Virus record (IMG/VR): IMGVR_UViG_3300020732_000013
Coordinates: 1-62,896 of that record
Length of the DNA: 62,896 nt
From: a virus
Direction: 5' to 3' (one strand)
Shown: piece by piece, positions 1 to 62,896 of the stretch
Layout: each line of letters opens with the position of its first letter
Numbering within the stretch: the first letter of the stretch is position 1
Notes under the pieces: model-generated
What the model was told of the DNA's origin: nothing
Databases searched by the model: none
Seen by the model: only the letters and a program-made list of their open reading frames with translations
Made by a program: the position numbers and the translations under genes

Positions 1-3000
1 TATCGGTACCACCCCCGCCACATTCTTTGCACAGCATGAAGTCAATAACCTTGAATCTCAGGCTCGGGCGCAAGAAGCCGACATCGCTGCGGGTAAGAAG
101 CCGCGCGAAACATCGACAGGCAAATCGCTCGTTGCCTCTGCGGGTCAAACCGCATTTGACGTGTTTGGTGGCAAACTCTTTACGTCAATTCCCGGCGTTA
201 ACAAGATGATGGGCAAAATGCCCATTCTGCGTGATCTTGTTGGCGAGAGTGCTGAACCGCTTGAAGGTGAGACGGCTGAACAAGCGGCAGCGCGCGCTTC
301 TAAAGAAGCACAAGATAAAATCATTCAGGCTTCTCAAGACGGCAAACTCACATATAAAAATGGTATAGCCAAAGGCGTCGCTAAAGGCGTGGGCTTTGCC
401 GTGCCTCAGTCGCTTGCCAGTACGATCTTGGATCGTTGGCAGTCGGGTGAATCGAACGACGTCTTTAATGACCCCGATGCTGCTCACGCATGGAGAGACT
501 CTCTTCTGCAAGGTGCTGTCTTAGGCATGACGCTTGGCGTCGGCGAAGGCGCGTTCCATACCCGTGCGGAACGTAAACAGGCTGCGGATCTTATTGGGCA
601 GCGCAAGGCTGAAGAAAAAGCCGCTGCTGAAGCGGCGGCTGATGCGGAGAAGAAAATAACGGAGACTCCCAAGACTGCGGATCCGTTACTCGGTCAGGCG
701 CGCGATGTCATTATGGCTACAGGCGACGCTACTCGTGCCGACCATATTGCTGCTCTTATGGCGCAGGTTAAGGACGAGGACGGTAATCCTATCCCGCACT
801 CAAAAGCGACGTCATTGTTTAATGCGTTGACAAAGAAGTCTGCGGGAGACATGCAAGTCAAATTCTCTAAGCCCGATCCGCAAACGGGCGTACTCTCCAT
901 TAAGAACAAACTTACGGGAGAAGAGGAAGCACCAACGGCTGCACCGCACACGACCGAAGATCTTCTGGCTGAACCCGCAGCCGTTGCGGAAACTCATGTC
1001 GATGATCCTACGAGTCACAAAGGCACAGTGGATCCGGACAACACTCTTGCTCAAGAAGACGCAGAAGGAAAAAACGCAGATGACGTCGGCGCATTGGCTC
1101 CGGGCGAGGCAACTACGCCTCCGCACCAAACTGTCCAAGACGAAGGAGCAGTCCGTGGAAAAACCGATACTGAAGTTTCGGGTTCCGAAGGAGGAGACAC
1201 TGGAGATAACACAGGAGGGACTGGAGGAGGCGCTAAGTTGCCTACACTTTCAGATCCCGCCGACGAGCAGCGAATTGGACGCGTTGACAGTGAGGGAGTG
1301 GATAATACTAAGCCAAGTACTCCAACAACTGATGAAGGAACGGCAGGTGAGCAGCCTCCAGTAGCGTCTGAACCCCCGCCTATCATTCCTCCAATTGAGA
1401 CGCCGCCCGTTGCCGACCCGCCGCCTAAACCTGCGGAAGTCACGCCTGTCCACGATAAAGGTCAGATTGAGTCTGATCTTAGAGCAATGGCTGACGCTAA
1501 TGGGAACATTAAGGGATCCGATGCTGCGGAGTATGTTCGCACGCACTCTCCGAATGCGTTTCACCGATACATTGCCGGACTTGTCGGTAAGATGGTTGGG
1601 CACTTTGAACGTGCCGGATTCAAAATCAACGTTCGTTTTGAAGACCCAAATAACCCCCATACCTCCAGTTCAAGTATAAAGTCCGGGTCTAGTGGCGTTA
1701 CAAGTTCGGATTTACGCGATAGCGGAACTGACGCTAATACAATCACTATTCTTCTTTCTGGTAACAATCTTCGTACGGCTAAACGCCCTGCCAGATTTAG
1801 GGACGGCACGCCTACAACTATCGAAGCATATCCGGAACAAGCCAAAAACCCTGACACCATTGCCGGACATGACACGATTCTGCATGAATTGATCCACGCG
1901 GTAACGACTCATGCGATTGAGTACGGCGCGTACTACGCTCAGAACAACGCGGATATACCGGCATCACGTCGGTCCAAGTCATATCTAGTTGATGCCTATA
2001 ACGACTTGGCTGCGCTCCATAAACATGTTGTGGATCGCATTAATAAGATTCCTGACAACAAATTATCACCTGTTGAAAAGCGGCTTAAAAACTTTAGCAA
2101 CATGATGGATAACCCGCACGAGTTGCTTGCGTGGGGATTGTCGGACCCGGAGGCTGCGGAATGGCTATCGACTGTACCGTACAAGTCTGGCGGCAAACTC
2201 ACCAACGCGTGGCGCGCTATCGTCGATACAGTGGCGAAAATCCTTGGCGTTGATCCTGCTAAAAAGAACGCACTGAACGAATTGCTGCGAGTCAGCGAGA
2301 AGTACATTGGTAAAGACTCAACCAAGCAAGTGCTTGCGTTGCGTAAGAAGTATTCTAAAGAACCGACCTATCTAACGGACGTTACTTTTGCGCAAAGCAA
2401 AGTAGGGGCCGGTGAACGGCATTCAGATCATTTGTTTGATCAGACTGCGCTTGGGGAAGCCGCTAATCAAACAAGCGGCAGCAGAGAAAAACTCATCAAT
2501 ATGCCTATTGATGATTTTCTTAGCATGGCGCGCAGTTTCAGTGATAACGCAAACGGCAAACCTTCAGAAGGAAAGTTACGTTCAATTAGGAATGCTCTTA
2601 GCGAAACGGGAAAACTTCCAACCGGCGTGGGCGGTCGTATTCCATTTCTAAAATTTCGTAACACCGAACATGGTTGGGCCGAGGTCACAGGACACGAAGG
2701 GCGGCACCGTGCCCTTGCTCTTAAGGAGCAGGGCTACACTCACATGCCTGTTGTGCTGGAAAGCGATAGCGGTCACACGATCCGTTGGGGAAAACAAGAT
2801 AACCCCGATCACATGGATTACGTCCAAAACTGGCCGCACACTTTGTTTGGTGAACGCGATAGCGCAGATTCAACTGGGCATGGGAATAATCGAATCGACT
2901 TCCCAGTTACGCGAGAAGCCGCAACTGAGGAGCGTAGAGTGCGCGCGCAGCGTAAGACTGCGCCCAAAGCCCCAACGACTCCGGAAGAGTGGGAGCGTCT

Positions 3001-6000
3001 TCGCGCCGAAGAACTAGAGGCCAAGTCCCTTAAGGGTAAGGTCAAACAGAGTATCATGGACCTGTGGAAAGGTGCCAAGAGCGGTGCGTACGACAAATTG
3101 GTCACGCTGTTCCAGAATGAATGGCGTCCGCTTAAGTTGCTTGAACATATGCGGGATCTTGCTAACTCCAACGTCATTGGCGGGGACAAGGCAACCAACA
3201 TCTACACCAATCTGATTGGCGCAATGGATCGTGCATCAAGCCTGATGGCAATGCACTTGAATCCGTTGTTCCAAGAAGTGCGGAATCAGATTCGTTCTTT
3301 CGCTAAGAATAATGATCTGTCATGGAACGAAGCGTTGGCCCGCCTTGACGGAATGCGTGTCTCGCTACACGAGCCTGAGCGCCGTCGTACGGTCTTTGTC
3401 CGCGAAGCACCATTGAAGACTGCACCACGGGCATATCAAGACGCCAACGGCAATACCGTCATGATGTCTCCGGCGGATCGTCGACAGCGCATCCTCGACA
3501 AAATCGCTGATGCCAATGTCTCGGCTGCGGACAAAGAGAAACTGGAACAAGCCCTGCACAAGATGGTCTTTGAGAAAGATGCTAAGGGCAACTTTGTCAA
3601 TCTGGATGAGAATGGTCATAGCCCAACGAAAGGCAAGGGGCCGAAGTCCATCGACGAGAATTCACCGGAGTACAACGTTGTCGGTGGATACAACTCGGAC
3701 TTCATCAAGCAACTCCGCCAAGGGTACGATGACGCTACCGCCAATGGTGCGAATCCAGAAATCAACCGCATCTTTGATCTGTTAAAAGAGATCGAAGCGA
3801 AGGGGCGTGAGTTCGACCGTGCTGCCAATTACTGGACGAACTACACGGACGGTATCGTTGCCGCCTACGGGTGGAAAAACTACGTGCCGTTCAAAGGTCT
3901 TGGTGGGCAGGAAGCGAAGTTCGAATTGAACGGCAAATACAAGGGTGTCAGTGGCGAACACGCTGACGCGCCGAACGCGTTCGAAGCCCGTGAATCTGAG
4001 GCCGACAACAGTCTTCTCCAAACGATGGTCGACGCCTCCCGTGCCGCAGGGCGCGCAGGACGTAAGGATGTCACCAAGATTCTGAAGAACCTCATCAACG
4101 CCAAAGATGGCATGGGGATCAACGGCAAGTTGGTGAAGACTCTGACCGCGCAAGAGCGCTACGAAAACAAAGTCGACATGAGTGAGTACAAGAAGAGGGG
4201 CAACTTCTTCCACTACATGCCGAACGGCGACATCGAAGTGTACTCACTGACCAAAGATCCTGAGATTCTTGACGCGATTCGCCGACCGTTCGAAGAGGCT
4301 GGCCCAGTGCAGCGCGTCTTAAACGGGCTTACGGGCTTCATGGGTAAACAGCACACCCGGTATAACCTCGCGTTCGCTCCCATGAACTATGTGAAGCATA
4401 CGTTATCTAACGCCTATAACTTGGCGGGACATGCTGGGTTAGGTACGGCGGTAGACTATCTTGGGGCGACCGTTGGTAACACGGGGAACATGCTCAAGGC
4501 GGCGACGTTCGCCAAGCACCTTGTCTCCGGCGACGCTGATGCCATCGACAAGATGCGGAACAGTTCCGACCCGTTCATCCGCAACATGGTCGAGTACATG
4601 GAAGAGGGCGGACGCACGACATACGGTCAGACGTACTCCATCACCTCCAAGATGGACGACATTAAGAAGACTGTTGGACGAGGCAACGTTCTGCACAACG
4701 CGCAGCAGATCGCGCATTACTTCGATGCCTACCAAGACATGTTTGACCTCACGAGTCGTACCTCTGCGTACGGCGTGATCAAACAGAAACTGATGCAAGA
4801 AGGCATGACGGAACCGCAAGCGCGAGAACTCGCAGCGGCACAGGCCAAGGAACTGACCAACTATCGCTTGATCGGTAAGTACGGTCGCTCGGCGGGGGGA
4901 CTGTTCATGTTCTTCCGTCCTGCGGCATCGTCGGCGGTTGCTGCCATCGATACGCTGCGCCCTGCGTTCCAGTCCGTGGAGTCTGTCCTCGCCAAGTATC
5001 CTGAGAGCGTTCTTAAGGATCCGGCGAAGAAACAGGCGATCATCGACAACCACGTCAAGTTGCAGCAGAACACTAAGCGCTTGGCAGTCTCATTGGTGGG
5101 TGCCGGAGCCGCGCTCTACACGATGGCATTCTTGGCATCGGGCAACGACGAGCAGGGGCGTAACCGCGTCGCGTCGGATGATAAGGCGCGGTGGACTCGC
5201 TATATGCGTCTGCCGATTTTGGGTGATGCAGCGAACGGGTTCTTCCAGTTGCCGTGGGGCTTCGGCCTTGGTGGTCTGGGCGCGCTTGGTGCGCAACTTG
5301 CGGCCTTGTCGTACGGACATCAAAAACCCAGCGAAGCGGCGGGCAACATTATTAACATTGCCGCAGAATCTTTCTTGCCGATCACCCCGTCGCACATCAA
5401 TCCGACCGACAATTTGTTCGCGTTCATGCTCGACACGGTCACGCCTAGCGGCTTGCGTCCGTGGGTAGAGTACGCCATGAACCGCGACGATATGGGCAAT
5501 GAAATCTTTAACGCACGGCAAGGCAAGTACAGCGATGTGTTTACCGGCGGTGACCACATCCCGCAAGGCTATAAAGACATTGCTCGTATGCTCTATCGGT
5601 TGACGGACTACAAGTTAGAAGTTAGCCCGAACACCTTGTACTTCTTCGCGACGCACTACTTCGACGCCATTGGGCGCATTGCCAACATGGGTTATGACCT
5701 GAAGTTGATGGCGGATGGGAACAAGCACTTCGACTACAAACACGACCTCCCGCTTACGGATAGTTTCGTGGGTACGTACTCCAACGTGGACGCTCGGCAG
5801 TGGCAAGAGATCCAGAAACAATTGGATGAGAAGTCCCGAACGTTAAACACGTTGAAGAAGACGGACTCGGATGCTTACGTGAAATATATGATGGAGCATC
5901 CAACGGAGCAGTTCTTAGTCAACAATTATCATCATATGGCGAATGCTCAGTTAAAAGAGTTAGCGGCACGACGTTTGTCCATTCAATTGGCACCGGATGA

Positions 6001-6112
6001 ACAGATACCGCCATTGCAGCGCGAAGAGATCGTTAAGGAGATCCGTTTACATGAGAACGCGATCAAATCCAATCTCATCGCGCGATACCATGAAATGGGT
6101 ATCGATCCTTAA
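1..6112 (+). CDS. Large injected 'polyvalent' virion protein, C-terminal part (start lies beyond the left edge)
   Basis: The frame is open from base 2 to TAA 6110-6112, about 2036 residues. The first start-like codon (GTG 161) has no Shine-Dalgarno and sits in unbroken coding sequence, so the gene enters from outside. Seen in order: Ala/Glu-rich helical part; Pro/Asp/Thr-rich linker (about 950-1450); zinc-peptidase signature HELIH (1883-1897) followed by NPHELLAW (about 2110-2136); a module with GHEGRHRAL (about 2687-2723) that may be ParB/Srx-like; and a very long helical C-terminal half ending in an FFRP-containing segment. Large virion proteins with this build are known from podovirus-type phages and are thought to be injected with the DNA. 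The N-terminal piece is probably the partial gene at 62509. Function beyond virion/injection is inferred. Confidence 0.85.
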   Translation, partial: IGTTPATFFAQHEVNNLESQARAQEADIAAGKKPRETSTGKSLVASAGQTAFDVFGGKLFTSIPGVNKMMGKMPILRDLVGESAEPLEGETAEQAAARASKEAQDKIIQASQDGKLTYKNGIAKGVAKGVGFAVPQSLASTILDRWQSGESNDVFNDPDAAHAWRDSLLQGAVLGMTLGVGEGAFHTRAERKQAADLIGQRKAEEKAAAEAAADAEKKITETPKTADPLLGQARDVIMATGDATRADHIAALMAQVKDEDGNPIPHSKATSLFNALTKKSAGDMQVKFSKPDPQTGVLSIKNKLTGEEEAPTAAPHTTEDLLAEPAAVAETHVDDPTSHKGTVDPDNTLAQEDAEGKNADDVGALAPGEATTPPHQTVQDEGAVRGKTDTEVSGSEGGDTGDNTGGTGGGAKLPTLSDPADEQRIGRVDSEGVDNTKPSTPTTDEGTAGEQPPVASEPPPIIPPIETPPVADPPPKPAEVTPVHDKGQIESDLRAMADANGNIKGSDAAEYVRTHSPNAFHRYIAGLVGKMVGHFERAGFKINVRFEDPNNPHTSSSSIKSGSSGVTSSDLRDSGTDANTITILLSGNNLRTAKRPARFRDGTPTTIEAYPEQAKNPDTIAGHDTILHELIHAVTTHAIEYGAYYAQNNADIPASRRSKSYLVDAYNDLAALHKHVVDRINKIPDNKLSPVEKRLKNFSNMMDNPHELLAWGLSDPEAAEWLSTVPYKSGGKLTNAWRAIVDTVAKILGVDPAKKNALNELLRVSEKYIGKDSTKQVLALRKKYSKEPTYLTDVTFAQSKVGAGERHSDHLFDQTALGEAANQTSGSREKLINMPIDDFLSMARSFSDNANGKPSEGKLRSIRNALSETGKLPTGVGGRIPFLKFRNTEHGWAEVTGHEGRHRALALKEQGYTHMPVVLESDSGHTIRWGKQDNPDHMDYVQNWPHTLFGERDSADSTGHGNNRIDFPVTREAATEERRVRAQRKTAPKAPTTPEEWERLRAEELEAKSLKGKVKQSIMDLWKGAKSGAYDKLVTLFQNEWRPLKLLEHMRDLANSNVIGGDKATNIYTNLIGAMDRASSLMAMHLNPLFQEVRNQIRSFAKNNDLSWNEALARLDGMRVSLHEPERRRTVFVREAPLKTAPRAYQDANGNTVMMSPADRRQRILDKIADANVSAADKEKLEQALHKMVFEKDAKGNFVNLDENGHSPTKGKGPKSIDENSPEYNVVGGYNSDFIKQLRQGYDDATANGANPEINRIFDLLKEIEAKGREFDRAANYWTNYTDGIVAAYGWKNYVPFKGLGGQEAKFELNGKYKGVSGEHADAPNAFEARESEADNSLLQTMVDASRAAGRAGRKDVTKILKNLINAKDGMGINGKLVKTLTAQERYENKVDMSEYKKRGNFFHYMPNGDIEVYSLTKDPEILDAIRRPFEEAGPVQRVLNGLTGFMGKQHTRYNLAFAPMNYVKHTLSNAYNLAGHAGLGTAVDYLGATVGNTGNMLKAATFAKHLVSGDADAIDKMRNSSDPFIRNMVEYMEEGGRTTYGQTYSITSKMDDIKKTVGRGNVLHNAQQIAHYFDAYQDMFDLTSRTSAYGVIKQKLMQEGMTEPQARELAAAQAKELTNYRLIGKYGRSAGGLFMFFRPAASSAVAAIDTLRPAFQSVESVLAKYPESVLKDPAKKQAIIDNHVKLQQNTKRLAVSLVGAGAALYTMAFLASGNDEQGRNRVASDDKARWTRYMRLPILGDAANGFFQLPWGFGLGGLGALGAQLAALSYGHQKPSEAAGNIINIAAESFLPITPSHINPTDNLFAFMLDTVTPSGLRPWVEYAMNRDDMGNEIFNARQGKYSDVFTGGDHIPQGYKDIARMLYRLTDYKLEVSPNTLYFFATHYFDAIGRIANMGYDLKLMADGNKHFDYKHDLPLTDSFVGTYSNVDARQWQEIQKQLDEKSRTLNTLKKTDSDAYVKYMMEHPTEQFLVNNYHHMANAQLKELAARRLSIQLAPDEQIPPLQREEIVKEIRLHENAIKSNLIARYHEMGIDP

Positions 6113-6315
6113 CGGATACGCCATACCCGTACTCCAAGGTAGCCGTCTTTCGTAGTGGTGAGGGCTTTAACCTTCACCCCGGCTACCTTGGAGCGTGTGT
6201 CAATGACGTAGATCATTTGAGCGGGTTGAAGCGTTGGTATAAAAAAACTCTCACCCACGTCCAACGCTTCAAACGGCAGGAGCCAATTTGGCTCTTGAAA
6301 CTCATTCAGTTCCAT
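6109..6315 (-). CDS. Conserved-looking 68-residue protein, unknown function
   Basis: Last gene of the minus arm, 68 residues. The N-terminal EPNWLLPFEALDVGESFF segment and the C-terminal GYLGVRVWRI segment look like one compact beta-rich domain rather than random sequence. Its TAA (6109-6111) overlaps the TAA of the giant late gene, so the two arms converge here with no spacer. Its start overlaps the end of the primase-helicase gene by 14 bases, implying coupled translation. A 13-bp inverted repeat lies inside it. No function recognised. Confidence 0.75.
   Translation of the reverse strand: MELNEFQEPNWLLPFEALDVGESFFIPTLQPAQMIYVIDTRSKVAGVKVKALTTTKDGYLGVRVWRIR
6132..6193. repeat. Long nested inverted repeat at the convergence of the two arms
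   Basis: CTCCAAGGTAGCC (6132-6144) pairs perfectly with GGCTACCTTGGAG (6181-6193). A second stem, GGTGAGGG (6157-6164) with CCTTCACC (6171-6178, one G-T pair), nests in the loop. The structure lies within the 68-residue gene, 20 bases past the end of the late gene. Neither strand has a T-run behind it, so it is not a classical terminator. It could still block or process converging transcripts. Confidence 0.6.
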
Positions 6316-9130
6316 CGGACTTCTGCAAATCGCTCAAGAGCGCCGGGGCGAACTCTATGCAGTTTACCGCCGGGGAAGACCCAGTTCCTGACTTCCACCC
6401 CGTACCCAAGCGCATCTTCTTGATCCCCCGGCACATGCCATCCTTCTCCATCGCGGTGAAGAACTCGTCCTCGCTGACTTGCTTGCTCGACAAGAACTTC
6501 TTGAACGCCGACGATAGATAGAATATTCCTTTATCAGTCTCAATACGACCTATCAACTCGTTCCTCGGTTCTTGCACGACGCGCTGCTCTTCCGTATTGA
6601 TGATGAGGAACTTATCGATGTTCCGCAGGTAGTACTCGCCGATCAATGGCGGGTAGTCGAACGTCTCCAACTTCACAACCTTATCCCGAATGCGAATCAT
6701 CTCAAGGATGACGCCGTTGAAAATTCGATCCAGATCAAACTCAAAGATCTTAGCCTCGTTCGCTAACTCACCTGCCGCCAGACACGCGGTGAGGATGTCG
6801 CCGTAGAATCGATACGCAATGCTCTTGGAGAAACTCTTAGAGAATTTGTCCATGTAGTAGTCCAACAACTTCTGGATCTTTTTGTCGCCTACCTTAAAGA
6901 CCTGCTTGATGAACTCAGGCCCTGCCCATCCGTAGTTCGCCATCAAGATGCCCATGTCTCGACGCCCGACCTCACTGTCTTCCCACAGTTTGGGGCGTGG
7001 CAGATTGAGTTGAATCAGACGCGCCATCTCTCCGGTTGGCTTGTCTTTGAGTTCAAGCAGGATCTCGTGATAGTCACGGTTGCCTGTCAGGATGGATAGG
7101 GTCGCTGCCGGGAGTTGCAACTCACGCTCCGCATCAATGGAGTGCTGTAAACGGATCTTGCCGCTGCCCTGTGAGATCTGATGAATCATATACGACAGCG
7201 CTTTGGAGTCGATGTTGCCGGTCTCGTCGAGTCCCAATGGCATGTTCTTCAAAGACAGATAGCGCTGCATCAGGCCCATCTGTGTCGATCCCGTGCCTTC
7301 CACGATGCTCTGCCGCTTAGGATGGCCCCAGATACCCAACGCTGCGTAGAGCGTCGCGGACTTGCCGTGGCCTGTTCCGGCGCTGACCAGACCAATGGTG
7401 CCACCCGGACTCGCGGTATAGCGCATCAAAGACGCACCCAATCCTGCTAACGGACCGGCGAAAGCGTGAATTTCAAATCCCGGTTCGTTGAAGACTTTAA
7501 TACCTGACTGCCATTCCTCGTAACTGCCTTCACGACGAAACAGTTTTGAGATGCCGTGAATGGCTACAGAGGTTGCCGCAGCGCGCTCTGATCCGTCGGG
7601 GCGAATCTCAATGTTGCCCACAATGAATGCGTCGCACTTCTCGGACCAACCCATTTGCATACGCATGATTTCCGCCGCCTCTTTCTCTTGCAGGTAGATC
7701 GTCCACTTCTTCAAATATGCCAACACCAACTTGGCATGACCGGGGTTCTCTATGATCTCTCCGGCAATACCCATCACGCGGGTCAACTCTGCCAGCGACG
7801 CAATGTGCTTCATCGGCAATGGGAATTCTAACGGTTCGTCTCTCGGCTTCAGTTGCCGCATCACGAGCATTTCACCGTCCGGCCCACCCACCACGCGCTT
7901 GATTGGGAACATGTCATGGTGCAAGACGCAGGTCGTCGACTCTATGGAATTACCGTCATCGTCTTCTTCACTTGAGGTGTAATAGATGCCTCCGTTCTTG
8001 CCTCGGCTAAACGGGAAGAGTGATTTCGGAAAGAGAGGAATTGCTTTGGGATCCTCTTCGATCCAAACTGCGTCCGTTTCAGTGGCTTCTTCTGCATACG
8101 GGGCTACCTGAACCTTTGCGCCTATTTCGATGGGCGACGTGATTTTGAGTTTGCAGTCCTTGCAGTACTGCGGATAGTTAGAGCGGAACCAATTGCAGGT
8201 TCGCGGCCCTTTCCATTCTGCTGATGCCTTGGCTTCCGTTGCTTCCCAGTTGTACTGCGGATGGTCTTCAGAAAGCGCGTGGATGGCTATGTCACGGTCT
8301 TCGCACTTATTCGCGATAGACAGTCCGGCAGTCCACAGGTCATATCCCAAAGTCTTGGCGTTGAGAAGCATGTTGCGAATCTGTCCACACCCATGCCCTT
8401 CCGCAGTCTTTTCTACAATCAGTTCAAAACTAGACGCGCGGTTCTTGAAAATCGCGGTATCGTCATCTAGACCTTTCTCTACTGATGCTAGGACATGATT
8501 AATTTCGGGGGTGGTTTGATCAACTTCGACTTCGCCTAGAAGATTCTTAAAGTTGTCAAAGTCAAACTGATAAAAGTGACACGACTCGACCGCAGTAAGA
8601 ACGTGTGGCGTGTGTTTGTAATTAAAGGTGTTGGGGCAACGCATTACGCGCGCTGCGTCGGCAGTCACCGTCTTGTCGATCAACAGCCCGTTGTCTACGC
8701 AGAACGCTTTGAACTTCTCCGCGTATACCTTCCACTCAGCCGTCGGTACGTCTTCAGTAAAAGGCCACCACACCTGAATACCAGTGCCTGAATTAACCAC
8801 GTATGGCGGCGGTATCTCGGTCTTGTCAAGGAAGTCACGCAGACCGGTGCGCGCGGATTCTTGTGTCGGGTATTTGTTTTCTTCCGGACCTACGTCCAGA
8901 TCCACAAAGAACGCGCGAGACCATTGCGCGTTGTCTGCTTTGCGGCTGTAGTCTTTGAATGTGTTAGCGGCTATGTAGATGCTATAAGAATCGTCTTTGA
9001 ACGTTTGGATTTCATGGAGTACGCCGTCGAGTGTCTCTGCGAACCGATTGAACGCCCTGCCGTTCCTGATCCCGGTTACACAATAGACACCCTGCGACGG
9101 TAGGATTTTCTCGTAGAATTGTTTTTCCAT
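6302..9130 (-). CDS. Primase-helicase (AEP-type primase fused to DUF927-like superfamily 3/AAA helicase)
   Basis: 942 residues from ATG 9130. The N-terminal third looks like an archaeo-eukaryotic primase: FFVDLDVG with D77 and D79 (metal-binding DxD), NSGTGIQVWW (113-122) at the second motif where Gln replaces the usual His, and RVMRCPNTFNYK (about 161-172) as the third motif. A Cys cluster (CNWF...CKDC) follows near residues 310-330 and may bind zinc. The C-terminal part is an ATPase: Walker A GTGHGKSA near residues 580-590, then LGLDE as Walker B and SILTGNRD as sensor 1. It should prime and unwind phage DNA with the polymerase at 13525. An upstream TTG (9196) is rejected as the start because a terminator-like hairpin would fall in the coding sequence. 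Confidence 0.88.
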   Translation of the reverse strand: MEKQFYEKILPSQGVYCVTGIRNGRAFNRFAETLDGVLHEIQTFKDDSYSIYIAANTFKDYSRKADNAQWSRAFFVDLDVGPEENKYPTQESARTGLRDFLDKTEIPPPYVVNSGTGIQVWWPFTEDVPTAEWKVYAEKFKAFCVDNGLLIDKTVTADAARVMRCPNTFNYKHTPHVLTAVESCHFYQFDFDNFKNLLGEVEVDQTTPEINHVLASVEKGLDDDTAIFKNRASSFELIVEKTAEGHGCGQIRNMLLNAKTLGYDLWTAGLSIANKCEDRDIAIHALSEDHPQYNWEATEAKASAEWKGPRTCNWFRSNYPQYCKDCKLKITSPIEIGAKVQVAPYAEEATETDAVWIEEDPKAIPLFPKSLFPFSRGKNGGIYYTSSEEDDDGNSIESTTCVLHHDMFPIKRVVGGPDGEMLVMRQLKPRDEPLEFPLPMKHIASLAELTRVMGIAGEIIENPGHAKLVLAYLKKWTIYLQEKEAAEIMRMQMGWSEKCDAFIVGNIEIRPDGSERAAATSVAIHGISKLFRREGSYEEWQSGIKVFNEPGFEIHAFAGPLAGLGASLMRYTASPGGTIGLVSAGTGHGKSATLYAALGIWGHPKRQSIVEGTGSTQMGLMQRYLSLKNMPLGLDETGNIDSKALSYMIHQISQGSGKIRLQHSIDAERELQLPAATLSILTGNRDYHEILLELKDKPTGEMARLIQLNLPRPKLWEDSEVGRRDMGILMANYGWAGPEFIKQVFKVGDKKIQKLLDYYMDKFSKSFSKSIAYRFYGDILTACLAAGELANEAKIFEFDLDRIFNGVILEMIRIRDKVVKLETFDYPPLIGEYYLRNIDKFLIINTEEQRVVQEPRNELIGRIETDKGIFYLSSAFKKFLSSKQVSEDEFFTAMEKDGMCRGIKKMRLGTGWKSGTGSSPAVNCIEFAPALLSDLQKSDGTE

Positions 9131-9147
9131 AATACCGTTTCGCAGAG

Positions 9148-9184
9148 AAAAAAAGGGCGGGGGTCGCGCATCCGACACCCCGCC
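9148..9184 (-). terminator. Rho-independent terminator or attenuator before the primase-helicase gene
   Basis: Read on the minus strand, GGCGGGG (to 9178) pairs with CCCCGCC around a 15-base loop containing a further GTC/GAC pair, followed at once by seven T (9154-9148). It lies between the HTH gene and the primase-helicase start, only 17 bases before ATG 9130. No promoter fits in that gap, so the structure should reduce rather than abolish downstream transcription. Confidence 0.75.
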
Positions 9185-9199
9185 AACTTCAATCAAATA

Positions 9200-9511
9200 T
9201 TAAATTTTTACGCCAAGCATCTCTTCAATATAAGCCTTCGCATCAGGCATGTTGCGCGCCGGAAGCCGCCCCATGCTCATGTCTTCTTGTACGATCTTCA
9301 TGAAGGCCTCGACGATTCGACGCTTCTTCTCCCGAACACCCTGACCGCGAAACCAACTATAGACTGTGGTTGGCGTTGTCTCCAACGCCACTGCCACATA
9401 GGTAGCAGGTAGATTTGTCTTGACGCAGAGTCGTGCCAACTCTACGCCAAGACTATCTACGGTCTGCTTGTTGAGTTCTAATAAGAACTTTTCGCTGTAA
9501 GAGCGTGGCAT
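9200..9511 (-). CDS. Small helix-turn-helix DNA-binding protein
   Basis: 103 residues. A helix-turn-helix is visible at about residues 33-60: NLPATYVAVALETTPTTVYSW, with ATYVAVALETT as the first helix and turn and TTVYSWFRG as the recognition helix, as in Cro/CI or resolvase-like folds. It is followed by a basic stretch (VREKKRR). Likely a phage transcription regulator, and a candidate partner for the dispersed palindromes, though nothing in the sequence proves that link. It sits four bases after the Cys-cluster gene and ahead of a terminator-like hairpin. Confidence 0.8.
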   Translation of the reverse strand: MPRSYSEKFLLELNKQTVDSLGVELARLCVKTNLPATYVAVALETTPTTVYSWFRGQGVREKKRRIVEAFMKIVQEDMSMGRLPARNMPDAKAYIEEMLGVKI

Positions 9512-9515
9512 AAAC

Positions 9516-10394
9516 TTACTTCTTCTTGCCCCACTTCTTCAAGACATCCGACATGTCCGACTCAGCAGGAGCCTCAGTCGCCTTCGGTGTATCACGCGCC
9601 ACAGGCTCAGAAATGACAACGTCTTCTTCGCGCTGCGGTGCAGCAGCAAACGGCATCGGCTCCATGCCTTCACCTTTGCCTTTGTCCTGCTGAAACACCG
9701 TCATCTTCACAGCGTGGGTCGCAGCAGCGCTCAAGCCCTGATCGCGGATGGTCTCCAGATGCTCAGTCGGCACCGCAGCGGCAGCGGAGAAGAGCAACTT
9801 CGGAACAGGCGAGTTCGTATCGAACTGCATGCGAGTGATGACTCGACCTGCGCTAACATTATTATTAGCCAACATCTGCACGTAGGACTTGAACGGATAC
9901 TTGCCGTTCTCTTCCTTACCGAACACAGACGTCGCCGGAAGAACCAACTGCATGACATCGCCATCCGGATCGTTAGGCAACACCACAGCGGTGCGCCACG
10001 ACAGACGGCAAGCGGTGCCCTGACCCGTGTAGCCCGAACCTTTCACGCTGAACTGGCACTGATCACACGCAGACGCTTGCGGCGTCTTGCACTCAGGATC
10101 CGGCACCTTGCTATTGTTCGACCAACACGTCGGCGATACCTTCGCGCCTTCCTGATAGCCCTGCGTGTACAACGTACGCGCGGGGTTGTGCGCCATCTTT
10201 ACAAAGATGATGTTCATGTGGCGGTCTTCGATAGCAGCGACCTGCTTACCGCCCGACATCTTGCGGAACACGCCGCCCTTGATAGAGATGCGCTTATTGA
10301 AGTTGCTGTTACCCACAACGGCGCGGGTGTCATCGTCAAGCCCCGTCACAACAACGGCCTGACTCTGGATCGCTTTGATTACATCGTAACTCAT
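9516..10394 (-). CDS. Cys-cluster phage protein, possible single-stranded DNA-binding protein
   Basis: 292 residues, start set by a strong AGGAG seven bases before ATG 10394. A mid-protein cluster of five cysteines (PTCWSNN, PECK, CDQCQF, TACRLSW; about residues 89-132) suggests a structural zinc site. The tail is low-complexity (Ala/Pro/Glu) and ends in a basic KKWGKKK. Proteins with a comparable CxxC...GTAC arrangement sit next to helicase and polymerase genes in many phages. A role in coating single-stranded DNA is inferred from position only. Confidence 0.6.
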   Translation of the reverse strand: MSYDVIKAIQSQAVVVTGLDDDTRAVVGNSNFNKRISIKGGVFRKMSGGKQVAAIEDRHMNIIFVKMAHNPARTLYTQGYQEGAKVSPTCWSNNSKVPDPECKTPQASACDQCQFSVKGSGYTGQGTACRLSWRTAVVLPNDPDGDVMQLVLPATSVFGKEENGKYPFKSYVQMLANNNVSAGRVITRMQFDTNSPVPKLLFSAAAAVPTEHLETIRDQGLSAAATHAVKMTVFQQDKGKGEGMEPMPFAAAPQREEDVVISEPVARDTPKATEAPAESDMSDVLKKWGKKK

Positions 10395-10396
10395 GA

Positions 10397-10813
10397 TTAC
10401 TCCTGAATGGATTCTTTAGAGGACTTGCGAATGCTGACAGCAAACTCGCGCATCACATTTACACCGGGGGGAAGACCATCGCCATTATGCTCAGACAAGA
10501 ACTGTTTAAAATTACTCTGGTGGATGCGCTTCTCAAAGAGGTCAACGGCTTGATGCTCAAGCACGAACGCCTTAAAGCCATCCCAATCATTGCAGATGTA
10601 ACGTTCATTCAGTTTGCGGATCACAGTACCGAACTTGGTGTTCAGACTGTTGACCTTAACTTTATTGCAGACCTCAAGCAACGCTGCTTCGATCTGCGCC
10701 ATATCGGATTTGAGGGAGACCATTGCAGCCTCGTGTGCCTTTTCTAAACGATCACGCTCAGTGCGTATCGTCAGATAGACTTCTACTAACTCTTCTACGT
10801 TCACGTCGCTCAT
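10397..10813 (-). CDS. Phage protein with N-terminal coiled coil, unknown
   Basis: 138 residues. The N-terminal half is helical and coiled-coil-like (EVYLTIRTERDRLEKAHE..., about residues 9-50). The second half, TKFGTVIRKLNERYICNDWDGF then FKQFLSEHNGDGLPPGV, looks like a small folded domain. Start ATG 10811-10813 overlaps the stop of the SNF2 helicase gene (ATGA), so it is probably co-translated with it. A partner of helicase or ssDNA-binding protein is plausible; no function can be read from the sequence. Confidence 0.75.
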   Translation of the reverse strand: MSDVNVEELVEVYLTIRTERDRLEKAHEAAMVSLKSDMAQIEAALLEVCNKVKVNSLNTKFGTVIRKLNERYICNDWDGFKAFVLEHQAVDLFEKRIHQSNFKQFLSEHNGDGLPPGVNVMREFAVSIRKSSKESIQE

Positions 10814-12381
10814 ACTTCATTCAACTCCTGTTTATACAGATCAACTAAACTCAGATGTGAATCAACTTTACCTTGCAGCATCTTGTACACACGCCGCTCA
10901 GTCTCCGTACTCTCAAGATGCACAACGGTCATCTTGTTCTTCTGCCCCACACGATCAATACGCGCTACACACTGCATATACGTTTCTACACTCATCACAG
11001 GCGACCAGAATATAACTGTGTCTGCCGCCGTCAACGTAACGCCGTGAGATGCTGACTGCGGTTGAATCACCAACACTTTCGGATCCGGATGGGACTGAAA
11101 GTTCTTGATGATGTCCGCACGATTCTTCGCCGTTACATCGCCCTTGATCACATCATTCGTATAGCCTTCGGCATGCAAGAACTCAGTGATGGGATGGATA
11201 GTATGAAGGTAGGGAACGAATACTACAACCTTGTTTGTGGTCTCTTCTAACACTTCTTTCAATGCATTGAGACGCGGCTTGATGTCGAAATCAATCACAT
11301 TGTGATTGTTCGTATAGACCGCACCACCACTGATCTGTAGCAGTTTGCTCATGCCCGCCGCTGCATTCACAGCGCTGATCTGTTCACCGGCTGCTTCAAT
11401 CAAGAACTGTTTCTTTAATAGACGATAGTAGTGAGCCACCTGTGGCGTGACTGGAACTTCTCTTGTCTGATAGGTCACTGACGGGAGATCCAAGCACTCG
11501 GCCTTAGTGAAACGTATCGCAGGTTGCAACGCAGCAAACACAGTCTTTTGCGCAGTCGGCTTCGGGTTCCACTTAAACTTAGTCACCGGATACATCACAC
11601 GATCACGCCACGCGGTTACGTACTTCGGCACACGCCACGGCGAGATCAAACGCGCCAAGCCGAATGCATCGACAGGAGATTGGGATGCCGGAGTACCCGT
11701 CATCATCCACAAGCGTGTCGATGGCAGCACTAACTTAGACAGCGTCTTCCATCGCTTTGTCGTAGAAGTTTTATAAGCGTTGGCTTCATCAATGATGATC
11801 AGATCGAACTGTGCGTTATACACTTCCTGCGCCACGGTATTGAGACCATCGTAGTTGATGATCACGAACTCGTACGGCCCGTTGATCACCTTCAGACGTT
11901 TGTCTTTATCTCCGTAGGCCACTGTGCAACTACGATGCATCGCGGTCTTGAACACATCATCGCGCCAAGCGCTGTACATGATAGACAATGGACAGACGAT
12001 CAGAACGCGCTTTACGCGCTTCATGTTCATCAGATAGTCCGCAGCCCATATCGCTGCTGATGTCTTGCCTGTACCTGCCTCGTTGAAGCAGAACGCGCGT
12101 CCACGCAGGCTCAAGAATGACGCAGTGGTCTTCTGGTGTTCGAACGGCGTATAGATCCCGGGCCACGCATAGTCACGCAGCATCGGCGACGGGATCTGAG
12201 GCAGTGCAGAATTAGGCTGCTCTGCATCGATCAATGCGGCAAGGGTCTCGGCCTCGCTCTGTTCCCAGTTCACCAGAACTGATGTCTGATGCTTATGACT
12301 CTTCTCTATGTTCTTGATAACTGCTTCGGTCAGACTGTACGGCAACTGTAACTGTAGGGCTACTTCATCGATGACTTGCAT
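10810..12381 (-). CDS. SNF2-family DNA helicase/translocase
   Basis: 523 residues with a full superfamily 2 motif set: Walker A NEAGTGKTSA (100-109), IIIDEAN as motif II (DEAN rather than DEAH, 198-201), MMTGTPAS as motif III (227-233), and an SNF2-type C-terminal core with a GVTLTAADTVIFW segment and ARIDRVGQ as motif VI near residue 480. Phage proteins of this size act as ATP-driven DNA translocases in replication or recombination. It lies between the HNH gene and the coiled-coil gene, close to a RecB-like nuclease and the DNA polymerase, which supports that role. Confidence 0.92.
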   Translation of the reverse strand: MQVIDEVALQLQLPYSLTEAVIKNIEKSHKHQTSVLVNWEQSEAETLAALIDAEQPNSALPQIPSPMLRDYAWPGIYTPFEHQKTTASFLSLRGRAFCFNEAGTGKTSAAIWAADYLMNMKRVKRVLIVCPLSIMYSAWRDDVFKTAMHRSCTVAYGDKDKRLKVINGPYEFVIINYDGLNTVAQEVYNAQFDLIIIDEANAYKTSTTKRWKTLSKLVLPSTRLWMMTGTPASQSPVDAFGLARLISPWRVPKYVTAWRDRVMYPVTKFKWNPKPTAQKTVFAALQPAIRFTKAECLDLPSVTYQTREVPVTPQVAHYYRLLKKQFLIEAAGEQISAVNAAAGMSKLLQISGGAVYTNNHNVIDFDIKPRLNALKEVLEETTNKVVVFVPYLHTIHPITEFLHAEGYTNDVIKGDVTAKNRADIIKNFQSHPDPKVLVIQPQSASHGVTLTAADTVIFWSPVMSVETYMQCVARIDRVGQKNKMTVVHLESTETERRVYKMLQGKVDSHLSLVDLYKQELNEV

Positions 12382-12387
12382 AAACTC

Positions 12388-12648
12388 TCACTTCATTGAA
12401 CTGTCGCTGTTCCGTTTGAATGAACGGTTCTTGTGCGGCGACTCTAAACGAACGCCGTCTTTATTGGAACCGCCTTTGCTCAACGCTTTGACGTGAGCAA
12501 CGTCTTTACCTTTACGGCTAATGCCTTTCTTATCTATCGCATTGCGCGCACGTTGGCGCTCCATGCGATCCTCGTGTTCGCCTCGTGCAAGTTGCATCTG
12601 ATACTCGTGCTTGTACGGGCGTTTCTTGTTGACGTAAGTACCCATCAT
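12388..12648 (-). CDS. Small HNH-like endonuclease
   Basis: 86 residues. The C-terminal half, GKDVAHVKALSKGGSN then LESPHKNRSF, matches the phage HNH pattern (DH...L..GG.N...NL......NR), but the usual Asp-His is Ala-His here. The N-terminal half is basic and Arg-rich. Tandem ATG codons start it (12648 and 12645); GGAG spacing favours the second. It overlaps the stop of the RecB-like nuclease gene. Likely binds and nicks DNA; activity is uncertain because of the altered first catalytic pair. Confidence 0.75.
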   Translation of the reverse strand: MMGTYVNKKRPYKHEYQMQLARGEHEDRMERQRARNAIDKKGISRKGKDVAHVKALSKGGSNKDGVRLESPHKNRSFKRNSDSSMK

Positions 12649-13292
12649 CGCTCCTTATGAAATTCACAGGCGGTGACCGGACACCATCCACACAATGGCG
12701 TGGGGTTCACGGGCCACCAATTGGTTTGAACGCTGTGTTCAAGACGCTTCAATTCCGGTTCGAACGCGCCCCACAACGGCTGACCTCGGGTGTACTCTTC
12801 CTTTATGAAACTATTATATGCAACGAACAACAGACCGGCGTGGACTCGCTGAACATCTTTAAAGTGCGCGAACGTCATCAACGCCATCAGTTTGAGTTGC
12901 TTCGTGTCGGGATACTTGTTGCTCCCGGTCTTGTAGTCGACGATGTAGGCAGTGTCTTCATCGATGACCATGAAGTCGACGATGCCACGTACCCAATAGT
13001 CGGGCGAATCAAACTCACAAGCGAGTTTGTCTGCACTGAGCGCCATTTTGTATTCGAGGTATCGTTCACCGGGAATCTCCAATAAGGCGTCGATCAGCGG
13101 CTTGAATTTCTGATAGAACTTTGGCAACTCGGTGCCATCGCGCGCGTAATCTTCCAACGCTTTGTGAACGTCGGTTCCATACTGCATCTGCTGTGAAACT
13201 TTTACCTCGTAGTTCTTGAGATTCTTCACCTCGTTGAACTGACGTGGACAGTTCCCATACTGCTTCAAGCCGCTGAATGACCACTTAATCAT
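12645..13292 (-). CDS. PD-(D/E)XK nuclease of the RecB/Cas4 type with predicted Fe-S cluster
   Basis: 215 residues from ATG 13290-13292, which overlaps the upstream stop (TAATG) behind GAGGAA. Seen: C15 in NCPRQF, H43 in GTDVHKALEDY, D106 in RGIVDFM, and D119/K121 in VDYKTG, i.e. the H-D-DxK active site. C201, C204 and C209 (CGWCPVTAC) plus C15 make the four-cysteine iron-sulfur signature of AddB/Cas4 nucleases. Probably processes DNA ends with the SNF2 helicase encoded just downstream. A longer reading from 13379 is possible but would overlap the upstream gene by 87 bases. Confidence 0.9.
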   Translation of the reverse strand: MIKWSFSGLKQYGNCPRQFNEVKNLKNYEVKVSQQMQYGTDVHKALEDYARDGTELPKFYQKFKPLIDALLEIPGERYLEYKMALSADKLACEFDSPDYWVRGIVDFMVIDEDTAYIVDYKTGSNKYPDTKQLKLMALMTFAHFKDVQRVHAGLLFVAYNSFIKEEYTRGQPLWGAFEPELKRLEHSVQTNWWPVNPTPLCGWCPVTACEFHKER

Positions 13293-13525
13293 TATTCCTC
13301 TTCTTTCGGCTTGCCCAGTTTGATGAACACCGGAGTGTTTCTTCCGGCCCATGCCCCGGTGACGTTGAAGTCCATCCACTCAACGGCCTCGTCATGAGAC
13401 ATCTTATCGCGCTGCGTTAGGATGCTAACGCACTTGTCCCAATCGTAAACCGCCAACTGTGTGTTGAACTGATAGCCCACACCAATCAGCGCGTCTTCAA
13501 AGCCGTTCGCGTACAGCGCTTCCAT
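13292..13525 (-). CDS. Conserved phage protein, 77 residues, unknown
   Basis: Start ATG 13523-13525 overlaps the polymerase stop (TAATG), and its own TAA overlaps the start of the RecB-like nuclease, so three genes are coupled. The core MSHDEAVEWMDFNVTGAWAGRNTPVFI is of a type seen in many phage and bacterial small proteins of unknown function. A copy of the phage's 20-bp palindrome is embedded here (13413-13432) and encodes CVSILTQ. Confidence 0.8.
   Translation of the reverse strand: MEALYANGFEDALIGVGYQFNTQLAVYDWDKCVSILTQRDKMSHDEAVEWMDFNVTGAWAGRNTPVFIKLGKPKEEE
13413..13432. promoter_or_regulatory. Dispersed palindrome, copy A (inside a coding gene)
   Basis: Arms TGCGTTAG and CTAACGCA with a four-base spacer (GATG on plus). 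It is the same palindrome as at 22644, 24248, 24747 and 26323, but here it lies about 93 bases inside the 77-residue gene and is translated. Retaining all 16 arm bases in a coding region argues for a protein-binding or RNA-hairpin role. Confidence 0.7.
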
Positions 13526-15390
13526 TAACAGTCTCCGTAAGATTTACCCCACTTCGCCTCGCAAGCAATGGGTAAACCCTCTGCCCAATCCGGCGGCGTC
13601 GACATGCACAAGATGACATATTCTAGCGCGGACTCCAACTGATCATCGGGAACTACTGCGACGGCGGCGTCATGTACGGTCAGGGCGATTGTGTACCGCT
13701 CGGCGATCTTCAGCATCTGTTCGCCTACGATAATTCTAGCCAGACCCTGCACGACGTTCTCGACGACGCCGCCGCCCCAAATATTCACAGGCCCACGGCG
13801 AGAGTCATAGATCATCTTCTCCTCGTGCATTCGCAGTCGCGGGTAACGGATGTACAGGCCGTTGGGTAATTGAATGCCAATGCCTCCATCCACCCAGACA
13901 GGCGAGACGCCATCGGACGTCTTAACGCCTAACCGGAATGTCCCGTTCTTATGCATGAGAGTGCGCAACGCATTCTCCGCATCGCGCCACAAGTCCGTAA
14001 TGTATGAGTTGTCTTCTCGATACATGCTCACGATGTCTTTGCACTTCTCGACTGTCAGTTCCGCGCCGCCCAGTTTCAGCGTGTGCTGTAACTTGATCGC
14101 GCCCGTGCCATAGCCCAGACCCAAGATGCAGGTCTTGCCAACGAAACGTTCCACAGGATCTGCTTTCGTTATCTGTCGCCTAAAAATCTTTGTAGCGAAT
14201 TCGCAATAGACGTCCTGCTTCTCGCGGAACTTCTTTACCAGATCCTTTTGCCCCGACAACCATGCAAGCACACGCGCTTCAATCTGCGAGGAGTCACAGT
14301 TGATGATCGTGTGCCCGGGCGGGGCAATGATCGCGTTCTTCAGAGTTTTCTTGGCTTTATCACGGCTCGGAAGATTTTGAAAATTGACGCTATCAAGGCC
14401 ACTCCAACGCCCAGTATGAGCGCCGTAATAACGCAGAGGGACAGGAAGATACCCGCGATTGCGGCCCCCAATCCCAATAAAACGTCCAATACGACTCTCC
14501 TCCAGTGTTGACTTAGTTCCAAGACGAACTCCGCATAACTGCTGAATAACTGGATTGTCATGCTCTTGAAGGTCAATGAATCCTTGGTCGGTTTTTGCGA
14601 GTGCATACGTGTTCTTGCCTGTAGTAGGGCTGACTTTAGTAGGAGGCTCAACGCCAAACGACCGCAGTACATCAGCGAACTGCTTGTTACTCGCCAGTTT
14701 CTGACGGACGATTTCGGTGTCCTCAGTATCTAGAATTATCTTAAGCGTGTTCAGCAGGTCTTGCTTTTGTTCGCGGACTTGCTCAAGTCTTTCGACAAGG
14801 AGCGCATCGTCGACTTGGAGTGTCGGCTCGGTGTACATACGTACTGTGAGGTCGATGAGTTTGTATTCAGAATCAGGGAAGGCTTGTGAAAGACACCCGA
14901 ACAATCGGTGAGTGAGATCAACATCATTCCGGCAATACAGACCATACCGCTCAAGAGAAACTTGATCGAAATCCACACGACGTTTGCCAAGAGCATTAAT
15001 AACTTCATCGCCTTTTTCCCCTATGCCGTAACGCAATGCCAGTGCTTTGAGGCTTCCACCCGCCTCGACACCATGGATCGCGCGCGCCATCGACAACGTA
15101 TCGAACCAGAACCCCGGCTTGATGCCGTAGCGCCACGACAGGATCGCGCCGTCGAATAGAGTGTTATGGCAGAGGATGGCGCAGTCAGACGCAACCACTT
15201 GCAGTTCTTCCATCTCGTCGTTGAACTCTTCCGTCCCTGCTACAAGCCATTTCGTATGGTTGTCATCCCACTTGATACCCACGCCGATCACTTCAAAGCG
15301 TGGGTCGTTGACGTACTCTTCCGTGGTCATCTTCGACAGGCTGTAGTCCTTGTCGTAGTACGTTTCAAAGTCAATGGTGATGATGCTCAT
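13525..15390 (-). CDS. Family A DNA polymerase with 3'-5' exonuclease domain
   Basis: 621 residues from ATG 15388-15390, behind AAGGAGAA; the 11 codons upstream are not needed. D7 and E9 (ITIDFET) are exonuclease motif I, and NDVDLT marks motif III. Polymerase motifs: A INCDSSQIEARVLAW (near 363), B with RxxxKxxxxxxxYG (RFVGKTCILGLGYG, near 420), and C TVHDAAVAV (near 573). The residue four past the motif B lysine, equivalent to E. coli Pol I Phe762, is Leu. This is the replicative polymerase, working with the primase-helicase at 6302. Confidence 0.95.
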   Translation of the reverse strand: MSIITIDFETYYDKDYSLSKMTTEEYVNDPRFEVIGVGIKWDDNHTKWLVAGTEEFNDEMEELQVVASDCAILCHNTLFDGAILSWRYGIKPGFWFDTLSMARAIHGVEAGGSLKALALRYGIGEKGDEVINALGKRRVDFDQVSLERYGLYCRNDVDLTHRLFGCLSQAFPDSEYKLIDLTVRMYTEPTLQVDDALLVERLEQVREQKQDLLNTLKIILDTEDTEIVRQKLASNKQFADVLRSFGVEPPTKVSPTTGKNTYALAKTDQGFIDLQEHDNPVIQQLCGVRLGTKSTLEESRIGRFIGIGGRNRGYLPVPLRYYGAHTGRWSGLDSVNFQNLPSRDKAKKTLKNAIIAPPGHTIINCDSSQIEARVLAWLSGQKDLVKKFREKQDVYCEFATKIFRRQITKADPVERFVGKTCILGLGYGTGAIKLQHTLKLGGAELTVEKCKDIVSMYREDNSYITDLWRDAENALRTLMHKNGTFRLGVKTSDGVSPVWVDGGIGIQLPNGLYIRYPRLRMHEEKMIYDSRRGPVNIWGGGVVENVVQGLARIIVGEQMLKIAERYTIALTVHDAAVAVVPDDQLESALEYVILCMSTPPDWAEGLPIACEAKWGKSYGDC

Positions 15391-15512
15391 GGCTTCTTCT
15401 CCTTGGCTAAACAATCTGCGCACTTGAACCGCTGCGGGTGGTTATAGCCACCCAACAGCGGCTTACTCTGCTTGCAGGTCTTGCACGTCCGCATGATCCA
15501 ATTCTTATTCAT
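15387..15512 (-). CDS. 41-residue zinc-ribbon-like protein
   Basis: ATG 15510-15512 to TGA 15387-15389. The sequence carries CKTC and CADC separated by 17 residues, a four-cysteine zinc site, with a basic C-terminus (AKEKKP). Its start overlaps the upstream stop (ATGA), and its stop overlaps the polymerase start (ATGA). It also carries the polymerase Shine-Dalgarno in its last codons, so its translation probably controls that of the polymerase. Too short for most gene finders. Confidence 0.75.
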   Translation of the reverse strand: MNKNWIMRTCKTCKQSKPLLGGYNHPQRFKCADCLAKEKKP

Positions 15513-15694
15513 ACTGTTGGCGCTAGGTCAGCCAACTTTTCCACATCCGCTTCAGTTGGGTGTTGAAAGCCGCTAATACGGCTGTAATGCTCAATGAGGT
15601 AGTCAAGATCGTTGTGTACTTTGATTGCAGCATCTTCTTCGTCATCTGCGAACACGTAGACCCGCGCGGTCACGCAATACCGTTTCTCGTCCAT
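15509..15694 (-). CDS. Small acidic protein, 61 residues
   Basis: MDEKRYCVTARVYVFADDEEDAA... reads as a beta strand then a helix. ATG 15692-15694 lies behind GGAGG with good spacing, and the TGA overlaps the zinc-ribbon start (ATGA). Small proteins with this CVTARVYVFADDEEDA pattern occur in phages; no function known to me. Confidence 0.7.
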   Translation of the reverse strand: MDEKRYCVTARVYVFADDEEDAAIKVHNDLDYLIEHYSRISGFQHPTEADVEKLADLAPTV

Positions 15695-15695
15695 C

Positions 15696-15791
15696 TCACG
15701 TCCTCCATTTCATACCGCAATCGTTCGCCATCCGTATAGACAAGAGCGTGATCAGTAGTTTAATGAACTGCTCATCCGTGGTTGTCGTCAT
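15696..15791 (-). CDS. Possible 31-residue peptide gene
   Basis: ATG 15789-15791 to TGA 15696-15698. The start overlaps the upstream stop (ATGA) behind GAGGAA, and the frame fills the otherwise empty gap to the next gene. The product has a hydrophobic middle (FIKLLITLLSIRMA) and a basic tail. Support is the ribosome site and perfect fit between neighbours only; no homology recognised. Confidence 0.45.
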   Translation of the reverse strand: MTTTTDEQFIKLLITLLSIRMANDCGMKWRT

Positions 15792-16087
15792 GACTGTTTC
15801 CTCATTAGATTCTTGATCACATCTTCCAAGCCGATCACCTTGTCGCGTTCCTGTTGCAACGTGCGCAGCAATCGATCGCGCTCAATTCTAAAGCGTTCGA
15901 TGTCACGATGCGCAACGGCTAACGCTTCACGCAGCCGCATGAGATCGCCCATCGCGCGTATCTCTTGCTTGAGTTCTTCCACCCAGACAGGCGGAGGCAG
16001 TACAGGCGCGGTCATCTCCCGCTCCAAGTCCTGTATCTGCCCCTGCTTCGATCCCTTACCGCTTAGGGTAAACATCGTCATCTCCAT
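15788..16087 (-). CDS. Coiled-coil protein, about 95-99 residues
   Basis: Three in-frame ATGs (16087, 16081, 16075) precede the body; the last, giving MFTLSGKG, has the best Shine-Dalgarno (TGGAG, seven bases away). From about residue 35 to the end it is a continuous charged helix (REALAVAHRDIERFRIERDRLL...) typical of a coiled coil. It overlaps the small hydrophobic gene upstream and is coupled to the 31-residue frame downstream. Function unknown. Confidence 0.7.
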   Translation of the reverse strand: MEMTMFTLSGKGSKQGQIQDLEREMTAPVLPPPVWVEELKQEIRAMGDLMRLREALAVAHRDIERFRIERDRLLRTLQQERDKVIGLEDVIKNLMRKQS

Positions 16088-16181
16088 ACGTTATGTACAT
16101 GAACGCCACAAGCAATGCTGCGTAGCCCCAATGACCTGTCACCAATAGACAGGTCAATAAGATGACGAATGCCGCGCCCAT
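16056..16181 (-). CDS. 41-residue membrane protein
   Basis: ATG 16179-16181 overlaps the TAA of the upstream gene (TAATG); TAA at 16056-16058. The first 31 residues are hydrophobic: AAFVILLTCLLVTG then YAALLVAFMYI, enough for one membrane helix or a short hairpin. The end is acidic then basic (GDDDVYPKR). It overlaps the coiled-coil gene start. Could be an early inner-membrane effector; that is inference from composition. Confidence 0.6.
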   Translation of the reverse strand: MGAAFVILLTCLLVTGHWGYAALLVAFMYITYGDDDVYPKR

Positions 16182-16399
16182 TAGAGGATCAAACTCGTTT
16201 GCTCTGGCTCATTCGCCGTGTCAGGCTGCGACGGCGCTTCGATGGTCGGGATCTCCTGCCAACGCGCGTTGCCCGTCTGCTGAAAGCCCTGCGGACTGTT
16301 GTAGCCTTCGACCCACAATTGGCAAAGCAGAGCGTTGCCGTTGTGCTGTTTGATCCACGCGATCTGTGCAGTGGGTTGCCACTGCGTGAAATTACTCAT
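16181..16399 (-). CDS. 72-residue protein, unknown
   Basis: Start overlaps the upstream stop (ATGA) and stop overlaps the small membrane gene start (TAATG). The N-terminal part (WQPTAQIAWIKQHNGNALLCQLWVEGYN) looks like a short beta sheet; the C-terminal 25 residues are Pro/Glu/Gln-rich and probably disordered. No family recognised. Confidence 0.65.
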   Translation of the reverse strand: MSNFTQWQPTAQIAWIKQHNGNALLCQLWVEGYNSPQGFQQTGNARWQEIPTIEAPSQPDTANEPEQTSLIL

Positions 16400-16905
16400 G
16401 AATTAAACCCCGCGAGTGCTGCGCGTAGCGCTTCGATCTTCTTGTTATCCAGTTCAATCTTAGACAACGCAGTGTCGAGTTCAGCGAGGCAGTCGAGTGC
16501 CTCTTGGACTTTCGCTCTCGCCATCTGGATTGGAGACATGGGCTTGATATCTTCGACTGTAGTTACGACGGACTTCACTGTTTCTTCCTCAACTATGGTA
16601 AATGGATATTCTGATTGACCGGAATCGTCGCCATCGGACTCTGCGTCCAACTGTTCCAACGCCTCCTTCAGTCGATTCTTGGGCTTTACTTCAGGGTCAA
16701 ATGACACGCCAATCTTTTTAAGATTGGAGACTGCGTTACGGTATGCATGTGGATCGCCGCAGCGACGCAGGTGAACCATTCCTTTACCGTCTTTGGCATA
16801 CACGGTAGCAGTGCTGTTGTCTCTGTTGGGTGACCAACGAAACCCCTGATCTCCCGCAATGCGCAGGAGATCATTGATGTTACCTTGTAGACTCATTTTA
16901 CCCAT
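16396..16905 (-). CDS. 169-residue early protein, unknown
   Basis: ATG 16905 (GGGAG ten bases upstream) or the internal ATG 16896 may start it. The first ~65 residues (NINDLLRIAGDQGFRWSPNR... KGMVHLRRCGDPHAYRNAVSNL) form a basic, compact-looking domain possibly binding nucleic acid. The middle is acidic, and the last 45 residues form a helix (ALDCLAELDTALSKIELDNK). It overlaps the DUF3310 gene by eight bases and is coupled to the 72-residue gene. Confidence 0.7.
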   Translation of the reverse strand: MGKMSLQGNINDLLRIAGDQGFRWSPNRDNSTATVYAKDGKGMVHLRRCGDPHAYRNAVSNLKKIGVSFDPEVKPKNRLKEALEQLDAESDGDDSGQSEYPFTIVEEETVKSVVTTVEDIKPMSPIQMARAKVQEALDCLAELDTALSKIELDNKKIEALRAALAGFNS

Positions 16906-17401
16906 AGCGGCTGATCTCCCGGGCGAGATACCACTGCGCTTTCTTCAGATCTTCAAGACCGTTCTTACCAACGTGACGCAGTACGTACTTGATCACGTTG
17001 CCCAAACGATAGTTGAGATCAAACGCTTCGATGACATCCACCGCTTCGATGCCGTTACGCTTGTAATGATCCGGGTTGATCGGATCAGAGATGACAAAGT
17101 ACGGTGGCTCAACCGGAAACGGTTCTGCCTGAGCAAGTAGTTCAGAGATATTAGTCTTCTCGGCGTACAGCGGCTCCTGCAAGGCGTGCATCATTGCCGA
17201 CTTCGTTACTTCTAAATGCTTCGTCATCGTGTCGAGATACTTATCCCCAACCTTCTTGTCAGACTCTTCGCGCATCTTGCGGTGGATCTGATAGACCAAT
17301 GCTTTGGTGCAGCCTACCTTCTTCACGATGGTGTCTGCCGTAAGATCTTTCTTGAGCAGTTCACGCACTTGTACTGACTTGTTCAACTTCTTCTTCACCA
17401 C
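16898..17401 (-). CDS. DUF3310 protein with N-terminal HTH-like region
   Basis: 167 residues, GTG start at 17399-17401. The C-terminal 65 residues (PINPDHYKRNGIEAVDVIEAF, then GNVIKYVLRH and KNGLEDLKKAQWYL) match DUF3310, which occurs in many phages and in T7 gp1.7, a nucleotide kinase. The N-terminal 50 residues (DLTADTIVKKVGCTKALVYQIHRKM) resemble a helix-turn-helix, so this may be a fusion. Whether it acts on nucleotides or on DNA is not decided by sequence alone. Confidence 0.85.
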   Translation of the reverse strand: MVKKKLNKSVQVRELLKKDLTADTIVKKVGCTKALVYQIHRKMREESDKKVGDKYLDTMTKHLEVTKSAMMHALQEPLYAEKTNISELLAQAEPFPVEPPYFVISDPINPDHYKRNGIEAVDVIEAFDLNYRLGNVIKYVLRHVGKNGLEDLKKAQWYLAREISRYG

Positions 17402-17688
17402 TTTTCCAACTCCTTGCGTAGGTTGTCTACGTTTGTTTCATCGATCACGAATGAACGCCCACCTGCTTTACGAATCTCACTCATGTGATGCAGTTGCAAA
17501 GCCGTGGGCTTGTTCCCGTTTGCCTTCACTTCTATACCAAAGAATGCGCCCTGAAAACAAACCAAAAAATCGGGGACGCCTGAGTTGCCAAAACCAGTGC
17601 CTAACGGCATGGCGTAGTACGCTCCCATGTCCATTAGAATCTTTTTAACCTTTGCCTTCACCTTTGATTCCGGTGTAGTGCTTCCCAT
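17395..17688 (-). CDS. VRR-NUC nuclease
   Basis: 97 residues, the full length of a stand-alone phage VRR-NUC domain. Active-site pattern seen: G37-V-P-D40, then I-E53-V-K55 and Q65 in TALQLHHM, matching the PD-(D/E)XK fold of this family. GGAG lies about ten bases before ATG 17688. It overlaps the upstream gene by 44 bases and the DUF3310 gene by seven. The family cleaves structured DNA; a role in resolving replication or recombination intermediates is inferred. Confidence 0.88.
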   Translation of the reverse strand: MGSTTPESKVKAKVKKILMDMGAYYAMPLGTGFGNSGVPDFLVCFQGAFFGIEVKANGNKPTALQLHHMSEIRKAGGRSFVIDETNVDNLRKELEKW

Positions 17689-18076
17689 TACTCTCTCCTC
17701 GCATCTCGTCTATTAACCAACCGGGAAGAACTACGGTATAGATATGCTCGCTGACACGCCACCCTATTTCATCGTAGGACTCTGGGTAATGATGATTCCT
17801 ATACACATGCTCGTTCGCAATGAAATGATCCCCCGCATTATTCATCGCTGAATGTTGCGGCACAGTAAAGATCAGGGCCAGTTTCCGCTTAATCTGTTTG
17901 GGGAGTGTCGTAGGAGTGTAGAGCCGCTTGTGCCCTATACCGACGTACGCAATCACATGTCCAGATACTCCATTATCGTCCGTATAGATCCAAAGAGGTA
18001 CACGCCACAGATCACTCATGCCCACCCAATTCATATTGAGTGGGGCGAGAGTGTCCAAAAACTTTTCCAGTTTCAT
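17645..18076 (-). CDS. 143-residue protein, unknown
   Basis: ATG 18074-18076 is chosen over one 27 bases upstream because that one lies inside the preceding gene and has no ribosome site; neither has a strong one. The product is beta-rich with many aromatic residues (WVGMSDLWRVPLWIY, HVIAYVGIGHKRLYTP) and a GWRVSEHIYTVVLPGWLIDEM segment near the end. No family recognised. Confidence 0.65.
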   Translation of the reverse strand: MKLEKFLDTLAPLNMNWVGMSDLWRVPLWIYTDDNGVSGHVIAYVGIGHKRLYTPTTLPKQIKRKLALIFTVPQHSAMNNAGDHFIANEHVYRNHHYPESYDEIGWRVSEHIYTVVLPGWLIDEMRGESNGKHYTGIKGEGKG

Positions 18077-18081
18077 AGAGA

Positions 18082-19101
18082 TTACTTGTCGAACATGAAC
18101 CATTGGTGCGTATCAGAGTAATCGCCTTGTCGCCATGCCACAGTGCCCGTCTCCGGGTAGAGCGTCAATTCACCAACGTTCGGTATGAAACCGTCCGCAT
18201 CGCGCGGCACCTGATGCTCGCGACTCAACTTGAGCATGGTTAACGTACCCTTGACACGTCGGCCCGTTGCATTGGCGATCCAGTTATCTAACTCATCAAT
18301 GGTGTTGAAGCACTGAAACGGAAACGTGATGCCTGAATTCTGGTGAATGTAATTCGTCTGATTCTTACGTATCGCATCGATGTGTTCCGACAAGTCGATT
18401 CCACCAAAGTACCACCGCTCGCTATGACCTATCTTGGAATGCAGGATGAGGTACTTATCTCCGGCAAGATAATTCTCAACGGTCTTGACGTACTCATTGA
18501 ACTTGGCATCGCGCGTCTCGTAGAAGTTCATCAACGCTTCGATGTCTCGCAGCGGCTCCTTGGGCACCGCAATGCGTTGCGCTCCGCCCACAGCCATCCG
18601 CACGGCCCACTGCTGCGCAACGTAATCCAGTTCGAACGTACTCGCAGTCTCAGTCGGCTTGAATTTCTCGGTCATCTTGCTCGCCAACCGCCACATGCCA
18701 ACCCGGATGAATGAGTCAACGTCCTTGATCGAATCCTTGATCCTCTGTGAGCCAGAGTTATCACTACCCAGACGACGCAAGACGTATCGAAGGTTCTTGC
18801 TTTCGATCACATCGTTGAAGTGCCCACGGGGCCAGATAAGCGGCTCGACAGGAGTCTGGATCTTGACCGAATCATTCTGCACGGCGACGCGCAACGCACA
18901 CGCGCCGGACGCCGCGCTGAAATAAGCGTAGTGCTTACGATAGGGATTCATCCCTGCCACATCGACGGCGCTGCACGTCAGCCCCGCCGTGAACTCGTAG
19001 CCCTTGAGGGCTACGATCATGGGCCACACAGGAGACCTTTTGACCTCCTGCATCTGCTCTTCAGTGAACATGCGAGGATAGAAATACTTGGACAGACTCA
19101 T
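18082..19101 (-). CDS. 339-residue protein in the MoxR/VWA neighbourhood, unknown
   Basis: ATG 19101 lies behind AAGGAG with nine bases' spacing. The product is mixed alpha/beta with a helical middle (LRYVLRRLGSDN, KMTEKFKP) and no recognisable catalytic motif; the C-terminal part (ELTLYPETGTVAWRQGDY) is beta-rich. It begins ten bases after the VWA-metallopeptidase gene and is probably transcribed with it, so a substrate or adaptor for that system is possible. That is inference from position. Confidence 0.75.
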   Translation of the reverse strand: MSLSKYFYPRMFTEEQMQEVKRSPVWPMIVALKGYEFTAGLTCSAVDVAGMNPYRKHYAYFSAASGACALRVAVQNDSVKIQTPVEPLIWPRGHFNDVIESKNLRYVLRRLGSDNSGSQRIKDSIKDVDSFIRVGMWRLASKMTEKFKPTETASTFELDYVAQQWAVRMAVGGAQRIAVPKEPLRDIEALMNFYETRDAKFNEYVKTVENYLAGDKYLILHSKIGHSERWYFGGIDLSEHIDAIRKNQTNYIHQNSGITFPFQCFNTIDELDNWIANATGRRVKGTLTMLKLSREHQVPRDADGFIPNVGELTLYPETGTVAWRQGDYSDTHQWFMFDK

Positions 19102-19111
19102 GGCTTACTCC

Positions 19112-20413
19112 TTACTTGAACTTGACTGACTTGCCGACAGGCGGCTTAAAAGAATCATTACCCTTGACAACCCAAAGGGCCGGTATGCGGGCATCCCATT
19201 TCACGTCCGGTTCGACGTACCCATCGGTGAACACGACCATGCAATCGGCGGTCATGCGCTGCGCAGTCAGGTAGTCGCTGACGCAGCCCACGCGCGTACC
19301 GCCGCCGCCCTGCGGCTTGAGGACATCGGCGAGGTTGCTATAGTTGTCGTACAGCACCTGCTCACCGTGCACGTCGGTGTCCCACCACAACACGACCACC
19401 TCCTCCGGACGCACCTGCTCACAAATCAATGCCAGTGATCCGCACACCCGGGAGATGTCATCCTGACGTATCGACCCCGACGTATCGATGGCGACGATCA
19501 GACGACCGATGCGCTCAGAGATTGTCGATGGCCTATACAAATCATCGGCGAGACGGCGAACGTTAAACCGACGGAACGAATACTCATCGCGCCCAGACAT
19601 CGATTGCGTAACGAACTCCTGCATGACGTCGCGATAGTCTTCCTCCGGCTCCAACAGTTCCTTGATCGCGCGCGGCACATCAACGCCCATCGCACCTGCG
19701 ATCAGCGCGGACTGCTGAATGGCCTGATCGATCTTGGCCTCCTGCTCCTTGATGTCATCGCCCTTGGCACCGCTGACCTTGCTCCAGTCGTGCTTGTCGC
19801 GCGGTGTGGTGTCGTACTGCTTGCCACCGATCTCGACCGACGATGACGGCTCCGACTGCCCCGGCTTAGGTTGCCCCGCGCCTTGGTTCTGGCCCTGACC
19901 CTTCTTGCCCGGGGCCGGATTGCCCTGCTGTTTGCCGTCCTTGTCCTGCCCCGTCTTCAAGAAGTTATATACCTGACGCACAGACCAATTGCGGAACTGC
20001 GGGTCGAGCAGCGGGTTCGGCCCCCACTTCACGAACGACGGATCCTGCATCCGAATCTGTTCGATCCAATCGTTGACCACATAGTCCGCCGCAGCGTTGG
20101 TCAACTGCGGGTCTTCCTTCCACAGGTCACGGTGACGTGGCAGGTGCTTGAGTACGACATGGAACGTCTCGTGAAGTACGACCTCGACGATCTGCTCAAT
20201 GCTCAGGCTGTTCAGGTACTCCATCGCGTAATACTTGTTTACGCCATCGGTGTACGCCGTGGGGCATCCCGACTCAGCCGCAGTCACAACCTTCGACTCG
20301 CCCAACATCAACACACCTGCGTACAGGTACGTCAACTTGTGCTTCATGATGCGCAAGTGCGCGCGCTTGAGATTGGTCTCGGCTTGCTTCATCAGATCAA
20401 CGGCGGCGGTCAT
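19112..20413 (-). CDS. VWA-like metallopeptidase-domain protein (DUF2201 type), partner of the MoxR ATPase
   Basis: 433 residues. N-terminal zinc-peptidase-like motif LHETFH (H81, E82, H85) with a second-shell NAAADYVVNDW segment (about 107-117) fits the DUF2201 N-terminal domain. A Gly/Pro/Gln-rich linker spans about 160-215. The C-terminal VWA-like domain has the metal-site motif AIDTSGSI (near 306) and FTDGYVEPD (near 410). In bacteria such proteins pair with MoxR AAA+ ATPases as metal-dependent remodelling systems; the ATPase lies 178 bases upstream here. Start behind GGAG, coupled to the 60-residue gene. Confidence 0.88.
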   Translation of the reverse strand: MTAAVDLMKQAETNLKRAHLRIMKHKLTYLYAGVLMLGESKVVTAAESGCPTAYTDGVNKYYAMEYLNSLSIEQIVEVVLHETFHVVLKHLPRHRDLWKEDPQLTNAAADYVVNDWIEQIRMQDPSFVKWGPNPLLDPQFRNWSVRQVYNFLKTGQDKDGKQQGNPAPGKKGQGQNQGAGQPKPGQSEPSSSVEIGGKQYDTTPRDKHDWSKVSGAKGDDIKEQEAKIDQAIQQSALIAGAMGVDVPRAIKELLEPEEDYRDVMQEFVTQSMSGRDEYSFRRFNVRRLADDLYRPSTISERIGRLIVAIDTSGSIRQDDISRVCGSLALICEQVRPEEVVVLWWDTDVHGEQVLYDNYSNLADVLKPQGGGGTRVGCVSDYLTAQRMTADCMVVFTDGYVEPDVKWDARIPALWVVKGNDSFKPPVGKSVKFK

Positions 20414-20592
20414 AGCACCAACTCCTTCTGTTCGACTTTGATCTTGAACCCCAGAGCCTGAATGGTCTTGAGATCCATACGCTTCAGCGTCTTGGTTCCA
20501 GTCAACTGGGTGAAACGGAAAGCGGTCTCGTTGACGGGGTAGAAATGTTCTACCCCATACACACTCCGCGACTCGATGATTACTGTGTCCAT
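20410..20592 (-). CDS. 60-residue protein between MoxR and VWA genes
   Basis: Start overlaps the MoxR stop (TAATG) and stop overlaps the VWA gene start (ATGA). FYPVNETAFRFTQLTGTKTLKRMDLKTIQALGFKI looks like a small folded domain of a type found in other phages. No function recognised; the tight coupling implies it belongs to the MoxR/VWA operon. Confidence 0.75.
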   Translation of the reverse strand: MDTVIIESRSVYGVEHFYPVNETAFRFTQLTGTKTLKRMDLKTIQALGFKIKVEQKELVL

Positions 20593-21668
20593 TACATCAA
20601 CACCTCGTAGTTGTCCTCAGACCACTTGGCGATCTGCGCATTGCGCATCGCCATGCGAGCGGTGCGTGGCGACTGCACAAGCATCGTGAAGAACACACCC
20701 TGAATCTCAATCGACTGGATGCGATTGGCCCACTGCATGAAGCCCGACAACTCGTCCTGCGTCTCCAACATGTCGACCGCATTGAACAGGGTCATCAGCA
20801 ACGCACCTGCGTTGTCCGGCACCGCGACGGTCGGATCCTTGAGGATCTTCTCGACCGGGATGATGTCCTTCTCCATCTGGATGAACGTCGACATCATCTG
20901 ACCCGCAGCGTCACCCAACAGGCCGTGCAGACCGTCCGTGACCAGATCGTCCCCAAGGAACGCGCGATCCCGAATGACCTCGTCAGCCAACGCGAGCGAG
21001 CGAGGCGACACGAACTGCGTCTGACCTGCACGGCGCGGGTTGAAGATGTACGGGTTATCGTCCTGACCCTCGTCGAGGTACGACGCCATCATGCGAGTGT
21101 TCATCGCCACGCAAGAGCGCGTGATGACGCTGATGCCGTTCTCACCTGCCCACAGGTTCCACTCCTTGGCGGTGCACTTGCGCATCTTGAGCCGCATCAA
21201 GCGGTTGGCAGAGTGCGCTTCGATGGTGTCGTTCACACCGTCCGACGCATGGTTGGACGTCGCGAACACGATGCTCCCGGGCGGCAGCGCCACGTCGCCA
21301 ATGATTCTCTCAAGCGTCAAGCGAGTGAACATCTTCTTGAGCAAGCGGTCAGTCTTCAGATACTCGTCGAGCATCAGGACGATGGCCTTGCCCGATCCCA
21401 ACTTGAGCCGCGCGCTGATGTACGTGACCAGTGCCTTCTCGTCATGGACGGGGATGTCCATCGCGAGCGCGCCCTCAAGGATCGTGGGGCAGTCGAGGTA
21501 TACGTACTCGTACGCATCGCCCATCTGCTTCTCAAGCGCCTTGAGGATGCTCGACTTGCCTGTCCCCGGCTCGCCTTCGATGAGGACGGTGACGCGCTTG
21601 CCGATGCGCTGAATCATCTTGATGCAACCCGCCATCGACGTGAAACGGGTGAACTTAACGGTACTCAT
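20592..21668 (-). CDS. MoxR-like AAA+ ATPase
   Basis: 358 residues. Walker A GEPGTGKSS (32-40), Walker B IVLMLDEYLK (97-105), sensor 1 FATSNH (135-140), and an arginine-finger candidate in SANRLMRLKM mark a MoxR/RavA-type AAA+ module, followed by a helical C-terminal region. AGGAG precedes the ATG. MoxR proteins use ATP to remodel partners that carry VWA domains, and such a partner is encoded two genes downstream. The phage target is unknown. Confidence 0.9.
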   Translation of the reverse strand: MSTVKFTRFTSMAGCIKMIQRIGKRVTVLIEGEPGTGKSSILKALEKQMGDAYEYVYLDCPTILEGALAMDIPVHDEKALVTYISARLKLGSGKAIVLMLDEYLKTDRLLKKMFTRLTLERIIGDVALPPGSIVFATSNHASDGVNDTIEAHSANRLMRLKMRKCTAKEWNLWAGENGISVITRSCVAMNTRMMASYLDEGQDDNPYIFNPRRAGQTQFVSPRSLALADEVIRDRAFLGDDLVTDGLHGLLGDAAGQMMSTFIQMEKDIIPVEKILKDPTVAVPDNAGALLMTLFNAVDMLETQDELSGFMQWANRIQSIEIQGVFFTMLVQSPRTARMAMRNAQIAKWSEDNYEVLM

Positions 21669-21707
21669 TTGAACTTCTCCTAACTGATATGAACTGACTG
21701 GGTACTC

Positions 21708-22619
21708 TTACACACGGAACTTCGACAGGATGTCGGACACCTCCTCGTGCACCTGCGCGCGCAACGTGACCGACTCCTTCAGGGCCGGGACGCTCATGTC
21801 ACGTAGAACATTCTCAAGCGACGTGCGAGTGTCGATCAGGTTGGACGGCAGTGCATCCGCCATCGCCCCAATCGTGTCGCACATCTCCAACGCCTTGGTG
21901 ATCGTGTCCTCGTACAACTTCCGCTTGGTCACCTTGACCTCGCCGTTGTCACCCACGGTGGTCACGACCTCGCAGCAGTGGGCTATGGACTTCATCACCT
22001 CCGCAAGCCCTGCGCTCATGTCCTCGACGATGTTGTCGAGCATCTGGCGGGTGCGCTTCTGGTAGTGGGCGCGCTCGTCCTCGACCGCTTCCATCGCAAT
22101 GCGAGTGCGGAAGTCATCCAACGGCACGTCCATCACGGTCATCTCCGCGCTGAACGCGCGACGCGCGCGCAACTCCGCCACGGTCGGGTAATCGTTCGCG
22201 TTGTACAGATCGCCCTGCGCAGTCACGGCCTTGTTCGCGACAAGGAACGGATACGCATCGTAGAACTCCTCCTCCAACTTGGCAGTGCGCTCCGCATGCA
22301 CCGCCCAATCCTTGCGAACGCGCAGCATCCGATTGATCGGCACCAACTTGAGCGAGCCGCACCACTCGTACGACACGACGTTCAGCCAGTTGTAGATCGT
22401 CTGGCGGTTGTTGATCAGCGCGCGGTGTTCGGCACACCCTGCGAGCAACTTCTTGACCGTCGCAACGGCGTCGCGGTCAGCGTTGTTCTCAGCAGCCACC
22501 TTGTCGCTCAGGCGCTTGTCGGTGCGGGTGCCCGTCCAGACGCTGATGTCGACGGCAATGAGCCGCGCGGATGAGGCAAGCGACGTCACATGCTTGCTCG
22601 GTTCGATGGTAATCGTCAT
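21708..22619 (-). CDS. 303-residue helical protein upstream of MoxR (DUF3150-like)
   Basis: First gene of the operon driven by the promoter at 22712-22740; AGGAG lies eight bases before ATG 22619. The product is mostly helical with charged heptad-like stretches (about 130-210 and 255-300) and an N-terminal ARLIAVDISVWTGTRTDKRL segment. Proteins of this size and start next to phage or plasmid MoxR genes are often DUF3150; I could not confirm that without a profile search. Likely part of the MoxR/VWA system. Confidence 0.75.
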   Translation of the reverse strand: MTITIEPSKHVTSLASSARLIAVDISVWTGTRTDKRLSDKVAAENNADRDAVATVKKLLAGCAEHRALINNRQTIYNWLNVVSYEWCGSLKLVPINRMLRVRKDWAVHAERTAKLEEEFYDAYPFLVANKAVTAQGDLYNANDYPTVAELRARRAFSAEMTVMDVPLDDFRTRIAMEAVEDERAHYQKRTRQMLDNIVEDMSAGLAEVMKSIAHCCEVVTTVGDNGEVKVTKRKLYEDTITKALEMCDTIGAMADALPSNLIDTRTSLENVLRDMSVPALKESVTLRAQVHEEVSDILSKFRV

Positions 22620-22643
22620 TACAAATACTCCTAAATGACTGTC

Positions 22644-22663
22644 TGCGTTAGGGTGCTAACGCA
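22644..22663. promoter_or_regulatory. Dispersed palindrome, copy B (leader of the MoxR operon)
   Basis: Arms TGCGTTAG and CTAACGCA, spacer GGTG. It lies between the promoter (-10 at 22712-22717) and ATG 22619, hence in the transcribed leader, about 25 bases before the start codon. It could act as an operator or as an RNA hairpin near the ribosome site. Confidence 0.75.
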
Positions 22664-22685
22664 CCGTTAAAAACTTCAATTCACT

Positions 22686-22740
22686 TGGGACGCACGTCGC
22701 CCACGTCAGATAGTATAACCTTTCTTGATGTATTAGTCAA
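22686..22740 (-). promoter_or_regulatory. Sigma70-type promoter with operator-like element, MoxR operon
   Basis: On the minus strand: TTGACT (22740-22735), 17-base spacer, TATACT (22717-22712). Just downstream, across the expected transcription start, GTGGGC (22704-22699) and an imperfect mate form a degenerate copy of the inverted repeat seen intact at 24290-24308. The same order of parts recurs before the 251-residue gene. Confidence 0.8.
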
Positions 22741-22826
22741 CCCATGCCCGGAACCCCGCGCGCGACAAAAACCAGTGCCTACCCTTTTCGGCGCGCGCGT
22801 GTAGAAGTTGGCCCGTCGAGTGCGGC

Positions 22827-22955
22827 TCATTGCCGCACCCGCTTCATAAGAAATTCAAAGGCCGCTACGTACGCCACGATCACCGCCACGCCCACGACAA
22901 ACAGCATGGCTCCGATGATGATCAGGTCAGCCAACGCAATGAATATTTCGCTCAT
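22827..22955 (-). CDS. 42-residue membrane protein
   Basis: ATG 22953-22955 lies behind GGAGGG and directly after the upstream stop; TGA 22827-22829. Residues 5-37 are hydrophobic (IALADLIIIGAMLFVVGVAV then IVAYVAAFEFL), fitting one long or two short membrane helices, followed by basic MKRVRQ. Last gene before the next promoter. Function unknown; a small early inner-membrane protein. Confidence 0.7.
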   Translation of the reverse strand: MSEIFIALADLIIIGAMLFVVGVAVIVAYVAAFEFLMKRVRQ

Positions 22956-22957
22956 GA

Positions 22958-23197
22958 TCAACCCTCCAATGTGCGACCCGGGCGGGTCAGTTGCTTCAGC
23001 ATCGTCCGGTCCGTGACCGGGACATAGTTACTCTTATGCATGGGCACGATGGTGTGCTTGACCGCGCGCGCAGCGCGCTCGCGCTCTGCCATGTGTGCCA
23101 TGTAGTCCTCGCAGCACATGCACTCCCCGCAGCCGCAGGTTCGCCCCACGGCGATACGCTCCGCCAGTCGGGCCTGTTCGCGCGCAAGATTGATCAT
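22958..23197 (-). CDS. Cys-rich 79-residue protein
   Basis: A cluster CGCGECMCCEDY (22-33) holds five cysteines in eleven residues, probably a metal site. The N-terminal part is a charged helix (NLAREQARLAERIAVGR) and the C-terminal half is basic. ATG overlaps the upstream stop (ATGA). No family recognised. Confidence 0.75.
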   Translation of the reverse strand: MINLAREQARLAERIAVGRTCGCGECMCCEDYMAHMAERERAARAVKHTIVPMHKSNYVPVTDRTMLKQLTRPGRTLEG

Positions 23198-23457
23198 TTG
23201 AGATTCTCCTTGCTCACGTACATGGTCATGAACTTGAACGGTATGTCGCGAGTCTTCACTTTGTTCGTTCCTGCGATCTCGTCAAAGATTGACGGCGGTT
23301 GCGGCTCGTCTCCGCACGGGGCATTGATGTGGGCCTGATCGCGCTCCCATCGGTTCACCTGCGCCATGTCGCGGAAGTGTTCGAGCGCGCGTTCCAGTTG
23401 ATCAATGCGGTGTTGCATCTCGCACATGGCGAGGTCACGGTCTTTGCTGTAGGTCAT
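23194..23457 (-). CDS. 87-residue protein with N-terminal coiled coil
   Basis: ATG 23457 lies behind AAGGAG. Residues 9-40 (LAMCEMQHRIDQLERALEHFRDM) form a coiled-coil helix; the rest is Pro-rich then hydrophobic (IPFKFMTMYVSKENLK). It is coupled to the Cys-rich gene. Function unknown. Confidence 0.7.
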   Translation of the reverse strand: MTYSKDRDLAMCEMQHRIDQLERALEHFRDMAQVNRWERDQAHINAPCGDEPQPPSIFDEIAGTNKVKTRDIPFKFMTMYVSKENLK

Positions 23458-23469
23458 TTAAGATTCTCC

Positions 23470-24225
23470 TTACGCTGCAAGTTTTTTGATGTTGGACATC
23501 ACGGCAGTGCCGCCGTGGGCTTGAATGACAATCGAACCGTGGCGGTTCGTGGCCGTGCCATTGCATGCGGTGCATGCATCGCAGGTCATTTTCTTCCCGG
23601 CCTCTTCCGATGCGGGACAGATGGCCTCGCCTTTGATGCGCGCAACATGAGAGGGCAGGGCGACACGGAACGTGCGCCACCCATGACTCTGCGCAAGTGC
23701 GGCCTCTTCGATGTTGTCCACGGATGCCATGCAGATGCTGCGCAGGGCCGCGACGTCTGGAAACTGTTTCCATTGATGGGTGTAGCCCGTGTGGCCTACG
23801 GCATCCGCTAGCAGGTCATGCCATACCGTCAGAGGGACAGCCGCAGGATCCCCGTAGGTGCCGATGCGCACGAGACGGGCACGACCGATAGCGCGACGTT
23901 CAAAATTCGTCAGTGCATCAGGGTAACCGCCACGCATAAGAGTCTTGTAAACGACGAGAGGCCCTTGCCCCACATTCACGTAGCAGGTGCGGCCCTTGCC
24001 TGTGCCATCGCCCCGGTGTTTGCAATCCCCGCAGATGGATGCGTCATTGCCCGTCTTGATGGCATCCGTGGGTGTGATGTCCGCGCGCAAGATATGCGTC
24101 TGGATCATGTTGCCCGTCTTACGATTCTTGGATGTGATCTTGAGGCCGACTGCCACGACCACGATGGGTGAACCGTCGAGCATCGACGGGCCGCGATAGA
24201 TGACACGACCGTTGGAACTATTCAT
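23470..24225 (-). CDS. Conserved 251-residue phage/plasmid protein, unknown (DUF7227-like)
   Basis: AAGGAG precedes ATG 24225. Hallmarks: SICGDCKHRG and CYVNVGQGP (about 64-88), RIGTYGDPAAVP (120-131), TGYTHQWKQF (146-155), ASVDN..EA, GWRTFRV, and a C-terminal CDACTACNG. This set recurs in a widespread family of phage and plasmid proteins without known activity. The paired Cys motifs suggest metal binding, and the fixed GDP/THQW residues suggest an enzyme. It has its own promoter (24316-24343) carrying the duplicated operator module. Confidence 0.82.
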   Translation of the reverse strand: MNSSNGRVIYRGPSMLDGSPIVVVAVGLKITSKNRKTGNMIQTHILRADITPTDAIKTGNDASICGDCKHRGDGTGKGRTCYVNVGQGPLVVYKTLMRGGYPDALTNFERRAIGRARLVRIGTYGDPAAVPLTVWHDLLADAVGHTGYTHQWKQFPDVAALRSICMASVDNIEEAALAQSHGWRTFRVALPSHVARIKGEAICPASEEAGKKMTCDACTACNGTATNRHGSIVIQAHGGTAVMSNIKKLAA

Positions 24226-24247
24226 AACTGACTCCTTACTGACTGGA

Positions 24248-24269
24248 GTGCGTTAGCACCCTAACGCAC
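24248..24269. promoter_or_regulatory. Dispersed palindrome, copy C
   Basis: Nine-base arms GTGCGTTAG and CTAACGCAC with spacer CACC. Lies in the transcribed leader between the promoter at 24316-24343 and ATG 24225, at the same relative place as copy B before the MoxR operon. Confidence 0.78.
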
Positions 24270-24289
24270 CTGAAAATTTTCAAACGACT

Positions 24290-24343
24290 GTGGGCGCACC
24301 TTGCCCACATCAACCATTATACTCTTAAATGACCCTTAGTCAA
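24290..24343 (-). promoter_or_regulatory. Sigma70-type promoter with operator, 251-residue gene
   Basis: On the minus strand: TTGACT (24343-24338), 16-base spacer, consensus TATAAT (24321-24316). GTGGGC and GCCCAC with a seven-base spacer form a perfect inverted repeat at 24290-24308, covering the predicted transcription start. This position suits a repressor. Confidence 0.82.
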
Positions 24344-24740
24344 TAGCGGGAAAGTTTTGTTCCCGGCTTGTTCCCGTTGTTCCCGAAAATGAACTTATGG
24401 AATGGAACAGAAATGGGCATGTTTTTGATGGGGCGAGAACAGGTAAGTTCTTGATGTGTATATATTATTTATTAGAAAGTTATAATATATATAGGGGTTT
24501 GTTCCCGTTGTTCCAGCATATTGAAAAATGAACACGGAAGGATTGCCGATTTTTCCTCAAAATGAGTTAGAAAATTTCTAAATTACGCTTGCTGTCCATT
24601 CGCGCGCGAATCGTCTTTTGGCTTCATTTTCGAAAAATGCGGGAACACGGGAACAAACCGTGTTTTTTCCAACGATTACAATGTCTTGGGTGTTCCTTTT
24701 AAAAAGAACAAAAGGAACAAAAAACGCCCTTGCGGGAACA
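24344..24740. other. Non-coding region: GTTCCCG repeats around an AT-rich core (candidate origin or control region)
   Basis: No gene with a ribosome site is visible. GTTCCCG occurs at 24359, 24370, 24379 and 24501 (GTTCCAG at 24510), and inverted as CGGGAAC at 24640, 24648 and 24733. Between them, about 24456-24495 is nearly pure A/T (tatatattatttatt type). An imperfect 20-bp palindrome (TGTTCCTTTT with AAAAAGAACA) lies at 24691-24710. Iteron-like repeats beside an AT-rich stretch are typical of replication origins, but a regulator-binding array is equally possible. Confidence 0.5.
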
Positions 24741-24746
24741 AAACAG

Positions 24747-24768
24747 GTGCGTTAGGCACCTAACGCAC
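24747..24768. promoter_or_regulatory. Dispersed palindrome, copy D
   Basis: Ten-base arms GTGCGTTAGG and CCTAACGCAC around CA, the longest perfect copy of the family. It stands alone between the GTTCCCG repeats and the hairpin cluster, not in a gene leader. Confidence 0.75.
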
Positions 24769-24840
24769 TTCATTTATGGAGTTCCTAAACCATGCGGCTC
24801 ACGCGCGCGACGCGCACGCCACGCGCGCACAAGTCACTGG

Positions 24841-24922
24841 TATTTTTTCTGGCGTAGCCAGAAAAAATATGATAGGCTGCTCCGCAGCCTATCACCGAAT
24901 CGGACCGGCGGCGCGCCGCCGG
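24841..24922. repeat. Three consecutive perfect hairpins
   Basis: First: 13-base arms TATTTTTTCTGGC and its complement (24841-24869). Second: GATAGGCTGC and GCAGCCTATC around TCC (24871-24893). Third: an 18-bp GC palindrome (24905-24922) flanked by ATCGGACC direct repeats. None has a T-run in terminator position. They follow the terminator of the gene at 24996 on the minus strand. Confidence 0.7.
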
Positions 24923-24942
24923 ATCGGACCCGGAGCGCGGAC

Positions 24943-24978
24943 AAAAAAAAAGCCGGAGCGCCTTGCAGCGCTCCGGCT
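24943..24978 (-). terminator. Strong rho-independent terminator of the 24996-26200 operon
   Basis: On the minus strand, AGCCGGAGCGC pairs with GCGCTCCGGCT across a six-base loop, followed directly by nine T. It ends transcription of the two genes at 24996-26200, isolating them from the downstream regulatory region. Confidence 0.9.
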
Positions 24979-24981
24979 CAG

Positions 24982-24998
24982 TGATCGCAGCGCGATCA
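24982..24998. repeat. Hairpin over a stop codon
   Basis: TGATCGC and GCGATCA around AGC; its outer bases include the TGA of the 93-residue gene. It sits four bases before the operon terminator and forms a fifth hairpin in the 24841-24998 cluster. Confidence 0.55.
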
Positions 24999-25277
24999 GT
25001 CGCGGTAATACGGACTATAGATTACATCGTGGTCCGCATGCGCGTTGGCGTCCTCCTCTTCCCATGCTAGGCGCATTGCGTCGCGGATCGCGGCAGCATT
25101 CCGCACCGCTTCACGCTCTGCCCTATCAAGCGCGACGTCACCGCCGATCCCGAACCCGAGCGCGCCGATACCAAAGAAGACCATAAGCAACGCATCATGC
25201 GCATGCATGAGCGCGCCGACAATCATTAGAAGAAGACCGCAAGCGGCGGTCACACCAAAGAAGATACGATTGGACAT
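24996..25277 (-). CDS. 93-residue membrane protein
   Basis: AAGGAA lies about ten bases before ATG 25277. Two hydrophobic segments, RIFFGVTAACGLLLMIVGALM (4-24) and ALLMVFFGIGALGFGIGG (29-46), predict two membrane helices with a short HAHD turn. An acidic, Ala-rich cytoplasmic tail (RAEREAVRNAA...EEEDANAHADHD) follows. No family recognised; an early membrane modifier or holin-like protein is possible. Confidence 0.7.
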   Translation of the reverse strand: MSNRIFFGVTAACGLLLMIVGALMHAHDALLMVFFGIGALGFGIGGDVALDRAEREAVRNAAAIRDAMRLAWEEEDANAHADHDVIYSPYYRD

Positions 25278-25307
25278 GATGTAGATTCCTTTACGTGATG
25301 TAGTAGA

Positions 25308-25331
25308 GCGGAGCGCCTCGCGGCGCTCCGC
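25308..25331. repeat. GC-rich hairpin between the two genes of the operon
   Basis: GCGGAGCGCC and GGCGCTCCGC around TCGC, just after the stop of the gene at 25340. No T-run follows on the minus strand, so it may tune read-through or stabilise the upstream message. Confidence 0.6.
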
Positions 25332-25339
25332 CGTTCGCC

Positions 25340-26200
25340 TTAGGCTTTCGCCTTGATACCCGTTGCGGCTCGCGCCGCGATCAGGTGATCTGCGACCGCT
25401 TGCGCAAGCGGAGCCTTGATCACCCTTGCCTTGACCGACGTATCAATCTGATCAATCACGTTATCGATCAGCGCCGCGAGCGCCGTGATGTTCAACGGCT
25501 TCGCCTTTGCGCGGGTCGCGGACTTATCCGCCTTTTCCTTTTCTGCCTGTACCCGCTCCGCTTCATCTGCGCTGTACAGCGCATCAACTTGCGCGCCCTT
25601 GCGCTGCGCGCGCCCGGCATCGAAGAACGATGAATACATTACGCGAACGCGACCATCGATCCGCTTGCGGAAAGCCGTCATGGCCTCCCACAGCGCCTTA
25701 TCTTTCGTCTTCAAGTGCGCGATTGAAGTATGGGGAACGCATGCGGCAGTCGCCGATACCGTGACGTCGGCAGGTCGCGGATCATCCTTTGCCATGACCA
25801 GAAGCGCATCCTTTTCACCGCGACGGTAGCGGAGCGTCGGCTCAGTCGCGATGTACTGGTCGCGGATACCCGCACAGATTGCGTCGCGCGTCTCCGCCTT
25901 AACAAGCGCCGGGTCATTCGTGAAGTCAACGCCACCTAATTTTGCATAGGCGATAAACAAGGCACGTTCGACGCCTTGCGCGTGCATGCGCGATGCCGCG
26001 ATAGCACCGAAGTCCTGCCATCCCTTGCAATCGCGGAGTTGATCCGCAATCGTGTCGAGAATCGCCTCATTCGACTTTAGTAGATGCGCCGTGCGCTCTG
26101 CGCGAGTCGACACTACCGAAACATCCGCCGGAGCGGTCTCAATGACCGCCGGAGCGGTCTCAATGACCGCCGGAGCGGTCGCCTTTTCAGACTTAGACAT
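25340..26200 (-). CDS. 286-residue early protein with Pro/Ala repeat, unknown
   Basis: ATG 26198-26200 is preferred over one six codons upstream because GAGG sits eight bases before it. Residues 6-30 contain a tandem TAPAVIE repeat encoded by 21-bp DNA repeats. The body is mixed alpha/beta (LLKSNEAILDTIADQL, WQDFGAIAASRMHAQGVERALF) with a basic Lys/Ala-rich stretch (KEKADKSATRAKAKP) before a helical C-terminus. First gene of the leftward transcript from the control region; function not recognised. Confidence 0.75.
   Translation of the reverse strand: MSKSEKATAPAVIETAPAVIETAPADVSVVSTRAERTAHLLKSNEAILDTIADQLRDCKGWQDFGAIAASRMHAQGVERALFIAYAKLGGVDFTNDPALVKAETRDAICAGIRDQYIATEPTLRYRRGEKDALLVMAKDDPRPADVTVSATAACVPHTSIAHLKTKDKALWEAMTAFRKRIDGRVRVMYSSFFDAGRAQRKGAQVDALYSADEAERVQAEKEKADKSATRAKAKPLNITALAALIDNVIDQIDTSVKARVIKAPLAQAVADHLIAARAATGIKAKA
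26125..26180. repeat. 21-bp tandem repeat inside the 286-residue gene
   Basis: Two full units and a partial third, each containing GACCGC/GCGGTC arms around CGGA, so every unit can also form a six-base stem. Translated as TAPAVIE repeats near the N-terminus. Near-identical units point to recent slippage expansion. Confidence 0.75.
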
Positions 26201-26280
26201 TACTGATTCCTCACTCATTCGCGGTAAGCGCCGCGCCGCTTCCCCTACTGGGGAGCCGCTAGATTACCACCGTCACCTAG

Positions 26281-26308
26281 GATTGCAATAGGTGATGCAA
26301 TCTTTTTT
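26281..26308 (+). terminator. Terminator-like hairpin in the control region
   Basis: GATTGCA and TGCAATC around an eight-base loop, followed by six T on the plus strand. It lies upstream of the minus-strand operon and no plus-strand gene ends nearby, so it may stop stray antisense transcription or be part of a regulatory leader. Confidence 0.45.
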
Positions 26309-26322
26309 CGAAGATTTTTTTA

Positions 26323-26344
26323 GTGCGTTAGCAGGCTAACGCGC
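26323..26344. promoter_or_regulatory. Dispersed palindrome, copy E
   Basis: Arms GTGCGTTAG and CTAACGCGC (one mismatch to the family) with spacer CAGG, followed by CTGTTTTTT on the plus strand. It lies about 125 bases upstream of the 286-residue gene, in the divergent control region. Confidence 0.65.
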
Positions 26345-26556
26345 CTGTTTTTTGTCGCAATCGCGGCGCAATCGCGACCGATTCTAAGGCGCTCTGCGCG
26401 GCGCGCCGCGCCGCCTATGTCATGGCATGGGCAAAAATAAAAACCGCTCATTCGGCTTCTCGCGCGGTCGATCCGCCGGACCCACCGGACCCACACCCCC
26501 CGATTTTTGCGTTGGAGTCCCGTAGCCGAGCCGCCGCTTGAATTCACACAAACAAC

Positions 26557-26607
26557 GCCCTCTTTTTTCAAACTTCGTGGATGAGGCCCTCTTTTTTCAA
26601 ACTTCGT
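26557..26607. repeat. 22-bp direct repeat in the control region
   Basis: An identical 22-base unit starting GCCCTCTTTTTTC and ending ACTTCGT occurs at 26557-26578 and 26586-26607, a 29-base period. On the minus strand each copy contains TTGAAAAAAG, usable as a -35-like element. The rest of 26345-26700 holds no convincing gene. Confidence 0.65.
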
Positions 26608-26704
26608 CCGTTTACCCCCCTCGTACTCTCATTTTTGTGACCCGTTTCACGTTTATTTTGGGGCCATTACCCATCATCTAGGACTCTATTAGGAAACACC
26701 CCCC

Positions 26705-26733
26705 TTGATGGAACCTTAAGGTTCCCGTATAAG
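26705..26733 (+). promoter_or_regulatory. Late-arm promoter with a perfect palindrome in its spacer
   Basis: TTGATG (26705-26710), 17-base spacer, TATAAG (26728-26733), sigma70-like, 24 bases before the first late gene. The spacer and last -35 base carry GGAACCTTAAGGTTCC (26710-26725), a perfect 16-bp palindrome placed where a bound repressor or activator would control RNA polymerase. Confidence 0.7.
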
Positions 26734-26756
26734 TCCCATATATCTTGGGGAGACCC

Positions 26757-27377
26757 ATGCACATGTTGATTGACTGCGAACCGACCATTGAGTCAGACAT
26801 CCCATTACCGAAGCGAGCAGCGGATGCCATGCCCGAGTTGAGTCCCGAAGAGGAACTCAACATGCGGGCGCGAACGATTAAACTCCTAGCCGATCTCAAC
26901 GGGTCAGCGCTCTCTCCGGATGCCACTCATATAAAAGAGGCGGAGTCTTTGGCCCGTCAGATGATGACGGACCCGTCCGCTCGGCCCCAGTACGCCAAGT
27001 ACCCGAACGAGACGATGGCTTATTTGGCGGGGATGATCGCCCAAACCAACTGCATGCTGGTCAACGAACTGTCTGACCTGAAACTCTACGTGGTCAACAA
27101 GTTGGTCTATGAGGTAGAACACGCACAGACGACGAAAGATCGTTTGACCGCCCTCAGAAGTTTGGGTGAGATCGACGGTGTCGACGCCTTTAAGAAGCGT
27201 TCAGAGACCACCGTGCTGGTAAAGCCCTTGGAAGAGGTCGAGAAAGAACTCCTCAGCGTACTCGACAACATCGAGTACACAGTTTTGGACTCCAACGAGA
27301 ATGCAAATGCTGTCGATGAGGTCGACGAAGAAGTTGTAGACGACGATGGCATAGAAGACAGCCCAGATGAAGCCTAA
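26757..27377 (+). CDS. Terminase small subunit (probable)
   Basis: 206 residues. GGGGAG sits four bases before ATG 26757; ATG 26763 is an alternative with more usual spacing. Helical and acidic: an N-terminal part, a central helical region (NETMAYLAGMIAQTNCMLVNELSDLKLYVVNKL) likely for oligomerisation, and a very acidic C-terminal tail (VDEVDEEVVDDDGIED) of the kind that contacts the large subunit. Position directly before and overlapping terL is the main support. It should recognise phage DNA for packaging. Confidence 0.7.
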   Translation: MHMLIDCEPTIESDIPLPKRAADAMPELSPEEELNMRARTIKLLADLNGSALSPDATHIKEAESLARQMMTDPSARPQYAKYPNETMAYLAGMIAQTNCMLVNELSDLKLYVVNKLVYEVEHAQTTKDRLTALRSLGEIDGVDAFKKRSETTVLVKPLEEVEKELLSVLDNIEYTVLDSNENANAVDEVDEEVVDDDGIEDSPDEA

Positions 27378-28905
27378 CGCTTCGGCAATATTGGCCCCGG
27401 GCTTGTCAGCATCGGACATCGCGAGGCTCCGTGCGGCCCTTCCGACCATGCCGGAGGCACAAAAGCGCAAAACGGCAGAGTTGTTGGTCAAGTATTACAA
27501 AGAAAAAGTCAAAAAAGTCGGAAAAGACGATTTTTTATCTTTTATCAAGCACGTTTACCCCGGTTACAAAGTCGGTCCGCACCATTATCGGCTTGCCAAG
27601 ATCTTTGAAGACGTTGCCGCAGGGCAGAAAAAACGTGTGATCGTTAATATTGCCCCCCGTCATGGCAAGTCGGAGATGATTTCCTACCTTGCACCGGCAT
27701 GGTTCTTGGGGAAATACCCCCAGAAAAAGGTCATCATGGCCTCTCACACTGCCGATTTGGCGGTCAATTTCGGTCGTCGGGTGCGAAATCTGGTCGGTTC
27801 CGACCTCTATAAAGACATTTTTCCGCAGGTGGAACTGCAAGCCGACAGTAAGTCGGCCTCGCGATGGGGGACGAACTTCAATGGAGAGTATTTCGCTATC
27901 GGTGTGGGCGGCGCTCTCGCTGGTCGGGGTGCTGATCTATTCATTATTGACGATCCGCACTCTGAACAGGATGCAAAACAAGGGTTGCCCCATGTGTTTG
28001 AACCGGCGTGGGAGTGGTTCCAGTCGGGTCCAATCCAACGTCTGATGCCCGGAGGCGCGATCATCGTCGTCATGACGCGGTGGTCGAAGGCGGATCTCAC
28101 GGGGCAGATCATTGACCACATGGTCAAGAACGAGGACTCGGCGGAGTGGGAGGTGGTCGAGTTCCCCGCCATCCTGAACGATCAGCCGCTCTGGCCCGAG
28201 TTCTGGCCCTTGGAGGAGTTGCTCGCCAAGAAGGCCGACATGGACGTGCGGTACTGGCAAGCCCAGTACATGCAGCAGCCGACGTCCGAAGAGGGCGCGT
28301 TACTTAAAAGAGAGTGGTGGCAGATCTGGGAGGCGGAGTCCCCGCCCCAGTGCGAGTTCATCATCATGAGCCTCGACGCGGCCCAAGAGGCTAATAACCG
28401 AGCCGACTACAACGCGTTAACGGTCTGGGGCGTGTTCTTCAACGAAGAAACCAAGTCACGTAACATTATTCTACTCAATGCCATCAAGGAACGTCTAGAA
28501 TTCCCCGAGTTGAAGGCGATGGTCTTAGAGCAGTACAACGAATGGAAGCCCGACTCTTTCATCGTTGAGAAGAAGTCTAACGGAGCGGCACTCTACCAAG
28601 AGATGCGCCGGATGGGCGTTCCACTCAGCGAGTTCACCCCCGGCAAAGGGCAGGACAAGATCAGCCGAGTCAACTCGGTGACGGACTTGTTCTCCTCGGG
28701 GATGGTGTGGGCACCCGACCGTCGTTGGGCGTTTGAGGTCATTGAAGAGTGTAACGACTTCCCGGCAGGGCGCAACGATGACTTGGTTGATAGTACCTCT
28801 CTTGCTCTTATGCGTTTTCGGCAGGGTGGCTTTATACGTCTACCTTCTGATGAGCCAGAGCCGATCCAATTATTCCGATCCCGCCGACGCGGAGGATATT
28901 ACTAA
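27367..28905 (+). CDS. terL: Terminase large subunit
   Basis: 512 residues. Walker A-like APRHGKSE (96-103), Walker B LFIIDDPHSE (about 193-202), and a coupling motif in VVMTRWSKADL give the packaging ATPase. The C-terminal nuclease has MSLDAAQEA (near 336), FIVEKKSNG (near 398) and RNDDLVDSTS (near 468) supplying the acidic metal ligands. It cuts concatemers and pumps DNA into the prohead through the portal encoded next. Overlaps the small subunit gene by 11 bases. Confidence 0.96.
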   Translation: MKPNASAILAPGLSASDIARLRAALPTMPEAQKRKTAELLVKYYKEKVKKVGKDDFLSFIKHVYPGYKVGPHHYRLAKIFEDVAAGQKKRVIVNIAPRHGKSEMISYLAPAWFLGKYPQKKVIMASHTADLAVNFGRRVRNLVGSDLYKDIFPQVELQADSKSASRWGTNFNGEYFAIGVGGALAGRGADLFIIDDPHSEQDAKQGLPHVFEPAWEWFQSGPIQRLMPGGAIIVVMTRWSKADLTGQIIDHMVKNEDSAEWEVVEFPAILNDQPLWPEFWPLEELLAKKADMDVRYWQAQYMQQPTSEEGALLKREWWQIWEAESPPQCEFIIMSLDAAQEANNRADYNALTVWGVFFNEETKSRNIILLNAIKERLEFPELKAMVLEQYNEWKPDSFIVEKKSNGAALYQEMRRMGVPLSEFTPGKGQDKISRVNSVTDLFSSGMVWAPDRRWAFEVIEECNDFPAGRNDDLVDSTSLALMRFRQGGFIRLPSDEPEPIQLFRSRRRGGYY

Positions 28906-31638
28906 ATGAGTATCGACAAGTCCCTGTACGCCGCCCCGCAGGGGCTTGGCGCATTGGATCAAGACCCGATCAGCGTAGAGATCGTGGACCCAGAAGAAGT
29001 GCATATCAAAGGCCCCGGCTTTGAGATGCACATGGAGCATGGCAACGAAACGGAGTTCGATGTCAACCTTGCCGAGTTGATGCCCGAGAATCAACTCATG
29101 TCGCTCGCCTACGACCTGTTGGGCGATGTCGAGGACGACATGTCGAGCCGCAAGGATTGGCTCGACACCTATGTCAAAGGTCTTCAACTCTTAGGTCTCA
29201 AGTACGAAGAACGGACGGAGCCGTGGCCCGGAGCGTGTGGCGTCTACCACCCGCTTTTGATGGAGGCGGCGGTCAAGTTCCAGTCCGAGACCATCATGGA
29301 GACCTTCCCGTCGGCGGGGCCGGTGCGCACCGTGATCATCGGCAAGGAGACGCCGGACAAGAAAGACGCTGCCGCGCGTGTCGAAGCGGACATGAACTTT
29401 GAGATGACCGAGATCATGCAGGAGTACCGCCCTGAGCATGAGCGGGCGCTCCTGACGGTGGCTCTTGCGGGCAACGCCTTCAAGAAGATTTATTTCGACC
29501 CGTCAATGGGGCGGCAGGTGGCTCCCTTCATCGCGCCGGAGGACATCATCGTCCCCTACGGCGCTGCCAACATTGAGACGGCGGAGCGCATCACACACCG
29601 GATGCGGAAGACCAAAAACGAACTGCGCAAATTGCAGGTAGCAGGGTTCTACCGCGATGTAGATCTTGGGGATCCACTGCGCGTCATGGACGAAGTTGAA
29701 AAGCGTAAAGCCGAACAGCAAGGCTTCAGCGCTTCGATGGACGAGCGTTTTCAGATTCTTGAGATTCATTGCAATCTCGACCTTCCCGGTTATGAGGATG
29801 AAGATGCGGCTGGCCCCACGGGGATCAAACTTCCCTACGTGGTAACGGTCGAGAAAGGCACTTCAACAGTCCTCGCGATCCGTCGCAATTGGTTGGAGGA
29901 GGACAAACTCAAACTGCGTCGGCAGCATTTTACGCACTACGGTTACATTCCGGGTTTCGGCTTTTATTACTTTGGTCTTATTCATCTCATCGGCGGTCAT
30001 AGCAAAGCAGCGACATCACTGATCCGGCAACTCATCGACGCCGGTACGCTGTCCAACCTCCCCGGTGGCCTCAAGTCCAAGGGACTGCGGGTCAAAGGCG
30101 ATGACACTCCCATCGCTCCGGGCGAGTTTCGCGACGTGGACCTTCCCTCGGGTTCCATACGAGACAACATCCTCCCCCTTCCGTACAAGGAGCCGTCGCA
30201 GGTGCTTGCGGCGCTCATGGACAAGGTGGTTGACGATGCACGCCGGTTTGCAGGTTCGGCTGACCTGAACGTCAGCGATATGTCGGCACAAGCCCCGGTC
30301 GGTACGACCTTGGCAGTGCTTGAGCGGCAGTTGAAAGTGATGGGGGCCATTCAGGCTCGCATCCACTATACGATGAAGCAGGAGTTCAAACTTCTCGCGG
30401 CAATCATTAGAGACAACACGCCGGAGAAGTACGACTATGAACCTGAAACTGGAAGCCCTTCTGCAAAACGTTCAGATTACGATCATTGCGACGTTCTACC
30501 TGTCTCTGATCCTAATGCATCCACAATGGCGCAGCGTGTGGTGCAGTATCAAGCAGTTCTTCAACTCGCTCAAACAGCGCCTCAAATCTACAATCTGCCG
30601 TTTCTTCACCGGCAAATGATTGAGACCATCGGGGTCAAGAACGCCGCGAAGATTGTGCCCATGAAGGATGACATGCAGCCGGTCGATCCGGTGAGCGAGA
30701 ACATGTTCATCCTCGTGGGCAAGCCGGTGAAGGCGTTCATGTATCAAGACCATGATGCTCATATCCAGACGCACATGGCGGCGATGCAGGATCCGTCGAT
30801 GCAGAAGATCATCGGACAGAATCCGCAAGCGCAAGCGATCATGGCGGCGGGCGCTGCCCACTTGATGGAGCATGTGGCGTTCAAGTATCGCGCTGACCTT
30901 CAGAAACAGTTGGGCGCAGAACTGCCACCACCGCCAGACCTCGACAATGACATGGGCTATCTGCCACCACAGATTGAAGTCCAACTCTCGTCACTGGTAG
31001 CCCAAGCAGCGCAGCAGTTGCTCCAGAACAATCAGCAGCAAGCGGCACAGCAGCAAGCGCAGCAGCAGATGCAGGATCCGCTCATCCAGATGCAGCAGCA
31101 GGAACTCCAGATCAAACAGCAGGAGGTCCAGATCAAAGCGCAGATGGCACAGACCGAAGCGCAGGTTGCACAGCAGGAGATTCAACTCAAGCAGCAGCAA
31201 GCCCAACTTCAGGCGCAGTTGCAGCAAGCCGAGCAGCAGCGTAAGGCCAAGAAGGACATGTTGGACGCAGCGGGTCGCGCCGATGAGTTGAAGTTGAAGC
31301 AGTTGGAACTGCAAGTCACTCACGAGATGAGCGGGGCGAAACTGGGCGCGGACATCGCGCACAAGAAGCACACTCACATCGCACAGGTTGCTAATCAGGC
31401 TGATCAACACACGTTGAACGAATCCAAGCACGAGTTGGAGGGAGCCAAACTGGGCGCGGACTTAGCCCACAAAAAGGCTACGCACGTCGCTGACGTGGCG
31501 CACAAGTTAGACGAGCATGCCATTCGCCGCAAAGAAATTAAGAAGATGGCGGAAGGCGGCGAAGTGAAGTCGGGCAAATACGAAGAAGATCAGTCCGGTG
31601 AGGACAGTAGTGACGATGACGATGACGATAACGACTGA
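28906..31638 (+). CDS. Portal protein with long Gln-rich C-terminal coiled coil
   Basis: 910 residues, begins directly after terL. The first ~600 residues have portal features: RKDWLDTYVKGLQLLGLKYE, RTEPWPGACGVYHPLLMEA, APEDIIVPYGA, and a YIPGFGFYYFGLIHLIGG stem-region segment. From about residue 690 to 790 it is a Gln-rich helix (repeats of QQQ, QIKQQEVQIK), then a His/Lys-rich segment with a duplicated GAKLGAD.AHKK.TH unit. The end has a KMAEGGEV motif and an acidic tail ending in a run of Asp. The tail extension is unusually long. Confidence 0.9.
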   Translation: MSIDKSLYAAPQGLGALDQDPISVEIVDPEEVHIKGPGFEMHMEHGNETEFDVNLAELMPENQLMSLAYDLLGDVEDDMSSRKDWLDTYVKGLQLLGLKYEERTEPWPGACGVYHPLLMEAAVKFQSETIMETFPSAGPVRTVIIGKETPDKKDAAARVEADMNFEMTEIMQEYRPEHERALLTVALAGNAFKKIYFDPSMGRQVAPFIAPEDIIVPYGAANIETAERITHRMRKTKNELRKLQVAGFYRDVDLGDPLRVMDEVEKRKAEQQGFSASMDERFQILEIHCNLDLPGYEDEDAAGPTGIKLPYVVTVEKGTSTVLAIRRNWLEEDKLKLRRQHFTHYGYIPGFGFYYFGLIHLIGGHSKAATSLIRQLIDAGTLSNLPGGLKSKGLRVKGDDTPIAPGEFRDVDLPSGSIRDNILPLPYKEPSQVLAALMDKVVDDARRFAGSADLNVSDMSAQAPVGTTLAVLERQLKVMGAIQARIHYTMKQEFKLLAAIIRDNTPEKYDYEPETGSPSAKRSDYDHCDVLPVSDPNASTMAQRVVQYQAVLQLAQTAPQIYNLPFLHRQMIETIGVKNAAKIVPMKDDMQPVDPVSENMFILVGKPVKAFMYQDHDAHIQTHMAAMQDPSMQKIIGQNPQAQAIMAAGAAHLMEHVAFKYRADLQKQLGAELPPPPDLDNDMGYLPPQIEVQLSSLVAQAAQQLLQNNQQQAAQQQAQQQMQDPLIQMQQQELQIKQQEVQIKAQMAQTEAQVAQQEIQLKQQQAQLQAQLQQAEQQRKAKKDMLDAAGRADELKLKQLELQVTHEMSGAKLGADIAHKKHTHIAQVANQADQHTLNESKHELEGAKLGADLAHKKATHVADVAHKLDEHAIRRKEIKKMAEGGEVKSGKYEEDQSGEDSSDDDDDDND

Positions 31639-31649
31639 GGAGGTCGCAA

Positions 31650-31859
31650 ATGCAGACAGATACCGCTGCGGAGTTTCTTGTCAGGAAAATCCGACAACAG
31701 CGCGAACGGATCGTGGAGAACATGACGCGAGGGATGGATTTTGAACCTTTTTATCACCGAGCCGTTGGGCAGGTGGAGGGTTTGGATTACGCCGTTGCGT
31801 TGATTAACGACACCGCAAAACGTGTCGCAAACGACGAGGAGTTGAATGACGATGAGTGA
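31650..31859 (+). CDS. 69-residue head-region protein, unknown
   Basis: GGAGG lies eight bases before the ATG. A single helical domain (AAEFLVRKIRQQRERIVENM... YAVALINDTAKRVANDEEL). It overlaps the co-chaperonin gene by 14 bases. Similar short proteins follow portal genes in related phages; no function known. Confidence 0.7.
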   Translation: MQTDTAAEFLVRKIRQQRERIVENMTRGMDFEPFYHRAVGQVEGLDYAVALINDTAKRVANDEELNDDE

Positions 31860-32238
31860 CATCAACGTCGATAAGACGCTCTCTGAAGCAGAGCGCAAAG
31901 CCAAGCAGTTGCCGGACCCGTCAGGGTTCAAACTGCTGTGCATGGTGCCCAAGGTTGAAGAAGAGTTTGGCGGCACGGGGATCATCAAGTCCTCGGAGTC
32001 CGTCAAAGTCGAAGAACAGACCACCATCGTCCTGTTCGTGGCGAAGGTGGGGCCGGATGCTTACAAAGATCCGACTCGGTTCCCGTCAGGGCCGTGGTGC
32101 AAGGTCGGCGACTTCGTGGTCGTTCGGGCTTACAGCGGCACCCGCATCAAGATCCACGGAACAGAGTGGAGAATCATTAACGACGACACGGTGGACGGGA
32201 CGGTCGAAGACCCCCGTGGCATCGGTCGCGCAGGATAA
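31846..32238 (+). CDS. GroES-like co-chaperonin
   Basis: 130 residues (start ATG 31846 or 31852; GAGGAG fits either). GFKLLCMVPKVEEEFGGTGI at the N-terminus, a variable loop (SSESVKVEEQT, the position of the GroEL-binding mobile loop), then IVLFVAKVGPDAYKD, KVGDFVVVRAYSGTRI and EWRIINDDTVDGTV match the Cpn10 beta-barrel. No GroEL gene is in the window, so it would work with host GroEL, as T4 gp31 does, to fold the capsid protein. Its place between portal and scaffold supports this. Confidence 0.85.
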   Translation: MTMSDINVDKTLSEAERKAKQLPDPSGFKLLCMVPKVEEEFGGTGIIKSSESVKVEEQTTIVLFVAKVGPDAYKDPTRFPSGPWCKVGDFVVVRAYSGTRIKIHGTEWRIINDDTVDGTVEDPRGIGRAG

Positions 32239-32247
32239 GGAGTAGTT

Positions 32248-33144
32248 ATGGTTGAAGATAATAATGAGTTCAAGGTCGAGATAGAGGACGACGCCCCTGT
32301 CGAAGACCGTAACAAGGCCCCTATGCCCGAAGAACTCGTCAAGGAGTTGGAGAAGGACGACCTTGAGGAGTACTCCGAAAAGGTTCAGACCCGCATCAAG
32401 CAGATGAAGAAAGTCTTCCACGACGAGCGTCGGGCCAAAGAAGCCGCTGCTCGGGAACGTGAGGAGGCTCTCCGCTTTGCTCAACAGGCTTATGAAGAAA
32501 ATAAGCAGTTGAAACAGCGACTTAGCGCGGGCGAGAAAATCTTCGCCAAAGAGACTACTAATGCAGCGACCATTGAGGTCAATGCGGCTAAGGCAGCGCT
32601 CAAGGCAGCGTACGAAACGGGTGATCCGGATCGGATTACTGAGGCTCAAGATGCACTGACGGATGCGAAACTCAAACTTCGCGATGTAGCGTCATTTAGA
32701 CCCTCTTTACCTGATGATGAAAATGGTGTACAACACCACCAACAGAATCCTGTCCCAAATCACCAACCCGTCGTGGACCCAAAAGCCAAGACGTGGAAGG
32801 ACAAAAATCCTTGGTTTGGGAAAGACGCGGAGATGACCGCCCTCGCACTGGGTCTGCATGAGAAACTGGTCCGTTCAGGAGTCGATCCGACAAGCGACGA
32901 CTACTACGAACGAGTCGATAAGACGATGAAAAAACGCTTCCCTGAATACTTCAGTGAAGACGCAGATGATATCGAGGACCCCCCTCCTCGCAAGACCAGC
33001 ACTGTTGTGGCTCCCGCTACACGGTCTTCTGCACCCCGACAGATCCGAATCACGGCCTCTCAGGCTGCAATTGCTAAACGATTAGGGATTAGTCCGGAAC
33101 AGTACGCCCGTGAAGTCTTGAAACTGGAGAACCGCAATGGCTGA
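32248..33144 (+). CDS. Capsid scaffold protein (probable)
   Basis: 298 residues, AAGGAG before the ATG. Acidic N-terminus, a long charged coiled coil (about 45-100), an Ala-rich helix (VNAAKAALKAAYETGDPDRITEAQDAL), a disordered Pro/His-rich middle, and a C-terminal helix-loop-helix (ITASQAAIAKRLGISPEQYAREVLKLE). This composition and position before the major capsid gene are typical of scaffolds that guide prohead assembly. Confidence 0.75.
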   Translation: MVEDNNEFKVEIEDDAPVEDRNKAPMPEELVKELEKDDLEEYSEKVQTRIKQMKKVFHDERRAKEAAAREREEALRFAQQAYEENKQLKQRLSAGEKIFAKETTNAATIEVNAAKAALKAAYETGDPDRITEAQDALTDAKLKLRDVASFRPSLPDDENGVQHHQQNPVPNHQPVVDPKAKTWKDKNPWFGKDAEMTALALGLHEKLVRSGVDPTSDDYYERVDKTMKKRFPEYFSEDADDIEDPPPRKTSTVVAPATRSSAPRQIRITASQAAIAKRLGISPEQYAREVLKLENRNG

Positions 33145-33598
33145 AAATCGTCTGACTCGTGAAATGGAAAATCGTGAAACGACCAAGCGCAAGATGGTTT
33201 GGCGTCCGGCGTCGATCCTCCCTGAACCTAACGCTGTCCCCGGCTGGAAATTTAAGTACATTCGTACGGCAGTAATGGGTCAGAACGATCCGACCAACGT
33301 TTCCACTATGTTCCGTGAAGGTTGGGAGCCTGTGAAGGCGACTGAAGTTCCGGAGATCATGCATCAGCGAGACAACAATCCCAACAGTCGGTATCCCGAC
33401 TGCGTGGAGATTGGCGGTCTGTTGCTTTGCAAAGCCCCAGAAGAACTTGTCAATTCTCGTCGTGAACACTTCGAGGATCTGGCTCGCCGTCAACTGGAGG
33501 CCGTCGATAACAATATGTTGTCCCAGAAAGACCGTCGGTCGAACATGGACATGTTCACCGAAAAGAAATCTCAGGTCTCTTTCGGACGTGGCAAATAA
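33137..33598 (+). CDS. 153-residue head-assembly protein, unknown
   Basis: Overlaps the scaffold gene by eight bases. GGAG lies six bases before ATG 33137. Core features: WRPASILPEPNAVPGWKFKYIRT, MFREGWEPVKATEVPEI and GLLLCKAPEELVNSRREHFEDL, a pattern found in small conserved proteins next to capsid genes of environmental phages. Structural role inferred from neighbours. Confidence 0.75.
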   Translation: MAENRLTREMENRETTKRKMVWRPASILPEPNAVPGWKFKYIRTAVMGQNDPTNVSTMFREGWEPVKATEVPEIMHQRDNNPNSRYPDCVEIGGLLLCKAPEELVNSRREHFEDLARRQLEAVDNNMLSQKDRRSNMDMFTEKKSQVSFGRGK

Positions 33599-33614
33599 CT
33601 TTTAGGAGTCTTCA

Positions 33615-34601
33615 ATGGCTTATCCTACTGTCTCAGCACCTTACGGCTTCAAGCCCGTAAACTTGCAGGGCGGTCGGGTCTTCTCGGGTTCGACCCGTAT
33701 GATTCCGATCCCCACGGGTTATACAAATAACCTGTTCAATGGTGACCTTGTGGGTCTCAGCAACGGCTCGCTTGCCGTTACCGCCTACGGTCCCGCTTCT
33801 GGTGCGACGCCTGTGTCCGCAGCAGCGGCAGGTGCCGGTGTCGGCATTTTCGTTGGTTGTGAATACACCAACACGAGTTCGGCGGGCGCAGCCCAAGGTC
33901 CGATCTACGGTAAGAACCGTTACCAGTATTGGCAGGGCGGCACGTATGCGTCGGATGCCATCGGCTATGTGGTCGATGACCCGCTCGCGTATTTCCGCGT
34001 TGCGGTTCTTCAGCAGCCACAGGCCGGTGTGTCTAACGCTCCGGGTACGACGATTGGCTACATGTCGCAATCGTTCCTCGGTACGAACGCCTATGTCATC
34101 ACCAACAGCATCCTTGGCGGCACCAACTCGGGTAATACCGCGACGGGTGACTCGGCAATGGGTGTGACGGGTACGGCTCCGGCGGCGGGTGCGAACGCGG
34201 GTAACGGTCGCAATACCTCGACCCTTCCGTTCCGCATCATTCAGTTGGTTCCGGATACGGCGGTTACGGTCACCACGACCAACGGCAGTACGGCACTTTC
34301 GTCTGCTACGACTTCCAGTTTGACGGTTTCGTCCGCTACCGGCATTCAGCCGGGAATGCAGATCTGGTTCAGTGGCTCGGCTGTTGCGGGCGCTCGTCAG
34401 GGCGACTTCAGTACGGTTACGGGTGTCAGCGGTACGACCGTTACCTTCACCGCGCCTCGCGGTACGGGTTCGGGCAGCACCATCGACTTCAGCGGTACCA
34501 ACTTTGCGGCTGGCGGTACGGTTTACTTCATCGGTTATCCGGAAGTGATCGTTGGCTGGAACTTTGGTTATCAGTCGTACAACCTTGCCGCTGGCGTCTA
34601 A
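33615..34601 (+). CDS. Virion protein before the major capsid gene, possible decoration protein
   Basis: 328 residues, TAGGAG before the ATG. The N-terminal domain (YPTVSAPYGFKPVNLQGGR, GYTNNLFNGDLVGL, IGYVVDDPLAYFRV) and the last 20 residues (EVIVGWNFGYQSYNLA) form one beta domain. It is interrupted at about residues 215-300 by a Thr/Ser/Gly module (LTVSSATGIQPGMQIWFSGS...) of the kind found in other virion proteins here. Position directly before the capsid gene suggests a head decoration role. Confidence 0.75.
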   Translation: MAYPTVSAPYGFKPVNLQGGRVFSGSTRMIPIPTGYTNNLFNGDLVGLSNGSLAVTAYGPASGATPVSAAAAGAGVGIFVGCEYTNTSSAGAAQGPIYGKNRYQYWQGGTYASDAIGYVVDDPLAYFRVAVLQQPQAGVSNAPGTTIGYMSQSFLGTNAYVITNSILGGTNSGNTATGDSAMGVTGTAPAAGANAGNGRNTSTLPFRIIQLVPDTAVTVTTTNGSTALSSATTSSLTVSSATGIQPGMQIWFSGSAVAGARQGDFSTVTGVSGTTVTFTAPRGTGSGSTIDFSGTNFAAGGTVYFIGYPEVIVGWNFGYQSYNLAAGV

Positions 34602-34614
34602 GGAGTAATTACAA

Positions 34615-35517
34615 ATGGCAATTTCACGCGCACAACTCCTTAAGGAACTGCTCCCCGGCCTGAACGCTCTGTTCGGTCTTGAGTATGCTTCCTACGGTGA
34701 GGAGCATAAGGAACTGTTTGAGGTCGAGACCTCTGAGCGTTCGTTTGAAGAAGAGACGAAACTCTCGGGCTTCAACGCGGCTCCGGTGAAGAACGAAGGT
34801 CAGGCGATTGCGTACGACAACGCGCAGGAAGCATGGACCGCTCGTTACAACCACGAGACCATCGCTCTCGGCTTCTCCATCACTGAAGAAGCGATTGAAG
34901 ATAACCTGTACGACTCGCTGTCGAAGCGTTACACCAAGGCACTCGCTCGTGCTATGGCGTACACCAAGCAGTACAAGGCGGCTTCGGTTATCAACAACGG
35001 CTTCTCCAGCCAGTACAACGGTGGCGATGGCGTCCCGCTGTTCTCGACGGCTCACCCGTTGGTTTCGGGTGCGACCAACAGCAACACGATCTCCACCTCG
35101 CCTGACCTGAACGAAACGTCGCTTGAAGCGATCACGATTCAGATCGCCGGTTGGACGGACGAGCGCGGTCTGTTGATCGCCGCGAAGCCGCGCAAGTTGG
35201 TGGTGCCGCCGAGCCAGATGTTCGTTGCCAAGCGTCTTCTCGACACGGAACTCCGTGTCGGCACGACCGATAACGACATCAACGCTCTGAAGTCGATGGG
35301 CACGATCTCGGAAGGCTTCAAGGTCAACCACTTCTTGACTGACACCCACGGCTACTACGTCCTCACCGACGTGCCGAACGGTCTGAAGATGTTTGAGCGT
35401 GTTTCGCTTCAGAACAGCATGGACGGTGACTTCGATACGGGCAACGTGCGGTACAAGAGCCGCGAACGTTACTCGTTCGGTTGGTCGGATCCGCTCGGCG
35501 TGTTCGGCGTGGCCTGA
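34615..35517 (+). CDS. Major capsid protein
   Basis: 300 residues, AAGGAG before the ATG and a strong terminator after the stop. Reads as a HK97-fold, Mu gpT-like head subunit: RYNHETIALGFSITEEAIEDN, LARAMAYTKQYKAASVINNGF, PLFSTAHPLVSGATNSN and GVFGVA at the end. No long N-terminal delta domain is present, consistent with a separate scaffold gene. Forms the icosahedral shell. Confidence 0.92.
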   Translation: MAISRAQLLKELLPGLNALFGLEYASYGEEHKELFEVETSERSFEEETKLSGFNAAPVKNEGQAIAYDNAQEAWTARYNHETIALGFSITEEAIEDNLYDSLSKRYTKALARAMAYTKQYKAASVINNGFSSQYNGGDGVPLFSTAHPLVSGATNSNTISTSPDLNETSLEAITIQIAGWTDERGLLIAAKPRKLVVPPSQMFVAKRLLDTELRVGTTDNDINALKSMGTISEGFKVNHFLTDTHGYYVLTDVPNGLKMFERVSLQNSMDGDFDTGNVRYKSRERYSFGWSDPLGVFGVA

Positions 35518-35522
35518 TGACG

Positions 35523-35547
35523 AAGGGGGGCTTCAGCCCCCCTTTTT
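35523..35547 (+). terminator. Rho-independent terminator after the major capsid gene
   Basis: AAGGGGGGC and GCCCCCCTT around TTCA, followed by a T-run. It starts six bases after the capsid stop and should raise capsid mRNA relative to downstream virion genes. Confidence 0.92.
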
Positions 35548-35560
35548 CTGGGATTAATGA

Positions 35561-35627
35561 GTTACGTAGACTGACCCAGCAGACGTTGCAGAGACTACGT
35601 AGCGATAGATGACCCCCTGCAAGGGGT
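35561..35627. promoter_or_regulatory. Leader between capsid terminator and next gene: inverted repeats
   Basis: TACGTAG (35563-35569) and CTACGTA (35595-35601) can pair, and ACCCC (35612-35616) pairs with GGGGT (35623-35627) just before the AAGGA ribosome site of the next gene. No clear sigma70 promoter is visible, so downstream genes may depend on read-through past the capsid terminator. Confidence 0.4.
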
Positions 35628-35639
35628 AAGGAATGTATC

Positions 35640-36521
35640 ATGGCACTTGCTACTCATCTTGGCCCGTGGCTCGTTGGCACGGTTAAGAATCCGTCGAACA
35701 CTTCGACGACTGTTTCTTCGTCTCAGATCGGCACGTACCGCAATTGCGGCGCGACCGTTGCTGTTCAGACTTCCCCCGGTGGTCTCCTTTACACCACCAC
35801 GTCGAATACGACGCTGACCTCCCCGGGTAACGTCGTTAATGCGGTAGGCGGCACGAGCAGCACCACACTGACGTTGACCGCTACTAACGCGAATATTGTT
35901 TCCGGTATGACGGTTGTTGGCCCCGGCATTGCTGCGGGTACGACGGTCACGTCGGTTTCGGGTACGGCGGTTACGCTGTCGGCTGCGGTCTCCTCGTCCG
36001 CGACCTCTCCGGCTCCGTTCCTGTTCTATGTTGCGACTGCGGGCTATAACAACAATCCGCTCGTGATCCCGGCGGGTTCGCTGATCACCAATATGTACGT
36101 CGACGTTCTGACTGCGTTCAATGCGACCGGTACGACTTCTACGACCGGCACGATCACGATCAGCCTGTTGAACAGCACGGCTACGTACACGTTGGCGACT
36201 TTGGTCTCCACGAGCACTACGTCGGGTTCGTTCGCTGTGGGTCGTTATGCTCTTGGTGCAGCGCAGACGGGCGCTACTGGTCCTACCATCAACTTCAACA
36301 CGACTGCGATTGGTGCAATGCTCTTGACCAATATCAGTTCGGGTCAGAACACTCCGACGGACGGCATCATTCAGGTGAAGTACGGCGATGCGTCGACGGG
36401 TACATTGACCACGGCTACGACCGGTATGGCGTCTGTCACGATTGAATATGCTGTGCGTAATCCGGATGGCACGTACTTCCCGCAGTCGCCGAACCCTGCT
36501 TACACTAACGTGGTGTATTAA
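35640..36521 (+). CDS. Beta-rich virion protein, 293 residues
   Basis: Ser/Thr/Gly-rich throughout with almost no charged residues. The N-terminal part (THLGPWLVGTVKN) and the C-terminal part (VTIEYAVRNPDGTYFPQSPNP) frame a module at about residues 57-125 (GMTVVGPGIAAGTTVTSVSG...LSAAV). Probably a head or head-fibre protein; the sequence gives no enzymatic motif. Confidence 0.75.
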   Translation: MALATHLGPWLVGTVKNPSNTSTTVSSSQIGTYRNCGATVAVQTSPGGLLYTTTSNTTLTSPGNVVNAVGGTSSTTLTLTATNANIVSGMTVVGPGIAAGTTVTSVSGTAVTLSAAVSSSATSPAPFLFYVATAGYNNNPLVIPAGSLITNMYVDVLTAFNATGTTSTTGTITISLLNSTATYTLATLVSTSTTSGSFAVGRYALGAAQTGATGPTINFNTTAIGAMLLTNISSGQNTPTDGIIQVKYGDASTGTLTTATTGMASVTIEYAVRNPDGTYFPQSPNPAYTNVVY

Positions 36522-36546
36522 TTCTCTGATTCATTAGGAGATTGGT

Positions 36547-38865
36547 ATGCCAGCAGTAATTTACGACGCAGGTACACCGGGGTTTAACAACGGGACATCC
36601 AATGGTGGTGGCCCGTTGACTCCGAAGGGCCTGTTGAATGCGGGCTATGTGTTACAGGATCCTCGGGTCCGTGACACCAACGGTCGTCAGAAGATGTCTG
36701 TACACCAGAACATCTACGACGCCGACTTTGAATACGGCACGCAGCCCTTGCGTTGGGAGAACTTCACCTACTCGACAGCGAACACGGCGACGATTGTTCA
36801 GCAGCCGGGGCTTGGCGGCGTACAGATGCAGATCAGCACGGTGGGTGACATCACCATCCGTCAGTCGCGTCCGTATCATCGTTATCAGCCGGGAAAGTCG
36901 TTGTACATTGCGTCCAACGTCAATTTCGGTGGCCCCCAGTCGGGGCAGGTGCAACGTGTCGGCATCTTTGATGACGGCAACGGCATTTTCTTTGAACAGG
37001 GTGCGCCTTCGACGACTAATCCTTCGGGCATGTTCGTTGTTATTCGCTCTGACTCACAGTCGCCTACTGGCGGTGTGCCGGTCGACTCGCGTATCAGTTA
37101 CGAAAACTGGAACGGCGATCCGAGCATCAAGAACACTCTTAACTGGAACAACGTTCAGATGTTGTGGTTGGAGTACTCTTGGTATGGCGCGGGTTGTTTA
37201 CGTTGGGGCGTTTTGATCAACGGTGAACCGTATATTCTGCATCAATACGGCGCAGGTAACGGCACCAATCAGGCCCTAGGTACCGCCCAGATCCTTCCGT
37301 GGTCGCGTACGGGTAACCTCCCCGTTCGCTACGAGCAGCGTAATACATCTTCCAGTACGCCTACTGTGTTTAAGCACTTCGGCGTTTCCGTACTGGTCGA
37401 AGGCACGACTGACCGTCAGCGTGGCTTCACGTATTCGTACGGGTTGCCTTTGGCGAGTCCGGTAGTCACGGTTGCTGCGAATGCAGTTCGTTATCCGCTC
37501 CTGTCGTTCCGTATGCGAGCGATGGGACAGAGTTCGTATACGCAAGCCAACGGCGCTGTAACGACCAGTACGACAACTTCGTTGGTGGCTGCGGCGGGCA
37601 CGTTTGGTTCAGGTACGGTCACTCCATTGTCGATCACGGGTAACGGTACGACGGCTACTGTCACCGTACCAAACAACTCGGCTATGCCCGCTGTGGGCAG
37701 TCAGTTGACGTTCGTGTCGGCTGCTACGCCTTCGGGCTTTAGCACGGGTGGTCCGTTCACGATTACGGCGGTTGGACAGAATACGATCTCGTACCTTAAT
37801 TCAACTTCTGGTACCGCATCGGCTGTGGGTACGGTTTCGTACGTCGCGGGCCTTGCGGGTCGTATGCTGAACTATCAGCCCATCGTTGCAGGTACGGGAG
37901 GTCCGACGACGATTACGAGTATCACTCAGGCGTCTTCATCGTTCACGGGTAGTATCGCCGCCGGTTCGTCGAACTTGGTAGTGACGGGCGTTACCGGAAC
38001 GATCTACCCCGGCATGCTGTTAGGCACCATTACTGGCGGTACGTTCGTAGCCAGTACTAAAGTCGTTATTGTGTCTCAAGTCTCCGGTACTCCCGGCGGT
38101 GCGGGCACATACACGATCAGTCAGGTGAATACCGGAGGAACGGCGGCGACTGTCGCGGCAGCGTCTGGCGGTGCGGCGACGGTAGTTACTGGCGCAGCGC
38201 ATAACCTTACGACCTCTGATGTGGTCACGTTTGCTGGTCTTACGGCAGCATCTGGAACGATCAACGGTATTTACCCCGTTATTGCTGTACCGACAGGTAC
38301 ATCATTTGTGGTCAACATCGGCTACGGCAACGTTGTCGGTACGGTAACTGTGGGTACGGGCACTATTACGGCGCAGTACACGGCGCGTATCACGTCGAAC
38401 ACGTCCACGACGCTGACCATCCAAGATGTTGTGACGGGCTTGGCGCTGCCGTATGCACCGACGGCGGGTTGTAACTATACGGTTGGATTGATCGACCGTG
38501 GTCAGTTGCTTCCGCAGACGTTGGTCATCTCGTCTACGGCGACGTGCTACGTCGAGTTGATCGCCAGTACGCCAACGGCGCAGGTCGGCCTTGCGGGTGC
38601 GGTATTCCAACCAGAAGCGGGTCTTGGTTCGCAATACTCGTTTGCGGAACGTGATGCGTCTGCTACGGCGATGGGCGGCGGTGAAGTTGTATTCGCCTTC
38701 TCGTCCCCGCCGTCGGGTCTTCAGACGCTGGACTTGTCTTACTTCTTCCCCGTGTTGACGAATATCAAGGGCAACATCCCTGACATTCTGACGGTGGCAG
38801 TAACGACAACCAGTACAGCGGCTCCCGTGTCAGTGAACATCATCTGTCAGGAAGCGATGTCGTAA
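36547..38865 (+). CDS. Large beta-rich virion protein, 772 residues
   Basis: AGGAG lies seven bases before ATG 36547. Residues 1-330 look like a globular, lectin-like beta domain (YDADFEYGTQPLRWENFTY, PYHRYQPGKSLYIASNVNFGG, VQMLWLEYSWYGAGCLRWGV). Residues 340-640 are a chain of Thr/Gly modules, including PGMLLGTITGG and DVVTFAGLTAASGTINGIYPVIAV units. The C-terminal 130 residues (PEAGLGSQYSFAERDASAT) resume a globular fold. Likely a capsid or tail fibre-type protein. Confidence 0.8.
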   Translation: MPAVIYDAGTPGFNNGTSNGGGPLTPKGLLNAGYVLQDPRVRDTNGRQKMSVHQNIYDADFEYGTQPLRWENFTYSTANTATIVQQPGLGGVQMQISTVGDITIRQSRPYHRYQPGKSLYIASNVNFGGPQSGQVQRVGIFDDGNGIFFEQGAPSTTNPSGMFVVIRSDSQSPTGGVPVDSRISYENWNGDPSIKNTLNWNNVQMLWLEYSWYGAGCLRWGVLINGEPYILHQYGAGNGTNQALGTAQILPWSRTGNLPVRYEQRNTSSSTPTVFKHFGVSVLVEGTTDRQRGFTYSYGLPLASPVVTVAANAVRYPLLSFRMRAMGQSSYTQANGAVTTSTTTSLVAAAGTFGSGTVTPLSITGNGTTATVTVPNNSAMPAVGSQLTFVSAATPSGFSTGGPFTITAVGQNTISYLNSTSGTASAVGTVSYVAGLAGRMLNYQPIVAGTGGPTTITSITQASSSFTGSIAAGSSNLVVTGVTGTIYPGMLLGTITGGTFVASTKVVIVSQVSGTPGGAGTYTISQVNTGGTAATVAAASGGAATVVTGAAHNLTTSDVVTFAGLTAASGTINGIYPVIAVPTGTSFVVNIGYGNVVGTVTVGTGTITAQYTARITSNTSTTLTIQDVVTGLALPYAPTAGCNYTVGLIDRGQLLPQTLVISSTATCYVELIASTPTAQVGLAGAVFQPEAGLGSQYSFAERDASATAMGGGEVVFAFSSPPSGLQTLDLSYFFPVLTNIKGNIPDILTVAVTTTSTAAPVSVNIICQEAMS

Positions 38866-38867
38866 TC

Positions 38868-39113
38868 ATGAGCGACCATAACGATACCCTGAAACACGGC
38901 CTCGACATTGCCTTTGCGGCAGTGGTAGGCGGAGCGTGGTTGAAACTGTTGCCAACGGTTTCAACCATTCTGGTCATCATTTGGTACCTGATCCGTATTT
39001 GGGAGTCAGATACGGTGAAGGCAATGACGGGTAGACCTATGTCCAATCAAGATTGGATTGACACGATGACCTTTCGGAAATACCGGGAGGCTCGCGATGC
39101 CGAGCGTGAGTAA
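38868..39113 (+). CDS. Holin-like membrane protein, 81 residues
   Basis: Hydrophobic segments IAFAAVVGGAWLKLL and TVSTILVIIWYLIRIWE (about 13-45), then a charged tail (FRKYREARDAERE). The IIWYLIRIWE segment is characteristic of small class II phage holins, which let the endolysin reach the cell wall. The gene lies far from the endolysin (51930), and a second holin candidate is next to that enzyme. Overlaps the next gene by 17 bases. Confidence 0.65.
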   Translation: MSDHNDTLKHGLDIAFAAVVGGAWLKLLPTVSTILVIIWYLIRIWESDTVKAMTGRPMSNQDWIDTMTFRKYREARDAERE

Positions 39114-40041
39114 AAAGCAGCATAACTTTATGGCTGCGGTGGCGCACAACCCTGCCTTTGCTAAGAAGGCAGGGATCTCTCAGTCCGTCGGTAAGCATTT
39201 TTCCGACGCGGACAAGGGTCGGAAATTTAAAGAAGGCGGCGACGTGAAACACGCAAACGAGTTAGAAGGCAAGGCTAAGGAAACGAAGTCAATTGCCAAA
39301 GAAGAAATGAAGGCCCTGAAGCGTGGTCACGCGCCTAAGGAAATTATGGAACACGAAAAGGCGGAGCATAAGGCTATGGGCTACAAGAAAGGCGGTCATA
39401 TCGAAACCCCGAAGAAGGGTTTTGCGATGGCTGAGACCAAAGGTGGTCGCAAGCCACCGCACAGCAAGAAAGGCGAAGAAGGCGATACCAAACTGAAGGG
39501 TTTCGGTATGGGCAAGGGTCTCGGTAAGGGCCGTAAGGTCACCAAGGCGGCGACGCCGAAGGACGAGATGCCGACCAAGGGCTTTGCCATGAAGAAAGGT
39601 GGGCATGTAAAGAAAGAACATACCCAGCATATGGCGAAAGGTAAGAAGGTCATGGGTTCCCCCGCCCCTGCGATGCCGAAACTGAGCGCGAACCTTCAGG
39701 GCGCGTTGCAGGGCATGGGCGGTGGTCCCGGTGGCCCTCCGGGCGGGTCCCCGATGCCACAGCCGATGATGAAGAAAGGCGGTCACGTCAGTCATCATCA
39801 CCATCACCACTACGCCAAGGGCGGTCACATCAAGAAGGAACCGGAGTCGGGTCCGCACATGGTGCGTAAAGCCCATATGGCGTCGTCGAAGCCGAACCGG
39901 AAGGAAGATGGCATTGCGCAGCGTGGACACACCCGTGGCAAAGAAGTGAAAATGGCTCACGGCGGTCATGTTGGCTCGCATCCGTCTCGTCGCGCTGACG
40001 GTATCGCAGAGCGCGGTCACACCACTTGCAAGATTCGTTAA
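39097..40041 (+). CDS. Lys/Gly/His-rich protein with a natural hexahistidine
   Basis: 314 residues; GGAGG lies seven bases before ATG 39097. The N-terminus (MPSVSKKQHNFMAAVAHNPAFAKKAG) matches a short domain common in phage virion-associated proteins. The rest is low complexity: at least six GGHV/GGHI/GGDV motifs, a Pro/Gly stretch near 205-225, six consecutive His at residues 233-238 (39793-39810), and a C-terminal duplicated DGIA.RGHT unit. Very basic, so it could neutralise DNA or bind metal. Function unknown. Confidence 0.75.
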   Translation: MPSVSKKQHNFMAAVAHNPAFAKKAGISQSVGKHFSDADKGRKFKEGGDVKHANELEGKAKETKSIAKEEMKALKRGHAPKEIMEHEKAEHKAMGYKKGGHIETPKKGFAMAETKGGRKPPHSKKGEEGDTKLKGFGMGKGLGKGRKVTKAATPKDEMPTKGFAMKKGGHVKKEHTQHMAKGKKVMGSPAPAMPKLSANLQGALQGMGGGPGGPPGGSPMPQPMMKKGGHVSHHHHHHYAKGGHIKKEPESGPHMVRKAHMASSKPNRKEDGIAQRGHTRGKEVKMAHGGHVGSHPSRRADGIAERGHTTCKIR

Positions 40042-40052
40042 GGAGTATCCAA

Positions 40053-40220
40053 ATGTCGAAGCATCACGAAAAACACCACGGTCATCACCCGAAGCACCAT
40101 GAGCCGAAGCACCACCCGGAGCATATGACTCCGCATGTGCATCATCACAAGCATGGTGGTCACGTTGAATCGCACAAGCCCCATCAGGAGCATGTGCGTC
40201 ACCACTTCCACGGGAAGTAA
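40053..40220 (+). CDS. Extremely histidine-rich 55-residue protein
   Basis: AAGGAG lies eight bases before ATG 40053. By hand count 23 of 55 residues are His, arranged as HH pairs separated by Lys, Pro, Glu or Gly (KHHEK, HHPKHH, HVHHHKHGGH). It shares the GGHV motif with the preceding gene. Composition suggests a metal-chelating or pH-responsive, disordered protein; no known family fits. Confidence 0.75.
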   Translation: MSKHHEKHHGHHPKHHEPKHHPEHMTPHVHHHKHGGHVESHKPHQEHVRHHFHGK

Positions 40221-40223
40221 GTG

Positions 40224-40571
40224 ATGATACCTTCACGGGGTATGGGGGCCATTAACCCTACAAAAATTCGTAGGAAGGACGCTGACGTCCCCGTGAAGGT
40301 TTATTGCGGCGGTGGAAAGATGGCGAAGGGCGGGTTGGCTTGGACTCGCAAGGAAGGCAAGAACCCGAAAGGCGGTTTGAACGCCAAGGGTCGGGCGTCC
40401 TACAACAAGGCACACGGGGCGCATCTCAAGGCTCCGCAACCGGAAGGTGGTCCTCGTCGGGATTCGTTTTGTGCGCGTATGAAAGGTATGAAGCGTAAAC
40501 TGACGAGCAAGAAGACGGCAAACGATCCGAACAGTCGGATCAACAAAAGCCTACGGGCGTGGAAGTGCTAA
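40224..40571 (+). CDS. Basic DUF6321-like phage protein
   Basis: 115 residues; GTG 40221 or ATG 40224 may start it. The C-terminal 80 residues carry the family pattern GGLNAKGRASYNKAHG, LKAPQPEGG, RRDSFCARMKGM and a terminal LRAWKC. Small, Lys/Arg/Gly-rich, found in many phage genomes without known function. Third member of a basic cluster; probably virion-associated. Confidence 0.78.
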   Translation: MIPSRGMGAINPTKIRRKDADVPVKVYCGGGKMAKGGLAWTRKEGKNPKGGLNAKGRASYNKAHGAHLKAPQPEGGPRRDSFCARMKGMKRKLTSKKTANDPNSRINKSLRAWKC

Positions 40572-41303
40572 ATGACGGCTCCAGTCCTTTCCGGTACGAC
40601 CAACTTCAACCCCGTACTCAACGAGGTTGTAGAAGAAGCGTTTGAGCGTTGTGGCGCTGAGATTCGTTCGGGCTATGATTTCCGTACCGCAGCACGTAGC
40701 CTCAATCTGCTGTTCATGGACTGGGCCAACCGTGGCATCAATCTGTGGACGATGGATCTGTCGTATCAACAGGCGCTGCTCCCCGGTGTGGCGACGTATT
40801 ACCTCCCGTCCGATACGGTGGACTTGCTTGATCATGTGATCCGTACAGGATCTGACACGACGCAGCAGGACATCAACATCACACGCATTTCCAGTTCGAC
40901 CTACCTGATGATTCCGAACAAGAATGCTACGGGGCGTCCAATTCAGGTCTGGATCAATCGGTTGAGCGGTCAGACGGACGCAGCGGGTAGCACGACCACG
41001 TATCAGCCTACGATCACGGTGTGGCCTACGCCGGATACGTCCACGCAGTACACGTTCGTGGCGACGCGCCTACGTCGTATTCAGGATGCGGGCACTGGTA
41101 TTAACATTCAGGATATGTCGTTTCGGTTCTGGCCCGCGATGATGTCGGGCTTGGCCTATATGCTCTCTTTGAAGATTCCCGGCGCGATGGAGCGTACGGC
41201 GATGCTCAAAGAGATGTATGAGGAAGATTGGCAGCGAGCAGCGGATGAAGATCGCGAGAAGGCGGCAGTTCGGTTTGTTCCACGGGAAACATTCCTGAGA
41301 TAA
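40572..41303 (+). CDS. Head-to-tail connector/adaptor-type protein
   Basis: 243 residues. The N-terminal helical part (FNPVLNEVVEEAFERCGAEIRSG, SLNLLFMDWANRGINLW) and the following beta segment (ALLPGVATYYLPSDTVDLLDHV) are typical of neck proteins that attach under the portal in podovirus-like phages. The C-terminal helix (KEMYEEDWQRAADEDREKAAV) completes the pattern. Starts directly at the upstream stop. Confidence 0.78.
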   Translation: MTAPVLSGTTNFNPVLNEVVEEAFERCGAEIRSGYDFRTAARSLNLLFMDWANRGINLWTMDLSYQQALLPGVATYYLPSDTVDLLDHVIRTGSDTTQQDINITRISSSTYLMIPNKNATGRPIQVWINRLSGQTDAAGSTTTYQPTITVWPTPDTSTQYTFVATRLRRIQDAGTGINIQDMSFRFWPAMMSGLAYMLSLKIPGAMERTAMLKEMYEEDWQRAADEDREKAAVRFVPRETFLR

Positions 41304-41305
41304 CC

Positions 41306-42712
41306 ATGCCGAATCGGTTTTCATCTGGCAAATTCTCTATAGCGGAATGCGACCGCTGTGGGTTCCGTTACAAGTTGACGGACCTCAAGAATCTTGTCAT
41401 CAAGACCAAAAACGTCAGCATTAAGGTCTGTCCGTCGTGTTGGGATCCGGATCAACCGCAATTGCAGTTGGGTCTGTATCCCGTGAACGATCCGCAAGCG
41501 GTGCGCGAGCCGCGTCCTGACGTGAGTTATTACACCGCTGGGCCATTGATCGGTGGCGACGGCGGCAGTCGTGTCATTCAGTGGGGATGGAATCCGGTGG
41601 GCAATAGTAACCCCCTGCAACTCCCCGATATCACGAACGATTTGTCGGCTACAGCGAGTATCGGTACGGTAAATCCGATATCTATTTACGTCACGCCACC
41701 ATCCAATTTCTTGTTTGGTGCGGACAATGGATCTTTAGCCAATCCTATTTTGGATGCCTATGGCGTTTACATGGGCAACCCACTGGTTGGGTTTCAACTG
41801 TCTCCGGATCCTACGGTTGAGTATTACGTTCTGACTATAGATGGGGTTCCGTTTACGTTACATCCGGTCGGTACGGTGGGGTCGCAAGTGCCGGTTACGT
41901 ATTTCTTCACCAATGTGAATAATCAGTTGGGAGTTGCGCAACTTATAACAGGTTTTGTTCCCGGTATGGTGTTTCAGTCTTATGGGTACAGTTACAACAC
42001 ATTGAGTTTGGTTGCGTACAACGGTGATGGACAGCCAAGTATTACTCTGACTCTATCTGGCGCATCTGCGCAGGTGCCGGGATATGAGGCTTACGATGCA
42101 CCTACGTCTCCGACATCCGTTTGGTATACGACGGGTACACCTTATGCGCCAGATGGAATCAATTATGTTGTAGACGTTCTATTGGGATGGAGTCCTCCGT
42201 CCGATATGGGCGTAAACGGACCGGTTACGCAGTATCTCGTTAACGCTAATACGTCAACGTTGGTTACTGGAACACAAATAATTCTATACGCGCTTAATCT
42301 GACTATTCCTCAGAACGTCTCCATCTATCCGATGGATTCAGCGGGAGGAGACGGCGTTCCGTACGTTTTCAATCTAGTTCCCGAATACCAGAGTACCCTG
42401 TGTAATAGACCGTCGGCTCCACAGAATGGGTGGTACTCCGTTGGTACTCCATATCCCGATCCATATAATCCGGGGCAGCAGATAGTCGCTATCACATTGA
42501 ATTGGTCTGCCCCCGCAGTGCATCCTGAAGCGGTGATCAACTACGGCATCAACATAGCCCCTTTCGAGTCATATGGGGCCACGACAATTACTACGTCTGT
42601 TCCGTATAACGGACTGGAAGTCATTGAGTATCAGATTACCGCATTGACTGCGGCGCATACTGGTCCCGGCCCTGTGAGCGATCCACTCACTATCGTTGTA
42701 CAAATTACTTAA
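41306..42712 (+). CDS. Virion protein with N-terminal zinc ribbon and Ig/FnIII-like repeats
   Basis: 468 residues. C15 and C18 (CDRCGF) plus C42 and C45 (VCPSCW) make a zinc ribbon, unusual at the start of a structural protein. After PQLQLGLYPVNDP come Pro/Tyr-rich beta domains: repeats around APDGINYVVDVLLGWSPPSD and PYPDPYNPGQQIVAITLNWSAP resemble fibronectin III units. Likely a tail or neck protein contacting both protein and surface targets. Confidence 0.78.
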   Translation: MPNRFSSGKFSIAECDRCGFRYKLTDLKNLVIKTKNVSIKVCPSCWDPDQPQLQLGLYPVNDPQAVREPRPDVSYYTAGPLIGGDGGSRVIQWGWNPVGNSNPLQLPDITNDLSATASIGTVNPISIYVTPPSNFLFGADNGSLANPILDAYGVYMGNPLVGFQLSPDPTVEYYVLTIDGVPFTLHPVGTVGSQVPVTYFFTNVNNQLGVAQLITGFVPGMVFQSYGYSYNTLSLVAYNGDGQPSITLTLSGASAQVPGYEAYDAPTSPTSVWYTTGTPYAPDGINYVVDVLLGWSPPSDMGVNGPVTQYLVNANTSTLVTGTQIILYALNLTIPQNVSIYPMDSAGGDGVPYVFNLVPEYQSTLCNRPSAPQNGWYSVGTPYPDPYNPGQQIVAITLNWSAPAVHPEAVINYGINIAPFESYGATTITTSVPYNGLEVIEYQITALTAAHTGPGPVSDPLTIVVQIT

Positions 42713-42721
42713 GGTGATACC

Positions 42722-42868
42722 ATGAAAAAGCACAGTGGGCACGGCCCCAAAAATATTGAAGGCGTAACGGGTGAGGCCATGAAAAAACATGGTCGTAATC
42801 TTGCCCGTGCGATGAATCAAGCCAAAGGTAAGGGTCTGCACAAACATTCCGGCGGTCGGGGGCGGTAA
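42722..42868 (+). CDS. 48-residue basic phage protein
   Basis: ATG 42722 to TAA 42866-42868, AAGGTG before the start. MKKHSGHGPKNIEGVTGEAM then KKHGRNLARAMNQ and a Gly/Lys/His tail. Short proteins with this VTGEAMKKxGRNLARAMNQ core occur in structural clusters of other phages. Its TAA overlaps the next start (TAATG). Function unknown. Confidence 0.72.
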   Translation: MKKHSGHGPKNIEGVTGEAMKKHGRNLARAMNQAKGKGLHKHSGGRGR

Positions 42869-43173
42869 TGACTAACAAATGGCAGGATTTCAAATTCTTC
42901 GGATGGGATGAAGATCCCATCGGGAAGTACAAGCAACCGGAGCCGAATCCGCGTACGGGTCGCGCCGGTCAGCAGGGATACCCTGTTGATGAGGTGGACA
43001 TGACCGGTACCAAGACCTACGGTCGTTGGATTCGTCCGCTCAATGGCGATAAGAAAGAGCGGATGGAGATTCGCGGCTGCAAAAACACGCAGCGTGGTAA
43101 GCGTTTTTACGAAGACGATCAAGATCGTAAGGCTCCGCGTACCAAGCCGCGTAAGCAGGTTGAGAACGGCTAA
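42868..43173 (+). CDS. 101-residue basic structural-cluster protein
   Basis: Start overlaps the upstream stop (TAATG), and its end overlaps the next ATG. The N-terminal part is aromatic (WQDFKFFGWDEDP), the middle has GRWIRPLNGDKKERMEI, and the C-terminal third is basic and probably disordered (RKAPRTKPRKQ). No family recognised. Confidence 0.7.
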   Translation: MTNKWQDFKFFGWDEDPIGKYKQPEPNPRTGRAGQQGYPVDEVDMTGTKTYGRWIRPLNGDKKERMEIRGCKNTQRGKRFYEDDQDRKAPRTKPRKQVENG

Positions 43174-43841
43174 TGGCTATCTCCTATACGGCGGGCACGT
43201 ACGGTACGAACAATAATCTCTGGCAGATGGTGCAGGATTACACGCAGAACACCGAACCCTCGTTCGTATTCAACATCCCGACGTTTGTCGAGGAAGCCGA
43301 GGAACGTATCTACAATACGGTCCAGATTCCGGCTTTGCGTAAGAGCGTCACGGGCAGTGTCACGACGGGGATCCCTTACCTTGGGCTTCCCGCTGATTAC
43401 CTTGCGCCGTTTGCAATGTCGGTGATTGATCCTATAACTGCCGCACAGTCCTTCATGTTGAACAAAGACGTGGAGTTCATTCGGCAGTCTTTCCCTACGC
43501 CTACGTCTATTGGACAACCGACTCATTACGCGCAGTTCGATACCGTGTCGTTTATTCTAGGTCCAACGCCAGATCAGACGTACACTGTCGAACTGCATTA
43601 CTATTACTACCCGCCCAGTATTGTGACGGCAAGTAATTCGTGGGTCGGTACTAATGCGTCCAACGTCCTTTTGTACGGTACGCTTCGCGAAGCGTACCTC
43701 TACATGAAGGGCGAACAAGACATGGTGCAGTACTACGAACAGAAGTATCAGGAAGGCATTCAGTTGCTCAAGGATCTTGCTGAAGGCAAGGGTCGCCGTG
43801 ATACGTATCGTAGTGGTCAGATTCGGATTAACCCGACATGA
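43173..43841 (+). CDS. Neck/tail adaptor protein
   Basis: 222 residues. NLWQMVQDYTQNTEPSF, FVEEAEERIYNTVQIPALRK, a beta segment (GLPADYLAPFAMSV), YTVELHYYYYPPSI, and a helical end (GTLREAYLYMKGEQDMVQYYEQKYQEG) match the phage adaptor type that links head connector and tail. It probably stacks with the 40572 product. Confidence 0.8.
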   Translation: MAISYTAGTYGTNNNLWQMVQDYTQNTEPSFVFNIPTFVEEAEERIYNTVQIPALRKSVTGSVTTGIPYLGLPADYLAPFAMSVIDPITAAQSFMLNKDVEFIRQSFPTPTSIGQPTHYAQFDTVSFILGPTPDQTYTVELHYYYYPPSIVTASNSWVGTNASNVLLYGTLREAYLYMKGEQDMVQYYEQKYQEGIQLLKDLAEGKGRRDTYRSGQIRINPT

Positions 43842-44053
43842 TTAATGAGATTGAAGCCGCATTGGGCAATGTGAAAGTCACCACGGTGGACAACTATTTT
43901 CACACGGCTGAAGATCTTGCTGAGATGGCGTTGAACGACATCATTACGGCAAGTGATGACGCGCTTCCTACGATCAAAGACGGCGTTAATCTGTATCGCG
44001 AAGCCATTCGGGCGCGGCTTGTCTATTACTTTGAGTTGGCGAGGAAACCCTGA
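43838..44053 (+). CDS. 71-residue helical protein
   Basis: Overlaps the upstream stop by four bases and the next start by one (TGATG). Predominantly helical and acidic (VDNYFHTAEDLAEMALNDIITAS, LYREAIRARLVYYFELARK). Probably a small neck or tail component by position. Confidence 0.7.
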   Translation: MINEIEAALGNVKVTTVDNYFHTAEDLAEMALNDIITASDDALPTIKDGVNLYREAIRARLVYYFELARKP

Positions 44054-44529
44054 TGACCGGCATCGTTCAAACTTTGACCACTTCATTCAAAGTGCAGTTG
44101 ATGTGCGCGGGGCATAACTTTGCGACAACGACTTCGCTTCCCGCTGCTTCACGGTACACCCAAGACATTTTCTTCATCGCGTTGTACTCCATCATAGGCG
44201 GTGCGTCATTGGATGCCACCACGACGGCGTATACGGCATCGGGAGAGATTTCTGGTACGGGATATACCGCTATGGGGCAGCAGTTGAATATCAGTGTGAC
44301 CCCGTCGAGTTTAGGTACACCCACTACCACCGCGTACATCAGTTTCGCGAATGTAACGTGGACGAACGCTTCGTTTAGTGCTGACGGAGCGCTGATCTAT
44401 AACACTTCTAACAGTAATGCTGCTGTGGGTGTGTTGAACTTTGGCAGCACTAAAACTGTGACTAATGGAACTTTTCAGATTCAATTCCCGACGGCGGGTA
44501 CCGGATCCTCTATCATTCAGATTGCTTAA
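44053..44529 (+). CDS. Beta-rich virion protein, 158 residues
   Basis: Thr/Ser-rich with a QDIFFIALYSIIGGASLDATT segment and regular beta-strand periodicity. Begins at the upstream stop. Such short proteins between adaptor and fibre genes are usually fibre or decoration subunits; no specific role can be read. Confidence 0.72.
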   Translation: MTGIVQTLTTSFKVQLMCAGHNFATTTSLPAASRYTQDIFFIALYSIIGGASLDATTTAYTASGEISGTGYTAMGQQLNISVTPSSLGTPTTTAYISFANVTWTNASFSADGALIYNTSNSNAAVGVLNFGSTKTVTNGTFQIQFPTAGTGSSIIQIA

Positions 44530-44542
44530 GGAGCAATAGACC

Positions 44543-45130
44543 ATGCAAATTTACAACGTAGGCTTTCGTGCAATCGCCCCGTCTACCGGTGTGCCTTTGA
44601 TCACGCTCTTCACCAACGCGGCGGGTTCGTCCACCACGTCCACGGGCCGTTCGCTTCTGATTCTTGAAATCGACATTGAAGGCGCTGCCAACAGTTCCAA
44701 CTACACGGAATTGGGTTTGTATCGTCTGCTTGCTCCGACAGGTGCGGCGAGCAGCACCTTCACGGCGTCTACTACGTCGATTCCGCAGAACGTTGACCAG
44801 TTGACGGGTACCGGCGGCACGGCGGCTTCGTTGTCTCCGGCGGCGCAATGCACGGTGACCAACGGCGCTTTTGCTGCGGGTTCCACGTTCCCCGGTGGAT
44901 TCAGTGGTGTCAGTGCGTTCAACACCAACTCTCCCTTGCACGTTATTGGTTTGAACGTAAACGGTCAGCGTTACTTCTGGCGTGCGAACCCGAACTTGAG
45001 CAACGCGATTGTTGTTCCGGGTACGGGTGTTGTTAGCACGTCGCAGTACTCTGGCGCGATCAGCCTCGTGTCGATTGCGGCGGGTACGTCTCCGAACGTT
45101 TCGGGTCGTATCCAGTTTGCCGAACTGTAA
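44543..45130 (+). CDS. Beta-rich virion protein, 195 residues
   Basis: AAGGAG precedes the ATG. MQIYNVGFRAIAPSTGVPLITLF then SLLILEIDIEGAANSSNYTELGLYRL forms a jelly-roll-like pattern, ending in SGRIQFAEL. A weak hairpin without a T-run follows (45152-45172). Likely decoration or fibre-associated. Confidence 0.72.
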   Translation: MQIYNVGFRAIAPSTGVPLITLFTNAAGSSTTSTGRSLLILEIDIEGAANSSNYTELGLYRLLAPTGAASSTFTASTTSIPQNVDQLTGTGGTAASLSPAAQCTVTNGAFAAGSTFPGGFSGVSAFNTNSPLHVIGLNVNGQRYFWRANPNLSNAIVVPGTGVVSTSQYSGAISLVSIAAGTSPNVSGRIQFAEL

Positions 45131-45151
45131 TCGGCGATTGTCGATCTGGTG

Positions 45152-45172
45152 GGGGCAGCATTATGCTGCCCC
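45152..45172 (+). terminator. Hairpin after the 195-residue gene, weak terminator
   Basis: GGGGCAGCA and TGCTGCCCC around TTA, followed by TACTTCTGTTG rather than a clean T-run. It may slow polymerase or protect the upstream message. Confidence 0.45.
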
Positions 45173-45199
45173 TACTTCTGTTGTGTTTGGAGTTAAGCC

Positions 45200-46495
45200 A
45201 TGCTGTTACTGACTAGCACGTCGGATCTTGTCACCATCACAACCGGATCGGCTGGGACGGTACTTGTCCACACCTCATGGGTGGACAACGCATCCGGTAC
45301 GATTACGCCGGGGCGTACAGACACGCCTTCAATTACGACAGCGACTACAACCACTATTGTCGCAGCCCCTGCGGCGAGTACGCAGCGTAACGTCAAGAAG
45401 ATTTCGGTCTTCAACAGTAGCGCTACCGTATCTAACTTGATCACCATCACGCACACGGATGGTACGAACCCTATTACGCTCTTCTCCGCAACACTTGCTC
45501 CTAGCGAATCGGTGGAGATGGCAGACAGCGGCAACTTCCAATACTTCGATGCGACGGGCAAGCCGTATCAGACTACGGTATCGGGTGGTGCAGGTGCGTT
45601 CACGACCCTAACGGCTTCCAGTACCGTCACATTATCCCCCGCTAGCGCAAACGTCACGATCAGCCCTACCGGCACGGGCACGGTAACGATTAGCCCTGCG
45701 AGTACAGTGGCGATCAGTCCTACAGGCGCTTTGACGATTAACCCGACAGCAGCATCTACGCTTAATAACTTGTCTGTTGGTGCTACAACCCCGTCTACCG
45801 GTAGATTTACGTTTCTCGGCGCAGGTGTTGCGTCTTCTACGTCGTCTTACGTTACGGCAGCGGCGGGTACGGCGACTGTCGCGCCAATGGTTGTCACGGG
45901 TGGTACTAACCTGACCACAGCAGCGGCAGGTGCATTTGAGAACGATGCGATCTGTCCGTACTTCACGACCAATACGACGGATGGTCGAGCGATCATTTCG
46001 GCAATTCAGCAGTTCCGTTTAACGGCAAACGGTACAGCGATTTCTACGGTAAATAACTTTTTCGGCACTACGTCGAACATATCTTTAGTGTCTGGCGCGT
46101 ACTACGAAATTGATATCGAAATGTATTTTACGTGGACATATTCGACAGGTACCGGCATTTTGACATGGAACTTCACTAACTCCGCTGCGCCGACTTCTAT
46201 GAACATTCACGGTGAGTGGACTCCGGTGGGTGGTATCAACTCGACCACGGGTGCGTCGAATCTTTGCGTTGATATAGTGAACAGCACTTCTGCCGCGCAG
46301 ACTTTGACTACCGGCGCTATGACAACTACGAACACTCAATACGCGCGATTTAGAATTTTCTTGCATAACGGTACTGGAACTAGTTTGAAGATTCAGGTCA
46401 CACCCATAACGGGTTCTACCGTTACGCCTCTAGCGGGATCACGTTGGACTTCTCGTCGTATTCCGACGGGTAACACGGGCACGTTCGCCACGTAA
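45200..46495 (+). CDS. Fibre-like virion protein, 431 residues
   Basis: GGAG precedes the ATG. The N-terminal domain (SDLVTITTGSAGTVLVHTSWVD, KKISVFNSSATVSNLITI) is followed by a shaft of short Ser/Thr/Pro repeats (TISPTGTGTV, TISPASTVAISP, LTINPTAAST; about 145-195) like trimeric fibre shafts. The C-terminal 200 residues form a globular beta tip (YYEIDIEMYFTWTY, MNIHGEWTPVGG). Probably part of a host-recognition or whisker fibre. Confidence 0.75.
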   Translation: MLLLTSTSDLVTITTGSAGTVLVHTSWVDNASGTITPGRTDTPSITTATTTTIVAAPAASTQRNVKKISVFNSSATVSNLITITHTDGTNPITLFSATLAPSESVEMADSGNFQYFDATGKPYQTTVSGGAGAFTTLTASSTVTLSPASANVTISPTGTGTVTISPASTVAISPTGALTINPTAASTLNNLSVGATTPSTGRFTFLGAGVASSTSSYVTAAAGTATVAPMVVTGGTNLTTAAAGAFENDAICPYFTTNTTDGRAIISAIQQFRLTANGTAISTVNNFFGTTSNISLVSGAYYEIDIEMYFTWTYSTGTGILTWNFTNSAAPTSMNIHGEWTPVGGINSTTGASNLCVDIVNSTSAAQTLTTGAMTTTNTQYARFRIFLHNGTGTSLKIQVTPITGSTVTPLAGSRWTSRRIPTGNTGTFAT

Positions 46496-46504
46496 GGAAC
46501 CGAC

Positions 46505-49222
46505 GTGGCAAACCCTGTCGGTATATTTGATCCGGAGTTATCGCAAACCGAATGGTTTGACGTTACAAACGTCATCCAAGGTTGGTTTGATGCGGATCTC
46601 GTGTATACCGGCGGGGTCGTTGTCCTACCCGCCGCGCTTCCGGATGATCCGTTCGATATATTCGATCAGGATCAAGCCTACGCGGCTAATGACGCAGACA
46701 CTACGGATCTGATTGTCTCTACGACATTAAATCCAACAATCCCGCAAGCACCCTACTTTATTGGCGATGATATTGTCGTTGCCGATTGGTGGGAGGACGC
46801 GGATGATCCGACGGTCATCGATGCGGAGTGGTCTGGTCCTGTAGTACCCAATGCCCCGCCTCCATTAGTCGAGGATATTTGGGATTGGGATGAACATGCA
46901 GATGAAGATTGGTATTTAGATCAAGAATTATCGTTCCTAGCATTTAAGCCCCCACCTATCGATGACTCGTGGGATTGGCATGAAGAAGTAGAAGATGATT
47001 GGAACGACGATCAGAATCCGACAAATTCTTTAGCCCCTTCGTTAACTCTCAATGATGAATGGGAGTGGTACGAAGAGATTGATGACGCTTGGGAAGCGTT
47101 CATTGATCCGAAAGAACAATGGTTACTGGACGGCCTCTATAAGGTTGAGACTTATCAACTATCCGCTACGAATACGGGCGGCTCTTTTACAGAGTATGTC
47201 GGATTCCGTTGCGTTGTCGCACAGATAACGACGTACGGTCCGGGCGGTGGCGGTGCCCTCAATAATGCGTTGTATGCGACAGGTGGCAGTGCAGGATCTA
47301 CTGTCACAGGATTCGTATTACTTTCAGGGTTAGGTACTGAGTCTTTCTCAGGTACGCTACCTCCGGGTGGCGCGGCTGCGACGCTTTACCCTAGTAACGG
47401 ACAAGACGGCGGTGCGGATACAAACACGCTGCTGACATATACCGATTCGTCCAGTGTAACGCATTCGCCCATCATGATTGGGCGATATGGGTTCGGTGGA
47501 CAGGCGGGTCCGACTGCTGCGCCTCCAACAGGGGCAGTGGCACTTCCAGCGGATGTCAATCTAACTGTTGTTGTTTCGCCCATTTACTACAACGGTGGCG
47601 CAGGACAACTGGGTGGATACAACACGGCAGTTCCTCCCGTGCCGCTGGGTGGTCGCGGCGGTTCTTCGATAGCAGAAGATTCTGCGGGTTCTCCAACTGA
47701 GAAGCCCGATCATAACTTCGCTGTACCTACGACCAATCTAGGTGACGCGGGTGGCCCCGGCGGTGGCGGCGCGGGTATTGTCGATCTAACGTCTGCGACG
47801 CTTCAAGCGGGTGTGGGCGGTGACGGCGCAGTCGTTATTGTTCTTTGGTACAACTTCCCTGCAAACCTCTTCGTCATTTACGAAGATGCGTGGAATTGGT
47901 TTGGCGATAACGATAATACCGAAGACAACTGGGAATATTACATCGACACCGAAGTTACTCTTACGAGTAACAGCGCTATTCCTAATTATCTTCTGTGTCT
48001 TGAAGACGCATGGGATTGGAACGGGGACAACGACACCGAGGACAACTGGGAATACTACATCGACACCGAAGTTACTCTTACGAGTAACAGTTATGTACCC
48101 AATAGGGCCTACATTATTGAGGATGCGTGGGACTGGAACGGAGACAACGACGATTCAGAAGATTTCTGGATGGAGGAAGAGGCTCCACCCATCCCGCCTA
48201 CAAGCCCGTATTTCATCGAAGATCCGTGGAATTGGGATGAGATCGATGAAGAAGATCTTTGGTGGATTGACGAACTTCCCGTCCCACCATTGCTCAATCT
48301 CATTGAAGATCCTTGGAACTGGGACGAGACCGACGAGGAGGACTTCTGGCAAGAGGAGCAGCAGCCTGTTGGTCCTAATGCCCCACCGTCTATAGAAGAC
48401 GTGTGGGATTGGTCGGGTGATTTGGATGATGCAGAAGACTTTTGGATGGAGGAGGAACAGCCCTCCGCCCCAGTACTCCTGCCTTATTTCATCGAAGATC
48501 CGTGGAATTGGGACGAGACGGATGAAGAAGACCTTTGGTGGGTTGATGAACCCGTTGGACCAAACTATATTTTCTTGATCGTCGAAGACGCATGGAACTG
48601 GAATGAGTCTGAGGAAGAAGACTTCTGGCAGGAAGAGCAGCAGCCTGTCGGCTTAAACGGACCTATTCTTATTGAGGATGCATGGGACTGGAACGGTGAC
48701 GGAGATGATGCGGAAGACTTCTGGATGGAGGAGTCGAACCCCACCATACCTGATTATGTCCCCGCCGCGCCTTTGGGATCCCCTGATGATTGGTATTGGG
48801 ACGAGGAAGTCGTTGAGGACGATTGGTATTGGAGCGATTCGGACCGTTCGGTTTACCCCGTTACCAAGTTCCAAGTCGATACGTTAAGCGTCAACCCTCC
48901 GGCGCAGACAACGACCGTCGCGTCTATCGGGACGGTCACCATCGCAATCGTCAGCAATATCGGAATTGTTGTCACCGGCCTTACCGCATATGCTAGAATA
49001 AGTCAAGTCAATATCTGGGGTGACATTGACGATAACCAGAATCCAAATTGGGTACCGGTTGACGAAAGTAGCCCTACGCCTCCGACGTGGACTCCTGTCA
49101 GTGAAACTTCTTCTGACCCAGTGTGGACACCGGTTAATGAGACAAGTACAACTCCTGTTACGTGGACGCCGATAGATAATTCGTCGCTCGTATCCCCCAA
49201 CTGGAAACCCGTTAAGGAATAG
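46505..49222 (+). CDS. Acidic tryptophan-repeat virion protein with inserted Gly-rich domain
   Basis: 905 residues from a GTG start behind AAGGAA. Thirteen clear copies of a unit close to ED.W.W....D.EDFW.EE, three before (about 120-200) and ten after (about 459-790) an inserted Gly-rich domain (about 222-450; PGGGGALNNALYATGG, GGPGGGGAG) like fibre-tip adhesins. The last 70 residues hold five NWVPV/WTPV repeats. Hand count gives 55 Trp. Two adjacent units share an identical 33-bp DNA stretch (47941-47973 and 48058-48090), indicating recent duplication. It sits among fibre genes; no family recognised. Confidence 0.8.
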   Translation: MANPVGIFDPELSQTEWFDVTNVIQGWFDADLVYTGGVVVLPAALPDDPFDIFDQDQAYAANDADTTDLIVSTTLNPTIPQAPYFIGDDIVVADWWEDADDPTVIDAEWSGPVVPNAPPPLVEDIWDWDEHADEDWYLDQELSFLAFKPPPIDDSWDWHEEVEDDWNDDQNPTNSLAPSLTLNDEWEWYEEIDDAWEAFIDPKEQWLLDGLYKVETYQLSATNTGGSFTEYVGFRCVVAQITTYGPGGGGALNNALYATGGSAGSTVTGFVLLSGLGTESFSGTLPPGGAAATLYPSNGQDGGADTNTLLTYTDSSSVTHSPIMIGRYGFGGQAGPTAAPPTGAVALPADVNLTVVVSPIYYNGGAGQLGGYNTAVPPVPLGGRGGSSIAEDSAGSPTEKPDHNFAVPTTNLGDAGGPGGGGAGIVDLTSATLQAGVGGDGAVVIVLWYNFPANLFVIYEDAWNWFGDNDNTEDNWEYYIDTEVTLTSNSAIPNYLLCLEDAWDWNGDNDTEDNWEYYIDTEVTLTSNSYVPNRAYIIEDAWDWNGDNDDSEDFWMEEEAPPIPPTSPYFIEDPWNWDEIDEEDLWWIDELPVPPLLNLIEDPWNWDETDEEDFWQEEQQPVGPNAPPSIEDVWDWSGDLDDAEDFWMEEEQPSAPVLLPYFIEDPWNWDETDEEDLWWVDEPVGPNYIFLIVEDAWNWNESEEEDFWQEEQQPVGLNGPILIEDAWDWNGDGDDAEDFWMEESNPTIPDYVPAAPLGSPDDWYWDEEVVEDDWYWSDSDRSVYPVTKFQVDTLSVNPPAQTTTVASIGTVTIAIVSNIGIVVTGLTAYARISQVNIWGDIDDNQNPNWVPVDESSPTPPTWTPVSETSSDPVWTPVNETSTTPVTWTPIDNSSLVSPNWKPVKE

Positions 49223-49224
49223 CC

Positions 49225-50694
49225 ATGTCTAGTACGTATACCTCTAACCTTGCGATCCAGTTGATGGGTACGGGCGATCAGTCCGGCGCATGGGGTGCGA
49301 CAACCAATTCCAACTTGCAGTACCTAGAAGAAGGCATTACGGGATACCTGAGTTACGCGGTCACGGCATCCAATGCGGTTACTTTGCAGTTGGGACAGGC
49401 GAGCGACCCGTCGCCCTCCGCTCGAAATATGATCGTCAATTTGACCAACGGTGGGGCTTCTACAGCCGTCACCATGACGGTTCCCGGTACGGCGTCCAAG
49501 TTGTACTTCATTTGGAACCAGACGGGGCAACAGGTCACGGTGCAAGGTTCGACGCCTACGTCAAACACTGTGGTTCTTCCTAGCGGTGCGCAGACGGTCG
49601 TGTTCTGCGACGGCGCAAACAATATCTATCCGGCGTTGGGTGCGTTGAGTCTTACGAGCCTTACCGTCTCTACGTTAACGGCGAGTACGTCGATATCCGG
49701 CGGTACGGTATCCGGTACGACAATCACAGCATCAACGCAGTTCTCCGGCCCCGGTACGGGACTGACGGGCACGGCTTCAGGTCTATCGATTGGCGGAAAC
49801 GCTGCCACGGCAACTACTGCTACGACAGCGACTTCAGCGACCACGGCGACCACGGCGACCAACGTTTCGGGCGGTACGGCGACGCTGACGGGCACGAGTA
49901 CGACCAACACGTACAACATCGGCTATCTTGAAGTCCCGCAGAACGCCAACCCGACGCTGACCACTGATACGTATGCGACTGTGGCTTCAGACAGTGGCAA
50001 ACACATTTACTACTCGGGCAGTTCGACGTTCAGTTCGACAAGCGGCGCGTCAACGGCATCTACGGTGTCTATCACGTCTGTAGCGTCTAGCGGTGGTGGT
50101 ACCCGAACGCAGTTTAACTTCACGACCCCCGGCTTCACGTTTGCTACGGGCGCGGTCGTTACGCTTACAAGTATGACTAATACAGCCTATAACGGCACGT
50201 ATACGGTCTTTAGTGCAACGTCCACTTCAGTTGTTCTTACGGTAGCGTACCAAGGATCGACGTCTGTAACAGGTACGTTGAACTACTGCCTCATAACGAT
50301 TGGCGGCACGGTGACGGGTACGCTGTATCAGTACCAAGGGCTATCGGGTACGGGGTACTCTAACGGTACGTACATTTCTGCGAGACAGAGCGGTACAGGC
50401 GGCGCGGGTACGTATCATATTTACCCGCTTCAGACGGTTACTACTACGACTGTTCTTGGTGGTCCCATCATTTCGGTGACTACCGGTATCTACAATACAG
50501 GTACGGTACTGACCATTGTTAATGACGGTAGTACAGCGGCTCCTTTGTCTATCTATTCAACCGACACGGTTTTTGGTGCGGGTACTGGTTACGTCAACAC
50601 TAGCGGTGTTCACGTACTTTCCCAATACGGTCAAGTCACCCTGCTGAAAGTCGGCTCGACTCGTTGGCAACTTAGCGGCGCGGGTGTCGTCTAA
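49225..50694 (+). CDS. Tail fibre protein
   Basis: 489 residues. The start (YTSNLAIQLMGTGDQSGAWG, then NLQYLEEGITG) is the common virion-attachment segment of phage tail fibres. A shaft with ATTATTATSATTATTATN (about 190-212) and TVSTLTASTSISGGTVSG repeats follows, then Thr/Gly modules (about 270-400). The C-terminus (GYVNTSGVHVLSQYGQVTLL) looks like a trimerising tip. Likely host adsorption. Confidence 0.85.
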   Translation: MSSTYTSNLAIQLMGTGDQSGAWGATTNSNLQYLEEGITGYLSYAVTASNAVTLQLGQASDPSPSARNMIVNLTNGGASTAVTMTVPGTASKLYFIWNQTGQQVTVQGSTPTSNTVVLPSGAQTVVFCDGANNIYPALGALSLTSLTVSTLTASTSISGGTVSGTTITASTQFSGPGTGLTGTASGLSIGGNAATATTATTATSATTATTATNVSGGTATLTGTSTTNTYNIGYLEVPQNANPTLTTDTYATVASDSGKHIYYSGSSTFSSTSGASTASTVSITSVASSGGGTRTQFNFTTPGFTFATGAVVTLTSMTNTAYNGTYTVFSATSTSVVLTVAYQGSTSVTGTLNYCLITIGGTVTGTLYQYQGLSGTGYSNGTYISARQSGTGGAGTYHIYPLQTVTTTTVLGGPIISVTTGIYNTGTVLTIVNDGSTAAPLSIYSTDTVFGAGTGYVNTSGVHVLSQYGQVTLLKVGSTRWQLSGAGVV

Positions 50695-51185
50695 TGGGCG
50701 GTGTACTCAACGTGTTGTTGACGCATGGTGGTTCCGCCAGTGGTGGCGTCACTTACAATTCCAGTTTCAGTGTCAATTCGGGGACCGCAGGTAGTACCTC
50801 TGCAACGGGGCATTCGTTTACGTACTATGGGTGGTGTCCTGATTACAATACAGGCAATTCAAACTACTTGCCTGATCCATTCGGGATGGGTTCGCTTTCA
50901 TCAGGTAGTCCTACAGGCGTTAATGGGCTTTCGGTAATCGGCGTCTATGAAGCCTCTCTGCCTGATTTGCTTACCGTGGATCGTGTCGTTGTTTTGTTTG
51001 CAGGTAACGTAACGCCAACTGTAAATAGCGTCACTATTGCCGGTACGAATAGACCATTCAATACGTTAGCCACCGTCATCAACCATACGCCTTCGGGCGA
51101 CACGGCTTGGGTGGGAACGTTGGCGACTACAGGCGTTGCAACGCTGTTCGGATCGTCGGGCGTTAAAACCGTCGTACTTACTTGA
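50694..51185 (+). CDS. Beta-rich virion protein, 163 residues
   Basis: Starts at the fibre stop (TAATG). Gly/Ser/Thr-rich with FTYYGWCPDYNTGNSNYLPDP and VDRVVVLFAGNV segments. Being coupled to the tail fibre gene, it may be a fibre tip, chaperone or adhesin; none is proved. Confidence 0.7.
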   Translation: MGGVLNVLLTHGGSASGGVTYNSSFSVNSGTAGSTSATGHSFTYYGWCPDYNTGNSNYLPDPFGMGSLSSGSPTGVNGLSVIGVYEASLPDLLTVDRVVVLFAGNVTPTVNSVTIAGTNRPFNTLATVINHTPSGDTAWVGTLATTGVATLFGSSGVKTVVLT

Positions 51186-51194
51186 GGAACTCAT

Positions 51195-51545
51195 ATGGCA
51201 ATTCTCGACTACATCAAGAACGCTCCTAAGTTCTTCGAACTCTTCAAAGAGGGTAAAGAAGTTGCGGATCCTACAACGTGGAAAAATCGCACAATTGCGA
51301 CCAATGCAATTCTTGCGCTCCTCGGCACGGCTCTGGCTCTTACCAAGGCTTTCGGTTTCAAACTGGAGTTAGACAGTGACACGCTTCAAGGTCTGGCTGC
51401 GGGTACCGTTGCTGTTGTTACTGCTATCAATGCCGTCATGCACACAATTACGTCAGCAAGGGTTGGCGTGTCATCCAACGGCGGGAGTAGTACCCCCGAA
51501 GGACCGACAGCCGACACTGGCGAATCTCCAGCAAGCGGAGTTTGA
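51195..51545 (+). CDS. Holin candidate next to the endolysin
   Basis: 116 residues, GAGG before the ATG. Two hydrophobic segments, IATNAILALLGTALALTKAFG (about 34-54) and LAAGTVAVVTAINAVMHTI (about 70-90), are joined by an acidic loop (LELDSDT), with a Gly/Ser/Pro tail. Position two genes before the endolysin supports a holin. A lipoprotein-like frame is embedded at 51376-51576. Confidence 0.68.
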   Translation: MAILDYIKNAPKFFELFKEGKEVADPTTWKNRTIATNAILALLGTALALTKAFGFKLELDSDTLQGLAAGTVAVVTAINAVMHTITSARVGVSSNGGSSTPEGPTADTGESPASGV

Positions 51546-51576
51546 TTTAGGTTTTACTTGTACGTTAGAGGAGTAG
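51376..51576 (+). CDS. Possible embedded lipoprotein gene (outer-spanin-like)
   Basis: GTG 51376 lies seven bases after GGAG and reads in the +1 frame of the holin candidate, ending at TAG 51574-51576 just before the next gene. The 66-residue product has a basic start, a hydrophobic run (VPLLLLLLSMPS) and a Cys at position 22, like a lipoprotein signal. A Pro-containing tail follows. Rz1-type outer spanins are short lipoproteins often embedded out of frame in lysis genes. No clear inner-spanin partner is seen, so confidence is limited. Confidence 0.4.
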   Translation: MTRFKVWLRVPLLLLLLSMPSCTQLRQQGLACHPTAGVVPPKDRQPTLANLQQAEFDLGFTCTLEE

Positions 51577-51579
51577 GAA

Positions 51580-51930
51580 ATGTCATTTTTTACGACGATT
51601 GAGAATGATCTGAGCGCGGTGAAGAAGTGGTTTGAAGGCAATCCGATTGTCCAGACCATTGAGGCGGACTTTCATGCCGCTGCCGCTGAACTGGCGAAGA
51701 TCACCGCTGCGGATCTTGAGAATGCGGTGAAGGTTGTGGGCTTGCGTATCCTGTCGGCGTACGCGACGGGCAATGCGTCGGCGGCTATCGAAGCCGGTAT
51801 CGCTGTGGCGATTACGGAGTTCAAGGCAATCGGCGCTGATATCTCGGCTAAGTCCGTGCGCACTCTGGTCACGACGATTGTGAATCAGGTTGAGGCAGCA
51901 ACGACTCCGGCTCCGGTGGTAGCGCCGTAA
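51580..51930 (+). CDS. 116-residue lysis-cluster protein, unknown
   Basis: GAGGAG precedes the ATG. Helical and Ala-rich: amphipathic start (MSFFTTIENDLSAVKKWFEGN), then NAVKVVGLRILSAYATGNASAAIEAGIAVAITEF and a Pro/Ala tail. It overlaps the endolysin start by one base. No strongly hydrophobic helix, so a soluble or membrane-peripheral lysis accessory is possible. Confidence 0.7.
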   Translation: MSFFTTIENDLSAVKKWFEGNPIVQTIEADFHAAAAELAKITAADLENAVKVVGLRILSAYATGNASAAIEAGIAVAITEFKAIGADISAKSVRTLVTTIVNQVEAATTPAPVVAP

Positions 51931-52373
51931 TGATGCACCGTATGAACGTCAGCCCGAACTGCGCTGCCATCACCAAGCAGTTTGAGGGTTGTCAATTGGA
52001 AGCCTACCAAGACCCCATTGGTAAGTGGACGGTTGGCTATGGTCATACTGGCCCTGACGTTTATAAGGGACTGACTATTACTCAAGACCGCGCGGATCAC
52101 CTGCTGATGTTGGATCTTCTGCTCGCGCAGAACACCGTCAACAATCTGGTTGAACCTCAGATCAACCAGAATCAGTTCGATGCGCTGTGTGATTTTGTAT
52201 TCAATTGCGGCACGGGAAACTTCCAGTCCTCGACCCTGTTGAAACTCATCAATGCAAACGATCTCGCCGACGCCGCAAAAGAATTTGTGAAGTGGGACAA
52301 AGCGGCGGGTAAACCGCTTCCCGGTTTGCTTAAACGGCGACAGGCGGAAGCCGCGCTTTTCGTTAGGGTGTAA
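51930..52373 (+). CDS. Endolysin, GH24 lysozyme (T4/P22 type)
   Basis: 147 residues (tandem ATG at 51930 and 51933). Catalytic pattern E19-8-D28-5-T34 in FEGCQLEAYQDPIGKWTVGYG is the T4-lysozyme triad. NQNQFDALCDFVFNCGTGNFQSS is the conserved second-half motif. No signal peptide, so it depends on a holin for export. It cuts the glycan strands of peptidoglycan at lysis. Confidence 0.95.
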   Translation: MMHRMNVSPNCAAITKQFEGCQLEAYQDPIGKWTVGYGHTGPDVYKGLTITQDRADHLLMLDLLLAQNTVNNLVEPQINQNQFDALCDFVFNCGTGNFQSSTLLKLINANDLADAAKEFVKWDKAAGKPLPGLLKRRQAEAALFVRV

Positions 52374-52375
52374 CC

Positions 52376-55099
52376 ATGCCTCTGATCACACTCAAGTTCG
52401 TCCCCGGCATCAATAAGGAAGTTACTAACTATTCCGCAAAAGGGGGCTGGGTTGCGTGTGATCACATTCGTTTCCGCGTGGGACATCCGGAAAAGATCGG
52501 CGGATACGTCAATTGGAGTACAGCGCTCGGATCTTCGTCTACATTCAATGGCGTAGCCCGAACGCTGTTTCCTTGGGTGACCTATGACGTGCAGACGCTC
52601 GTCGCGATGGGTACGAATCAGAAGTACTACATCATCAATACGGCGAACGGCATATTTAACGACATCACACCGATTGCCAGTACGCAAGCGGGGCTTTCCA
52701 ATCCTTTCACGACAACGACGGGAAGTTCGCTTGTTACTGTTACTGACGCGAATCATGGAGCGACTGCGGGTACGTTTGTAACGCTCGCTGGCTCTCCCAC
52801 AACAGGATCTGGTGTTAATGGACTCACGAATTTAGTCGGTTCATTTGAGATCCTGACCATCATTGACGCCAACACGTACACCATTTCAGCGTATCCGCAA
52901 GTCGCTACATCGACCGGAGGTACGTCGGGTATTACGGGAATTTCCGCTACCTATCAAATTGATGCGGGTAATGCTGTCGAAACAACGGCCCTATCCGGAT
53001 GGGGTTTTGGACCGTGGGGCGGATATGCGGATGCCTCGTTTAATGGATATATATCCGACGGTACCGGGGTCAATCCTGATAATACGCTGACGGTCGTGGG
53101 ATCCGTTACGGGTTCCATTGGTCAAGGAATGAACATCGGTGGGATCGGTGTCGCAACCGGTACCGTTATCACAGGTGGCTCGGGACCGTATCAGGTCAGT
53201 ATCACTCAGTTGACACCGGGATCCCCGACGCCAATCCCCATGACTGCGGGTACGACGGGATGGGGTATCGGCGCGCCCTCCGCGACGGGCGTTCAATTGT
53301 TACCGACCATGTGGTCTCAGACCAACACAGGACAGGATCTTGTGTTCGCGCGGTCGTACGACCAACCCTATTATTGGGTGAAAAATACATCGGCTTATTC
53401 TGCGGGCATTACGCTCGCTGCGATGTCAGGTACGCAGAATAAGATCACCAAAACGTTGACCGTCGCTGCAACAACGGGGGCAAGTTCGATCACGGTAACC
53501 GACACACTCCTGATTGATACTGGCGCGATTGTGTCCGGTCCGGGTATTGCGGCGGGAACTTACGTGATGCCGTCTTGGAATGGCAGCAATACGATTCCAT
53601 TGTCAAAAGTGACAACAGCGAACATTGCGGCTAACAGTACTCCAATCAATTTTTCGTATTCACAGTATTCGGTGCCCAATGAAGTTGGCATGGTGTTTTC
53701 TGACCCTAATGGGTTCATCATCTTTGTCGGCGCGAATCCATACAACCCGACCAACTTCAATACGATCTATGACCCCATGTTGGTGCGGTGGTCCGATCAG
53801 AACAACCCATACGATTACGTCCCCACGACGTTCAATCAGGCGGGATCGAATCATCTTCAAAGTGGTTCGTATCTGGTTACGGGCAAATCGACTCGTCAGG
53901 AAAACCTGATCTGGTCGAACTCGGCGCTGTACTCTATGCAGTACGTCGGTCCGCCGTACGTCTACAGTTTCACGCTGCTTGCTGACAACATATCGATCAT
54001 CTCGCAGAATGCGGCGATCACGGTCAACAACATTACGTACTGGATGGGCGTAGACAAGTTCTACGTCTACAACGGTCAAGTTCAGCCATTGCCCTGCACC
54101 CTGCGTAACTTCGTCTTCAAGTACCTCAATACTGCGCAATCTTCGCAAGTCGTGTGCGGTATCAACATCGCTTACAACGAAGTATGGTGGCATTACCCGT
54201 CAGCAGCGAGTCTCGTCAACGATACGTACGTTGTTTACAACTACTTGGAAAACTCGTGGTACTACGGATCGATGAATCGTTCCGCATGGCTCGGTTCTGA
54301 ATTGATCCAGTCCTACCCACAGCAGACAGTTGCTGCGGGCACTACTCCGCTTGCAGTGATCAGCGCACAGACCTCGTATCTGAGCGCAGCGATAGGTTCT
54401 ACGAATGTAACTATCCCCGTCGTTAATGGATTCAGTTATCCCTATACCGGCGTAGTTGTTATCGACAGTGAACAGATCTCGTATACAAACGCCAACGATG
54501 GACTGACGTTACTTGTGCAGTCGCGTGGCTATAACAGCACGACCCCTGCGGCACATAGTCAGTACGCTCCGGTTACGCTGTTGGGCGGCAATCAGATCGC
54601 ACAGCATGAAGTCGGACTGGATGATTACACGTCGGGATCGCAGGTTGCGATCTACGCGTATATTTTGTCTGCCGACATCGACATCAGTGATGGTAATCGT
54701 TATCTGATGATCTGGCGCATCATTCCGGATCTGACGTTTACGTTCCAGTCTCCGGCAACGACGAGCAGCGTCACGATGACCGTGAACCCCCGTGCAAACC
54801 CCGGTTCGGCATACCTGACAGGTACGCTTCAGAACAATACGTTGACCATGACGGGGGCTAATAACGGAGCCAACGATCCGTGGGGGGATTACGCGACAGG
54901 AACCAATGCACCTGTCAGTAGACTGACGCAGCCCGCCCCGCGAGGACTGTATAACTATCCAGTTGAGCAATTTACTGGACAAGTCTACACGCGCGTTCGG
55001 GGCCGTCAGTTTTCGTTCCAGTTGCAGTCTACGGGTACGAATATGACGTGGCAGATGGGCGATATGCGCATCGACTACCGTCCGGATGGAGCGCGCTAA
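52376..55099 (+). CDS. Large tail/stabilisation virion protein, 907 residues
   Basis: The N-terminus (TLKFVPGINKEVTNYSAKGG, then HIRFRVGHPEKIGGYVNW) and the repeating WVTYDVQTLVAMGTNQKYYI and NLIWSNSALYSMQYVG segments suggest a beta-propeller-like body, as in tail-hub or DNA-stabilisation proteins of podovirus-type phages. Thr/Gly modules are inserted at about 120-200, 220-290 and 355-430. The C-terminal part (IPDLTFTFQSPATTSSVTMTV, MGDMRIDYRPDGAR) is beta-rich. Virion role is secure; the exact place is inferred. Confidence 0.75.
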   Translation: MPLITLKFVPGINKEVTNYSAKGGWVACDHIRFRVGHPEKIGGYVNWSTALGSSSTFNGVARTLFPWVTYDVQTLVAMGTNQKYYIINTANGIFNDITPIASTQAGLSNPFTTTTGSSLVTVTDANHGATAGTFVTLAGSPTTGSGVNGLTNLVGSFEILTIIDANTYTISAYPQVATSTGGTSGITGISATYQIDAGNAVETTALSGWGFGPWGGYADASFNGYISDGTGVNPDNTLTVVGSVTGSIGQGMNIGGIGVATGTVITGGSGPYQVSITQLTPGSPTPIPMTAGTTGWGIGAPSATGVQLLPTMWSQTNTGQDLVFARSYDQPYYWVKNTSAYSAGITLAAMSGTQNKITKTLTVAATTGASSITVTDTLLIDTGAIVSGPGIAAGTYVMPSWNGSNTIPLSKVTTANIAANSTPINFSYSQYSVPNEVGMVFSDPNGFIIFVGANPYNPTNFNTIYDPMLVRWSDQNNPYDYVPTTFNQAGSNHLQSGSYLVTGKSTRQENLIWSNSALYSMQYVGPPYVYSFTLLADNISIISQNAAITVNNITYWMGVDKFYVYNGQVQPLPCTLRNFVFKYLNTAQSSQVVCGINIAYNEVWWHYPSAASLVNDTYVVYNYLENSWYYGSMNRSAWLGSELIQSYPQQTVAAGTTPLAVISAQTSYLSAAIGSTNVTIPVVNGFSYPYTGVVVIDSEQISYTNANDGLTLLVQSRGYNSTTPAAHSQYAPVTLLGGNQIAQHEVGLDDYTSGSQVAIYAYILSADIDISDGNRYLMIWRIIPDLTFTFQSPATTSSVTMTVNPRANPGSAYLTGTLQNNTLTMTGANNGANDPWGDYATGTNAPVSRLTQPAPRGLYNYPVEQFTGQVYTRVRGRQFSFQLQSTGTNMTWQMGDMRIDYRPDGAR

Positions 55100-55296
55100 T
55101 GGCAAACAGTACTCGCGCGATTATTCCGCCCAAAGCCCCCAATCTGACCAATGCGCCGACGGATTATGATGCAGCGCACCAAACTCAAATCGGGAGTCAG
55201 TTGCGTACTTACTTCCAACAGTCGGACGTGAACAATCAACAGACCACAACGACGTTGAATAGCGCCGTCACGCTCATGTGGTTGGGAGGTCTGTAA
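55099..55296 (+). CDS. 65-residue virion-cluster protein
   Basis: ATG 55099 overlaps the upstream stop (TAATG) and its own TAA overlaps the next start. IIPPKAPNLTNAPTDYDAAH then TQIGSQLRTYFQQSDVNNQQ matches a short protein type common beside tail genes in environmental phages. Function unknown. Confidence 0.75.
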   Translation: MANSTRAIIPPKAPNLTNAPTDYDAAHQTQIGSQLRTYFQQSDVNNQQTTTTLNSAVTLMWLGGL

Positions 55297-55634
55297 TGGC
55301 GTATCAGAATATTACCGGGACGAAACTGGCGCAGTTCTCGACCGCCACCGCCCTGACGGCAACCGTTTTCACCTGCCCTGCCAACAACCGAGCCTATGTC
55401 AAAGACATCGACGTCTGTAATACCACCGGATCTGCCATCACTGCCTCTCTCTATTTGGTTCCAAACGGAGCGACGGCGGGTACGACCAATTCTTTGTTCT
55501 ATAATGTTCCTATCCCAGCCTACAGCGTCTTCCAATGGACGGGGTCCCAGATCATCAATCCGGGTGACTTCATACAGGCTCAGGCTAGTATCTCGGGCGT
55601 AGTCTTTAACATCACCGGAGGGTTGGCGATATGA
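55296..55634 (+). CDS. Beta-rich virion protein, 112 residues
   Basis: ATG 55296 overlaps the upstream TAA. ITGTKLAQFSTATALTATVFTCPANNRAYVKDIDVCN forms a compact beta domain; the middle is Ala/Thr-rich and the end has GDFIQAQASISGVVFNITGG. Likely a small tail or decoration protein. Confidence 0.72.
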   Translation: MAYQNITGTKLAQFSTATALTATVFTCPANNRAYVKDIDVCNTTGSAITASLYLVPNGATAGTTNSLFYNVPIPAYSVFQWTGSQIINPGDFIQAQASISGVVFNITGGLAI

Positions 55635-56452
55635 GCCTTAATTTGTATCCCCCTTCGGTGGGCAGTTCGGAATCGACCATTGCCGCGCCGTGGTACATGC
55701 AGGTGGCGCGTGGGCTTGTCCCCGGTGCGTCAGTCGTTAACGTGTATGGGTATCAAAACTCATTCCCCGGTAGCACTGCGTCTAGTGGCGCGTTTTCTAC
55801 GGTATGGGAACTTAACACTAACGCTTCCTTCACACCGTATGCGTATCCCTCATCGGCAATACAGATGCTGCTTTACAGTACAACACCGGGAACCCCTGCG
55901 TCGGATATTAATGTTTCTGTTCTAATCAATGGATTGGATGCAAGTTACAACCCGATATCTGAGACCCTTACGCTGACCAATGGCGCAACGGGCGTTACTA
56001 CGGTCAACTCGTATCTACGAATTAACAGTATTCAAACCGTTGGATCGGTTAATGCTCTCGGTACTCTATATTTGAGCAATTCGGGCAAGACTGTTACGTA
56101 TGCAGTAATTGCGTTAACTGGGGGCGTATCTAACGGCAAAAGTCAGATGATGATCTACACCGTGCCGAACGGGTACACGTTTTATCTGACGCGCTCTAAT
56201 GCGTACTCAAGCCTCAATGGCAACACGGCGGGTAACTACTCGTACTACCGTGTGTACACGCAATCCAATACAGGCGTAATTCAAACGCTTCTTCAGGCCC
56301 CATTTACAAACGAATACGGAACCCTTCGCGTTGCGCCACGCCCATACACGCAGAAGACTGATATTCAATGGCAAGTAGCAGCGGCCCCCACATCTGCTTC
56401 CGCCGTCGGCATTGGTGTCGAAGGCATCCTCATTTCTAATACGGCGGTGTAA
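55631..56452 (+). CDS. Beta-rich virion protein, 273 residues
   Basis: Overlaps the upstream gene by four bases. PWYMQVARGLVPGASVVNVYGYQNSFPG near the start, then repeated Thr/Ser strands (SETLTLTNGATGVTTVNSYLRI) and an IQWQVAAAP end. Similar in build to the 44543 and 50694 products. A receptor-contacting or decoration role is possible but unproved. Confidence 0.72.
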   Translation: MSLNLYPPSVGSSESTIAAPWYMQVARGLVPGASVVNVYGYQNSFPGSTASSGAFSTVWELNTNASFTPYAYPSSAIQMLLYSTTPGTPASDINVSVLINGLDASYNPISETLTLTNGATGVTTVNSYLRINSIQTVGSVNALGTLYLSNSGKTVTYAVIALTGGVSNGKSQMMIYTVPNGYTFYLTRSNAYSSLNGNTAGNYSYYRVYTQSNTGVIQTLLQAPFTNEYGTLRVAPRPYTQKTDIQWQVAAAPTSASAVGIGVEGILISNTAV

Positions 56453-56454
56453 CC

Positions 56455-58533
56455 ATGCTTAGACCACTCGCTCATCATCCACACATAGCAGCAGCGGGTC
56501 TCTCCTCGCTCGGTCGTGGTGATGACAAAATGCTCGTCCACATGACCCCGCACGAGGTCGGTGGGCTTCGTCAATTGGCTATGGCAGCGGGTGGTGATCT
56601 ATCGATCAACCCCGCCACGGGCCTTTACGAAGCGGGGTTCTTGTCCTCGCTCTTGCCCATGATCGCGGGTGGGCTTCTGTCAATGACGGGTATTGGTGCG
56701 CCTTTGGGTGCTGCCATCGTCGGCGCAGGTGATGCAGCAATCACTGGTAGTTGGAAAAAAGGTCTCATGGCGGGTATCGGCGCGTACGGCGGTGCGAGCC
56801 TTGCCTCGGGCCTTGGTGCTGCGGGTTCTGTGGCTAATTCTTCGGCGGATGCTGTAAGCGCAGCCAATGCAGCCGCGCCTAGCGCAACACAAGGCATCAC
56901 TGACGCTGCGGGAATAACGCAGACCGCCTCCGCTGCCCCCGCCGTCGGAACTGTCTCTGCGGGTAATGGAATTGCAAGTCTTACTCCGCCTGTTTCGGCT
57001 GCTCCGCCTGTCCCTACTACGCCGTCGTTCCCGGGATTCCCCAGTCAAATGACGCAAGCGTATTCAAATTCCGTTGCGGCAGGGACACTTCCGCCTACAG
57101 GGTCGCCGTCGATTCCCTCGTCACTCGCGGCTCCGGCCCCGACTCCGCCTCCGCCTGTAACTCCCACTGCTGCTCCGACGCCTACGGGGGCACCACCTCC
57201 GGCAACGATGGATCAACTCAACGCGGCGCAGAAGGCAACGCTGAAGGCTCTGCCTGTGGATCAGCAAGGCGCGTATCTCCAGAACTTGGGGGTGCGGAAT
57301 GCTATGCAGGGTGCATCGGCCTCGGGAGTATGGAACCCAACGTTCGGTCAAGCGGCTTCGAATATGAAGGCAGGTCTTGGCACCCTGAACACCATGCAGG
57401 GATGGGGCAATCTCGGTTCGACGATGGGCACGACGGGCATGGCGGCTACGGCTCTGCCTATTGCGCAGACGCTCTCGCAGTTCAATCAATCTACGGGTGT
57501 ACCGACAAACGCTCAGACGCCGGTCGAGTATTACAACACCGTCTATGATCCTCGTACACAGACGTACTCGCGAGGCAATTGGACGACGCAGTTTGCGGGT
57601 AACGGTTACACGGGCGCGCCGGGACAAGGGCAAGTGGCTAACACCAAAGGCCCCTTGGGATCATACGTTGATCCTTACACTGGCCTGACGGCGGTCAAAG
57701 AAGGTGGGCCGATCAAGCACATGGCCTCGGGTGGACAAACGAGTAGTAACCTTCAGGACTACTACAAGAGCCTGATGAGCGGAAATACTTCTGTCTCACC
57801 GTTGCAGTCGGTCAACCCTAGTGCCAACAACGCTTTCATGGCGAATCTTGCTCAGGGAACTGCGCCTACCACTCCAATCGGTGGCGCGGGCATGCAGTTC
57901 TTGACCAATCAGCAACCGCAGTCGGCGACCAATCCTTACGGTTATACGGCTCCTCCGCCGGGAGCGACGGGAGCGACGGGAGCGACGGGAGCGACGGGTA
58001 CTGCGGCTACAAGTACTGGCACGGGGGCGACGATGCCCGCAGGGCTGCGCAGTCTTATGGGGGGGATGTTCGGGGGCAATATCGCACCCGATGCCTCTCA
58101 GATGGCGGCAATTCCTACGTATACGTGGAACCCCGCTACGCAGTCGTTTACTCAGACGAGTTCCGGTTATGCCGGACAAGGCGACGGTGGCGGCAAAGCG
58201 GCTGGCGGCGGTATTGCGTCATTGAATACTTTCTCAGGTGGTGGTACACCGGGGCTGGGTTCGTATTCGGATGGCGGTCGCGCGCTCAAGGGTCCGGGGG
58301 ATGGCATGTCCGATTCTATCCCGGCGCATATTATTGGGAATAAGCCCCAACCCGCTGCCCTCGCCGATGGGGAGTTCGTCATCCCGGCGGACGTGGTCTC
58401 TCACCTCGGCAACGGTTCGACGGATGCGGGGTCGCGCGTCCTCTATAAGATGATGGACAAGGTACGTCAGGCTCGCACGGGTAACCCGGAGCAGGGCAAG
58501 CAGATCAATCCCAACAAATTTATTCCGGCTTAG
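56455..58533 (+). CDS. Internal/tail virion protein with collagen-like stretch, 692 residues
   Basis: The N-terminal part has a conserved LVHMTPHEVGGLRQLAMAAGG segment and a hydrophobic Gly/Ala region (LLPMIAGGLLSMTGIGAPLGAA). The middle is Pro/Ala/Thr-rich, with four GAT triplets coded by a 9-bp tandem repeat at 57961-57996. The C-terminal signature GPGDGMSDSIPAHIIG, LADGEFVIPADVVSHLGNGS, then VLYKMMDKVRQARTG recurs in many phage virion proteins. Probably injected or tail-associated. Confidence 0.8.
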   Translation: MLRPLAHHPHIAAAGLSSLGRGDDKMLVHMTPHEVGGLRQLAMAAGGDLSINPATGLYEAGFLSSLLPMIAGGLLSMTGIGAPLGAAIVGAGDAAITGSWKKGLMAGIGAYGGASLASGLGAAGSVANSSADAVSAANAAAPSATQGITDAAGITQTASAAPAVGTVSAGNGIASLTPPVSAAPPVPTTPSFPGFPSQMTQAYSNSVAAGTLPPTGSPSIPSSLAAPAPTPPPPVTPTAAPTPTGAPPPATMDQLNAAQKATLKALPVDQQGAYLQNLGVRNAMQGASASGVWNPTFGQAASNMKAGLGTLNTMQGWGNLGSTMGTTGMAATALPIAQTLSQFNQSTGVPTNAQTPVEYYNTVYDPRTQTYSRGNWTTQFAGNGYTGAPGQGQVANTKGPLGSYVDPYTGLTAVKEGGPIKHMASGGQTSSNLQDYYKSLMSGNTSVSPLQSVNPSANNAFMANLAQGTAPTTPIGGAGMQFLTNQQPQSATNPYGYTAPPPGATGATGATGATGTAATSTGTGATMPAGLRSLMGGMFGGNIAPDASQMAAIPTYTWNPATQSFTQTSSGYAGQGDGGGKAAGGGIASLNTFSGGGTPGLGSYSDGGRALKGPGDGMSDSIPAHIIGNKPQPAALADGEFVIPADVVSHLGNGSTDAGSRVLYKMMDKVRQARTGNPEQGKQINPNKFIPA

Positions 58534-58542
58534 GAGAAGAAC

Positions 58543-59136
58543 ATGAGTCAAGGTGGGGTGATGCCTACGGGCATGCAGAATCAGACCGCATCATTGAAAC
58601 CCCCTACCCCGCCGACTCCCGGCATGGGTAATCAGATGGGTGGCTTTGGTGGGCAAGCAATGAGCGGGACGCCGGGGGGTTTTGGTATGCCTTCGGGTGG
58701 CTTTGGTGGTACGGCGGGTAAACCGTCGGCTCCCGGCGGTCAGACAATGCCGATGCAGGGCGGACAGTTGGGGCAGAATTTCCCAACGCAGCAAGGGCAG
58801 TTTTTGCAGAACATAGCGCAAGGTACGGCGCAGTCTGCCTTTGGCGGGAATCAGATGCAGCAGCAAGCCATCCAAGGTATACAACCGATGCAGAATCTTG
58901 GCGGCATGTTTGGCGCGATGTCTCCGTCAACCGGAACATCGCAGTCTGCCTTTGGCGGGAATCAGATGTTGCAGCCGATGCAGCAAGCCGCCTTGCAAAA
59001 TAACTTAACTCAGCGAAATCAGCCGTACCAGAATTTTGGTGTGATACCTTCCGCAGGTCTTGCCTCCCTCACTCCGCAGCAACCTCAGATGTCCGGCTTG
59101 CAGCACTACGGCCCGCAGGGTCGGGGTCATCAGTAA
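58543..59136 (+). CDS. Gln/Gly/Met-rich low-complexity virion protein
   Basis: 197 residues, AGGAG before the ATG. Disordered: GGFG repeats in the first half (MGGFGGQAM, PSGGFGGTAG) and a duplicated QSAFGGNQM unit (about 97-105 and 134-142). No folded domain visible. Lies between two internal virion genes and is probably packaged. Confidence 0.7.
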   Translation: MSQGGVMPTGMQNQTASLKPPTPPTPGMGNQMGGFGGQAMSGTPGGFGMPSGGFGGTAGKPSAPGGQTMPMQGGQLGQNFPTQQGQFLQNIAQGTAQSAFGGNQMQQQAIQGIQPMQNLGGMFGAMSPSTGTSQSAFGGNQMLQPMQQAALQNNLTQRNQPYQNFGVIPSAGLASLTPQQPQMSGLQHYGPQGRGHQ

Positions 59137-59564
59137 TGGTGCTGACCGTCACCTATATACCGTATGGGCAACTTAGTTACGTGTTGCCCAAGGTTATCCA
59201 CAACCTGAAAAAGTCAGAGTTGTGGACGCGGGGACGGGCGTCGGTCGATGACATAGTAAGGTTCTTGTACACACAGCATATGCAGTTGTGGGCGGTGCAC
59301 GATCCTGAAACGGAAGACGTTTGGGGCTACGTCATCACAGAGATTAAGCAGTATCCCTTGTGCAAGATGTTGGTGTTCCAATACAGCGCGGGTGATGAGG
59401 GAGTGCTTAATCTCTCTGGTGATTTGGTGTTTGAAGAGTTGGAGAAGTTCGCAAAGAGCGAAAACTGTCAGGGGATTGAATTCTTCGGACGCCCCGGTTG
59501 GCGTAATCATGCTCGTAAGCATGGTTGCACATCACAGACTGTAGTCTATGAGAAGTTCTTCTGA
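59136..59564 (+). CDS. GNAT-like acyltransferase-fold protein
   Basis: 142 residues. The order of elements fits a short GNAT fold: LWAVHDPETEDVWGYVITEIKQYP as central strands, KMLVFQYSAGDEG, LEKFAKSENCQGIEFFGRPGWRNHARKHGC as the late helix-strand, and VVYEKFF at the end. Proteins like this occur inside structural clusters of other phages. The classic acetyl-CoA loop (QxxGxG) is not clear, so catalysis is doubtful. Confidence 0.62.
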   Translation: MVLTVTYIPYGQLSYVLPKVIHNLKKSELWTRGRASVDDIVRFLYTQHMQLWAVHDPETEDVWGYVITEIKQYPLCKMLVFQYSAGDEGVLNLSGDLVFEELEKFAKSENCQGIEFFGRPGWRNHARKHGCTSQTVVYEKFF

Positions 59565-59932
59565 TGACAACTCACATACAATTGATTCAACTCGGCGGCT
59601 TAGAGGGACTCCTTTATGCCTTCGATAAACGTGGTGAGGGCCTCATGATGCATACGCATGAGGCTGATACCGCGCACGATATTTTGGTCATGAAAGGTAC
59701 CGTTAGAGTTTCAGGAACCGCTCCTACAGAGATACTTGTAGAAGGCGATCACTTGAATCTTCATTGGTACCTTGATCACGAAGTTTTGGCCCTTGAAGAT
59801 GACACGGTCATCTTCAATCGGTTTCTGAACGGCATACCTGCGCCGTTCCGTAACCTGCCTTTGGATCGACGTGTGGGTAGCGTGGAAGACACGCTGCATC
59901 GCTCGATCCCTTACCACACAGTTTTGAGGTGA
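59564..59932 (+). CDS. Cupin-fold protein
   Basis: 122 residues, start overlapping the upstream stop (TGATG). MMHTHEADTAHDILVMKGTVRVSG gives the first cupin motif with H30, H32 and E33; EGDHLNLHWYLDHEVLALEDD gives the second with H67 and H72. These can hold a metal ion. Cupins include sugar epimerases and structural proteins; a role in modifying or building the tail is inferred from position. Confidence 0.72.
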   Translation: MTTHIQLIQLGGLEGLLYAFDKRGEGLMMHTHEADTAHDILVMKGTVRVSGTAPTEILVEGDHLNLHWYLDHEVLALEDDTVIFNRFLNGIPAPFRNLPLDRRVGSVEDTLHRSIPYHTVLR

Positions 59933-59935
59933 CCT

Positions 59936-60862
59936 ATGTGCGGCGGCGGTAGTCAGAGTTCACAACCGGTACAGTCGACTTCCTATACCACTAATTTACC
60001 GTCTTACCTTCAGGGGCCGGTAGAGCAGTTGGCAGGGCAATCGCTTGCGTTGACTAATACAGCGACTAACCCATACCAATCTTACATTGGCAATGCGGCT
60101 GCGGGCGGTCAGGGCATTCAAGGCACGACAGTTGCCGGAATGACCCCGATGCAGATACAGGCCATGCAGAATGCGCAGCAGATGAATGTCTCGCCGCAGA
60201 CAAGTCAAGCGACGGGCATGGCGGGTATGGTGGGGTCGATGGCAACCGATCCGTCGCAGTACGGCGCGGCCCTTCAGAATTACATGTCACCTTACACGCA
60301 GAACGTTATCAATCAGCAGCAAAACGCTGCGGTTGCCGACTATGCGCGGAGTCTTCCGCAGTTGGGTGCCAATGCGGCTCGTATGGGGCAGTTGGGTAGC
60401 GACCGCGACGCCCTTGTGCAGTCTGAAGCCAACCGCAACTTGCAGTCGCAATTGCAGGGCATCACGGCATCTGGTCTACAGAACGCGTATCAGAATGCGC
60501 AGAGTACGTTGCAGGGTCAACAGCAGATGGGCCTTGGTGCAGCGCAGCAGTTGGGGACGTTGGGTCAGAACGACTACGCACAAGCGATGGGTATCTTGCA
60601 AGCGCAGAACGCGCTCGGTACTCAACAGCAGCAGTTATCGCAGAACGTTAACAACGCGCTCAATCAGAACTTCCAGAACGCGATCAATTACCCGTATGCG
60701 CAACAGGCGTTCTTGTCGGGCATCTTGCACGGCACATCCCCGGGCGCGTTGGGTTCGCAGCAGTCCAGTTCGACCTACACTCAGGCTCCTAGCATGGGGC
60801 AGCAGGTGGTCGGCGGTGCAACATCTATGGCAGGTCTCGCTGGCTTGTTTGGAGCAGCCTAA
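59936..60862 (+). CDS. Internal virion/DNA ejection-type protein, 308 residues
   Basis: AGGTGA precedes the ATG. Starts MCGGGSQ, then a helical Gln/Asn/Ala-rich body (QAMQNAQQM, ANRNLQSQLQGITASGLQNAY, QNVNNALNQNFQNAINYPY) and a hydrophobic Gly/Ala end (GGATSMAGLAGLFGAA). Such proteins form the ejection complex that passes through the cell envelope in podovirus-type phages. The assignment rests on composition and neighbours. Confidence 0.7.
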   Translation: MCGGGSQSSQPVQSTSYTTNLPSYLQGPVEQLAGQSLALTNTATNPYQSYIGNAAAGGQGIQGTTVAGMTPMQIQAMQNAQQMNVSPQTSQATGMAGMVGSMATDPSQYGAALQNYMSPYTQNVINQQQNAAVADYARSLPQLGANAARMGQLGSDRDALVQSEANRNLQSQLQGITASGLQNAYQNAQSTLQGQQQMGLGAAQQLGTLGQNDYAQAMGILQAQNALGTQQQQLSQNVNNALNQNFQNAINYPYAQQAFLSGILHGTSPGALGSQQSSSTYTQAPSMGQQVVGGATSMAGLAGLFGAA

Positions 60863-62499
60863 TGAGTATTCAGGATCTCGCGCTTAATCCGACTGTGGGT
60901 CAGGCGGCTAGCAAAGCCCCGCTTAAGAATATGACCCGCGCCCAAGCGATTCAGTATTGCTTGGACAACAAACTGCCTATGGCGCTTGCCGTAGGCGTCG
61001 GCGACAACATTGCGCTTCAGAAAGAAAAGGCGCAGATGGCAGCGGCTCAACAGCCGCAGAAACCGCCCGTCATTCAGGCTATTCATCAGCAAGCGGAAAT
61101 GGCGATGCAGCAGCACGCTGCGGATCAGGCACGTCAGGGTGGTATCGCTGATCTGCCTGTTGATCCGGGTATGTACTCGTTCAACAAGCCGGGAATGAAG
61201 AAGGGTGGCATCGTAGCGTTTGATGGCGAAGATGAGTCTTACGTAAACTCTTCTAATACGCCTGATTCCGGTTCAACGTTGTCGAAACTCGGGCAGATGT
61301 TTAACCCTGTCGCTCCCGCCGCTGCGGATACGCGCCCTGCAACTCCTACCCCGACTCCGGCTGCGGTTAAACCTGCGGAACCTGTGGCGGACTTTATGAT
61401 CGCCGAAGCAAAGCGTGGCCCGTCGGACGAAGATAAGAAACTCACAACACCAAAGCCCACCACCAAGCGCGGCGCAATCACCGACGTGGCGCATGCTATT
61501 GCTCCCGATGCGGCTCCGTTGGCGTTTAATACGTCCGAATCTGCTCAGTTTACGCTCCCTAAAGACTCGCCGCCTTGGTTGGTATCGTTGTATAACGACC
61601 ATCAAAATTTGTCTCGGGATTTGGCCAAGAGAGCCGAAGCGTATGATCCGGGTAATATCAATGACTTCGTCGCCAAAATGTCCGATGTGAACAACCCGCG
61701 CAATGCCGATACAAAAGAGTTCCTTGAGAATCTTTCTACGCAATCTGCTGATGCTCTCAAACGCAAAGATCAAGCCAAGTGGATGGCGCTGATTAACTTC
61801 GGTCACGGCGTCGCTAATGCAAATCCTCACGCAGGGTTCTTAGCGGCAGTCACGTCGGGTGGGCAACAGGCCGGGGCGCAGTACACGAAAGATCTCGCTG
61901 ACGTTCGCGCTGCGCAGAATGATGTGACTAAGAACAAATACATGGCGCAGCAGCATCTTCAAGATGGTGCGATCAATGCTTATGAGAAACAAGCCGCCAA
62001 GTTTGAGATGCTGAATGACCGCAAGTATCAGGCGGATACCAAGTTCCAAGATACGATGGGTCAGGTTCTTGGCGGCCTTGCCCATGCCAAAATTATGGCG
62101 ACGCAGAAGGCATATTTTGAACCGGTTGAGTCGCAGCAGTGGCGCGCGCTCAAACAAGCGCATCCGGATTGGACGCCGGAGCAGATGATTACGGCTATGC
62201 CGAAGGGCTTTGCGGCTACGACAAGTGCCGGGGCGCGCGCTACCGCTGCGGAAGTGGCTGCGGCATCGGCAGCGCTTAAAAATATCACTGATCCCGGTAG
62301 AGATAACCGGGCGCTTCCTAATGATCCGGGGCATGCTCAATGGCAGCAAGAGGTTGATCATTGGACTTCTATCATCCAACAAGGGGGCGGTGCTAGTGCA
62401 GCACCTCCATCGCCGCAGTATCAAGAAGGACAGACGGCTACAAATCCAAGTACCGGCAAGGCAATGATTTTCCATAATGGTCAGTGGGTCGCGAAATAA
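60862..62499 (+). CDS. Internal virion protein, 545 residues
   Basis: Start overlaps the upstream stop (TAATG). Helical N-terminus (MTRAQAIQYCLDNKLPMALAVGVGD, EMAMQQHAADQARQ), a PGMKKGGIVAFDGE motif near 110, a Pro/Ala/Thr linker, then a long helical part (about 220-480) and an end with YQEGQTATNPSTGKAMIFHNGQWV. Position before the giant virion gene suggests a member of the ejection machinery. Confidence 0.72.
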   Translation: MSIQDLALNPTVGQAASKAPLKNMTRAQAIQYCLDNKLPMALAVGVGDNIALQKEKAQMAAAQQPQKPPVIQAIHQQAEMAMQQHAADQARQGGIADLPVDPGMYSFNKPGMKKGGIVAFDGEDESYVNSSNTPDSGSTLSKLGQMFNPVAPAAADTRPATPTPTPAAVKPAEPVADFMIAEAKRGPSDEDKKLTTPKPTTKRGAITDVAHAIAPDAAPLAFNTSESAQFTLPKDSPPWLVSLYNDHQNLSRDLAKRAEAYDPGNINDFVAKMSDVNNPRNADTKEFLENLSTQSADALKRKDQAKWMALINFGHGVANANPHAGFLAAVTSGGQQAGAQYTKDLADVRAAQNDVTKNKYMAQQHLQDGAINAYEKQAAKFEMLNDRKYQADTKFQDTMGQVLGGLAHAKIMATQKAYFEPVESQQWRALKQAHPDWTPEQMITAMPKGFAATTSAGARATAAEVAAASAALKNITDPGRDNRALPNDPGHAQWQQEVDHWTSIIQQGGGASAAPPSPQYQEGQTATNPSTGKAMIFHNGQWVAK

Positions 62500-62508
62500 G
62501 GAACCCTC

Positions 62509-62896
62509 ATGCCTAATGAACTTCCTGAAGGGTTTGTTTTAGACGCACCCTCGCCTAAATCTAATGCGCTTCCAGAAGGGTTCCAATTGGACCCGCCCGC
62601 AAAACCCAAACCCGTCGCAGGGTTCTGGAGTTCTTTTGGGCATGAAGCCGCAACGTCTTTGGATCTGCCTAAAGCCCTTGATTACGCCGCTACGCAAGAC
62701 AGTCCTTATTTCACGCAGGAAGAAAAAGACAAGATCCGCAGAAAGTTTCTTGCTGCGCGTGAACCGAACGAACGACAGTTAAACTGGAAAGATGTACATG
62801 GCGTAGGAGACTTTTTAACGTACGGTGCAGAAGCGGCTGGTAATTTGGCTGGCTACGTTGCCGCCCCAATGGCTATTGGCGCAATGTCGGGTCCGG
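62509..62896 (+). CDS. Giant virion protein, N-terminal part (runs off the right edge)
   Basis: AAGGAA lies eight bases before ATG 62509. The 129 visible residues carry a duplicated LPEGFVLD/LPEGFQLD motif typical of the first residues of very large phage virion proteins, a helical charged segment (EEKDKIRRKFLAAREPNERQ), then a hydrophobic stretch (GNLAGYVAAPMAIGAM). It probably continues as the open frame at the left edge. Joining the ends directly would need one more base (or 3n+1) to keep frame. Confidence 0.8.
   Translation, partial: MPNELPEGFVLDAPSPKSNALPEGFQLDPPAKPKPVAGFWSSFGHEAATSLDLPKALDYAATQDSPYFTQEEKDKIRRKFLAAREPNERQLNWKDVHGVGDFLTYGAEAAGNLAGYVAAPMAIGAMSGP

Follow-up and report, generated by a model that had tools for sequence, protein, structure and literature searches.

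An acidic tryptophan-repeat protein in the tail-fiber slot of a podovirus-like phage carries an array that recurs in unrelated phages

What role could a protein of 905 residues with 55 Trp and a net charge of about −167 play in a phage? The gene lies at 46505–49222 of the window, by which we mean the whole 62,896-nt stretch of viral DNA analyzed here, and is read from the plus strand, as are its features given below. It is a single open frame with a GTG start, and an AAGGAA that reads like a ribosome-binding site stands 5 nt ahead of it (46494–46499). An earlier reading made from the sequence alone had counted the residues and the Trp by hand and had noted dense Asp and Glu; these counts are borne out, with 106 Asp and 74 Glu (Asp+Glu = 180) vs 13 Lys+Arg, and the computed pI is 4.05. 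From N- to C-terminus the protein consists of an acidic leader (residues 1–86, 46505–46762, with only two Trp), a degenerate unit, three repeat units, a Gly-rich domain, ten further units, a VTGL-type region, and five W.P[VI] repeats. The position of the gene between the adaptor and lysis genes suggests that the product is a virion protein. Between two late genes farther upstream, a strong hairpin at 45148–45176 (13 pairs, 8 of them G-C) is followed by a T-rich stretch, and it is a possible terminator ahead of the operon that contains the repeat gene.

A 45.9-kb contig from a relative spans the two ends of the window (62896 to 1), so the window appears to be a genome of ∼62.9 kb that is complete or nearly so and has been opened at a different, arbitrary point. 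The genome encodes a terminase, a portal, a major head protein (phrog_371), an SU10-type adaptor (43173–43841, plus strand; PF24175, E 5e-24), an endolysin, a phrog_3287 structural protein, and a family A DNA polymerase; no tRNA genes were found in positions 1–62896. A ranking by the phrog_3287 protein puts DSL-LC04 first among named phages, followed by cyanophages such as Pag-Yong1, phage 023Pt_psg01, and pelagiphage HTVC023P, all at 31–38% identity. The phage group is podovirus-like with an SU10-type adaptor, and DSL-LC04 and HTVC023P are named relatives. Elsewhere in the window, positions 161–6112 encode a protein of 1983 aa that lacks a PHROG match and contains a large polyvalent protein associated domain 38 (LPD38, E 5e-12), and the minus strand at 19112–21668 encodes a putative metallopeptidase/VWA-like protein (DUF2201_N, DUF2201) that adjoins an AAA ATPase, together a MoxR/VWA-like pair.

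The acidic-Trp units number thirteen and are split 3+10 around the Gly-rich domain, as had been read from the sequence, with the thirteenth being degenerate. Array 1 (residues 119–205, 46859–47119) has units starting at residues 123, 153, and 183, and array 2 (residues 454–782, 47864–48850) has units starting at 460, 500, 539, 572, 601, 631, 664, 694, and 724, with the degenerate unit at 761. The repeat is regular, as had been claimed, and the earlier unit length of ∼25–39 residues gives way to a measured start-to-start spacing of 29–40 residues. Ahead of array 1, the further degenerate unit (residues 87–118, 46763–46858, DDIVVADWWEDADDPTVIDAEWSGPVVPNAPP, containing WSGPVVPNAPP) is, by alignment, common to L083 and L225/L247. 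The strict motif [DE][DE].W.W occurs 12 times in the protein, vs a mean of 0.12 and a maximum of 3 in 2000 composition shuffles. In the later part of array 2 the units follow a higher-order order A-B-C-A-B-C-A with a period of ∼279 bp, in which 70-bp parts are 90% identical, and the type A units contain DWNGDGDDAED.

The repeat had been described as apparently new, a claim that a strong match to a known repeat family or a disrupted frame in related phages would have removed. By sequence and by profile, the acidic-Trp repeat has no match in Pfam, PHROG, NCBIfam, or the PDB, and the frame is intact in L002 and L083. INPHARED searched by tblastn with the window protein and those of L172, L083, and L228 yielded no match, although the low-complexity filter of BLAST may hide some. 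Among bacterial genomes searched by DNA pattern, 41 stretches were inspected and none holds such an array, the pattern being strict enough that it could miss some; plasmids searched with L172 gave no match, and literature term searches found no paper on an acidic-Trp repeat. WDW/WEW-repeat tape-measure-like proteins (L174, L176, L224, L226, and L238) match the DNA patterns without dense acidic pairs and were set aside. As far as the searched libraries and papers show, the repeat family underlying the array appears to be new. The Gly-rich domain (residues 215–452, 47147–47860) resembles PF21722 Gly_rich_2, which aligns to residues 225–446 over most of the profile (E 4e-4; 20.8 bits vs a curated cutoff of 24.3); the L083 relative scores 36.6, above the cutoff. 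This likeness is limited to the Gly-rich domain and does not include the arrays.

The sequence-only reading had raised the possibilities that the W-x-W and acidic pairs bind Ca2+ or stack on sugars, and had linked repeat turnover to host-range evolution. We considered whether the arrays fold on divalent cations, with the acidic pairs coordinating Ca2+, Trp packing inside, and the units stacking into a stiff rod of the fiber-stalk kind. The regular spacing and the strict retention of Trp and acidic pairs would suit such a rod, and by eye the DWNGDGDDAED of the type A units resembles the DxNGDGxxxAxD-like loops of EF-hands or dockerins. However, the spelling is one residue off and is missing from most units, and the window protein matches no EF-hand, dockerin, or RTX profile of Pfam at E ≤ 1, and none in NCBIfam. 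We regard a cation-folded rod as unlikely. On a charge-hydropathy plot, which takes no account of bound cations, the arrays lie far on the extended side (H 0.39–0.40 vs a boundary of 0.52). Two AlphaFold models, with pLDDT values of 25 and 57, are uninformative.

The charge-hydropathy position would also fit arrays that are plain spacers, namely, disordered acidic linkers with no binding role in which the Trp pattern persists through unit copying only. Copying does occur, and unit number and linkers are variable, both of which such linkers would allow. Nevertheless, the window and L083 proteins are 42% identical, and over the arrays pS is 0.71–0.81 and pN is 0.30–0.35; for the unit cores of the window protein compared with one another, pS is 0.98 and pN is 0.20, so that synonymous sites are saturated while the core is kept. 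Because pN lies well below pS in both comparisons, the units are maintained as protein by purifying selection. The ED-x-W-x-W core is furthermore constant across distant lineages, a constancy that copying confined to one gene leaves unexplained. We accordingly give the plain-spacer account only a small chance.

A sign of such copying can be seen between two near-identical genomes. The window and L002 are 99.8% identical over 12.5 kb, and they differ at 18 positions in the 905-aa gene; 13 of the 18 fall within 37 bp (47887–47923), where the L002 unit has the sequence of the next unit and is 3 nt shorter. The simplest reading of this tract would be gene conversion between neighboring units in the L002 lineage, and divergence in the window lineage is less likely. 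The sequence-only reading had argued for active repeat turnover, which this conversion-like tract supports; its evidence, an identical stretch in two adjacent units, is present in the units starting at 460 and 500 (47939–47973 and 48056–48090), at a length of 35 rather than 33 bp. In a crude test of concerted evolution, the nearest unit came from the same protein in 39 of 62 cases.

The gene lies directly upstream of a tail-fiber-like gene (49225–50694, plus strand) whose N-terminus, GTGDQSGAWGATTNSNL, marks the slot, with a 3-nt gap to 49225. The N-terminal matches of this GTGDQSGxWG gene are annotated as tail protein, tail fiber, or tail spike in HTVC023P, CRP-901, and Pag-Yong1. A gene holds the same position in 44 related loci, retrieved using the adaptor and phrog_3287 proteins as queries, among which a few short entries may be other genes; 39 of the 44 slot genes have two or more Trp among the final 60 residues, in forms such as DSQTPNWTPV, W.P[VI], and NQNPNW. 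The window protein ends likewise in five W.P[VI] repeats (49025–49219), beginning at W849, W862, W874, W887, and W900. The five short WTPV repeats of the earlier reading thus stand, but not as part of the novelty, since related phages carry the same conserved end on other repeat bodies.

What varies is the body. In the phage group of the window the slot-gene bodies are usually of the VTGVxATG or SESATASD type, or others; in L005, L016, L041, L089, L090, and L116, the slot is filled by two other repeat families, of VTGVxATGxxGxVxV and SESATASD types. Two proteins annotated as hypothetical, DSL-LC04 WJZ48131.1 (376 aa) and HTVC023P gp68 (QGZ17697.1, 226 aa), resemble the window protein in standing directly before a GTGDQ-type tail-fiber gene and in joining a repeat body to a Trp-repeat C-terminus; they differ in being shorter and in having VTGV-type bodies, and that of DSL-LC04 has no Pfam or PHROG match. 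The window has acidic-Trp arrays in place of a VTGV- or SESA-type body, with a single VTGL-type unit (VTGLTAYARISQVNIWGDI; VTGLTAY-type) left before the C-terminus in the region 48857–49024, as judged by eye from its likeness to the repeat bodies of related slot genes. As read from these sequences, the slot protein combines a constant Trp-repeat C-terminus with a body that differs by lineage, and the window gene marks a body variant among the repeat proteins of the tail-fiber slot. In the adaptor tree the window and L083, both with the acidic-Trp body, form one clade (100/99), and its sister L005 has a different body. The tree fits one switch to the acidic-Trp body in the window/L083 lineage, on an older C-terminus, and does not indicate the source of the body. 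Host-recognition islands and hypervariable regions have been described in general for pelagiphages (PMC7029224; PMC10504331), and we found no mention of the tail-fiber slot in this literature.

The extreme acidity (pI 4.05, charge about −167) might alternatively be that of a DNA mimic or an internal protein that leaves the particle along with the genome and inhibits the DNA-binding enzymes of the host. Regular Trp would be unnecessary for such a role, and the tail-fiber slot, the Gly-rich domain, and a C-terminus also present on slot proteins with bodies other than acidic arrays all speak against it. We consider a DNA mimic very improbable.

The profile search with the repeat unit that had been proposed as a check was run, and it found the same unit in unrelated phage contigs. 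The unit HMM and tandem-unit DNA patterns together located arrays in ∼8 other phage contigs of several unrelated types (L083, L172, L275, L241/L221, L228, L247, L171, and L236); L236 and L275 are weak by the unit HMM (E 2e-4 and 0.02) and clear to the eye. The claim that the repeat was undescribed holds in that no described family matched, but the array is also present in other phage lineages. The leading unit of the window recurs in L247 (41% over 148 aa, E 4e-17). The array proteins of L172, L275, L241, L228, L247, L171, and L236 have the same unit by HMM and, like the window, arrays beside globular domains; the arrays flank globular domains in the window, L083, L172, and L275. The C-termini in the unrelated contigs differ from that of the window and include coiled coil in L172 and L275. 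A second, shorter acidic-aromatic repeat protein of 345 aa with YFGEDAELLDE-type units is encoded at L254 1051–2088, in the genome of L241. In a bacterial contig, L198 (a Verrucomicrobiia MAG), the DNA pattern picked out tandem EDAWDWEEDPMDWG repeats at 3611–4789 on the minus strand; the unit is shorter and different, and is perhaps convergent with that of the phages.

Where neighbors were read, the array genes of L172, L241, L228, and L247 belong to the head module and do not stand beside a tail fiber: in L247 the gene lies between portal and capsid, in L172 near the capsid genes, and in L241 and L228 ahead of a DUF2213 head-maturation protease and the capsid. These structural clusters raise the question of whether the array binds some other phage protein multivalently, in assembly or in anchoring, through ED-x-W-x-W as a short motif and has no host target, and a conserved motif on varying linkers is what such a ligand might show. 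Yet the major head proteins of the carriers belong to different PHROGs (phrog_371 in the window; phrog_3437, phrog_267, and phrog_264 in others), so that no virion partner common to all of them is apparent and a capsid-specific partner is less likely, and in most relatives of the window the protein in this slot has no array. We hold a phage-protein ligand to be rather improbable. Since the array is present in phages with unrelated head proteins, it behaves, at the level of sequence, as a portable module.

The reading we prefer, to which we assign a probability of roughly 45%, is that the 905-aa protein is an accessory surface adhesin with extended acidic-Trp arms, a Gly-rich head, a C-terminal anchor, and a partner outside the virion. 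The C-terminus would fix the slot protein onto the tail apparatus, and the strongly charged arrays would serve as extended arms, in keeping with their charge-hydropathy position, that project the Gly-rich domain outward. The repeated ED-x-W-x-W may then make many weak contacts with a target outside the virion, for example, the host envelope or its polymers; we place the target outside given that phages whose head proteins are unrelated use one and the same motif. In favor of an adhesin we count the tail-fiber neighbor, the slot with its constant end, the arrays flanking globular domains, and the purifying selection on the core motif. Unit conversion and block duplication would alter the arms over time, possibly with an effect on host range. 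Against an adhesin we count that strict Trp conservation is unusual for a plain spacer, and the presence of the array gene in the head module of L172, L241, L228, and L247 means that the attachment site there must differ. A broader proposal, which we make tentatively and with some doubt, is that ED-x-W-x-W arrays form a hitherto undescribed class of repeat and serve as a portable, multivalent module for adhesion. Unrelated tailed phages would build this module into proteins of the head or the tail, and its recombination within the gene would alter avidity or reach.

These results define an apparently undescribed repeat family that spans several unrelated phage lineages and a slot in aquatic podovirus-like phages where differing repeat bodies sit on a constant C-terminus. 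They also capture a conversion-like event in a pair of near-identical genomes. Should the slot protein prove to be an adhesin, the slot would provide a concrete site for studying change in host recognition outside the classical fiber tip.
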